A stretch of DNA of 47,653 nucleotides, taken from Candidatus Omnitrophota bacterium (GTDB lineage: Bacteria > Omnitrophota > Gorgyraeia > Gygaellales > Profunditerraquicolaceae). The stretch spans positions 1-47,653 of the forward strand of contig JAPLLW010000003.1 of the NCBI GenBank assembly GCA_026387355.1, given 5' to 3'. The notes under the pieces are model-generated. The model worked only from the letters and a program-made list of their open reading frames with translations. It was not told the DNA's origin and made no database searches. Positions within the stretch are counted from its first letter, which is position 1. Each line of letters begins with the position of its first letter. The position numbers and the translations under genes are program-made. This document shows positions 1 to 47,653 of the stretch, one piece after another.

Positions 1-215
1 AATCTATCAGAGAGCATCTTGCTCATCAATTCATCGGGGACAAGTAGTCCTTTTTCCATGAAATCTTTTGCCTCTTTACCTAAAAGAGTTCCATCCTTAA
101 CATTCTGTCTCAAAATATCGCCGGTTGAAATATGCGGCAGATTCAATTTCTCTGCTAAGCTTTTCGCCTGCGTTCCCTTACCTGCCCCGGGTGGTCCTAG
201 TAAGATAATACGCAT
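1..215 (-). CDS. adk: Adenylate kinase, N-terminal part (runs off the window)
   Basis: Adenylate kinase interconverts ATP + AMP and 2 ADP in the cytosol. The first 71 residues are visible and begin [20 protein letters not shown], which contains the glycine-rich P-loop (GPPGAGKGT) about eight residues from the start, as in all Adk proteins. The AMP-binding segment follows (HISTGDILR, then GLLVPDELM). The start codon shares one base with the secY stop (TAATG), so translation is probably coupled. The order secY-adk is the usual end of the spc operon. The LID region and C-terminus lie outside the window, so intactness cannot be judged. Confidence 0.95.
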
Positions 216-1561
216 TACCTTCGCCCTTTAATATGGCTGCCTTTAATAAAACCTTCGTAATGATGCGTTAATAAATGCGACTCAATCTGCTTTAACGTAT
301 CAAGCATAACGCCGACAATAATCAATATACCCGTGCCTCCAAAAAATGAGGCAACTAGATAAGGTACTTTTAGCCATGCCATAATAAAATCCGGGAATAT
401 AGCAATGATTGCAATAAATGTTGCGCCTGCTAAGGTTATTCTGGTCATTACATGATCCAGAAATTCGGCAGTAGGCGCCCCTGGCCTTATCCCCGGAATA
501 AAGCCACCGTATTTCTTCATATTCTCCGAAAGATCTTGAGGATTAAATACAATTGCAGTATAGAAATAACAAAAGAACATAATTAATAGCGCATAGACCG
601 CGGTATAAAGCAACTGCCCGCGCATCAAACTTTGCGCCAAACTTTGAAACGCCGGATTCGGGATAAAAGATGCCAGCGTCGCAGGAAATAATATTATAGA
701 CTGCGCAAAGATAATTGCGATAACACCAGATGTATCCACCTTTAAAGGTATATAGGTAGATTGGCCACCGTAAATCTTTCTTCCTACAATTCTACGCGCG
801 TACTGAACCGGGATCTTCCTCTGTCCTTGTGTAATCATAATAACGGAAAAAACAACGCCAACTAACAAAACTGCCATAATTAGCAAGGTAAACGGCTGAA
901 TCTGCCTGCGGCTAATAGCAAAAGGAGAAATCAAAACATATAATTGGTGTAGCGCTGTAGGAATCCTGGAAATAATACCCGCGCTAATTATCAAAGAGAT
1001 CCCGTTACCAATACCCCTCTCTTGAATCTGCTCACCTAACCACATAATAAAAATGGTACCGGTAGTTAGGGTGAGCACGGTGATAATCCTAAAACCCCAA
1101 CCAGGGCTTAACACAATCTTCAATCCTTCAAAGCGTGCTGGATTTTCAAGCCAAAGCGCTATAAAATATGACTGAACAATAGCCAGGCCCACTGTGCCAT
1201 AACGGGTGAACTGATTTATCTTTTCGTAACCAGCTTTTCCTTCTTTTGCTATCTTCTCTAAAGCCGGAATTACAGCAGTAAGCAACTGTAAAATAATCGA
1301 AGAGGATATATACGGCATGATACCTAAGGCAAATATGGTCAACTTTTCCATAGCGCCTCCGGAAAACATATTGATTATGCCAAAGATCGTACCACCCTGC
1401 GTTCTAGCAATTCGGTTAAAAAACTCAGCTAGGGCTACTCCATCTATACCGGGGGTGGGAACATAACAACCAACTCTATATACTGCAATTAAAGCGCCAG
1501 TAATAATCAGGCGCCTTTTTAAATCAGGGATTTTGAATGAATTAACTAGCGCGCTAAACAT
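215..1561 (-). CDS. secY: Preprotein translocase subunit SecY
   Basis: SecY is the channel-forming subunit of the SecYEG translocon in the inner membrane. The 448-residue product has the family length and a repeating pattern of about ten hydrophobic segments. It has the typical N-terminal segment ([17 protein letters not shown]), the plug and TM2 region with [20 protein letters not shown], and the cytoplasmic loop with [10 protein letters not shown] ahead of TM7. The start ATG lies inside the last codons of rplO (8-base overlap), and the stop overlaps the adk start. Its partners here are SecE (24637-24828) and the SecDF/YajC accessory complex (29890-32401). Confidence 0.98.
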
Positions 1562-1910
1562 AGATAACTTCTACTTTTCCGCCTGCTTTTTTGATCTCTT
1601 CAGTAGCTTTTTTGGAGAATGCATGAGCATGCACGGTAAGTGCGCTTTTCAATACGCCAACTCCCAGAATCTTAACCAATTTATTCTGATCCTTGATTAA
1701 TCCTTTGGCTGCTAGTAACTCTGGATTAATAGTAGTTTCTTTTAACTTAAGAAGGTCTCTTAAATTCACGATTTGGAACTCCTTCTTGAAAATATTCGTA
1801 AAACCGCGTTTGGGCATTTTACGGATCAAAGGCGATTGCCCACCTTCAAAACCAATGCCTTCCTGCGCGGGAAGTCTGGCCCTTGCTTCCACGGGTAGAA
1901 GTCTTTCCAT
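1554..1910 (-). CDS. rplO: Ribosomal protein L15, C-terminal part (frameshifted)
   Basis: This frame carries the C-terminal two thirds of large-subunit protein L15, recognisable from [20 protein letters not shown] to the end (GGKVEVIYV). Its first 17 residues ([17 protein letters not shown]) are not L15-like. They are the out-of-frame reading of DNA that encodes the conserved L15 N-terminus in the neighbouring frame (1846-2097). The two frames differ by +1. Dropping one A at 1860-1861 (GGAAGG to GGAGG on the coding strand) would join them as [12 protein letters not shown], the expected family sequence. It is probably not translated from its own ATG. See the frameshift finding for the alternatives. 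Confidence 0.9.
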
Positions 1911-2097
1911 GTCCAGAGCTAGAGCCTCTACCTAAATATTTTCTCTTTTTATGCGCGCCAGCCGGACATTTAAGATTAAATAAACCGATCTTTTGAATAA
2001 TAACCGGATCAGCCGCCTTTTTCTTAGTAACAACTTTGGCTTTAGCCTTAACAATAGTCTTCTCTTTAACTGGAGAAATAGCCTTCTTACTCTTCAT
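1846..2097 (-). CDS. rplO: Ribosomal protein L15, N-terminal part (frameshifted)
   Basis: This 83-residue frame contains the conserved L15 N-terminus: [15 protein letters not shown], then [19 protein letters not shown], the glycine/lysine-rich tail that threads into 23S rRNA. The reading then runs out of frame (RHWF, stop) exactly where GGxxPGFEGGQ should follow. About 36 lysine- and alanine-rich residues (from [13 protein letters not shown]) precede the conserved start, which is longer than a typical L15. Joined to 1554-1910 by removing one base, the protein would be about 180 residues against a usual 145. The ATG sits two bases after the rpsE stop. Confidence 0.9.
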
Positions 2098-2099
2098 CT

Positions 2100-2552
2100 T
2101 TATTCTTTTAGGCTCTTTAGGCCTTCCACTGTAGCCTTAATAACATTAATAGGATTATTGGATTTAAGACACTTAGTTAAAATATCTTTTATACCTGCGG
2201 CCTCGCAAATAGCACGCACAGGGCCCGCAGCGATTACGCCCGTTCCTTCTGAAGCGGGCTTAAGCATTACCTTAGCTGCGCCATAATGACCGACAACTTC
2301 ATGCGGAATGGTTGAACCCTCAAGATGAACCTTAAATAGACTTTTTTTGGCCTTGGTCAAAGACTTACGAATCGCATCAGCTACTTCATTCGCCTTGTCC
2401 AGAGCAAAACCAACCCTTCCCTTTGTATCACCTACGACAACCAGGGCGCTAAAATGCAACTTCTTACCGCCCTTGGTAACTTTTGTTACGCGATTAATTG
2501 TAATTACCTTCTCGATTAATTCTGGCTGCTGTTCAATATTTAATTCACGCAT
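2100..2552 (-). CDS. rpsE: Ribosomal protein S5
   Basis: S5 is a small-subunit protein involved in decoding fidelity and mRNA unwinding at the entry site. The 150-residue product has the N-terminal double-stranded-RNA-binding-like domain ([21 protein letters not shown]) and the C-terminal domain with [20 protein letters not shown]. An in-frame GTG at 2573 would add seven residues inside the rplR coding end. I prefer the ATG at 2552, four bases after the rplR stop, because it gives the usual S5 start ([17 protein letters not shown]). Confidence 0.97.
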
Positions 2553-2556
2553 AAAT

Positions 2557-2916
2557 TTAGAACTCCATTCCACCTTTTCTCAAAGATTCGGCAAAGGTCT
2601 TTACCCTGCCGTGGTATAAGTAACCTGCCCTATCAAATATAATCTTACTAATTCCCTTCTCTTTAGCTGTCTTTGAGAATAACTCCCCAAACAATGCCGC
2701 CGCTTTGATATTCCCAGAGTTGCCTGCCTTAGCTTTAAATTCTTTATTTGCTGTAGAAAAAGAAAACAAAACCTTATTCTCGGCATCGTCAACAACCTGA
2801 GCAGAGAGATTGTTCAAGCTGCGCTTTACAATTAAACGCGGCTTCTCTTTTGTCCCCCACATCTTCATTCTTATGCGACGATGTCGCTTTAACCTTAAAA
2901 GTTCTTTCTTATTCAT
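2557..2916 (-). CDS. rplR: Ribosomal protein L18
   Basis: L18 binds 5S rRNA in the central protuberance of the 50S subunit. The 119-residue length is typical. Family features include the basic N-terminus ([15 protein letters not shown]), [20 protein letters not shown], and the conserved end [20 protein letters not shown] followed by RKGGMEF. It starts one base before the rplF stop region and is followed closely by rpsE, the standard spc order. Confidence 0.98.
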
Positions 2917-3468
2917 TTATTTTCCGCCGCCGGTTGCCTGAGCTTTACCAACCTTCTTTTTAACAAATTCACCTAAGAAACGAATCCCCTTACCCTTATA
3001 AGGTTCCGGAGGATAAATAGAACGGATCTCCGTAGATACCTTACCTACCAACTCTTTATCTATCCCTTTTATGATTATCTGCGTCGGTTTAGGAGTCTCC
3101 ATTACTATACCTTTAGGGATAGTAATGTTTACAGGGTGCGAAAAACCCAAACTCATATTCAATTTCTCCCCTTGCACAGCTGCTTTAAAACCTACTCCGA
3201 TAATTTCAAGCTCCTTAACATAGCCATCAGTAACCCCTTTAATCATATTTACAATAAGCGCTCGATATAAACCATGCAGTGATTTATCCATCTTAGTATC
3301 AGCTACGCGCTTAACCAGAATCTGACCATCCTTAATATCTAAATTAATGCGAGGAGAGATAATTCTACTAAGCTTGCCTTTTGGCCCCTCAACAAAAATA
3401 GTATTATCCTTTACCTCAATCTTTACTTCTTTGGGAACAATTATAATTTTCTTACCTATTCTTGACAT
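2917..3468 (-). CDS. rplF: Ribosomal protein L6
   Basis: L6 lies near the GTPase-associated centre at the base of the L7/L12 stalk. The 183-residue product starts MSRIGKKIIIVPKEVKIEV and has the two tandem L6 folds. The C-terminal signature PPEPYKGKGIRFLGEFVKKK (final K of KKVGKA next) matches the conserved rRNA-binding end. The frame is intact, the length is family-typical, and it abuts rplR. Confidence 0.98.
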   Translation of the reverse strand: MSRIGKKIIIVPKEVKIEVKDNTIFVEGPKGKLSRIISPRINLDIKDGQILVKRVADTKMDKSLHGLYRALIVNMIKGVTDGYVKELEIIGVGFKAAVQGEKLNMSLGFSHPVNITIPKGIVMETPKPTQIIIKGIDKELVGKVSTEIRSIYPPEPYKGKGIRFLGEFVKKKVGKAQATGGGK

Positions 3469-3476
3469 ATTTTTCC

Positions 3477-3872
3477 TTACCAGATATAACCGATAACTTC
3501 TCCGCCTAAGCCTTTTTCACGAGCGTCCTTATCTACCATAAGCCCTGCGGATGTAGAAATAATGGCGATACCCCTGCCCCTTAAGACTACTGGGACCTTT
3601 TTATTTTTTACATAGGCGCGCAGACCCGGCCTGCTTATACGCTTGATATTTCTTATCGCAGATTTTTCTGCAATGTATTTCAAATAAACGCGAGCCTTGC
3701 CCTGCTTATTATCTTCAATTATCTTAAAGTTTTCAATATAGCCTTCTTTCTTCAAGATATCTAAGATACCCTTTATTGTATTTGAAGCCGGAACATCCAC
3801 GCTCTCCCTTTTAATCATTGCAGCGTTACGGATAATCGTGAAGACATCGGCTATTAAATCTGATCTAGACAT
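3477..3872 (-). CDS. rpsH: Ribosomal protein S8
   Basis: S8 is a primary 16S-rRNA-binding protein of the 30S platform, and in many bacteria it represses the spc operon. The 131-residue product begins MSRSDLIADVFTIIRNA. It ends with ISTSAGLMVDKDAREKGLGG and GEVIGYIW, the conserved RNA-binding C-terminal domain. Spacing to rplF is eight bases and to rpsN 21 bases. Confidence 0.98.
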   Translation of the reverse strand: MSRSDLIADVFTIIRNAAMIKRESVDVPASNTIKGILDILKKEGYIENFKIIEDNKQGKARVYLKYIAEKSAIRNIKRISRPGLRAYVKNKKVPVVLRGRGIAIISTSAGLMVDKDAREKGLGGEVIGYIW

Positions 3873-3893
3873 TTATCACTCCTTATTATCTTG

Positions 3894-4079
3894 CTACCAG
3901 CTTGCTTTTTTTATGCCGGGTATTAAACCCTGCCAAGCAAGCTCTCTAAAACAAAGTCTGCATAACTGAAACCTGCGCAAATATCCACCTGATCTACCGC
4001 ATATTGCACAACGGTTATGCTGACGCGTTGAAAATTTTGGCTTGCGCTTCCATCTTGCGATTTGAGAATTCTTGGCCAT
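3894..4079 (-). CDS. rpsN: Ribosomal protein S14, zinc-binding type
   Basis: This is the short (61-residue) form of S14. It has four cysteines in two CxxC pairs (CAIC near residue 25 and CRLC near residue 40), the pattern of the zinc-ribbon S14 rather than the long zinc-free form. The C-terminus [17 protein letters not shown] is conserved. It sits between rplE and rpsH, as usual. Confidence 0.97.
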
Positions 4080-4087
4080 AACTTTAT

Positions 4088-4642
4088 TTAATCCTTTTCG
4101 GTTTTGAAAGGCATGCCGAACAACTTTAACATCGCGCGTGCCTCTTCTTTTGACTTAGCGTTCTTAATTACAAAGGTTATATCCATACCCTGCACTCGGG
4201 TTAACTTATCATATTCAATTTCAGGGAAGATTCCTTGCTCAGCCAACCCCAGTGTATAATTTCCGGCTTTGTCAAATGCGTCAGGCGAAACACCCCTAAA
4301 ATCACGTATACGGGGTAGTGCAACATTTACCAGGCGATCAAGAAACTCATACATCATTGCCCTACGCAAAGTAACTTTACATCCTATGGGCGAATTTTCA
4401 CGTATCTTGAAATTTGCAATTGCTTTTTTTGCCCTGCGCATAATAGGCTTCTGCCCAGTTATCTGCGCTAATTCATCCATCGCTTTCTCTAGAATCTTAA
4501 CATCTTGCGCGCCCTCGCCGACACCCATATTCACGACAATCTTATCAATCTTAGGAACTGCCATTATATTCTTTACTTTTAGATCAATCATAAGTTGCGG
4601 CGCAATTTCTTTTCTATATTTTTCTAACAATCTGGGAACCAT
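4088..4642 (-). CDS. rplE: Ribosomal protein L5
   Basis: L5 binds 5S rRNA and contacts P-site tRNA and S13. The 184-residue product has the conserved [39 protein letters not shown] and [14 protein letters not shown] segments, and it ends in [14 protein letters not shown]. The reading frame is complete, and it lies one base from rplX. Confidence 0.98.
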
Positions 4643-4643
4643 T

Positions 4644-4955
4644 TTATATTACCTCTTTACAAACTCTACAGATTCTTGATTTTGTACTGTCTTTTTGAAT
4701 AACAAAACCAACCCTGGCTATCTTATTGCAATGTTTACAAACAAGCATAATATTGGCCAAAGCTATTGGCATTTCAATAGAAACAATCCCACCTTGAGTA
4801 TCTTGACGAGTCTGACGCTTATGCTTTTTAGCTAAATTTAATCCCTCAACAAGCGCTCTCTTAGTAGCAGTGATAACCTGGACAACTTTGCCCTTTTTAC
4901 CCCTATCTTTACCTTTTATTGCCTGGACTATATCGCCTTTTCTAATTTTATTCAT
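4644..4955 (-). CDS. rplX: Ribosomal protein L24
   Basis: L24 is an early assembly initiator of the 50S subunit. The N-terminal KOW motif is clear ([20 protein letters not shown], residues 4-23). The C-terminal half has two CxxC pairs (CKHC near residue 73 and CRVC near residue 96), suggesting a zinc knuckle, as found in a subset of bacterial L24 proteins. The 103-residue length is normal. It is followed by rplE and preceded by rplN. Confidence 0.97.
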
Positions 4956-4958
4956 ATT

Positions 4959-5327
4959 CTAAATAACCTCTGGAGCCAAAGAAATAATTTTAGTAAAATT
5001 CCTATCTCTTAACTCGCGCGCAACCGGGCCAAATACACGCGTACCGCGGGGATTATCCTGAGGATCAATAAAAACAACCGCATTGCGGTCAAATCTTAAA
5101 ACTGAACCATCAGCCCGTCTAATCGGTTGTTTAGTCCTTACAATTACAGCTCTGGCCTTCTCGCCTTTTTTTATCGCTGCGTTGGGCGAAGACTCTTTTA
5201 TATTACAATTAATAATATCTCCGATCTGAGCATGGAAACAGTTCTTCTTCCCCAAAACACCGATCATCGCCGCCCTTTTTGCTCCGGTGTTATCCGCTAC
5301 ATCTAATATAGTACGCAACTGAATCAT
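4959..5327 (-). CDS. rplN: Ribosomal protein L14
   Basis: L14 forms part of the interface with the 30S subunit. The 122-residue product starts [20 protein letters not shown] and has the family signature with [17 protein letters not shown] and [20 protein letters not shown]. It ends at ISLAPEVI. It abuts rpsQ directly. Confidence 0.98.
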
Positions 5328-5609
5328 TTATTGAATCTCCTCTTTAACCTCTATCTTTGCCCCTTGAACCTTCTTAAGTACCTCAGTAACCCTAAAGTGT
5401 TTATCCTTGGAAAGCGGACGCGTCTCTTCTATGCGTACGGTATCTCCTAGCTTAGCTACCTGCGATTCATTATGCGCCTTGAATTTATTAAAAGTCTTGG
5501 CAATTCTTGAATATTTTGCATCTTTTTTAGTCTGCATAACGCGCACGACTACAGTTTTTTGCATCTTATCACTTACCACCTCACCAATAAATTCTTTTCT
5601 TTTACCCAT
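5328..5609 (-). CDS. rpsQ: Ribosomal protein S17
   Basis: S17 is an OB-fold primary 16S-rRNA-binding protein. The 93-residue product has GEVVSDKMQKTVVVRV, the conserved HNESQVAKLGDTVRIEETRP segment and the SKDKHFRVTEV strand. The start overlaps the rpmC end by eight bases, which implies coupled translation. Confidence 0.97.
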   Translation of the reverse strand: MGKRKEFIGEVVSDKMQKTVVVRVMQTKKDAKYSRIAKTFNKFKAHNESQVAKLGDTVRIEETRPLSKDKHFRVTEVLKKVQGAKIEVKEEIQ

Positions 5610-5814
5610 TTTTTCTTTCTTTCTTTGAATTTAAAACGGTTGCAAGACGCGCTAAATCCCTCTTTAATAATGAAAACATATGCGGCTTTTCTACTCTTCC
5701 GGAATAGCGCTCAAGGTTTAATTTAAAAAGCTCGTCCTTTAAAACCTTCTCCTTGTCTAATAATTCAGACACAGATAAACCCACCAGTTCATTTGTCTTT
5801 AATCTCTTTGCCAT
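5602..5814 (-). CDS. rpmC: Ribosomal protein L29
   Basis: L29 is a small helical protein at the peptide tunnel exit, near L23 and the docking site for signal recognition particle and trigger factor. The 70-residue product is a helical hairpin (SVSELLDKEKVLKDELFKLN) ending in the conserved LLKRDLARLATVLNSKK. It is in the normal position between rplP and rpsQ. Confidence 0.95.
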   Translation of the reverse strand: MAKRLKTNELVGLSVSELLDKEKVLKDELFKLNLERYSGRVEKPHMFSLLKRDLARLATVLNSKKERKNG

Positions 5815-5815
5815 A

Positions 5816-6232
5816 TTATTTATGCGCCCTAGTAATAAATTTCGTTCTAAAAGGGAGCTTAAAAGCGATTAGCCTAAAACACTGACGGGCATACTCTTCC
5901 GGTACTCCCCCTAATTCAAAAAGAACCTTGCCTCTTTTGACTACTGCTACCCAATGATCAAGGTCGCCCTTGCCTTTACCCATGCGTACTTCTGCGGGCT
6001 TTTTGGTAATAGATTTATGCGGGAAAGCCCTCATCCAAAGCTTTCCGCCTTTATGCAGCTGCCGCGCAATATTTACGCGTACTGCCTCAATCTGATTGTT
6101 CTTAAGCCAACCATTTTCTAAAGTCTTTAACCCAAACTCACCAAAAGCTAAAGTTGCCCCGCAAGTAGCTACGCCGCGGCTCTTACCTTTTTGTAATTTA
6201 CGATATTTTACCCTCTTAGGCATTAAAGGCAT
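5816..6232 (-). CDS. rplP: Ribosomal protein L16
   Basis: L16 organises the A-site side of the peptidyl transferase centre. The 138-residue product carries the signatures [36 protein letters not shown] and [20 protein letters not shown] second ATG three codons in (6223) gives the start MPKRVKYRK and is an equally likely initiator. It lies one base from rpsC. Confidence 0.97.
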
Positions 6233-6233
6233 C

Positions 6234-6926
6234 TTAGCTTAACTCCTTCTTAGGCTTAGACGCTCTTTCCAAGGCTTCTTCCTTTTGCACTAATTTCTTA
6301 CCCAAAATATCGCCTTTATAAATCCATACCTTTACCCCGATAAGACCGTAAGTAGTAAGACTTTCGGCAAATCCGTAATCAATATCTGCGCGGAAAGTCT
6401 GCAGGGGAACTTTTCCCTGCTTATAAGTCTCGGTGCGAGACATCTCTGCGCCGTTAAGACGACCTGCACAACATACGCGGATACCTTTTACTCCGGCATT
6501 CATAGATTGCTCCATTGCACGTTTTACTGCCCGGCGGAAAGCCACCCTCTTCTCCATCTGAAAAGCAATATTCTCAGCCACTAGCTGCGCCTCAAAAGCA
6601 GGGTTTTTTATCTCTTCGATATCAATTGCGATCTCCTGCTTAACCATGCTATTTAAATCTTCTCTTAGGCGCTCGATATCAGCGCCATGGCGACCGATAA
6701 TAAGTCCGGGACGAGCGCTAAAAATCCTGACTTTTAATTTATCCGCAAGGCGCTCGATTATAATTCGTGCAACCGCTGCCTGCTTAAATCTTTTCTTAAT
6801 AAACTTACGAATATTATAATCCTGCAAAATAAACTTAGGGTATTCCTTATGCCCGGCAATCCAACGGGAATGCCAGGTCCTGATAAAACCCATTCTCAAA
6901 ATAAAAGGATGAACCTTTTGACCCAT
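6234..6926 (-). CDS. rpsC: Ribosomal protein S3
   Basis: S3 forms the mRNA entry tunnel with S4 and S5. The 230-residue product starts [20 protein letters not shown]. It has the KH type-2 RNA-binding motif ([20 protein letters not shown]) near residue 75, followed by the C-terminal domain with [20 protein letters not shown]. Length and order after rplV are typical. Confidence 0.98.
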
Positions 6927-6930
6927 TTAA

Positions 6931-7269
6931 TTATTCTCCTGATTTCAGATCTAACTCAATTCTAATATGAGCGGTTCTTTTCAATATAGGTTGCGCCCTA
7001 CCAAAGGCAGCCGCCTTAAATCTCTTCCAACTAGGACCCACATTACAAATGGCCTTTGAAACATACAACTGATCAATATTGAAACCCTTAACCTTTGCGT
7101 TAGCAATGGCTGACTTTAATATTTTAATTAGATATTCTTTAGGCCGTTTATTAATATTAAGTAATAGACTCTGCGCTGCAAGCGCATCTTTTCCGCGAAT
7201 AAGATCCATAACCTGCCTAACCTTAGTGGGTGAAATCCTTAAGAATTTTCCTTCAGCTTTAGCAATCAT
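6931..7269 (-). CDS. rplV: Ribosomal protein L22
   Basis: L22 lines the peptide exit tunnel at its constriction with L4. The 112-residue product shows KFLRISPTKVRQVMDLIRGK at the start. The C-terminal beta-hairpin region is GPSWKRFKAAAFGRAQPILK followed by RTAHIRIEL. It sits between rpsS and rpsC with one- and four-base gaps. Confidence 0.97.
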   Translation of the reverse strand: MIAKAEGKFLRISPTKVRQVMDLIRGKDALAAQSLLLNINKRPKEYLIKILKSAIANAKVKGFNIDQLYVSKAICNVGPSWKRFKAAAFGRAQPILKRTAHIRIELDLKSGE

Positions 7270-7270
7270 A

Positions 7271-7558
7271 TTAAGTCTTCTCTAGTGCTTTCTTAGCTTT
7301 AACGCCGCCATGCTTTCTAAATATACGCGTAGGAGCAAATTCGCCTAGCTTATGTCCCACCATATTTTCAGTAACGAATACAGGTGCGTGCTTCTTACCA
7401 TCATGTACCGCAAAAGTTAACCCTACAAATTCCGGAATGACGGTTGAACTTCTCGACCAGGTTTTAATCGCCTGACGAGTACCAGACTTACGCAACTGGT
7501 CAACTTTCCTTAATAATCTTTCTTCAACAAATGGCCCTTTTTTTAATGAACGTGGCAT
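7271..7558 (-). CDS. rpsS: Ribosomal protein S19
   Basis: S19 sits in the 30S head and contacts the B1 intersubunit bridges. The 95-residue product starts [19 protein letters not shown] and holds the family signature with [20 protein letters not shown] and [16 protein letters not shown]. The ATG overlaps the end of rplB by one base. Confidence 0.98.
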
Positions 7559-8394
7559 TATGGTTTCCTTCTTTTAACAATAAACTTATTAGAATATCTA
7601 TTTGGCTTCCTAGTCCTATAGCCTTTGGTAGGTTTACCCCAAGGAGTTACAGGATGAGGATTACCCTGACCTGACTTTCCTTCGCCGCCTCCATGCGGAT
7701 GGTCTACGGGATTCATAGCTAACCCTCTTACTGTCGGCCTTATCCCTAGCCAGCGCTTTCTTCCTGCCTTACCAAAATAAATTGCTTCATGCTCAACGTT
7801 ACCAACCTGACCGATGGTAGCGTGACAATCAAGATTGATTAATCTTACTTCCCCGGAAGGAAGTTTTATGTGCGCAGAATCGCCTTCTTTAGCCATAATT
7901 TGAGCGCTTGAACCGGCTGAACGGACAATTTGTCCACCCTGACCCTTCATTAATTCAACATTATGGATTAGCGTGCCTGACGGGATATGTCTTAAAAGTA
8001 AACAATTCCCTACCTGGATCTCCACTTCTCTCTGATCAGTAGCTACAACTTCCTGACCTACACTTAAACCTACAGGCGCTAAGATATACCTTTTTTCTTT
8101 GTTCGGATATTCGACTAACGCTATCCTTGCAGAACGATTAGGATCATATTCAATTGCGATGACTTTAGCCGGAGAATCAATTATATCTCTCTTAAAATCG
8201 ATTAAGCGCAGCATCCTTTTGTGTCCACCGCCGCGATGCCTGACGGTAATCCTACCATAAACATTTCTACCACCTGACTTCTTTAAAGGACGCAACAATG
8301 ACTTTTCCGGAGTATTCTTGGTCACTTCCTTAAAATCCGGCCCAGTCATATGTCTGCGCGAAGGCGTAGTTGGCTTAAAGTATTTTAGTCCCAT
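7558..8394 (-). CDS. rplB: Ribosomal protein L2
   Basis: L2 is needed for subunit association and peptidyl transferase activity. The 278-residue product has the OB-like N-terminal half ([19 protein letters not shown]), the SH3-like half, and the catalytic-region loop [14 protein letters not shown] near residues 228-241, including the near-invariant histidine. The complete frame ends in KFIVKRRKP. Confidence 0.98.
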
Positions 8395-8398
8395 AGTA

Positions 8399-8677
8399 TT
8401 AAACTACCTGTATTTTCTGACCTGCTTTTAAAGTTACTACTGCTTTCTTAGATTCAGGGGTTCTACCTAACTGGTGGCGCACCCTCTTTAACTTTCCTAC
8501 CGAAATAAAGGTATTCACGTTCTTTACCTTAACCTTATAAAGCTGCTCGACCGCACGTTTTACCTGAATCTTATTAGCCCTCATATCAACTAAGAACAGA
8601 TACTTGGCATCCGGCTCATATTGAGTTGATTTCTCCGTACGCATTAAAGATCTAATTATATCCTGAGAATAGTTCAT
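8399..8677 (-). CDS. rplW: Ribosomal protein L23
   Basis: L23 is at the tunnel exit and docks trigger factor and the signal recognition particle. The 92-residue product has [40 protein letters not shown] and [15 protein letters not shown]. It starts at the end of rplD (TAATG overlap) and lies four bases before rplB. Confidence 0.96.
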
Positions 8678-9327
8678 TATTTAAGCCTGTTCGTAAGTTT
8701 ATTCAATCCGTCTTTAGTAATCAATATTTTTTTGTGAGCCATCACTTCGTAAGTCTGCGTGTTTAATGCAAGGTTGAAAGTAAGGAAGTCGATATTTCTT
8801 AAAGCCCTCTTTAAATCAGCGCTTATTTCATCGGTAAGTAAAAGCACGCTGCATGTTTTTTTATTCTTAGGTGTGCTTAACTTAAGATTGGTAAATATCT
8901 TTAGTGCCTCCTTGGTCTTGGGAGCGCTAAGCTTAAGCGTATCCAAAACAATTATATTATTCTCAAGCACCTTAGCATTAAGAGAAGATTTTAAAGCCAC
9001 TGCTTTCATTTTATCCGGTAGGGTATAAGAAAAATCCCTCGGGTGCGGACCAAATACAACGCCGCCATGACGCCATAAGGGAGATCGGGTAGAACCTACG
9101 CGGGCGCGTCCCGTACCTTTTTGCTTCCATGGTTTCCTGCCACCGCCGGATACCTCACCTCTAGTTTTAGTTGCAGCCAGGCCTTTTCGATGATTAGCGC
9201 GATAAGCATTAATCACCTGATATATTACAGCGGAGTTAACCACCCCGTCAAAAACATGGGTATTTAACTTTACACTGTCAACTTCTTTGCCTTCTGCATT
9301 ATATATAGGTAAGGTAATGGCTTCCAT
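8677..9327 (-). CDS. rplD: Ribosomal protein L4
   Basis: L4 has a globular domain and an extended loop that reaches the exit tunnel. The tunnel loop is clearly conserved: TKTRGEVSGGGRKPWKQKGT, then GRARVGSTRSPLWRHGG and GPHPRDFSYTLPDKM (residues about 50-105). The 216-residue length is usual. In proteobacteria L4 controls the S10 operon. No separate S10 leader is visible here because the genes run on from tuf. Confidence 0.98.
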   Translation of the reverse strand: MEAITLPIYNAEGKEVDSVKLNTHVFDGVVNSAVIYQVINAYRANHRKGLAATKTRGEVSGGGRKPWKQKGTGRARVGSTRSPLWRHGGVVFGPHPRDFSYTLPDKMKAVALKSSLNAKVLENNIIVLDTLKLSAPKTKEALKIFTNLKLSTPKNKKTCSVLLLTDEISADLKRALRNIDFLTFNLALNTQTYEVMAHKKILITKDGLNKLTNRLK

Positions 9328-9330
9328 TCT

Positions 9331-9996
9331 TTATTTCTTTGCCTTCTTTGGTGCTTCTACGGTTTTAGCCGGTGTTTTAACTTTACCGATTTTCTTAATA
9401 GCCTTCTTGATAATACAATAGCTATTCTTTTTACCCGGAACAGGCCCCTTGATTAATATAATATTGTTCTCTAAATCTATCTTAATAACTTTTAAGTTTT
9501 GAGTGGTAGCACCTGTTGCCCCCATATGACCGGGCATATGATGACCTCTGAATACCCTCCCCGGGGTCGTGCTTGAACCAATTGAACCTACGCGCCGACG
9601 AGACGTTGAACCATGGGTCATCGGCCCACCATGCCAATGCCAACGCTTCATCCCGCCCTGAAACCCCTTGCCTATAGATATACCGCTAACATCTACATAA
9701 TCTCCGGGAGCAAATATATCAACTTTAAGCTCTTCGCCGACTTTATAATCACGACCAGTCTCTTTTGGTAATTCCCTGATAAATTTACGACCAGCAATAT
9801 TTAATTTTTTAAAATAACCGGCGAGAGGTTTCTTTAAATTCTTTTCTTTGGCCAGATCAAACCCCAGCTGGACATTTTTATCATTAATTGCCAACACAGG
9901 ACAGGGCCCTGCCTCGATTGCAGTGACGCCGACCAAAGATCCGTCTTCAGCAAAAATTTGTGTCATACCTATTTTTTTGCCTAATATGCCTATCAT
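9331..9996 (-). CDS. rplC: Ribosomal protein L3
   Basis: L3 initiates 50S assembly near the peptidyl transferase centre. The 221-residue product starts [20 protein letters not shown]. It has the conserved loop with [40 protein letters not shown] and [21 protein letters not shown] short lysine/alanine-rich tail ([11 protein letters not shown]) is added at the C-terminus. The start overlaps the rpsJ stop (ATGA). Confidence 0.98.
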
Positions 9997-10301
9997 TTTA
10001 TCTCAACATCTACCCCTGCGGGCAGATTCAACTTTCTTAATGAATCTATCGTCTTGGCTGTTGGTTCGAATATATCGATAAGTCTTTTATGCGTGGACAA
10101 ATCAAATTGCTCACGGGATTTCTTATCAATAACCGGGGAACGTAAGACCGTGTAAATCTCCCTTTTTGTAGGAAGTGGAACTGGACCGGCGATTTTGGCG
10201 CCGGTCCGCTTCACAGTCTCAACAATCTCTTGGACCGCCTGGTCCAGGAGACGATGATCATAAGCCTTCAACTTTATACGTATCTTTTGCGCTGTGGACA
10301 T
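9993..10301 (-). CDS. rpsJ: Ribosomal protein S10 (NusE)
   Basis: S10 is part of the 30S head and, as NusE, of transcription antitermination complexes with NusB and NusG. The 102-residue product has [20 protein letters not shown] and [20 protein letters not shown], then [16 protein letters not shown]. It follows tuf by five bases, so the S10 cluster is transcribed on from the str genes. Confidence 0.98.
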
Positions 10302-10306
10302 ATTTT

Positions 10307-11512
10307 TTAAGCAATAACCTCAGTAACTACTCCAGCACCTACAGTGTGGCCTCCTTCGCGAATAGCAAAGCGTGACTCTTTTTCCAAGGCAACTGGTGTA
10401 ATTAATTCAACATCTAGATTAATATTATCACCGGGCATAACCATCTCAACACCTGTAGGAAGGACCACATTTCCGGTAACATCTGTAGTACGAAAATAAA
10501 ACTGCGGCCTGTAACCTTTAAAGAAAGGTGTGTGTCTTCCGCCTTCTTCTTTGGTTAAAATATAAACCTGGGCCTTAAACTTAGTATGGGGGGTAATTGA
10601 CTTAGGGGCAGCAATAACCATACCGCGTTCGATATCATTCTTTTCAACACCTCTTAAGAGCAGACCGACATTATCTCCGGCATGGCCTTCATCGAGAAGC
10701 TTGCGGAACATTTCTATCCCGGTAACTACCGACTTCTTTACCTCCGGCCTTAATCCTATAATCTCAACTTCTTCTCCTAACTTTACTTTACCACGTTCAA
10801 TTCTTCCGGTAGCAACTGTTCCTCTACCTTCAATACTAAAAACATCCTCTACTGCCATAAGTAACGGCTTATCCATATCTCTGACAGGTAAAGGAATAAA
10901 CTCATCGCAAGCCTTGATTAAATCCAATATTGGTTTGCAATCTGCTGATGTTGGGTCAGATGCACCAGCGTTAGCCTTATTAGCGCTACCGCGGATAATC
11001 GGAGTCTTATCTCCGGGATACCCGTATTTGGTAAGTAATTCTCTGACTTCCATTTCAACCAGATCCAACAATTCGTTATCTGTAACTAAATCAACTTTAT
11101 TCAAAAATACAACCATGGAAGGAACATTAACCTGCCTGGCTAAAAGAATATGCTCTCTAGTCTGAGGCATAGGGCCGTCAACTGCAGAAACGACTAAGAT
11201 TGCGCCATCCATCTGCGCAGCTCCGGTGATCATATTTTTAATATAATCAGCATGTCCAGGGCAGTCTATATGCGCATAGTGACGCGCATCTGATTCATAC
11301 TCAACGTGGGCAACAGCAATAGTAACTGTCTTTGTCTCATCTCTTACTGTTCCACCCTTAGCAATATCAGAATATTCTTTTGCGGTTGCCTTACCTAACT
11401 TGGCCGAGACATTAACGATAGCGGCAGTTAATGTGGTTTTGCCGTGGTCGATATGACCGATAGTCCCGATGTTTACGTGTGGCTTATTCCTTACAAACTT
11501 ATCTTTAGCCAT
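10307..11512 (-). CDS. tuf: Elongation factor Tu, with unusual switch I
   Basis: EF-Tu delivers aminoacyl-tRNA to the ribosome in a GTP-dependent manner. The 401-residue product has all G motifs in order: G1 [10 protein letters not shown] (residues about 19-28), G3 [12 protein letters not shown], and G4 NKVDL. Domains II and III are well conserved ([51 protein letters not shown]). The G2/switch I segment reads [20 protein letters not shown], where the family almost always has EEKARGITINxxHVEY. The threonine that binds magnesium appears kept, but Arg-Gly is replaced by Lys-Thr. A strong ribosome binding site (AGGAGG) precedes the ATG. It is the only tuf copy in the window. Confidence 0.97.
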
Positions 11513-11530
11513 TTTCTTCTCCTCCTGTTT

Positions 11531-13636
11531 TTACCTAAAGCTTTTTCTTGTGTTTCCCGTTGCCGCAAATCCAGTTACAATCTTTTCAGATATATGTGCA
11601 GGCACTTCGCTGTAAAACGAAGGCTCCATTGTATACGAAGCACGACCCTGTGTCAAGGATCTTATTATAGTTGCGTAATTAAAAACTTCTGAAAGCGGAA
11701 TGTTCGCTCTGATCGTTCGCAGATTTAACCGCTGTGCTAAGGAAATAATTCTTGCCCGACGAGAACTTAGGTCTCCGATGACCTGACCCATAAATTCTTC
11801 AGGGACAACTACTTCCATATCCATAATCGGTTCTAATAAAATAGGGCCGGCTTTCTTTAATCCATCATTAAATGCAATTGACCCTGCCATCTGGAAGGCT
11901 AGTTCTGATGAATCAACCTCATGAAAAGATCCATCAACCAAGAATACCTTTACATCGGTAACCGGATACCCCGCTAAAACACCGCTTTTTGCTGAACCAA
12001 AAACGCCCTGCTTAACTGCAGGGATAAATTCGCGCGGGATGGAACCACTCTTTATTTTATCTTCAAATGTAATCCCTGTACCGGGAGTCTCTTGCGGCTC
12101 CATTTCAAGAACGCAATGACCGTACTGACCGCGGCCTCCGGACTGAGAGATAAACTTTCCTACTGACCTAATTTTCTTAGTAAGTGTTTCACGATAAGCT
12201 ACCTGGGGCTGACCAACTTGAGCTTCAACATTAAATTCACGAAGTATTCTATCGATAATTATTTCTAGGTGCAACTGACCCATACCAGCGATAAGGGTCT
12301 GCCCGGTCTCCTGATTATAAGTAACGCGAAAAGAAGGATCCTCATCCTCTAGTTTATGCAATGCCAGGCCTAATTTCTCCTGCGCATCTTTAGAAGTCGG
12401 TTCAATTGCCTGCTGAATAACCGGCTCAGGAAAACGCATTGCCTCAATTAAAATCTGAGTCTCCTCCGTGCAAAGTGTCTCCCCCGTCTTAGTCACCTTT
12501 AATCCTACGGCAGCAGCTATCTCTCCACAAGAAATACTTTCAACAACCTCTTGACGATTAGCGTGCATCTTAACAATCTTTGTAACTCTCTCCCTCTCTC
12601 TTTTAGAGGCATTATAAATATAAGTACCAGCGGTTAATGTACCGGAATAAACGCGAATATAATTAAGCTTGCCCACGTAAGGATCTGTTGCTACCTTAAA
12701 ACATAGAGCACAAAAAGGCGCCTTTTCAGAGACTTTAATCTCTTCAAATTCTCCTGTCTCAGGGTTTGTTCCTTTAATCGGAGGTAAATCAATAGGCGAA
12801 GGTAGATAATCTTTAACTGCGTCCAAAACCAATTGTACACCTTTATTTTTAAAAGCCGTGCCGCAAAGAACCGGGACAAATTTATTTGCAATAACTCCTT
12901 TTCTTATAGCCGCCTTTAATTCCAAGACAGGGACTTCCCTGGCATGCAGATATTCTTCCATAATCTTATCGTCGACCTCTGCCAACCTTTCGATCATAAC
13001 CGTACGCTGCTTTTCCACTTCAGGCATCATTTCTGCAGGGATCTCTCTAATTTCAACATCTTTACCTAAATCATCCATATAGTAAACTAACTTCTTTTCA
13101 ATCAGATCTATAATTCCCTTAAATTCAGCGTCTTTCCCAAAGGGGAGCTGAATTGCAGCGGCATTTGTACCTAGCCTCTTGTGCATCTGATCAATAGTCT
13201 CGAAGAAATTAGAGCCTACTCTATCCATCTTATTTACAAATGCAATCCGGGGGACTTCGTAGCGATCTGCCTGACGCCAAACAGTCTCTGATTGAGGCTC
13301 GACCCCGCCTACCCCGCAGAATACTACTACTGCACCATCCAATACCTTCAAGGATCTTTCTACTTCAATGGTAAAATCTACATGGCCAGGAGTATCAATT
13401 AAATTAATATGGATATCTTTCCAGATACAAGTAGTCGCAGCTGCAGTAATAGTAATTCCCCTCTCTTGCTCCTGAACCATCCAATCCATGGTAGCAGTAC
13501 CCTCATGAACTTCGCCCAGTTTATAATTCTTACCAGTGTAAAAGAGAACGCGCTCGCTGGTGGTAGTCTTACCAGCATCGATGTGGGCGATAATCCCGAT
13601 ATTCCTAATTTTATCTAAAGGTACTCTTCTTTCCAT
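11531..13636 (-). CDS. fusA: Elongation factor G
   Basis: EF-G is the translocation GTPase. From the ATG at 13636 the product is 701 residues. It shows G1 [15 protein letters not shown], an ordinary switch I ([14 protein letters not shown], unlike the neighbouring EF-Tu), G3 [16 protein letters not shown] and G4 [10 protein letters not shown]. Domains II to V end in the [16 protein letters not shown] region. An in-frame start further upstream (13660) lies inside rpsG. The ATG chosen gives the standard [20 protein letters not shown] beginning and is four bases after the rpsG stop. Confidence 0.98.
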
Positions 13637-13640
13637 ATGC

Positions 13641-14111
13641 TTACCACTTAAAATGCGCAAAGGCCTTATTAGCCTCAGCCATCTTGTGCGTATCGTCTCT
13701 CTTCTTTATTGCCGAACCTTCCCCTTTATAAGCTGAAATAATTTCATCGGCTAACCTTTGATCCATGGGCTTACCTTTTTTGTTCTGGGCAAAATCCCTT
13801 ATCCAACGCAAGGCTATTGAAGTCCCTCGCTCCTGACGCACTTCTATCGGAATCTGATAAGTTGCACCACCCACACGACGAGGTTTTACCTCCAGGCGTG
13901 GCCTAACATTATCTAGCGCCTTGTAGAAGACTTTCAGAATATCCTGCTCGCCAGTATTCTTCTTCACAATTTCAAAAGCGCCATAAACAATCTTCTCGGA
14001 GATAGACTTCTTTCCTTCAAGCATAACCATATTCACAAATTTAGCTACAATCTTGCTTGCGTACTTGGGATCTGCTAATATAACTTTTTCTTGAGCTTTT
14101 CTGCGTCTCAT
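13641..14111 (-). CDS. rpsG: Ribosomal protein S7
   Basis: S7 initiates assembly of the 30S head. The 156-residue product starts [20 protein letters not shown] and has [20 protein letters not shown] followed by PIEVRQERG, the E-site hairpin signature. It ends [14 protein letters not shown]. The start overlaps the rpsL stop (ATGA). The order rpsL-rpsG-fusA-tuf is the classical str operon. Confidence 0.98.
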
Positions 14112-14479
14112 TTAGGCCTCTTTGCTCCGTATTTTGAACGTGATCTTCTTCTTGCATTAACCCCTACGGCATCCAATGTGCCCCTAACAATATGATACCT
14201 TACCCCTGGTAAATCTTTAACACGGCCGCCCCTGACTAAAACAATAGAATGCTCTTGAAGATTATGCCCTTCTCCGGGTATGTAGGCGGTAACTTCGATC
14301 CCCGTAGTCAGCCTAACTCTTGCAATTTTACGCAAAGCAGAGTTGGGCTTCTTTGGAGTCATGGTACGCACCTGAAGGCAAACTCCTCTTCTCTGTGGGC
14401 AACCTTTTAAAGCCGGTGACTTACTCTTTTTTACCTTTGATACCCTTCCTAATCTGATTAACTGCGAAATAGTTGGCAT
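14108..14479 (-). CDS. rpsL: Ribosomal protein S12
   Basis: S12 controls decoding accuracy. The 123-residue product has [20 protein letters not shown] followed by [12 protein letters not shown]. The lysine linked to streptomycin sensitivity (TPKKPNSAL) is in its wild-type form, as is the second region ([18 protein letters not shown]). It starts only four bases after rpoC, so the rif and str clusters are joined. Confidence 0.98.
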
Positions 14480-14483
14480 ATTT

Positions 14484-17400
14484 TTATCCCTTTTTCTCTT
14501 CGGCTGTCTTTATAACTTCAATATCACGGTGATCGCGGAAACCTGTCCCTGCCGGGATAAGGTGGCCGACGATAACATTTTCTTTTAACCCAAATAATTC
14601 ATCTCGCTTTCCACTAGTTGCCGCTTCGGTAAGTACGCGGGTTGTCTCTTGAAAGCTAGCAGCTGAAATAAAACTTTCGGTAGTAAGCGATGCTTTGGTA
14701 ATACCTAATAATAGCGGTGTTGCAACTGCCGGCTTTGAGCCTTTTTTAATCACCCGGCTATTTTCCTTCTGGAAATTCCATTTATCTACTTGCTGCGTAG
14801 CAAGAAATTCCGTATCTCCCGGATCTTCAATGCGCACCTTCTTTAACATCTGGCGAATAATCACTTCGATATGCTTATCATTAATACGCACGCCCTGCAG
14901 ACGATAAACCTCCTGGACTTCATTAACTAAATACTCCTGCAATACCTTATCTCCGCTGACACGCAAGATATCCTGCAAGACTACTGGACCGTCGGTCAGC
15001 TGCTGACCGGCATCAACTTTATCTCCCTTATAAACATTAGGGTGCTTGCCATGAGGAATAACATATTCCCTCTGCATGCCGGTTGTTGATTTTACAATAA
15101 TTACTCGCTGTCCTTTTTTAGTCTCGCCGAATTCAACAAACCCATCGATTTCACTGATTACTGCGGGTTCCTTCGGCCTTCTGGCTTCAAACAGCTCCGC
15201 AACTCTAGGAAGACCACCGGTAATGTCCCTGGTTTTAACAACCATACGTGGAATCTTTGCTAAAAGATCGCCACCATCAATCTTCTGTCCATCCTTAACC
15301 ATAATATGGGCTCCGATAGGAATCGGATAAATCCCTAACACTTCTTTTGAAGAATCTAAAATAATAATTTGCGGATGATATTCCGGCTTATGCTCAACCA
15401 CAACGCGCTCAGTTAATTTCGTAACCGGATTAAGCTCTTCTTTAACTGTAACATCCTCCTTTAAATCCTCGTATTTAACAGTACCAGATACTTCAGTCAA
15501 AACAGGTATCGTGTATGGATCCCAATGAATAAAAGAAACATCTTTTGCAACCTCTCCACCGTCGGGAACACTGATAAATGAGCCTTGTAGAATAGTGAAA
15601 CGCTCTAATTCCCTCCCCTGCTTATCATTAATACTAAGAAATCCGTTTCTATTTAAAACAACCAGCTCGCTTCCTTTAGCTGCAACCCTCAAATTATGAT
15701 ATTTAATTGTACCTTTATTTTTAGACTTAACAAAAGACTGCTCTACCTTTCTAGACGCAGTCCCTCCGATATGAAAGGTTCTCATGGTTAGCTGAGTTCC
15801 AGGCTCTCCGATACTCTGCGCAGCCACAACCCCTACAGCCTCACCTAACTCAATAATTCTACCGGTAGATAAATTTCTTCCGTAGCACTTGGTACAAACT
15901 CCCCTGCCTGATTCGCAAGTTAGGACACTACGGATACGAATCCTTTCTATGCCTATTTTATCAATCATCTCTGCTTTCTCTTCAGAGATCTCGCTGCCGC
16001 TTTCGACGATAACTTCGTCGGTAATAATATCCACGATATTATCCAGAGCAACGCGTCCAATAATGCGATCCTTAAGAGAAACAACTTCTTCATCGCCTTC
16101 TATAATTGCGGCAACAGTAATACCGTTTAATGTCCCACAATCCTCCTCCGATACAATTACCTCTTGGGCTACATCTACAAGCCTTCTAGTCAAATATCCC
16201 GCATCTGCGGTTTTAAGCGCGGTATCTGCTAAACCTTTACGCGCACCGTGAGTAGAGATAAAATACTCTAAAACGTTTAATCCTTCTTTGAAGTTTGCGG
16301 TAATAGGGCTTTCTATAATTTCACCCGATGGTTTAGCCATAAGACCACGCATACCTGCTAACTGCCTTATCTGCAGACGCGAACCGCGTGCGCCACTATC
16401 AGCCATCATAAAGATCGGATTAAATGGATCCATTCCCTTAAACAAAAGATCGGAAATCTCATCTGTCGCATGGGTCCAAATATCAATTATCTTGGCCTTA
16501 CGCTCGCTATCAGTAATAACACCTTTGCGATATTGGTCCTCAACCTTAGCAACCTTTTCTTTTGAATCTTTTAGAACTTCCTGCTTGGCAAGCGGAACCT
16601 TAAGGTCATCAATACCTATAGATATGCCTCCGAGGGTCCCGTTTTCAAAACCCAGCTTCTTGACATCATCGAGAAGTTTAATTGTCACAGCATGACCAAA
16701 CCTCTTATAACAATTGACCACAATATCCGAAACCCTGCTCTTGTTCAACTCTATGTTTATATAACCGAATTCCTTTGGCAATACCTGATTAAAAATTACC
16801 CTGCCTACGGTTGTTGCAATAAGTTGTTTCCCGGATGTGGATTTTTTCTCATCAAAATCAAAAACGCAGTCAACTCTTACCTGTATCTTGGCATGTAAAT
16901 CTACGGCTTTATCCTCGTATGCGATAACAACCTCATCCATATTTGCAAAGATCTTCCCCTCTCCCTTAGCGCCCACCTTTTCTTTACTTAAATAATAAAC
17001 ACCTAGGATTATATCCTGAGTAGGGGCAACAACGGGCCTACCGTCTGCAGGAGAAAAAATATTGTTAGAAGCCAGCATCAAAATCTTAGCCTCTAGCTGC
17101 GATTCCAGGGACAATGGTACATGCACAGCCATCTGGTCACCATCGAAGTCGGCGTTAAAAGCAGTACAAACTAAAGGATGTATCTTAATGGATTTTCCTT
17201 CGATTAAAAGCGGTTGAAATGCCTGAATACCCAGACGGTGAAGAGTTGGGGCACGGTTTAACAAAACCGGATGGTCCTTAATGACCTCGTCAAGAATATC
17301 CCAAACCTCGATTTTTCCACGCTCAACCATACGCCGAGCACCCTTAATAGTATGCACAAAACCTTTCTCTCTTAATTTCTTAATAATAAAGGGCTCGAAC

Positions 17401-18496
17401 AACTCTAAGGCCATCTGCTTAGGCAGCCCGCATTCATGGAGCTTTAATTCCGGGCCAACAACAATAACAGATCTACCAGAATAATCTACGCGTTTACCTA
17501 AAAGATTCTGTCTAAAACGACCCTGCTTTCCTTTCAACATATCTGAAAGTGATTTCAACGGACGATTATTAGCGCCCATAACAGCCTTACCGTGTCTTCC
17601 GTTATCAAGCAAAGCGTCGACCGCTTCTTGAAGCATGCGTTTTTCGTTGCGAATAATAATTTCAGGCGCGCTCAACTCCATTAGCTTCTTCAAACGATTA
17701 TTCCTGTTAATTACTCGACGGTATAAATCATTAAGGTCTGAAGTAGCGAATCTACCTCCGTCTAAAGGAACTAACGGCCTTAAATCAGGCGGGATAACCG
17801 GCAGGATCTCTAAAATCATCCATTCCGCGCTATTCCCTGACTTCTTAAAATCCTCGACAATCTTTAAACTCTTTAAGCCTTTGCGGTTATTTAACGCGTC
17901 TTTTGATTTCTCAAGGTCCCGCCTTAATTTACGGCACTGACCATCCAAATCCAGTTCTTTTAAAAGATCCCTAACTGCTTCGGCCCCAATCTTTGCCTTA
18001 AAGTTTGCACCATACTTAGTTAAGGCCTCCTGATATTTATCTTCAGCTAAAAGCTCTTTCTTCTTTAAAGGAGTGGTACCCGGATCAGTAACTACATACT
18101 CCTCATAATAAATTATCTTCTCTAAATCCCTTAAGCCTATATCGAGTAATGCAGACATGCGGCTAGGAACAGCCTTAAAAAACCAAATGTGTGTTACCGC
18201 GGTAGCTAAATCAATATGGCCCATGCGCTCGCGCCGAACACTTGAACGATCCACTGTCACTCCGCAACGATCGCAGGTAATACCTTTGAATTTAATCCCT
18301 TTATACTTTCCGCAGTTACACTCCCAATCGCGTACCGGACCAAAGATTTTTTCACAAAAGAGCCCGTCTTTTTCCGGCTTTAACGTGCGATAATTAATTG
18401 TTTCTGCCTTCTTCACCTCTCCCTTAGACCAAGATTTAATTATCTGAGGAGAAGCTATTTTAATTGAAATGCTATCAAAAGAGACTATCTCGTCCA

Positions 18497-18497
<1 letters not shown>
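14484..18497 (-). CDS. rpoC: RNA polymerase beta' subunit
   Basis: The beta' subunit contains half of the RNA polymerase active site. The 1337-residue frame is intact. It shows the N-terminal zinc-binding site ([20 protein letters not shown], about residues 60-79), the rudder/lid region ([20 protein letters not shown]), the catalytic magnesium loop [16 protein letters not shown], the bridge helix and trigger loop region ([20 protein letters not shown]), and the second zinc site ([19 protein letters not shown]). It is somewhat shorter than the E. coli protein (1407 residues). The ATG overlaps the rpoB stop (TAATG). Confidence 0.99.
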
Positions 18498-21929
<3,432 letters not shown>

Positions 21930-21973
21930 TTATAATTTTTCCGTTATCTAACTGCCAATACGTATCTTTCCGT

Positions 21974-22033
21974 GGGAGACCCTGCTTCGCAGGGTGTCCC
22001 TGCCTGCCGTCAGGCAGGCCTACTGGCAGTAGG
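21974..22033 (-). repeat. Three adjacent hairpins in the rplL-rpoB gap
   Basis: The 116-base gap between rplL and rpoB is the only sizeable break in the superoperon, and half of it is inverted repeats. Hairpin A (21974-22000) pairs GGGA/TCCC and ACCCTGC/GCAGGGT around a GAA loop with one internal mismatch. Hairpin B (21999-22018) is a perfect 8-bp stem, CCTGCCTG with CAGGCAGG around a four-base loop. Hairpin C (22019-22033) is CCTACTG-CAGTAGG with one central base. No T-run follows on the transcribed strand, so these are not rho-independent terminators. The position matches the E. coli rplL-rpoB attenuator and processing site, so a role in lowering or processing rpoBC mRNA is possible. A dispersed palindromic repeat (REP-like) is the alternative. 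Confidence 0.7.
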
Positions 22034-22045
22034 GTTATAGCTATT

Positions 22046-22432
22046 TTATTTTAGTTCTACGGTTGCGCCGGCTGCTTCTAATTTCTTTTTAATATCATCA
22101 GCCTCTTCTTTGGTTGCGCCTTCTTTGATCGGCTTGGGTGCGCCATCAACTAAATCTTTCGCCTCTTTTAAGCCCAGATTAGTAATAGTGCGGACCTCTT
22201 TAATAACTGCGATCTTGCTAGCACCTGCTGAAGTTAAAACTACCGTAAATGAGCTCTTTTCTTCTGCAGCGGGAGCAGCGCCACCTGCACCACCAGCTGC
22301 CGGAGCAGCCATCATCGGCATATTAGCTTTAACGTCGAACTTTACTTCCAAAGCCTTGACTAAATCTGCAAGTTCCAGAACCGTCATCCCCTCGATAGAT
22401 TTAATCATTTCATCTAATTTTGCACTTGCCAT
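22046..22432 (-). CDS. rplL: Ribosomal protein L7/L12
   Basis: L7/L12 is the multicopy stalk protein that recruits and activates translation GTPases. The 128-residue product has the N-terminal dimerisation helices ([20 protein letters not shown]), a flexible Ala/Gly/Pro hinge ([17 protein letters not shown], about residues 42-58) and the conserved C-terminal domain ([20 protein letters not shown], then [13 protein letters not shown]). A strong AAGGAGG site lies just upstream of the ATG. Confidence 0.98.
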
Positions 22433-22445
22433 TTGTTTCCTCCTT

Positions 22446-22973
22446 TTAACTTGTCTTTTTATTTTTTATCTGATCTATGCAAATTACAAATTTCGCCAAT
22501 ACCTGATTTAGGGTTATTACTAAACCTGAGATTGGCGAATTTAATACCCCCACAACCTGGGCGCGTAAAACTTCCTTTGAGGGAAGTTTGGACATTGATT
22601 CTATATCTTTTCTTTCTATAATTTTGTCCTTTAATGAACCGCCTTCGAGCTTTAACTTATCATGGTCTTTAGTAAAATTACATAAAATCTGAGACGCTGC
22701 AACCGGCTCATCCTTGACAAAGATCAAGCCGCATGGTCCTTCAATATTCTTAACTAAAAGCTCTAAACCTGAGTTCTTCAGCGCTCGGCGGGCTACGCTA
22801 TTTTTAACTACAAAAAGCGAAGCGCTTTTTGTCTTTAAACTCTGCCTTAAAGAACAAAGATCCGGGCTGGATACGCCGGAATATTTTACTACGAATACCG
22901 CGTCGGATTTCTTCAAAGTGTCCTTGATGCGATTCTCCGAAAACTCTTTAACTATTAAGCCTATCTTTTTCAT
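22446..22973 (-). CDS. rplJ: Ribosomal protein L10
   Basis: L10 anchors L7/L12 dimers to the ribosome. The 175-residue product has the RNA-binding N-terminal domain ([51 protein letters not shown]) and a C-terminal helix for L7/L12 binding ([20 protein letters not shown]). It starts four bases after rplA, which leaves no room for a separate L10 leader. Confidence 0.95.
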
Positions 22974-22977
22974 AGTA

Positions 22978-23658
22978 TTAAACCACCAAATTTAGCCCAG
23001 GGTTCATAGAAGTGGTGATGCAGCTGCTGGCTACAAATTTACCCTTCACGGAAGCCGGCCTAGATTCATTTAATGCCTCAATCACCCTTGAGGCATTATC
23101 ATACAATTTATCTTCACTAAAAGAAGCCTTACCAATCGAAAGATGCACTCCGCCTTGTTTATCCACGCGAAATTCTACTTTACCCTTTTTTACATCTTCA
23201 ATAGCCTTAAGAATATCGTTAGTTACTGTCCCTGTTTTAGGACTAGGCATTAGACCGCGCGGCCCTAAAACCTTACCTAATTTACTTAAATCCTTCATCA
23301 TCTCAGGAGTAGCAATTGCGCAGTCAAAATCCATAAAACCCGCTGCTACCTTGTCTATGAGCTCAACGCCGCCAACATAATCCGCATTTGCTGTACGCGC
23401 TATCTTTTCGTGCTCCCCCTTACAAAAAACAGCGACTCTAACCTTCTTGCCTGTACCATGAGGAAGAATAACTGTACCGCGAACCATCTGCTCTGATTTC
23501 TTGGTATCTACGTTCAAATGAAAATGCAGATCAATGGAACTATCAAATTTAGGAGGACTCATCTTCTTTAAAACAGCTATCGCCTCTCTAAGCTGATAGA
23601 TCTTATTTCTATCTAATAGTTTCTCTGATTCCTTATATCTCTTACTGTGTAACTTCAT
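22978..23658 (-). CDS. rplA: Ribosomal protein L1
   Basis: L1 forms the mobile stalk that releases E-site tRNA. The 226-residue product has the two-domain L1 pattern: KFDSSIDLHFHLNVDTKKSE, VRGTVILPHGTGKKVRVAVF and the signature LGPRGLMPSPKTGTVTNDIL. The C-terminus (SCITTSMNPGLNLVV) is typical. It overlaps nothing and follows rplK by 17 bases. Confidence 0.98.
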   Translation of the reverse strand: MKLHSKRYKESEKLLDRNKIYQLREAIAVLKKMSPPKFDSSIDLHFHLNVDTKKSEQMVRGTVILPHGTGKKVRVAVFCKGEHEKIARTANADYVGGVELIDKVAAGFMDFDCAIATPEMMKDLSKLGKVLGPRGLMPSPKTGTVTNDILKAIEDVKKGKVEFRVDKQGGVHLSIGKASFSEDKLYDNASRVIEALNESRPASVKGKFVASSCITTSMNPGLNLVV

Positions 23659-23675
23659 GCGTATCTCCTGTAAAA

Positions 23676-24104
23676 TTAACCCTCAACCACAATGCCCATA
23701 CTACGAGCAGTCCCTTCAATAATTTTTAAAGCCTGATTCATATCCGAAGTATTCAGATCTGACATCTTAATTTTAGCAATCTCTTCAACCTGCTTTTTAG
23801 TTACCTTTCCGATTATCTCTTTTCCGCTTATCCCGCTTGCCTTAGCTAAATTCGCAGCGCGCTTTAGCAATACAGAAGAAGGTGGAGACTTAATAATAAA
23901 GGTAAATGTCCTATCCTCATAAACGCTGATTACAACAGGTAAAATCAAACCATCTCTACCTTTAGTCTGATCATTAAACTGCTTACAAAACTGCATAATA
24001 TTTACGCCATGTTGACCCAAAGCAGGCCCAACCGGAGGCGCAGGATTTGCCTGAGCAGCCGGGACATGCAACTTAATTTGCGCCTTGATAATTTTCTTTG
24101 CCAT
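23676..24104 (-). CDS. rplK: Ribosomal protein L11
   Basis: L11 binds the GTPase-associated region of 23S rRNA. The 142-residue product carries the proline-rich N-terminal switch ([20 protein letters not shown], residues about 15-34) and the C-terminal RNA-binding domain with [20 protein letters not shown] followed by MGIVVEG. It starts two bases after the nusG stop. Confidence 0.98.
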
Positions 24105-24106
24105 AA

Positions 24107-24634
24107 TTATACCTTTTCGACTTGCCAGTATTCTAATTCTACTGGGGTAGCGCGCCCAAATATGGATACGCTTACTTTAATCTTTCCTTTTTCCGGATGT
24201 ATCTCTTCAATAGTGCCGTTAAAATTTAAAAATGGACCTTCGGTAACCCTGACCTGTTCGCCTTTTTCAAAAACAATTTTGGGGCTAGGCTTGACTTGCG
24301 TATCCTTTGTCTTCTTGAGAATATTATCAACTTCAGACTGCGGAAGCGGCATGGGCTTTTTTCCTAAACCGATGAAACCGGTGACCCCGGGTGAATTTTT
24401 AACAAATAGATACGTCTGTTCGTTTAACTCCATCTCAACTAAAAGGTAGCCCGGGAAGAACTTTCTCTGAGATATTTTTTTCTTTCCTGACCTGACTTCG
24501 GAGACCTGTTCGGTGGGGATAATTACGCTTGAGATTAAATCTTGGAGACAAGAATTGACAATCTTATTCTCCAAGGAAGTTTTCACCTTATCTTCTAGTC
24601 CTGTCTGAGTATGCACTACGTACCAATTTTTCAT
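24107..24634 (-). CDS. nusG: Transcription termination/antitermination factor NusG
   Basis: NusG binds RNA polymerase and links it to Rho or to the ribosome through S10. The 175-residue product has the NGN domain ([50 protein letters not shown]) and a C-terminal KOW domain ([20 protein letters not shown]). The length shows no extra insertion domain. It is in the standard position between secE and rplK. Confidence 0.98.
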
Positions 24635-24636
24635 AT

Positions 24637-24828
24637 TTATTTAAATAAGATGCTTACAAGCTTGGAAAGAAACAGATCGAGTACCCCAATGAAGATGGCA
24701 AGTAATACTGTGACTGCGATAACTACCATTGTGGATGAGATCAATTCCTCGCGAGTGCTCCATGCAACCTTTCCTAGTTCCGCCTTTACTTCTTTTAAAA
24801 AATTTACTGGTTTAGCTATTAAATTCAT
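24637..24828 (-). CDS. secE: Preprotein translocase subunit SecE
   Basis: SecE clamps the SecY channel. The 63-residue short form has the conserved amphipathic segment FLKEVKAELGKVAWSTREEL followed by one transmembrane helix (TMVVIAVTVLLAIFIGVLDL). The single-helix form and the position between tRNA-Trp and nusG are typical of most bacteria outside the enterics. Confidence 0.95.
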   Translation of the reverse strand: MNLIAKPVNFLKEVKAELGKVAWSTREELISSTMVVIAVTVLLAIFIGVLDLFLSKLVSILFK

Positions 24829-24859
24829 ACTTTTATTTTTTGCCGCTTCATAAGATCTA

Positions 24860-24930
24860 CAGGAGCGGCAGGACTTGAACCTGCAGTCACGGTTTTGGAG
24901 ACCGTTGGTTTGCCATTAACCGACGCCCCT
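24860..24930 (-). tRNA. trnW: tRNA-Trp (anticodon CCA)
   Basis: The transcribed strand folds as a cloverleaf. The acceptor stem AGGGGCG pairs with CGCTCCT (one G-T pair), the D arm is GGTTAATGGC, and the anticodon stem ACGGT/ACCGT encloses loop CTCCAAA with anticodon CCA. The T arm has GGTTCAAGTCC. Discriminator G is at 24860, and no CCA end is encoded. It lies between rpmG and secE, where tRNA-Trp is found in many bacteria. Confidence 0.95.
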
Positions 24931-24938
24931 ATAAACTA

Positions 24939-25097
24939 CTACTTTATCTCCTTATGCGGGGAATGCTTGTGACAGGACTTACAAAACTTAGCAATCTCTA
25001 AGCGGTCCTGGTGCAGTTTTTTATTTTTTGTCGTCGTGTAGTTTCTGTTCTTGCAAACCGTACACTCTAATGTAATTATTTCTCTGACTGATGCCAT
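24939..25097 (-). CDS. rpmG: Ribosomal protein L33, zinc-binding form
   Basis: L33 is a small 50S protein near the E site. The short frame (52 residues) starts [20 protein letters not shown] and ends [11 protein letters not shown]. Four cysteines in two CxxC pairs (CTVC at 12-15 and CKSC at 39-42) mark the zinc-ribbon type. The gene sits between two tRNA genes, so its mRNA is presumably released or shortened by RNase P and tRNA 3' processing on both sides. Confidence 0.96.
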
Positions 25098-25113
25098 AAT
25101 TATTTAGTTTATA

Positions 25114-25186
25114 AGCTGGAGACGAGAATTGAACTCGTGACCCCGTCCTTACCAAGGACGTGCTCTGCCAACTGAGCTACTCCAGC
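25114..25186 (-). tRNA. trnT: tRNA-Thr (anticodon GGT)
   Basis: The cloverleaf reads GCTGGAG (acceptor), TA, D arm GCTCAGTTGGCAGAGC, anticodon stem CGTCC/GGACG around TTGGTAA (anticodon GGT), variable loop, T arm ACGAGTTCAATTCTCGT, then CTCCAGC. Discriminator T is at 25114, and no CCA is encoded. It is the first gene behind the 25327-25355 promoter. Confidence 0.96.
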
Positions 25187-25196
25187 ATTACAGCCA

Positions 25197-25218
25197 GGTT
25201 CTCCGTCGCAGAGACACC
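25197..25218 (-). other. Small hairpin just ahead of tRNA-Thr
   Basis: In the roughly 130-base leader between the promoter and tRNA-Thr, the transcribed strand can pair GGT-TCTC with GAGA-ACC (one bulged G, seven-base loop), ending 10 bases before the mature tRNA 5' end. It could be a processing signal. The rest of the leader is A/T-rich, with no reading frame or recognisable boxA. The evidence is only the inverted repeat. Confidence 0.3.
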
Positions 25219-25326
25219 TTCAAAATTAAAAAAAATCCATCCAAGAATTCTTTTCAAATTCTCTTTGATATTAAATTTTTTTACCCTTAAAACCTATTAT
25301 TTCCGTGATGTTTACGTGAGATTAAG

Positions 25327-25355
25327 AATATATACTATAAGGCCGAGTTTGTCAA
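25327..25355 (-). promoter_or_regulatory. Housekeeping-sigma promoter of the tRNA-Thr to adk superoperon
   Basis: On the minus strand TTGACA (25350-25355) and TATATT (25327-25332) are separated by exactly 17 bases, close to the sigma-70 consensus. Transcription would start near 25320, about 135 bases before tRNA-Thr. The -35 box begins 18 bases after the rsmA stop, and no terminator lies between them. It is the only strong promoter seen for the next 25 kb. Confidence 0.85.
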
Positions 25356-25372
25356 GTTTTTTTTCGGATATT

Positions 25373-26164
25373 TTACAGATTGGATAAAAGCGCGAAATCT
25401 TTTAAGCTTAATTCTTCGGGCCTAACAGTTTTTTTATTCTTGCTTTCCGTAAAAAAAGCTTCCAGTTTCTTCTCGGATACTAAGCCCTCTAGGCTATTAC
25501 GCAAGGTTTTCCTTCTCTGTCCAAAAGCACCTCTTACAACTTTAAAAAATCTTGTTTCATCCTGCACAGAAACTGCTGGAACCTCCCTTATCTTTAACTC
25601 TAGAAAACTAGATGTAACCTTAGGAACTGGCCTAAAGCAATTCTTGCTAATATCAAAAATAATCTTAGGATGCGCGTAATACTGGACAAAACAGCTAAAA
25701 GACCCGAAATCTTTTGAACCTGGGCAAGCAACAATCCTCTCTGCAAATTCTTTCTGCACAGTAATAAATATTGTATCAATCGTGCTTCTAAAGAAAAGCA
25801 GATGCTCTATGATAGGGCTTGATATGTAATATGGGATATTCCCAAAAACCTTAAATCTTTTAATCAATCTTAAACTTTTATTAAGCGCCTCTAAATCAAG
25901 TTTCAGGATATCTTGATTAATTACAGTAATATTAGGAGTGGCGTTAGATAATCCAACCAAGGCCTCACTTAACCGCTTATCAACCTCTAAAGCGATTACT
26001 TTATCTACACTCTCTGCGATTAATTCGGTTAGCTCCCCCCTACCCGAACCAATCTCCAAAACAATATCGTCATTTTCCAGTAACAAAGATTTAATAATCT
26101 TATTCCTGATGTTCTTATCGATAAGAAAATTCTGGCCTAGGCTTTTCTTTGGTTTAATGCGCAT
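25373..26164 (-). CDS. rsmA: 16S rRNA dimethyladenosine transferase RsmA (KsgA)
   Basis: RsmA dimethylates two adjacent adenosines in the 3' hairpin of 16S rRNA during late 30S assembly. The 263-residue product starts MRIKPKKSLGQNFLIDKNI. It has the SAM-binding motif VLEIGSGRGELTELIAE (about residue 36) and the catalytic motif FGNIPYYISSPIIEHLL. The frame is complete. The ATG lies inside the end of pdxA (28-base overlap). The order surA-pdxA-rsmA is the same as in E. coli. Confidence 0.97.
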   Translation of the reverse strand: MRIKPKKSLGQNFLIDKNIRNKIIKSLLLENDDIVLEIGSGRGELTELIAESVDKVIALEVDKRLSEALVGLSNATPNITVINQDILKLDLEALNKSLRLIKRFKVFGNIPYYISSPIIEHLLFFRSTIDTIFITVQKEFAERIVACPGSKDFGSFSCFVQYYAHPKIIFDISKNCFRPVPKVTSSFLELKIREVPAVSVQDETRFFKVVRGAFGQRRKTLRNSLEGLVSEKKLEAFFTESKNKKTVRPEELSLKDFALLSNL

Positions 26165-27105
26165 TTTATGGCTAATTTAATTGCAGCAATCATTGAATCA
26201 GGATTAACTAGGCGTGGATTCTTAACAATGTCAAAAGCAGTCCCATGTAGAGGAGATGTCCTAATAAAAGGTAGGCCTAAGGTCATATTTACTCCGCTAC
26301 CAAAGTCGGTAAGCTTTAATGATATAAGCGCCTGATCATGATAGATGGCTATAACGCAATCATGCTTCTTCATTAACGCTTGATAAATAGCTACATCGAC
26401 TGAGAGAGGCCCATCAATGGTTATTCTAAACTTGTTTCTTATTTTTTGTAAAACAGGCTTAATTACCTCTTGCTCCTCATTTCCGATTAAACCATTATCT
26501 GAAGCATGTGGGTTAAGTCCGCAGACGACCAAACGTGGATTTTTAATTGCGAAGACGCTATTTAGGGATTTATAAGTTGTAAGAATATTATTATACAATC
26601 TCTCCCGGGTTAAAGCCCTTGGGACATCTTTTAACGCTAGGTGTCGAGTGACCAAGCTAAACTTAAGAAATTTATTAAGTAAGAGCATCGCCACTTCCTT
26701 TACACCGCTCTTCTTAAGAAAATACTCGGTATGCCCGCTATAACTAAACCCGGCCTTATTTATTGCTTCTTTTGATATTGGCGCTGTCACCAAACAATCA
26801 ATTTCTTTATTAATTAGTAACTCTTGAGCCTTATCAAGATATTCAATAGAAGCCCTACCGTATTTTGCCTTGATCTTGCCCTTTTCAAAACCTTTGCGTT
26901 CTATATTATTTAAATTTATAAGCCTGCTATCCCGGGGGAGTCCTTTCAATAAATAGGCATCACCAATAACTACAAAATCAGCAATGCCCTTAAGGCGGGT
27001 TATCGCTTTTAAAGTTACTATTGGGCCGCATCCGGAGGGATCACCAATGCTTATACCGACTTTAATTTTACCTGATTTGAATGTAGGCTTGTTTTTTAAG
27101 CTCAT
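26137..27105 (-). CDS. pdxA: 4-hydroxythreonine-4-phosphate dehydrogenase PdxA
   Basis: PdxA oxidises 4-phosphohydroxy-L-threonine on the DXP-dependent route to pyridoxal phosphate. The 322-residue product has VGISIGDPSGCGPIVTLKAI at the N-terminus. The metal-binding histidines are in SGHTEYF, CGLNPHASDNG and AIYHDQALISLK. The substrate region MTLGLPFIRTSPLHGTAFDI is conserved. The start overlaps the preceding gene by 38 bases; no better start was found downstream. Confidence 0.95.
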   Translation of the reverse strand: MSLKNKPTFKSGKIKVGISIGDPSGCGPIVTLKAITRLKGIADFVVIGDAYLLKGLPRDSRLINLNNIERKGFEKGKIKAKYGRASIEYLDKAQELLINKEIDCLVTAPISKEAINKAGFSYSGHTEYFLKKSGVKEVAMLLLNKFLKFSLVTRHLALKDVPRALTRERLYNNILTTYKSLNSVFAIKNPRLVVCGLNPHASDNGLIGNEEQEVIKPVLQKIRNKFRITIDGPLSVDVAIYQALMKKHDCVIAIYHDQALISLKLTDFGSGVNMTLGLPFIRTSPLHGTAFDIVKNPRLVNPDSMIAAIKLAIKCALNQRKA

Positions 27106-27994
27106 TTAACCACTCGGTAAGTTTATCCTGCGCCTTCTGCTCGACAAGAAAATCATGAATCTTATTCTGAACCTCTGTTAATTGTAGCGGCCTTGAAGGA
27201 ATTATATTAAATAGTTTAAAAACGTAATATTTATCACTGATCTTAACCGGCTCGGATATTTCATTTATCCCAAGTTTTAAAACAATTTCTTCAATCTCCG
27301 GCTTTAATCTTTCCCCCTGACGCATAGTTATTTTATTTACCGTAAAAGGGTACCTTGTGGCAAGATCCTCTGCAGAGAGCCCGCTCTTTAATCCGTAGGA
27401 AAATGACTTGGCCAGATCTTCGTTCTCCAGGGAGAATGCATAGAACTCCCGCTCTTCACCGCTGACCATACTTGATTTATTCGCTTCGTAATATGTAGTC
27501 ACTTCTTCAGGGGTAACCGTAATTTTACTACGCACCTTCTGTTCAACAATGCTATACATTAAGAATTGCTCTCTAATCTTCTTTTCAATATCAGACTGAG
27601 TAAGCCCCTGCTTCATTAAGTCCGCCTGAAATTCAACTTCAGAATTATAACGCTTCTTGACATCCTCAATCCTTGCCTTAACCCTACTTACATCGTAAGT
27701 AATCTTCTCTTTATTCGCCTCTTGTAAAATCAGACGATCTTCAATCAGCCGGTTTAATAAATCCGTCTGTGCATCGTCAATCTTCTTTTTAAGCTCATCT
27801 CCTCTATATTCCTGAGATAACTGCATAGTCATAAAATTAATAAAATCCTTTACATCCTTTTGCGTAATTACTTCATTATTCACTACTGCAACTATTTTAT
27901 CCTGCGCGTAAAGGCAGTAAGTAGTAGCTAGTAGATAACATAAAGTAAAAGCGGAAAATAAAACAAGAAATCTTAATTTAATTATTTGCTTCAT
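27068..27994 (-). CDS. SurA-like periplasmic chaperone / peptidyl-prolyl isomerase
   Basis: This 308-residue protein has an N-terminal signal sequence (MKQIIKLRFLVLFSAFTLCY, likely cut after CLYA), then a SurA N-terminal chaperone domain (KIVAVVNNEVITQKDV; LLNRLIEDRLILQEANKEKI). A parvulin-like region covers about residues 165-265 (GINEISEPVKISDKYYVFKL). The parvulin part lacks the usual GGDLGW-type motif, so isomerase activity is doubtful. It is probably an outer-membrane-protein chaperone. An in-frame GTG at 28003 also exists. I chose the ATG because the signal peptide then starts normally. The start overlaps the mfd end, and pdxA and rsmA follow. Confidence 0.85.
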   Translation of the reverse strand: MKQIIKLRFLVLFSAFTLCYLLATTYCLYAQDKIVAVVNNEVITQKDVKDFINFMTMQLSQEYRGDELKKKIDDAQTDLLNRLIEDRLILQEANKEKITYDVSRVKARIEDVKKRYNSEVEFQADLMKQGLTQSDIEKKIREQFLMYSIVEQKVRSKITVTPEEVTTYYEANKSSMVSGEEREFYAFSLENEDLAKSFSYGLKSGLSAEDLATRYPFTVNKITMRQGERLKPEIEEIVLKLGINEISEPVKISDKYYVFKLFNIIPSRPLQLTEVQNKIHDFLVEQKAQDKLTEWLNELKKQAYIQIR

Positions 27995-29885
27995 GGAAAA
28001 CACCTGCTTTCTTAAAATTAGAGATTGCTTCTCTTAATAATCTGCAATAAAGATCGAATCCTACGGCGGATATAAAACCATGCTGCTGGATCCCTAAAAG
28101 ATTCCCCGCCCCTCTTATCTCAAGATCTTCCATGGCTATATTAAAGCCTGCGCCAAGCGCACTATATTCCTGGATAGCATTCAGTCTTTTCTTTGCATCC
28201 TTTTCTAAGACCAAATTCCTAGGTATAAAAAAATAGGCGTAGGCCTTACGGTTAAACCTGCCTACCCTGCCGCGTAACTGATGCAGGTCGGATAACCCAA
28301 ACGTTTGCGCATTATTGACTATGATTGTATTCGCGTTAGGTATATCTATCCCGGATTCAATAATCATAGTCGAGACCAGGCAATCAATATTACCCTTTAA
28401 GAACTCATCCATCACTACCTCGAGCTCTTTGGGATGCATCTGTCCGTGGCCTATGGCAATCCTGATATTTGATGGCAAGATTCTAGAGAGCTTACTCTTA
28501 ACCTTCTCTATATCCTCAACGCGATTATGCAGGAAAAAAACCTGGCCGCGCCTATCTACTTCTCTTACAATAGCCTGCCGCACTAAATCGTCATCATATT
28601 CTACCACAACAGTATTTATAGGCAATCTATTTTCAGGAGGAGTATTGATAACCGACAGGTCACGAGCGCCCATTAGGCTCATATACAGAGTCCTGGGTAT
28701 GGGCGTAGCAGTTAAGGTAAGTACGTTTGCAGATAAGCGTAATTTCTTTAGCTTTTCTTTGTGTTTTACTCCAAAACGCTGTTCTTCATCAATGATCACA
28801 AGCCCCAGATCCTTAAAAACCACATCATCCGAAAACAATCTATGCGTACCTATAACTATATCAACCGCTCCTGTGCCTAAACCCTGCACAGCTTTTTTCT
28901 GTTCAAAGTGAGTCTTAAAGCGACAAAGTAGTCGAATATTTACAGGGAAATTCTTAAGTCTAGCGCTAAAATTCTGAAAATGCTGCTCTGCGAGTATTGT
29001 TGTAGGGACAAGATAGGCTACCTGCTTACCACATTCAATCACCTTAAATGATGCCCGCAGGGCAACCTCGGTCTTTCCATAACCGACATCACCGCAAAGC
29101 AGGCGATCCATAAGCTTACCAGTGTGCATATCTTCTTTTACCTCTATGCTCGCCTGCTTCTGATCCGGAGTCTCTACATAAGGAAATCCGCTCTCAAATT
29201 CTTTCTGCCAGGGAGTATCTTTAGCATAAACAAAGCCTTTAGAGCTTAAACGCATTGCTTGCAAACCGAGAAGATCCCAGGCAAGCTTTTGTATGCCTTT
29301 ACGAGTTCTATCTTTTACCCTCAACCACTCTTTGCTGCCAAGCCGGTAAAGCTTTGGCCTCTTAGCATGAAAAGCGATATATTTCTGCACAAGGTGCATT
29401 GATTCAAGCGGAACATAAAGCTTCTCCTGACGGTCGTATTCAATAATCAGGTGATCTTGCGGCTTATCTTTAACTTTAATTTTACCCATCCCCAGAAACT
29501 TACCTATACCATGCTGGTTATGCACAACAAAATCACCAACGTTTAAATCCAGGAAACTGGAGAGTGGCAATTCTTCGGTAATCGGGGTGGATTTGAGTGA
29601 ACCCAGTTTCTTAATAGGCAGGATAATAACTATCCTATGCTCCCATAGGGGAAGACCGGTTGCAGGATTAAAGGTCTTAATTGAATCTATTAGTTCATTA
29701 TTTAAATCGATGCGGATAGGAAGTTCGAAGGAAATCGGGAAGATATCAATAATACTACCGCGGCGGGCAAAATCACCCTCGACTGAGATCTGGTCCTGCC
29801 TTTTATATCCAAACTCAACCAGATTAGCAACCAGAGCCTCAAGATCAACGCTTAACCCTGAGTATATTTTCAGGGATTTAAACAT
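27978..29885 (-). CDS. mfd: Shortened transcription-repair coupling factor (Mfd)
   Basis: Mfd removes stalled RNA polymerase and recruits UvrA. Canonical proteins have about 1150 residues; this one has 635. Residues 1-92 match domain D2, the UvrB-domain-2-like UvrA-binding module (GYKRQDQISVEGDFARRGSI, IDIFP). After a short linker comes the RNA-polymerase-interaction domain (VGDFVVHNQHGIGKFLGMGK, about 115-190). The RecG-like translocase follows, with GDVGYGKTEVA near 265, IDEEQRFGVKHKEKLKKL near 365, SGIDIPNANTIIVNNA and LRGRVGRF. It stops shortly after GFDLYCRLLREAI. Missing are D1a, D1b and D3 of the UvrB-like module and the C-terminal D7. The ATG is four bases after the secDF stop; an in-frame TTG at 29918 lies inside secDF. 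Confidence 0.93.
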   Translation of the reverse strand: MFKSLKIYSGLSVDLEALVANLVEFGYKRQDQISVEGDFARRGSIIDIFPISFELPIRIDLNNELIDSIKTFNPATGLPLWEHRIVIILPIKKLGSLKSTPITEELPLSSFLDLNVGDFVVHNQHGIGKFLGMGKIKVKDKPQDHLIIEYDRQEKLYVPLESMHLVQKYIAFHAKRPKLYRLGSKEWLRVKDRTRKGIQKLAWDLLGLQAMRLSSKGFVYAKDTPWQKEFESGFPYVETPDQKQASIEVKEDMHTGKLMDRLLCGDVGYGKTEVALRASFKVIECGKQVAYLVPTTILAEQHFQNFSARLKNFPVNIRLLCRFKTHFEQKKAVQGLGTGAVDIVIGTHRLFSDDVVFKDLGLVIIDEEQRFGVKHKEKLKKLRLSANVLTLTATPIPRTLYMSLMGARDLSVINTPPENRLPINTVVVEYDDDLVRQAIVREVDRRGQVFFLHNRVEDIEKVKSKLSRILPSNIRIAIGHGQMHPKELEVVMDEFLKGNIDCLVSTMIIESGIDIPNANTIIVNNAQTFGLSDLHQLRGRVGRFNRKAYAYFFIPRNLVLEKDAKKRLNAIQEYSALGAGFNIAMEDLEIRGAGNLLGIQQHGFISAVGFDLYCRLLREAISNFKKAGVFHEANN

Positions 29886-29889
29886 ATTT

Positions 29890-32097
29890 CTATTTTGATT
29901 TCTTGCCACTCCAGGCAAGCACTAAAGGTGAAGCAATAAAAACCGTAGAATATACTCCGGATATAAAACCTACTAAAAGTGCAAAAGCGAAATTGTGCAG
30001 AACTTCTCCACCGTTAATAAATATAGCGATTACAACCAATAAAGTTACACCGGATGTAAGTATGGTCCGAGAAAGTGTCTGATTAACACTTAAATTAATA
30101 AGCTCATACAGGCTGAGTTTACGGTTAAGGCGCATATTCTCCCTAACCCTGTCATAAATAACAATAGTATCATTAATAGAGTAACCGGCGATAGTAAGAA
30201 ATGCTGTTATACTCAATAGATCAATTGGCCTACCGGTAAAAACTAGAAACCCAAGCGTTATTAATACATCATGAATAAGCGCAATTACACCAGCTACAGC
30301 AAAGTTAACATGTTTGAATCTAAAAGCAACATAAATTAAGATAACAACCAAAGACCAGACTAAGGCCCATATTGCCTTGGATTTCAGATGCTCACCAGCT
30401 ACAGGTCCAACATGCTCAATTCTTAGAATCTGTATATCCTGATTAGGGAAAGTTTGTTTTAATTTATTTATAAGCTCAGTGCTTCTATCTTCTGCAGTTC
30501 TTATTAACACAGCTTTAGGGTTATCTTTAAATTGTTGAATAGATGCATCCCCCATACCCAAATCCTTTAATACCTGGCGCACCTGATCAACATTAGGCGC
30601 TTCTTTAAAACTGAATTCCTGCATCTGTCCTCCGGCAAAATCAATACCGTAGGCATCTTTACCTTTTTTAAAGAAAAATACAAGACCAGCAATGATTAGA
30701 ATAAGAGAAAGAGCATAAAAAAACTTGCGTTTACCGATAAAATCAAACTTTGTCTCTTTCTTAATAAGACTTAACATTGGCAAAGAATTCTTCAACCAAC
30801 CTAAATCCAATAATACCTCAAAAATAGTGCGCGTTACAAAAACCGCAGTAAACATACTCGCAATTAAACCAATGGTCAAGGTAACTCCAAAGCCTTTGAT
30901 TGAACCGGAACCCAGCCATATCAGAATAACCGCCGCAAAAAGAGTAGTAATATTGGAATCGAGGATAGCGCTGAAAGCGCGCTGATAACCATTGGCTATA
31001 GCTGAACGTAGATTCCTGCCAATCGATAGTTCTTCGCGGATACGCTCATTGATAAGCACATTGGCATCCACAGCCATACCTAAAGATAAAATCATACCCG
31101 CAATGCCCGGCAATGTCAAAGTAGCTGCAAACTCCGGTAATAATAAAGGTAGCGCGCCTAACACACCTAGAATCATCAATAGGTTAAATATAAGAGCAAA
31201 ATCAGCAATAAGACCCGCCATCAGATAATAACCAGCCATAAATAAGAGGACAAGAATACCGCCGATTATACTAGCACGCACGCCCTTATTTATTGAATCC
31301 TGCCCAAGCAAGGGGCCGATAGTCCTCTCTTCTTCAATATTAAGCGGCGCCGGTAATGCACCTGACCTTAATACATTAGAGAGATCCTGCGCCTGTTCAA
31401 TACTGAAACGGCCGGTAATTACAGCTTCGCCTGAAGGAATAGCCTCCCTGATATTAGGTGCGGATTGCACATTACCATCCAAAACAATCGCCAGCCTTTT
31501 TCCGACATTCGCGGCTGTTACCTGGGCAAATTTCTTGGACCCCTCGGCATTAAACTTCAGAGAAACAACCGGTTCATTAAAACTGGTCTGGCTGAAATTT
31601 ATGGATGCATCTGTTAGCGCATCGCCGATTAAAGCTGCGTCTTTTTCAACTAATATAGGGATATTATCATCTTGGGTATATTTCAATTCATAGCCTTGCG
31701 GAATGTTTCCGGCTAAAGCCTCTTTTAATTTATCCGGATCAGATGAAACCAATTTAAATTCCAGTAAAGCAATCTTGCCGATTAACTCCCTGGCGCGCTC
31801 GCGATCAGTAAAGCCAGGCAACTCTACAACAAGCTCATCAGTCCCATGCTTCTGTATTAAAGGTTCTCTTACGCCATAATTATCAATTCTCTTCCTGATA
31901 ACTTCTATGGCCCTGTCAGCGGCGTCAACTTTCGCCTTATCCGGCAATTTAGATGTATCTACTTTAAGCAATAGATGCATTCCTCCCTTCAAATCCAAAC
32001 CGAGATTAATTCTCTTATCTAGGGGGAAAGCAAAATAAATACATAAGATAAGTATTGCCAGGATGAAAACTGATTTAGAAAGAACCTTTTTTTCCAT
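29890..32097 (-). CDS. secDF: Protein translocase SecDF (fused SecD-SecF)
   Basis: SecD and SecF form an RND-type, proton-driven accessory of SecYEG. Here they are one 735-residue chain. The SecD half has LGLDLKGGMHLLLKVDTSKL, the P1 head and SLGMAVDANVLINERIREEL. The SecF half starts near residue 450 with YGIDFAGGQMQEFSF and has TIAGYSINDTIVIYDRVREN. About 12 hydrophobic helices are expected (six per half). The fused form is known in several phyla. yajC lies directly upstream, as in the usual yajC-secD-secF order. Confidence 0.96.
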   Translation of the reverse strand: MEKKVLSKSVFILAILILCIYFAFPLDKRINLGLDLKGGMHLLLKVDTSKLPDKAKVDAADRAIEVIRKRIDNYGVREPLIQKHGTDELVVELPGFTDRERARELIGKIALLEFKLVSSDPDKLKEALAGNIPQGYELKYTQDDNIPILVEKDAALIGDALTDASINFSQTSFNEPVVSLKFNAEGSKKFAQVTAANVGKRLAIVLDGNVQSAPNIREAIPSGEAVITGRFSIEQAQDLSNVLRSGALPAPLNIEEERTIGPLLGQDSINKGVRASIIGGILVLLFMAGYYLMAGLIADFALIFNLLMILGVLGALPLLLPEFAATLTLPGIAGMILSLGMAVDANVLINERIREELSIGRNLRSAIANGYQRAFSAILDSNITTLFAAVILIWLGSGSIKGFGVTLTIGLIASMFTAVFVTRTIFEVLLDLGWLKNSLPMLSLIKKETKFDFIGKRKFFYALSLILIIAGLVFFFKKGKDAYGIDFAGGQMQEFSFKEAPNVDQVRQVLKDLGMGDASIQQFKDNPKAVLIRTAEDRSTELINKLKQTFPNQDIQILRIEHVGPVAGEHLKSKAIWALVWSLVVILIYVAFRFKHVNFAVAGVIALIHDVLITLGFLVFTGRPIDLLSITAFLTIAGYSINDTIVIYDRVRENMRLNRKLSLYELINLSVNQTLSRTILTSGVTLLVVIAIFINGGEVLHNFAFALLVGFISGVYSTVFIASPLVLAWSGKKSK

Positions 32098-32110
32098 TTA
32101 GTATTTCTCC

Positions 32111-32401
32111 TTAAGAAGCTAGGCCTTGCGGTTTTTTAATAAAAGCTACACAGTTTCTCTCCATCTCCACTTTTACATTATCATCTATCCTTAAGGTTAT
32201 TGTCTTATCTTTAAGATTAACGATAGTGCCGTGTATGCCGCTTGTGGTAACTACTTCATCATTCTTACTAAGACTACCTAGCATCTTCTTCTGCTCTTTT
32301 TCCCTCTGTTTCTGCGGACGAATAAGCATAAAGTAGAAGATGACAAAGATAAGAATTAACGGAACTAAATTCATTATTGGATTAGCAGCCTGTGGTTGCA
32401 T
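32111..32401 (-). CDS. yajC: Preprotein translocase subunit YajC
   Basis: YajC associates with SecDF. This 96-residue protein has one N-terminal membrane helix (NLVPLILIFVIFYFMLIRPQ) followed by the family signature KQREKEQKKMLGSLSKNDEV and VTTSGIHGTIVNLKDKT. The ATG overlaps the rpsP stop. Confidence 0.96.
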   Translation of the reverse strand: MQPQAANPIMNLVPLILIFVIFYFMLIRPQKQREKEQKKMLGSLSKNDEVVTTSGIHGTIVNLKDKTITLRIDDNVKVEMERNCVAFIKKPQGLAS

Positions 32402-32649
32402 TATTTCTCTCCTTTTTTAGCTTTCTTAACCAGACTCTTTACGGTCTGCGATAGCACAGCACCATTTTTAATCCAATGCTCGATGCGCTCTTTTTTAAGT
32501 ACTGACTTACCGCTCGTAGGCGTGTAAAACCCCAATTCCTCCAATATCCTTCCGTCGCGCCCGGTGCGCTCATCATAAGCAGCTATACGAAAATGCGGTT
32601 TACCTTTAGGATTCTTACCGATTCTCCTTAAACGAATATGTACTGACAT
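32401..32649 (-). CDS. rpsP: Ribosomal protein S16
   Basis: S16 is an early 30S assembly protein. The 82-residue product has IRLRRIGKNPKGKPHFRIAA, YDERTGRDGRILEELGFYTP and IEHWIKNGAVLSQTVKSLVK. A good AAAGGAGAGG site is upstream. The gene is usually next to ffh, rimM and trmD; here it lies between trpE and yajC. Confidence 0.97.
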   Translation of the reverse strand: MSVHIRLRRIGKNPKGKPHFRIAAYDERTGRDGRILEELGFYTPTSGKSVLKKERIEHWIKNGAVLSQTVKSLVKKAKKGEK

Positions 32650-32668
32650 TTTTTACCCCTCTCCTTTT

Positions 32669-34153
32669 TTATTTTGCTATTGCCTCAATTAAAGCCTTTG
32701 CTTTATTCACCGTTTCAAAATACTCTTTCTTTGGAACTGAATCCGCTACGATCCCTGCTCCGGCCTGTATATAAGCGGTCTTAGACTTAATGAGTATTGT
32801 TCTTATGGTTATGCAGGTATCCATATTATGAGAAAAACTAAAATACCCGACACAACCTGCGTATGGCCCACGCCTGGTATTCTCAAGCTCGTCAATAATC
32901 TCCATCGCGCGGATCTTAGGACTACCAGAAACTGTCCCTGCGGGGAAACAAGCTTTTAAGACATCATAAATATCATAACGCTTATTGTCAAGCCTTCCTT
33001 TTACTTCGCTTACCAAATGCATCACATGCGAGTATTTTTCAATACTCATAAATTCATCAACTTTTACCGAACCGATTCTACTCACCCTCCCTAAATCATT
33101 TCTCCCTAAGTCAACCAGCATAAGATGCTCTGCGCGTTCCTTTTTATCATTGATTAATTCTTTCGCTAGCAATTTGTCTTCTTCTACATTCTTCCCGCGA
33201 GGGCGAGTACCGGCAATAGGCCTAGTCTGGATAACCCCGTCTTCACAACGAGCGAGCATCTCAGGAGAAGCGCCCACCAAGGTTAAATCTTTTAATTGCA
33301 AAAAATACATATACGGAGATGGATTAAGGCTGCGCAGCGCCCGATATATCGCAAAAGGTTCCTTATCAGTCTTAATCTTAAAGCGCTGAGAAGGGACCAC
33401 CTGGATAATATCGCCGTTTTTTATATACTTCTTTGCGACGCTAACTATTTTCTCAAACTCAGATTTCGTAAAATTAGAGCTAAAATTTAATTTCTTAGAA
33501 AACCTGGTAAATCTTTTTTCTACAATTGGCTTATTAAAATCCGCTTGGATTGACTCTATCCTTTGAACTGCCCTATTATAAATAGAAGACTTTTTAGATA
33601 CTGAGAGCCTGCCTTGCGGCAGGATAATATTGCTAACAATCTTTATGGTATGCTTCACATGATCAAATACCAGTAATGTATCTGCCAACATCAATATACA
33701 ATCGTCTACCTTAAGATGGTCAAGGTTTTCATCCGGTATATCCTCAAAGAATCTAACCATATCATAACCGATGAAACCAACCAGTCCGCCGCAGAAACGC
33801 GGCAAACCTTTCACAGATACACTTCTAAACCTACTCATAATCGCTTTTACTTCATCGATAGGAGAATTCTTAGTTAAAAACTTTTTAACTTTTGATTTAT
33901 TATGGAGATAGCTGATTTCAATATTGCGCCCCTTACTCCTAAAAATAAGGCTGGGTCGGGTGCCTAAAAATGAATAGCGAGCAAGCTTCTCCTGTCCTTC
34001 CACTGATTCAAGTAAAAAAGAATATTCATTCTTACTAAGCTTTAAGAAAGCAGATACAGGTGTATCCAGATCAACATCAATCTCCTGATAAACAGGGATT
34101 ACATTACCATTACTGGTTAATTTCAGAAATTCTTTTAACGAAGGATAAGGCAT
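32669..34153 (-). CDS. trpE: Anthranilate synthase component I
   Basis: TrpE aminates chorismate and removes pyruvate to make anthranilate. The 494-residue product has the N-terminal regulatory half ([20 protein letters not shown], with the feedback-type motif LLESVEG) and the chorismate-binding half: [60 protein letters not shown] and [20 protein letters not shown]. The LLESVEG and GTVSGSPK motifs favour TrpE over PabB. No trpG or other trp gene is in the window. It follows hisI by one base. A perfect palindrome is embedded at 33608-33623. Confidence 0.9.
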
Positions 34154-34154
34154 G

Positions 34155-34490
34155 CTATTTAATCTTCCTATAGAAACAGTTGTGGTTACCCGTATGGCAG
34201 GCTTGACCTACTTGACGCACTTTAATTAACAACGTATCCATATCGCAGTCATAACAAATCGACTTTACAAACTGAAAATGTCCACTAGTTGCGCCCTTTA
34301 CCCAATATTCTTTACGCGACCTAGACCAGTAACAAGTCTTACCTAGCTTTAAAGTCCGACGCAAAGATTCTTTGTTCATATAGGCGAGCATTAGCACTTC
34401 GCCAGTTTTATAGTCCTGAATTATCGCAGGGATCAACCCGGATTTATCAAATTTAAACTCTCCTAAATTCGCTTTAGTCTTTTTTATCAT
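34155..34490 (-). CDS. hisI: Phosphoribosyl-AMP cyclohydrolase
   Basis: HisI opens the adenine ring of phosphoribosyl-AMP (third step of histidine synthesis). The 111-residue protein is the cyclohydrolase alone, without a HisE domain. Motifs include [40 protein letters not shown], the metal-binding [13 protein letters not shown] and [14 protein letters not shown]. The frame is open further upstream, but the ATG at 34490 overlaps the hisF stop (ATGA) and gives the family start. Confidence 0.96.
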
Positions 34491-35242
34491 ATGCGCACCG
34501 GGATTCCCCTTTCTCTTAAATAATCTTTGACTTGTTTTACGGTAAAGACCTCGTAATGAAAAAGCGAAGCAGCTAAAGCTGCATCTGCCCCGGTTTCTAC
34601 AAAACACTCGTAGAAATCCTCTAGCTTCCCTGCTCCGCCGGATGCAATTACCGGGATATTTACGCTTTTGCAAACGGATCTGGTTAAATCTAAATCATAG
34701 CCGTCTTTAGTCCCATCATAATCCATGCTCGTTAAGAGTATTTCGCCGGCTCCAAGAGATGCGCCTTTTTTAGCCCACTCTATGGCATCCAGGCCGGTGG
34801 GAGTCCTGCCACCATTGATATATACCTCCCAACCTGCCTCAGTTTTCTTAGCATCAATTGCCAAGACTATGCACTGGCTGCCAAATCTCTTAGCAGAATC
34901 CGAAATTAACTCAGGGAACTTTACTGCCTGAGAATTTATAGAAACCTTCTCAGCTCCGGCATTTAAAATATTTCTTATATCGATAACATCACCGATGCCG
35001 CCGCCTACGGTAAAAGGCATAAAAATATTACTGGCTATCTTCTCAACTAATTCTACGATAGTCTTACGTTTTTCGAAACTAGCTGTAATATCTAAAAAGG
35101 TAAGCTCATCAGCCTGCTCGAGGTCATACGCCCTTGCCACCTCAACAGGATCACCTGCGTCTTTTAAGCCTAAAAACTTTACACCTTTTACCACCCGGCC
35201 ATCTAATATATCCAAACAGGGTATAATGCGCTTAGTCAACAT
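34487..35242 (-). CDS. hisF: Imidazole glycerol phosphate synthase, cyclase subunit
   Basis: HisF condenses PRFAR with ammonia from HisH to give IGP and AICAR. From the ATG at 35242 the (beta/alpha)8 barrel has 251 residues. It begins [20 protein letters not shown], with the catalytic Asp of CLD near residue 11 and the second in VLAIDAKK near residue 130. Phosphate-binding loops are TVGGGIGD and [12 protein letters not shown]. It follows the lipoprotein gene by five bases. Confidence 0.97.
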
Positions 35243-35247
35243 GGATC

Positions 35248-35685
35248 CTATTTTGTCTTCTCCTGCAAATACTGACTTAAAGCCTTCCATGTACTCTTAT
35301 TAACCTTACCATTAGTTTTTAAGTTATGGGCTTTTTGAAATGCCTTTATTGCATCACGGGTCTGCTTGCCCATGCGTCCGTCAATATTTCCCGGATCAAA
35401 ACCGGCATTCTTTAAGGCAGTCTGAATCTGCTTAACATTACCTATGTGTCTTGACTCAACTGCGCTTTCCTTGGCTACAGACTCAGTTTTTTCAGTCGCC
35501 TTACTCAACTCTTCTTTTAAAGCGCTAATCTCCTGATCCTTACTCTGTATCTGCGCCTCGAGCAATGAGACCTGATTCTTTAACCCCTGCGCATCGAGAT
35601 CTTTCTTCTTGCCAAATGTTGCGCAACCACTCAAAGACGCTACAAAAACAACCAAGATTAAAAAAAACAACACCTTTTTAAACAT
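35248..35685 (-). CDS. Peptidoglycan-binding lipoprotein
   Basis: This 145-residue protein begins with a lipoprotein signal: [20 protein letters not shown] then Cys21 (lipobox LSGC). A short coiled coil (about residues 31-65, [14 protein letters not shown]) links to a C-terminal peptidoglycan-binding domain ([55 protein letters not shown]). It is probably anchored in the outer membrane and touching the cell wall. No enzymatic domain is seen. The start is set by a GGGGGAGAT ribosome binding site; an upstream in-frame ATG (35700) would precede it. It interrupts the histidine genes between hisA and hisF, with no obvious functional link to them. Confidence 0.85.
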
Positions 35686-35701
35686 ATCTCCCCCTTTCAT
35701 C

Positions 35702-36421
35702 TTATGACATTTTTATGGCCTGAGGTAATGTAAATCTACCCTCATACAAAGCCTTTCCTACAATTACTGCACTCACCCCTTCCTTGCTTAAGCTTTTTAA
35801 TTTACGTAAATCTTCAAGGCTGGATACCCCACCTGACGCAATAATCTTCAAACCGGTTATCTTCAAAAGTTTTTTCAACTCTTTGATATTCGGCCCAGAT
35901 AAAGTTCCGTCTTTTAAGGTATCTGTGTAAATCAACTCTTTAAACCCTAGTTCTTTAAGATACAAACTAAATTCGCAGGCATCAGTATTCTTAAAACCCA
36001 TCTTCCAGCCTTTTACCATTACTTTACCGTCTTTAGCGTCAACTCCGACAATTATCTTTTCCTTGAACTTACTAAAAGCTTTCTTTAGGAATACTTTATC
36101 TTCTACTGCTCTTGTTCCTAATACTACTCTCTTAACTCCTAGATCTAGTATTGATTTAATTGTTTCTATACTACGAACTCCTCCGCCAAACTCTACAGGG
36201 ACCTTTATCTCTTTAACAATATCTTTAACGATATTCAAATTCTTAGGGCTCCCCGTAAAAGCGCCATCTAAGTCCACGATGTGCAAAAATTGCGCTCCTT
36301 GCTTAACCCAATGTTTAGCGACCTTAAACGGGCTTGAGGAATAAACTTTCTTATTCGACTTCCCTTGCACAAATCTTACTACGCAACCGTCTTTTAAATC
36401 TATCGCGGGGATTATCAGCAT
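35702..36421 (-). CDS. hisA: ProFAR isomerase
   Basis: HisA isomerises ProFAR to PRFAR, the substrate of HisHF. The 239-residue barrel shows MLIIPAIDLKDGCVVRFVQG with catalytic Asp8, LHIVDLDGAFTGSPKN, EFGGGVRSIETIKSILDLGV, GVDAKDGKVMVKGWK with the second catalytic Asp, and IASGGVSSLEDLRKLK. The start overlaps the hisH end by seven bases. Confidence 0.96.
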   Translation of the reverse strand: MLIIPAIDLKDGCVVRFVQGKSNKKVYSSSPFKVAKHWVKQGAQFLHIVDLDGAFTGSPKNLNIVKDIVKEIKVPVEFGGGVRSIETIKSILDLGVKRVVLGTRAVEDKVFLKKAFSKFKEKIIVGVDAKDGKVMVKGWKMGFKNTDACEFSLYLKELGFKELIYTDTLKDGTLSGPNIKELKKLLKITGLKIIASGGVSSLEDLRKLKSLSKEGVSAVIVGKALYEGRFTLPQAIKMS

Positions 36422-37023
36422 AGCTTTACAAAGTTTTCCAAGATCTTAAGCCCTAGAGACTGACTCTTCTCGGGGTGGAACTGTACGCCGAATATATTCC
36501 CCTGCCAAACAGCAGAGCTGAATTTAACTTCATAATCACAAGCAGCTACCCTAACTAAATTTTCGCTTGGCTCAGGATAATATGAATGACAGAAGTAAAC
36601 AAACGCATCTTCAGGTATATTCTTTAATAGCGGACATGCTGGGTTAACATCTTTTAATTGATTCCACCCCATATGTGGAACCTTATGCCTTAACCCTTCA
36701 AATTTCTTTACCTCTCCGCTAATAAGCCCTAGACCTTTGCACTTATTTGCCTCTTGACTTTTGTCAAACAATAGCTGCATCCCAAGACAAATACCCAAAA
36801 ATGGCTTTCCTGACTTAGCCTCTTTTTTTATAACCTCAACTAATCCCTGCTTTTCCAGCTCAAGCATGGCATCGCCAAATGCACCTACGCCAGGTAAGAC
36901 CATTTTATCAGCAGCAGAGATCTCTTTAGGATTATTAGTAACTTTAGTTTTTGCACCGTATAATTCCAGGGCTTTTTTTACGCTATGAATATTACCCATA
37001 CCGTAATCAATAAGCGCGATCAT
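36415..37023 (-). CDS. hisH: Imidazole glycerol phosphate synthase, glutaminase subunit
   Basis: HisH hydrolyses glutamine and passes ammonia to HisF. From the ATG at 37023 the product has 202 residues, with MIALIDYGMGNIHSVKKALE, the nucleophile in GKPFLGICLGMQLLFD and the catalytic His-x-Glu in VQFHPEKSQSLGLKIL. A TTG three codons upstream is in frame but less likely. It lies one base after the hisB stop. Confidence 0.96.
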   Translation of the reverse strand: MIALIDYGMGNIHSVKKALELYGAKTKVTNNPKEISAADKMVLPGVGAFGDAMLELEKQGLVEVIKKEAKSGKPFLGICLGMQLLFDKSQEANKCKGLGLISGEVKKFEGLRHKVPHMGWNQLKDVNPACPLLKNIPEDAFVYFCHSYYPEPSENLVRVAACDYEVKFSSAVWQGNIFGVQFHPEKSQSLGLKILENFVKLC

Positions 37024-37024
37024 C

Positions 37025-37630
37025 TTAATCAATTATTCCCTTTGTTGAAGGAACACCTTTACGCCGCGGATCAATTTGCGAAGCCAGATCCAAGGCTTTT
37101 CCTAGGGCTTTGAAGACAGGCTCTAAATTAGTGTGTATATCCGGATTATTTGACTCTAACTTTATACTCAGATCAAACCCTAATCGTTTTGCAAAAGATT
37201 CAAAAAAATGATTGGCGTATTCAAAGGTATATCCTTCTTCTTGATTTATGGAAAGGTTCTTGATTCCTGCAATACCCGTAAAAAACCCCCGGCCGCTTAT
37301 ATCGACTACAACAGTAGCTACTACATCTTCCATTGTCCAAGAAAAAGAACCAGCCCTGACAATACCTGTTTTATCTCCGAGAGCTTTCTTAAAAGCGTCA
37401 CCTAAAACAATACCTATATCCTCATTGGTGTGATGCATATCCACCTTTAAATCGCCCTTAGCAATAATATCTAAATCAAACAAACCATGAAAAGCAAATA
37501 ACTCAAGCATGTGATCCAGAAAACCGATCCCCGTGCTTATCCTAGATTTACCCGCTCCATCGATATTCAATTTCATAGTAATATCTGTCTCTTTGGTTAT
37601 TCTTTTTATAGTTGTTTTTCTTTCTTTCAT
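37025..37630 (-). CDS. hisB: Imidazoleglycerol-phosphate dehydratase, second metal motif lost
   Basis: HisB dehydrates IGP to imidazole acetol phosphate using manganese bound by two similar half-domains. The first half of this 201-residue protein is normal: GIGFLDHMLELFAFHGLFDL and DMHHTNEDIGIVLGDAF. In the second half the usual PMDEAL is TMEDVV, the LH(V/I) histidine is serine (LSI), and the NxHHxxEAxFKA motif reads DIHTNLEPVFKA, so one of the paired histidines is threonine. The frame and length are intact. It sits in the expected place between hisD and hisH. It may be a divergent subfamily, or no longer an active dehydratase. Confidence 0.85.
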   Translation of the reverse strand: MKERKTTIKRITKETDITMKLNIDGAGKSRISTGIGFLDHMLELFAFHGLFDLDIIAKGDLKVDMHHTNEDIGIVLGDAFKKALGDKTGIVRAGSFSWTMEDVVATVVVDISGRGFFTGIAGIKNLSINQEEGYTFEYANHFFESFAKRLGFDLSIKLESNNPDIHTNLEPVFKALGKALDLASQIDPRRKGVPSTKGIID

Positions 37631-37664
37631 CTCTCTCCTTATCCTTCCTATCTACTACCTACTG

Positions 37665-38891
37665 CTACACAAATCTCGCCTTCACTGAATCTAAATGTCT
37701 AGTCAGACCCTCGATCCCAGCTATCTTCTCCAGCGGCTCCTTCATCTTCTCTAGGGCTCTCTTAGAATAACTGATAATGTGATTGCTCTTTATAAAATCA
37801 TCTACAGATAGGCCTGAGAAAAATCTAGCTGTACCTCCCGTAGGGAGAACGTGACTCGGGCCTGCGATATAATCTCCAACCGCAGTCGGGCTATATGGCC
37901 CTAAGAATATTGCTCCGGCATTTCTAATACCTTTAAGCAAGCGCTTAGGATTTTGCACCAAAATCTCCAAGTGTTCAGGCGCAATCTTATTGGTAATTTC
38001 AATTGCTTGATCCAGATTCTTGGTCAAAACTATAAAGCCCTCCTGATCATCAAGCTGAAATCTTACTTCATTTACCAAAGTCTTAGAATTAGTAATAAGT
38101 ATAGCTAGGCCTTTAGCATGCTCTGCCTGGGCGCGCAGGTCTGCGACAATAAATTTAGGGTCACTAAAACGATTAGCGATAATCACAAGTTCCGTAGGCC
38201 CTGCAATCATATCAATATCAACCTTACCAAAGACCTGCCTCTTTGCCTCACTCACATAAATATTTCCCGGGCCGACAATCTTATCCACCGCAGGAATAGT
38301 CTTTGTCCCATAAGCTAAGGCGGCAATACCTTGAGCCCCCCCTACGCGATATATCTCATCTACCTTTAATAAATCCGCAACCACCAGTATGTGCGGATTG
38401 ATATATCCGCTTTTATTAGGAGGTGATACTAAAACAATCTTTTTAACGCCTGCGATCTTAGCCGGAAGAACCGTCATATAAACTGTTGAAACTAATGGCG
38501 CTGTACCGGCAGGGATATATATACCTACACGGTCAAGCGGAGTATAATTCTCTCCAAGAACTACTCCATCAGCATCCTTAATTCTCCATGATTTTCTTAA
38601 GGTCTTACGGTAAAAACGATTGACATTGTCAATAACGACTTTGAGGCTTGAGACAAAGTTCGGGCTAATATTCTGATAGGCTCCGCTAATTTCAATCTCG
38701 GAAACCCTAAGCTGCCGAGTGAGAAGCTTTATCCCGTCAAACTTCTTTGTATATTTTATCAGCGCCTCATCACCAAGAAGGCGCACATCATCAATGATCT
38801 TCTTTACTTTGTCTTCAACTCGCGCCTTCTTTGCTGAAGAACGGTTATAAATCTTATCCAGCTGTTTGCTATTAAAACGTATTATCTTCAT
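37665..38891 (-). CDS. hisD: Histidinol dehydrogenase
   Basis: HisD catalyses the last two oxidations to L-histidine. The 408-residue product has the zinc-site Gln/His in RAQAEHAKG, the catalytic pair in KIAPEHLEILV, GPYSPTAVGDYIAGPSHVLP and the C-terminal zinc His in IEGLTRHLDSVKA. NAD-binding residues are in GPGNIYVSEAKRQVFGKVDI. It is slightly shorter than the E. coli enzyme (434). The ATG overlaps the alaS stop by four bases, so the histidine genes are coupled to alaS. Confidence 0.97.
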   Translation of the reverse strand: MKIIRFNSKQLDKIYNRSSAKKARVEDKVKKIIDDVRLLGDEALIKYTKKFDGIKLLTRQLRVSEIEISGAYQNISPNFVSSLKVVIDNVNRFYRKTLRKSWRIKDADGVVLGENYTPLDRVGIYIPAGTAPLVSTVYMTVLPAKIAGVKKIVLVSPPNKSGYINPHILVVADLLKVDEIYRVGGAQGIAALAYGTKTIPAVDKIVGPGNIYVSEAKRQVFGKVDIDMIAGPTELVIIANRFSDPKFIVADLRAQAEHAKGLAILITNSKTLVNEVRFQLDDQEGFIVLTKNLDQAIEITNKIAPEHLEILVQNPKRLLKGIRNAGAIFLGPYSPTAVGDYIAGPSHVLPTGGTARFFSGLSVDDFIKSNHIISYSKRALEKMKEPLEKIAGIEGLTRHLDSVKARFV

Positions 38892-41530
38892 AATTTATTA
38901 ACCACCTTTTTTAATTCTTCAAGAGCTTGAGCCAAGGCCTCAGGATTACTCCCGCCTGCCTGGGCAAAATCGCACCTGCCTCCGCCTGATCCCCCGATAA
39001 GCGGGGCTACCTTACGAATCAATGCCCCGGCATCTATTCCCCTAGATAATAAATCCGGCGTAACTGCCACAACCAAAAAAGCCTTCTTCTGTAATTCATC
39101 CTGCGAAGCTAGAACAACAACTACAGAAGATAATTTCTCTTTTATCTTATCCGCTAAAAAGCGCAATGCCTGCATATCCAGATTCTCTTCCAATGAAAAG
39201 ACTGTATTAATACCGTTAATCTTAACATTCTTCTCTATAAGCCGTGGCAGGTCTTCAGATAAGCTATTTCTTACTTGCGCACTACGCTTCTTTTCCTGCG
39301 CCTTTAACTCTTCAAGTTTACTCCTCTTATTAGATTCTTCAATAACTTTCTCTTCTTCATCTTTAATAAACTGCTCGGCAAAACCGGCAGTAACCCCCTC
39401 AATCCTTCTGATACCACTTGCTACTGAACCTTCCCCAAGTATTTTTATTAAACCAATCTCTTTGATATTAGTTAAGTGTATACCGCCACAAAGTTCCTTT
39501 GAAAAATCTCCTATTATAATCACGCGCACAAATTCAGAGTACTTTTCTTCAAAAAAAGCTAAGGCACCGGTTTTCTTAGCATCGATAAGTGCCATCTCCT
39601 TGCTATCTACCGCACAATTATTAGCAATAAAACCGTTGGCCACCTCTTCAACTCGGGCCAACTCATCTTTAGATAAACCCTTAAAATGCGTGAAATCAAA
39701 ACGGAATTTCTCATCGCCTACTAAAGATCCCTGCTGCTGAACATGGCCTCCTAAGACCTGCCTCAAAGCTGCCTGCAAAATATGGGTTGCAGTATGATTC
39801 CTGGCGATATTCTGCCTACGCTGGATATCAATTTTAGCAACTACGCTATCATTCTTTTTAAATACGCCTGAGATAACTTTACCAATATGCAAAATCAGAT
39901 TATCAATTTTTTGCGTGTCTAAAACCTGAAAAACATTATTACCGTTAAGCAATTCTCCGGTATCGCCCACCTGGCCTCCGGATTCCGCATAAAAAGGAGT
40001 CTCTTCTAAAACAATCTGAAAATTATCTCCTACCAAAGCTTCATTAACTTCTCTTGCGTCTTTTAATATCGCCAGAATTTTTGTTTTCGAAGTATGCTCT
40101 TTATAGCCGATAAAATTTGTATCCTTTAATTTTAGGCCTAATCCTTTTATATCAAAGACATCGCCTTTCATCTTACTGAATGATTTTGAAAGATTCTTCT
40201 GCTTATCAAGCTCTCTTTGAAAAGCTGCTTCAAAATTATCGTTAACACTAATACACCGCAATCCTAATTCATCCCTGGTTATCTCTAGAGGGATACCATG
40301 AGTATCATATAACCTAAATGCGGCAATACCTAAAGCCCCGGAAACAGCGGCACTAGCGAGAGTAGCACCTTCTACCTTTGGATCATTCTCTAACTCTAGC
40401 TTAACTTTTTCAATTTCATTATCTACCAAAACACTACTCAAGCTTAATGTATTAATAAAATTATTCTCTTCGTTCAAAATAACCCGCGCAATATCCTCCT
40501 GCTTATCTTTTAAATCCGGATAAGGCTTATGCATAATTTGAGCAACTAAAACAACTAATTTGTACAGAAACGGTTTCTTGATTCCTAAACTTCTTAGATG
40601 CAAGACGCTCTTACGAATAATCTTTCTTGCAATATAACCCCGACCTTCATTAGAAGGAGAAATCCCGTCATATATCGAAAAAACCACTGCCCTTATATGG
40701 TCAGCAATCGCATAAATAAGTTTTGTGCTATCTTTAGGTTCTGCCTCTATAAAACGCTTGATCTCTGCAATTATGGGTTGAAATAACTCTGTTTCGAAAT
40801 TGTTCTGCTTTCCCTGCATTATCGCAGCCAATCTCTCAAGCCCCATCCCGGTATCAATATTCTTATTCGGGAGAGGGACAAGACTAGCATCTTCTTTGCG
40901 GTTAAATTGGGTAAAGACTAAATTCCATATCTCGACAAACCTGCCGCAGCTGCACGATGGATCGCAATCCTTACTTCCGCAACCAGCCTTTAGGCCAAAA
41001 TCGAAGAAAATCTCAGAGCACGGGCCGCATGGACCATTAGGGCCCTTAGTCTTTGCTTCGGATGGCCAAAAATTATCTTTGTCTCCAAGTTTTACAATCT
41101 TTGAGACAGGGATCCCTACCTTTTCTCTCCAGACTTGGTAAGCTTCATCATCATCCTTATAAACTGAAACCCAGAGTTTTTCCTTATCAATTTTTAATTC
41201 TTGAGTTAAGAACTCCCAGGCATAGGATATCGCCTCTTCTTTAAAATAATCTCCAAATGAAAAATTGCCCAACATCTCAAAGAAGGTATGATGAGCGCTA
41301 GTCTTACCAACTTTATCCAAATCATCTGTGCGCAGGCAACGCTGAGCGGTTGTTGCTCTCTTAAACCCTGCGTCAAAACCCATGAACTCTTTTTTGAATT
41401 GATTCATTCCTGCGGGAGTAAACAATACCGTAGGATCATCGCTAGGCACAAGCGAATCACTGGGGACTATCTTGTGTTTTCTGGATTTAAAAAAGTTGAG
41501 GAATTTATCCCTTAAGAGGTCTGCTTGCAT
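38888..41530 (-). CDS. alaS: Alanyl-tRNA synthetase
   Basis: AlaRS charges tRNA-Ala and edits mischarged Ser and Gly. The 880-residue product has the class II catalytic domain (residues 1-240: FTPAGMNQFKKEFMG, AQRCLRTDDLDKVGKTSAHH, TFFEMLGNFSFGDYF) with a cysteine-rich loop near residue 185 (CGSKDCDPSCSC). The editing domain has HTATHILQAALRQ near 577 and CGGIHLTN near 678. The C-Ala domain has the GGSGGGRCDFAQAGGSNPEA signature. The start lies inside the end of recX (19-base overlap). The order recA-recX-alaS is common. Confidence 0.98.
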   Translation of the reverse strand: MQADLLRDKFLNFFKSRKHKIVPSDSLVPSDDPTVLFTPAGMNQFKKEFMGFDAGFKRATTAQRCLRTDDLDKVGKTSAHHTFFEMLGNFSFGDYFKEEAISYAWEFLTQELKIDKEKLWVSVYKDDDEAYQVWREKVGIPVSKIVKLGDKDNFWPSEAKTKGPNGPCGPCSEIFFDFGLKAGCGSKDCDPSCSCGRFVEIWNLVFTQFNRKEDASLVPLPNKNIDTGMGLERLAAIMQGKQNNFETELFQPIIAEIKRFIEAEPKDSTKLIYAIADHIRAVVFSIYDGISPSNEGRGYIARKIIRKSVLHLRSLGIKKPFLYKLVVLVAQIMHKPYPDLKDKQEDIARVILNEENNFINTLSLSSVLVDNEIEKVKLELENDPKVEGATLASAAVSGALGIAAFRLYDTHGIPLEITRDELGLRCISVNDNFEAAFQRELDKQKNLSKSFSKMKGDVFDIKGLGLKLKDTNFIGYKEHTSKTKILAILKDAREVNEALVGDNFQIVLEETPFYAESGGQVGDTGELLNGNNVFQVLDTQKIDNLILHIGKVISGVFKKNDSVVAKIDIQRRQNIARNHTATHILQAALRQVLGGHVQQQGSLVGDEKFRFDFTHFKGLSKDELARVEEVANGFIANNCAVDSKEMALIDAKKTGALAFFEEKYSEFVRVIIIGDFSKELCGGIHLTNIKEIGLIKILGEGSVASGIRRIEGVTAGFAEQFIKDEEEKVIEESNKRSKLEELKAQEKKRSAQVRNSLSEDLPRLIEKNVKINGINTVFSLEENLDMQALRFLADKIKEKLSSVVVVLASQDELQKKAFLVVAVTPDLLSRGIDAGALIRKVAPLIGGSGGGRCDFAQAGGSNPEALAQALEELKKVVNKL

Positions 41531-41991
41531 AAACGATTCAAATTATTAATAACAATCTCGGGAGAGAAGCCGCGGCGAACCAGATACCCGTAAATACGCC
41601 CCTTAGCAACAACTGGCTCAATACCCTTAAGCCTTTTTAGTTTTACCTTGATTAGATCTGCAACAATCTCTGTCTCAGTATAATCTTCACTAATATTACC
41701 AATCTCTTCTTCAACAACTTCCTTATCAACGCCCTTTGCCTTAAGCTCAAGCCTAATTCTTCTTAAACCAAAGGGCCTTTTAAGACGCGCATTAATCCAA
41801 CTTTTAGCAAAGAGCTTGTCGTCAACGAACTTCTTCTCCTCCAAAAAACTAACCACTTCCCTGGAGCGCTCTTCAGTAAAGCCTTTTCTTTTCAAACGCT
41901 CGACCAGTTCATTGACACTACGCAGCCTGAACTTTAGTAAAAGAAAAGCGTAATTCTTGGCTTTCTCAAAATCTTCTGACCTGCTATTCAA
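41512..41991 (-). CDS. recX: Regulatory protein RecX
   Basis: RecX caps and destabilises RecA filaments. The 159-residue product is a string of three-helix repeats: [60 protein letters not shown] and [17 protein letters not shown]. The start used is a TTG at 41989-41991 that overlaps the recA end by eight bases; AGGAAG lies a suitable distance upstream, within recA. Confidence 0.92.
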
Positions 41992-43009
41992 CGCTAATCT
42001 TCTTCCTTACTTCTTTTTCAATATCATCCTGTAACTTTGGCTTCTCTCTTAATGCTTTAATCGCCGCATCTCTACCCTGGCCGATTTTCTCATCCTTAAA
42101 AGATATCCATGTGCCGGACTTAGTTAAAACTTCCGTATTCAAAGCAGCATCTAATACCGCGGCAGACTTAACTATCCCTTCATTATGCAAAATATCGAAT
42201 TCACCCTCATGAAAGGGTGGAGCAACTTTATTTTTAACTACCCTTACACGGACATGACCACCGATAACCTTATCCGCCTCTTTTAAGGTAGCAATCCGGC
42301 GCACATCCAGCCTTACCGATGAATAGAACTTAAGCGCTCTACCTCCAGGGGTGGTCTCCGGCGAACCAAACATTACCCCGATCTTCTCTCTAAGCTGGTT
42401 GATAAAAATAACGCAGGTGCGCGATTTGCTGATTGCCGCAGTTAGTTTTCTCAAGGCCTGAGACATAAGTCTGGCCTGTAAACCCATATGCGAATCACCC
42501 ATCTCACCTTCAATTTCAGCGCGAGGAGTAAGTGCGGCTACCGAATCAATAACCACCATATCCACCGCATTTGAGCGAACAAGCGTCTCTGCAATCTCCA
42601 AAGCCTGCTCTCCGGTATCAGGCTGAGAGATTAAAAGATCATCCAGGTTAACTCCGATTAACTTAGCATAAGTTGGATCAAAGGCATGTTCTGCATCAAT
42701 AAAAGCAGCAACGCCACCCTTCTTTTGATTTTCTCTTATTGCAGTTAAAGTTAAAGTGGTCTTTCCTGAAGCTTCAGGCCCGAATATTTCAACTACTCTA
42801 CCGCGAGGAAGCCCACCCACCCCTAAAGCAACATCCAATGTAAGCGCGCCCGTAGGTATAGTATCTACATTAACCTTGGTATGCGAACCGAGCTTCATTA
42901 TCGAACCCTTGCCAAATTGTTTTTCAATCTGCAAAAGTGCTAATTCCAACGCTTTATTACGGTCAGAAGCGTGCTGACTTGCCTCTTCTTTCTTTTCTTT
43001 GGTTACCAT
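41984..43009 (-). CDS. recA: Recombinase RecA
   Basis: RecA forms the DNA strand-exchange filament and is the SOS co-protease. From the ATG at 43009 it has 341 residues, with Walker [10 protein letters not shown] (77-85), [20 protein letters not shown], Walker [11 protein letters not shown], loop L1/L2 region ([20 protein letters not shown]) and [20 protein letters not shown]. No intein is present. The ATG has a good GGAGG site five to six bases upstream and a consensus promoter behind it. The frame is open for 43 more codons upstream, including a TTG at 43094-43096 that also has a strong ribosome binding site. Confidence 0.98.
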
Positions 43010-43042
43010 AACTGCCTCCGATTTAATAGTTTTAGAGTGTTT

Positions 43043-43071
43043 ATTATATCCCGCATGCATCCTACTGTCAA
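43043..43071 (-). promoter_or_regulatory. recA promoter
   Basis: On the minus strand TTGACA (43066-43071) and TATAAT (43043-43048) are both perfect consensus boxes, with a 17-base spacer. The start point would be near 43036, giving a leader of about 27 bases with GGAGG before the recA ATG. The spacer holds a self-complementary GCATGC/ATGCAT block (43053-43060). I recognise neither an E. coli- nor a Bacillus-type LexA box here. Confidence 0.88.
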
Positions 43072-43093
43072 ACAAATAATGCTCGTAAAATAT

Positions 43094-43109
43094 CAATACA
43101 ATCCTCCTT
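43094..43109 (-). promoter_or_regulatory. Alternative ribosome binding site and TTG start in frame with recA
   Basis: AAGGAGG (43103-43109 on the minus strand) is followed after six bases by TTG (43094-43096). That codon is in frame with recA and 29 codons before its ATG. It would add a short N-terminal extension (starting [16 protein letters not shown] after the initiator). The recA promoter lies inside this extension, so it would need a transcript from further upstream. It may be chance. Confidence 0.4.
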
Positions 43110-43161
43110 TCTATCCTAATAGACGCAAAAATAAACATAATCTAACTAAATATCTATGAGA

Positions 43162-43190
43162 TTGACATTTTCGTTAAAATATGTTAAATT
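43162..43190 (+). promoter_or_regulatory. Promoter of the GGDEF gene
   Basis: TTGACA (43162-43167) and TAAATT (43185-43190) are 17 bases apart on the plus strand. The start point would fall near 43197, only about two bases before the ATG at 43199. No Shine-Dalgarno sequence is present before that ATG, nor before the in-frame ATG at 43181, which lies inside the promoter. The transcript therefore looks leaderless. Confidence 0.7.
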
Positions 43191-43198
43191 TATTGCCT

Positions 43199-44371
43199 AT
43201 GGAAGAACTCATTAAACTAAAAAGCGAACTTGAACGCACCAAAACTGAGTTAGGGATTCTTTACGAAATCTCTAACGCCATGCGTACTACTTTGAATTTG
43301 GATGAAATCCTCTACATCATCCTCACCGGAGTAACTGCGCATATCGGCTTAGGCTTTAACCGCGCCCTTCTATTCTTAATTAATCAAAAGGACGGCTTAA
43401 TCGAAGGCAAGATGGGTATCGGCCCTGAAACCGGGGAAGAAGCTAACCGCATATGGAGCCAGATTGAAGGCGAAAATATGGATATGGAGGATTTAATCAG
43501 CGCTTATAAATTCTCCAATAACGGCAGAAACGGATTTGAGGGCGGATTTAATAAACAAGTGCAACATATAAAAATATCTTTGCGAGATAAGAGTGAAAAC
43601 CTTCTGAATTTAGTAGCGCAAGAAGGAATGCCTTTGCATCTAACTAAAGAAACAATCATAAACTATAAGAATACACCGATTCTTCAACTGCTAAAAAGCG
43701 ATGAGCTAGTATTAATCCCGCTTAAGGCAAAAGACAAGATCAACGGAATTATTGTTGCTGATAATTTCATTACTAAAGAGCCGATTATCAAAGATGACCT
43801 ACGCATGCTCACCATGCTTGCTAACCAGGCAGGGCTTGCAATTGAAAACTCCCAACTTTATGAAAAGACCGTAATGCTCGCGCAGATGGATGCCTTAACT
43901 GAACTCTGGAATCACGGTTATTTTCAATATTTATTACTTTCGGAGCTGGAGAAATCAAGGGCAAATCAAGCCCCTTTAAGCCTAATCTTGATTGATATCG
44001 ACCACTTTAAGGTTTATAACGACACGCTAGGGCACCAGGCAGGAGATAAAATACTAAAGAGCCTGGCTAGCTTACTTAAGGACCAATCGCGTAAAATGGA
44101 TCTTGTCTGCCGTTATGGCGGAGAGGAATTTGCCATAATCCTTCCGCAGACTGACAAGAAGGAAACTCTTTTAATCGCTGAACGGTTAAGAGAAGATATC
44201 GAAAAATACGCCTTTGCTCATGAGGATATTCTTCCTGATAAAAGGCTTACTGCCTCACTTGGAATATCTTCTTTTCCTGAAGACGGGTTACTCCCTGCTG
44301 AACTTATCTCTGCCTCTGATAAAGCCATGTATCGCGCCAAAAACAAAGGAAGAAATACTACCTGCTACTAA
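43199..44371 (+). CDS. GAF-domain diguanylate cyclase
   Basis: This 390-residue cytosolic protein has a short N-terminal coil (MEELIKLKSELERTKTELGI), a GAF sensor domain (about residues 20-220; LNLDEILYIILTGVTAHIGL to MLANQAGLAIENSQLYEKTV) and a C-terminal GGDEF domain (from MDALTELWNHGYF). The active-site motif is GGEEF (about 307-311), a functional form. An RxxD inhibitory site (RKMD, 298-301) lies exactly five residues before it, so product inhibition by c-di-GMP is likely. The GAF ligand cannot be inferred. It is the only plus-strand gene, divergent from recA, and its stop codon overlaps that of smc. Confidence 0.92.
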   Translation: MEELIKLKSELERTKTELGILYEISNAMRTTLNLDEILYIILTGVTAHIGLGFNRALLFLINQKDGLIEGKMGIGPETGEEANRIWSQIEGENMDMEDLISAYKFSNNGRNGFEGGFNKQVQHIKISLRDKSENLLNLVAQEGMPLHLTKETIINYKNTPILQLLKSDELVLIPLKAKDKINGIIVADNFITKEPIIKDDLRMLTMLANQAGLAIENSQLYEKTVMLAQMDALTELWNHGYFQYLLLSELEKSRANQAPLSLILIDIDHFKVYNDTLGHQAGDKILKSLASLLKDQSRKMDLVCRYGGEEFAIILPQTDKKETLLIAERLREDIEKYAFAHEDILPDKRLTASLGISSFPEDGLLPAELISASDKAMYRAKNKGRNTTCY

Positions 44372-47300
44372 ACAACCTCTACAACTTCCTGTGGTTCTTT
44401 TTCCTTTTCCAAGCTATCCCCGAATTTAACAGAGACTATCTTTGATACGCCGGATTGCTCCATAGTAATACCATACATAACATTGGCATTAACAATAGTC
44501 TTCTTGTTATGGGTAATAACAATAAATTGCGAAGTCTTGGAGAATTCCTGCAGAACCCTTGAGAACCTATCTACGTTTGCCTCATCAAGGGCTGCGTCAA
44601 TCTCATCAAGTATGCAGAATGGCGAAGGCTTAACCTTAAAGATTGCAAAAATAAGCGCAATCGCTGACATAGATTTCTCGCCACCTGAAAGTAAAAGCAC
44701 GTTCTGTAATTTCTTTCCCGGGGGCCGGCAAATAATCTCAATCCCTGATTCTAGCGGATCATTTTCATCAATCAGGAATACCTGCGCGTCTCCTCCGTTA
44801 AAAAGCAGACGGAAATAATTGCGGAATTCCACGCGTACCTTCTCAAAGGTCTCCATAAACATTTGCTTAGTAGTGCGGTTTATCTTTAAGATTGCCTGAT
44901 GCAGAGATTCTTTTGCGGTTAACAAATCTGTCTGCTGCTGGATCAAAAAGTCATAGCGCTTCTTTAATTCATCATACTCTTCGATAGCCACAAGGTTAAC
45001 CGTCCCGTAAGAATCTAGCTTCCTCTTTAACTCCGCTATCTCTTGAGTAAGTAAAGCCGCGTCAAGGCCCTCGCAGACCTCAACCATCTCCTCAAGCTCG
45101 ATCTTATAAGCCTGAAGCATGCGTTCTTTGATATTAGCGTATTTATAATCTATATCCTTATCGAGCATCTGGAGTTCATAAAGTTTATTCTTAAGATTAT
45201 CCAGATCTTCTCTATCCGCCTCGATCTTAGCATTCACTCCACCTGCGCTCTCGGATATCTGAGTATAGCTAGCCTCGACCTCTTTCAATAAAACCTTCTT
45301 TACCGCTAGATCCTGGTTAGCCGATACTATTTTTAACTCAGACTCTGAATTCTCTGACTCCATAGCCTGCATGCGCAAAGTAGAATCCTCAATCTGTTTG
45401 AAAACATTACCCAGATTTTCCTTATCGTGATTATGAGAGTCCTCGAACATCTTAAGCGTAGCCTCATCGGAAATTATACGCTTATGCAAAGATTCAAGCT
45501 CAGTCCTGGTCTGAGTGATCATCACTAAAAGCTCTTCTCTGGATTTATTATTCAACGTAATGTTATCTTCTTCCTTAAGAATCAAATCTTCCGCAAGGCG
45601 GTGATTATTAATAAGACTTGTTAAGGTATTTTGCGCAGTTAAGATATTTGCCTCGAGGACCGATAATTCTTTATGCGTATCCATAAGGTCCATAACGGTT
45701 AGGTCTTCCTCTTCCTTTATCTTATTAAACTGCTCTAAAATAGTCTGTCGCGAAGTCTCTTTATTCGCCAAATTTATCTCCTGAGTGCGTTCATCAGCCT
45801 GTAGCCTTGAGATAATCTTATTTAACTCTTCTACGCTTCTTTCTTTTTCCTGTTTACTACTTCTTAAAACGTCTAAATCTACTCCAATCTTAGCTATTTT
45901 CTCATCGATTTTCTGAGTATCTAACTCAATGGGTTTGGCCTCACCGCTAAATTTAAAATTTGCCGCCAGTCTTTCTTTGTCATCCTGATTTAGACTAACC
46001 GCATCACCTATTTTAATAACTAACCCGCTTACTTTTTCAATAGGCAGCTTGTCTAGATAAACCACGGCATTCATAGTCTCGCTGATATCAAGATATTTCG
46101 CTTTTAACTTCTCAAGAAATTCCTTATGCGACTCAAGTGTCAATCTCTGCTTTTCTAAATCCGTAATATCCGAATTAATACCCACCAGAGTCAAACCCTC
46201 TCTATCTAAATCGCTCTTAACTAAACCAAACTTCTGGGTGAGTTCCTCAATTGCCTTTTTCAGATAATCAACTTCTAGGGTTACTTTATTTAAACTCTCT
46301 TCGGTGATTACCTTATCCTCATAAATCTTGGCCTTCTCAATATCCAGTCTCTTTTTGCGCGCAAGATACACCTGCTGACTGGATGCAAAATCGGAAATCT
46401 GATTTCTGCACGAGGCTATATTTGACACTAACTCCATAATTTCTTTCTTAAACTTAACAATCTTATCCAGCGAACTCTTAATCTCTAAAGCTAGCAAATT
46501 AATCTGCCCTTCTTTTTCCGATAAAAGAAGCGCCTTGCTATCAATAACGTTCTTTAGCCCTAAGTACTCATCCCTTACCCTGTTCAGCTTTTCTTCGCCA
46601 GTTGCAAGCTTTACCTTCAAAAGATCTATCTGCTCATCCAGATGAACCTTAGCTGCCCTTAATTCTGTAATCTTTTCACTATTAAAACTTATCCTTTCGG
46701 TATTCCTAACTACCTGATTTTCTAATCCCATCAGCTCATTTCTAACCATCATTACATTATCTTCAAGAATCTTTAGCTCGCTCGAACGCGAGGCAATCCT
46801 AACCTCTTGTTCTTTGATAATAGAGAGCAGCTTCGCCTCAAGCAGCTGCAGGTCCTTAAGTTGATTTATAATTTCGTCCTTCTTGCCGATTAACTCTTTC
46901 TTAGAAAGAATAGCCTGACTAATCTCTTTATTCTTAAGCTCTTCGAAAACTTCTCGATATCTACGCGCTTTGTTTGCCTGGCGCTCTAAGCTGCCAATCT
47001 GCCGCCTTACTTCAGTAACGATATCATTGACCCTGAGCAGATTCTGTTCTGTCTCCTCCATCTTCCTGGATGTTTCTCTTTTCTGGGCTTTATATTTTGT
47101 AATCCCTGAGGCCTCATCAAAAACCTGGCGCCTGTCTTCAGGTTTTGAACTAAGCACCAGATCAATTTTTCCCTGAGCAATTATTGAGTAACTCTCTGCC
47201 CCAACCCCAGTACCTAAAAGTAAATCCAGTATATCTTTCAGACGTACCTGTGTTTTGTTTAACAGATACTCACTCTCACCTGAACGAAAGAGCCTGCGGG

Positions 47301-47601
47301 TAATAGCAACTTCATCATTATCAAAATTAAAAAAACGGGCTTGATTATCAAAGGTTAAGGTTACCTCTGCCAACCCTAACGGTTCACGTTTATCCGTGCC
47401 GTTAAAAATAACATCAAGCATCTCTGAGCCACGCAGGGACTTAGCTGATTGCTCCCCCAAAACCCAACGTATAGAATCAAAGATATTTGATTTCCCGCAA
47501 CCATTAGGACCAACTACCGCAGTGATTCCTGACTCGAAATTCAAAGTTGTTTTCTCGCAAAAAGACTTGAATCCTAATAATTCTAATTTTTTAAAATACA
47601 T
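44368..47601 (-). CDS. smc: Chromosome segregation protein SMC with reduced hinge
   Basis: SMC is the condensin ATPase that organises the chromosome with ScpA/ScpB. This 1077-residue protein has the N-terminal head (MYFKKLELLGFKSFCEKTTL; Walker A GPNGCGKSN at 31-39), coiled coils from about 175 to 500 and 565 to 905, and the C-terminal head with the signature LSGGEKSMSAIALIFA near 970 and Walker B FCILDEIDAALDEANVDRF near 995. Between the coils only about 55 residues (504-558, including VSGLVIKIGDAVSLNQDD) replace the usual hinge of about 150 residues. The reading frame is continuous. An AGGAG site precedes the ATG. The stop TAG overlaps the GGDEF stop, with no terminator between. Confidence 0.95.
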   Translation of the reverse strand: MYFKKLELLGFKSFCEKTTLNFESGITAVVGPNGCGKSNIFDSIRWVLGEQSAKSLRGSEMLDVIFNGTDKREPLGLAEVTLTFDNQARFFNFDNDEVAITRRLFRSGESEYLLNKTQVRLKDILDLLLGTGVGAESYSIIAQGKIDLVLSSKPEDRRQVFDEASGITKYKAQKRETSRKMEETEQNLLRVNDIVTEVRRQIGSLERQANKARRYREVFEELKNKEISQAILSKKELIGKKDEIINQLKDLQLLEAKLLSIIKEQEVRIASRSSELKILEDNVMMVRNELMGLENQVVRNTERISFNSEKITELRAAKVHLDEQIDLLKVKLATGEEKLNRVRDEYLGLKNVIDSKALLLSEKEGQINLLALEIKSSLDKIVKFKKEIMELVSNIASCRNQISDFASSQQVYLARKKRLDIEKAKIYEDKVITEESLNKVTLEVDYLKKAIEELTQKFGLVKSDLDREGLTLVGINSDITDLEKQRLTLESHKEFLEKLKAKYLDISETMNAVVYLDKLPIEKVSGLVIKIGDAVSLNQDDKERLAANFKFSGEAKPIELDTQKIDEKIAKIGVDLDVLRSSKQEKERSVEELNKIISRLQADERTQEINLANKETSRQTILEQFNKIKEEEDLTVMDLMDTHKELSVLEANILTAQNTLTSLINNHRLAEDLILKEEDNITLNNKSREELLVMITQTRTELESLHKRIISDEATLKMFEDSHNHDKENLGNVFKQIEDSTLRMQAMESENSESELKIVSANQDLAVKKVLLKEVEASYTQISESAGGVNAKIEADREDLDNLKNKLYELQMLDKDIDYKYANIKERMLQAYKIELEEMVEVCEGLDAALLTQEIAELKRKLDSYGTVNLVAIEEYDELKKRYDFLIQQQTDLLTAKESLHQAILKINRTTKQMFMETFEKVRVEFRNYFRLLFNGGDAQVFLIDENDPLESGIEIICRPPGKKLQNVLLLSGGEKSMSAIALIFAIFKVKPSPFCILDEIDAALDEANVDRFSRVLQEFSKTSQFIVITHNKKTIVNANVMYGITMEQSGVSKIVSVKFGDSLEKEKEPQEVVEVV

Positions 47602-47653
47602 GCGCTCTCCTGTGTTAATGTGGTTGAGATTGGTTTTCTAACCAAGCATCAAT
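47602..47653 (-). promoter_or_regulatory. smc upstream region, ribosome binding site
   Basis: The last 52 bases hold AGGAG five bases before the smc ATG and a weak TTGGTT/AACCAA inverted repeat (47630-47645, four-base loop). No promoter or coding frame can be judged because the window ends. Confidence 0.5.

Follow-up and report, generated by a model that had tools for sequence, protein, structure and literature searches.

Has the HisB protein encoded in this stretch of Omnitrophota DNA lost its capacity to bind the metals required for imidazoleglycerol-phosphate dehydratase (IGPD) activity, or has its metal site been altered in a way that still permits catalysis? The question was raised by a reading of the 47,653 nucleotides under analysis (hereafter the window), in which the second metal-binding motif of HisB was described as lost. 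Two explanations were then put forward, namely a divergent HisB with altered metal binding, or a protein in another role with the dehydratase encoded elsewhere.

The gene is in frame and of normal length, as originally stated, and the family assignment of its product is supported at both profile and fold level. The Pfam IGPD profile (PF00475) matches the protein with 153.9 bits against a cut-off of 27, covering profile positions 1-144 of 144. The AF2 model (pLDDT 92), which is of a monomer while the Mn2 site spans two chains, gives Z scores of 24-30 to 21 entries of IGPD structures, the next best score being 8.2, and reaches Z of about 30 with an rmsd of 1.3 over 183-185 residues for the top IGPD structures. 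Thirteen NCBIfam HisB models also match, all of them below the curated cut-off (best 215.3 versus 269). Since the second HHxxE is absent and HTNLE is found in its place, window HisB is, judged by its sequence, a variant of the IGPD family and not a textbook member. The features of the locus are collected in Table 1.

Table 1. Genes and metal-site residues of the hisB locus (window coordinates; At, Arabidopsis IGPD2 numbering)
Feature	Coordinates	Strand	Basis or remark
hisD	37665..38891	minus	TIGR00069 485.6 bits; synteny
hisB, IGPD variant, 201 aa	37025..37630	minus	ORF, Pfam IGPD match, AF2 model fold
His40 (At His47), retained Mn1 ligand	37511..37513	minus	alignment
HHTNE, first motif, residues 66-70 (At H73, H74, E77), intact	37421..37435	minus	alignment
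Glu101 (aligned with At Asp108), candidate substitute ligand of Mn2	37328..37330	minus	Glu in 86/86 variants
His141 (At His145), retained Mn2 ligand	37208..37210	minus	His in 85/86 variants
Ser155 (At His159)	37166..37168	minus	outside the eight-ligand table of PMC4509728; varies among variants
His166 (At His169), retained Mn1 ligand	37133..37135	minus	alignment
Thr167 (aligned with At His170, the Mn2 ligand that is lost)	37130..37132	minus	alignment and PMC4509728, Table 2
Glu170 (At Glu173), retained Mn1 ligand	37121..37123	minus	alignment
hisH	36415..37032	minus	TIGR01855 247.3 bits; synteny
hisA	35702..36421	minus	TIGR00007 257.4 bits
Small lipoprotein-like ORF with PG_binding_1	35248-35700	minus	between hisA and hisF
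hisF, start probably within the ORF	34487..35290	minus	TIGR00735 370.6 bits
ORF with hisI in its C-terminal part	34155..34673	minus	NF000768 170.6 bits, residues 65-172

The model was compared with Arabidopsis IGPD2 (EC 4.2.1.19; structures 4mu0, 4mu3 and 4mu4; PMC4509728), to which it shows a Z score of 30.0 and an rmsd of 1.3 over 185 residues, with 40% identity to 4mu0; its numbering is used below unless window HisB is named. Members of the IGPD family are 24-mers with two Mn(II) in each active site. Table 2 of that paper lists His47, His74, His169 and Glu173 as ligands of Mn1, and His73, Glu77, His145 and His170 as ligands of Mn2. In the mechanism described there, Asp108 and Glu77 hydrogen-bond the Mn2-bound water HOH1, forming a proton relay, and Mn2 becomes five-coordinate in order to take the imidazolate, a six-to-five switch in the plant enzyme. 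His170 is supplied by the adjoining chain, as is its reported counterpart His238* (PMC10978614), the match between the two numberings being our own. Window HisB retains seven of these eight published ligands, the one lost being His170, among the four protein ligands of Mn2. The catalytic Glu21 and the phosphate-binding Arg99, Arg121, Lys177 and Lys201 are also shared with the plant enzyme in the alignment. The differences are the absence of His170, a Glu in place of Asp108, the loss of His159 and a loop before the second motif that is one residue longer.

The changes from which the question arose are thus real (DIHTNLE at residues 164-170, Ser155 and TMEDV at residues 99-103), and the first HHxxE, HHTNE, is intact as described, but the loss of the whole second motif was overstated, since the counterparts of His169 and Glu173 stand in register and only His170 is replaced. 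The replacement of the LH histidine by Ser exists (His159); this residue is not among the eight ligands in Table 2 of PMC4509728. In the TMEDVV change, which is likewise present, the part that matters is the exchange of Asp108 for Glu; Thr at position 106 is private to window HisB (1/74 variants). A shifted register, in which the histidine of the second motif would be His170, with a bulge, is rejected in view of the identical His-to-Glu spacing, the unbroken helix predicted at residues 165-184 of the model and the gap-free alignment of Glu173 and Lys177, all of which make a ligand conserved at a shifted position unlikely. Glu148 (Glu144 of window HisB), three residues past His145, was also considered as a new ligand. 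Position 148 is acidic in 73/73 variants; Glu148 is found in 17 canonical rows together with His145 as well, so it appears to be the partner of His145 and not a new ligand.

In order to define how widespread the change is, HisB was sampled from 253 loci, 240 of which yielded a HisB, 199 of them distinct. Three loci without column 170 (L166, L218 and L253) were left out, leaving 196 distinct sequences; the hisB of L166 (G268 C56:29868-30323) carries one in-frame TGA within the family match. His170 is absent in 86 of the 196, with Thr in 71, Ala in 12, Ser in two and Lys in one. Each of Glu108, His73, His74, Glu77, His169 and Glu173 is present in 86/86 of these variants, His145 in 85 (Gln once) and His47 in 85 (one gap). 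In a sample of 74 variants, Arg99, Arg121 and Lys177 are found in all, and Glu21 and Lys201 each in 73, the remaining row having a gap. The 110 sequences bearing His170 have Asp (95), Glu (6), His (4), Gly (4) or Val (1) at position 108. At position 145 they have His in 33, Glu in 42, Asp in 18, Gln in 15, and Ser and Asn once each. This Mn2 ligand position is therefore not His in 77/110 canonical rows, and the residue at 148 shifts its charge alongside. Asp or Glu at 145 occurs in 0/92 rows with Glu108 versus 55/95 rows with Asp108, a distribution in line with a link between residue 108 and the charge of the Mn2 site, where there would be a charge limit. Further columns dividing variant from canonical HisB are 110, 111, 113, 159, 164-165, 171 and 174.

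All 86 variants come from Omnitrophota or from unclassified bacterial MAGs grouping with Omnitrophota, and they span at least 13 family labels of this phylum. The 15 HisB on named plasmid or chromid records, among the matches listed (60 of 74), all have His170 and Asp108; these records belong to Bacillota, Fusobacteriota, Pseudomonadota, Actinomycetota, Bacteroidota and Deinococcota. A scan of viral contigs gave a single partial HisB, the motif being absent from it. With 86 distinct sequences sharing it, the loss of His170 is far from a chance event. A decaying gene or a sequence error in a single MAG, for which the private Thr at position 106 might speak, is refuted by the occurrence of the change in distinct sequences from many assemblies, and is opposed as well by the open frame of normal length and by the low pN (0.13-0.18) relative to pS (0.62-0.85) between window hisB and five relatives; we consider it hardly conceivable. 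By the same ratios, variant hisB is evolving under purifying selection.

The origin of the loss was analysed on three trees. On a tree of 167 rows with the trait columns removed, one change at position 170 suffices (SH-aLRT 91), as it does on a tree with the columns kept (SH-aLRT 99). A slower tree of 89 rows plus outgroups needs two changes, and forcing the variants together on it is not rejected (AU p 0.23). The loss would thus have arisen once or twice, and the match between absent His170 and Glu108 is to be taken as an association. With so few origins, the tree-aware comparison has no power, giving one independent pair for position 170 versus 108, and two starred pairs without significance for 108 versus 145. 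Glu108 requires six changes on the tree without the trait columns and on the slower one alike. It is found, as in the variants, in the canonical Omnitrophota HisB of L149, L153, L168, L169, L176 and L181, which have His or Gln at 145 and in which His170 is still there. Among them, L176 is placed near the variants, and Glu108 may have preceded the loss of His170.

The genomic context bears on whether the variant is the dehydratase of the cell. The neighbouring hisD, hisH, hisA, hisF and hisI each attain a curated cut-off, and the order alaS-hisD-hisB-hisH-hisA-hisF-hisI-trpE is common to variant and canonical Omnitrophota loci where these are long enough (80 loci). The canonical HisB of the phylum (e.g. 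L077 and L080; 54-59% identity for L076-L080) differ from window HisB in an intact HHxxE and, mostly, in Asp108. As it occupies the same operon slot, the variant is the in-place equivalent of canonical HisB and not a paralogue. The PG_binding_1 (peptidoglycan-binding) ORF between hisA and hisF recurs in most of the variant loci that are long enough, and in no canonical locus.

The genome of the window, which is 92% complete, was searched for a second, canonical hisB and none was found, the variant being its one IGPD match. An IGPD match is present in 97/108 genomes of the family and is single in 93 of those; G040, G062, G082 and G092 have two each, which are adjoining pieces or short pieces on another contig. 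The suggestion that the protein has taken another role, the dehydration falling to a gene elsewhere or to an unrelated enzyme, could appeal to the scores below all 13 NCBIfam cut-offs and to the roughly 8% of the genome that may be missing. It remains unsupported in view of the single match here and in the family, the retention of Glu21, Arg99, Arg121, Lys177 and Lys201, and the canonical operon slot, and is in our opinion very improbable. The variant is very likely the working imidazoleglycerol-phosphate dehydratase of the cell.

As regards the rest of the pathway, hisG and hisC are present in the genome of the window, in which hisE (phosphoribosyl-ATP pyrophosphatase, TIGR03188) was not found; a further pathway step is thereby left without an assigned gene, a point against the reading favoured below. 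The TIGR03188 cut-off is passed in 0/105 family genomes and in 1/117 phylum genomes, and since many of the phylum genomes sampled have a canonical HisB, this gap seems not to be tied to the variant. The match obtained in the hisE search of the own genome (G000 C18, L213) is a MazG-like pyrophosphohydrolase, which might fill the hisE step.

How, then, could the enzyme operate without His170? The reading that we favour, and hold to be reasonably probable, is that the dehydratase works and that its Mn2 site has been remodelled, Glu108 probably replacing His170. It fits the part of the original prediction that proposed a divergent HisB whose metal binding is altered: the whole group lacks one Mn2 ligand, always together with Glu108. 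The Mn1 site would be normal. Mn2 would be held by His73, Glu77 and His145 plus Glu108, whose side chain, one methylene longer than that of Asp, can probably reach the metal, which would bring this carboxylate out of the second shell into the first; Glu108 would also double as the proton-relay residue. The reaction itself would be unchanged, the imidazolate being bound between the two metals, the C3 hydroxyl leaving and tautomerisation following.

The confidence that we place in the parts of this proposal is not the same. Mn2 is likely still bound, as its leftover ligands are more strictly kept in the variants than in canonical HisB. The alternative that the Mn2 site has been lost, so that the variant uses Mn1 alone or a different metal pair, can point to the missing ligand and to the fact that sequence does not reveal metal identity, but an empty site would not require His73 and Glu77 in every variant and His145 in all except one, and we regard this alternative as improbable. 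That Glu108 is a direct ligand of Mn2, a water filling the gap otherwise, comes close to an even chance. A move into the first shell is the simplest reading, given that a single water separates Asp108 from the metal and that Glu is the sole residue at this position when His170 is missing. Glu108 alone is no sign of such a swap, as it coexists with His170 in 6/110 canonical rows.

The same six rows, which suggest that Glu108 need not bind metal, also speak for a further alternative, in which Mn2 sits on three protein ligands (His73, Glu77 and His145) and waters, and Glu108 tunes the second shell only. All three ligands are conserved, and such a permanently ligand-poor Mn2 would be near the state that the canonical enzyme creates upon substrate binding, when, according to PMC4509728, Mn2 becomes five-coordinate for the imidazolate. 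Against it, the invariance of Glu108 in the variants versus Asp, Glu, His, Gly or Val in canonical HisB suggests that this residue became indispensable, and the three-ligand arrangement seems to us rather unlikely. Returning to the remodelled site with Glu108 as ligand, we tentatively entertain a wider possibility, namely that a second-shell relay carboxylate became a first-shell Mn2 ligand and thereby freed His170, giving an enzyme with altered ligands and charge at Mn2 that operates without the six-to-five switch.

The enzyme is a known one, and what is new is the group without His170, as measured against a 2020 alignment in which HHXXE is reported for all 535 IGPDs (PMC7284861); our literature searches, with most subscription papers outside their coverage, returned no report of a HisB without the second HHxxE. 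The mechanism published in PMC4509728 depends on which residues bind Mn2, and a natural group lacking one of these ligands permits a direct test of it. The group has relevance for inhibitor design against IGPD and for annotation, the variant being rejected by each of the 13 NCBIfam models that match it, and it illustrates how an enzyme of core biosynthesis can exchange a metal ligand that is buried in its structure. In a large group of uncultured Omnitrophota, HisB has dropped one of its eight manganese-holding residues, and the site has probably been rebuilt rather than its function lost.
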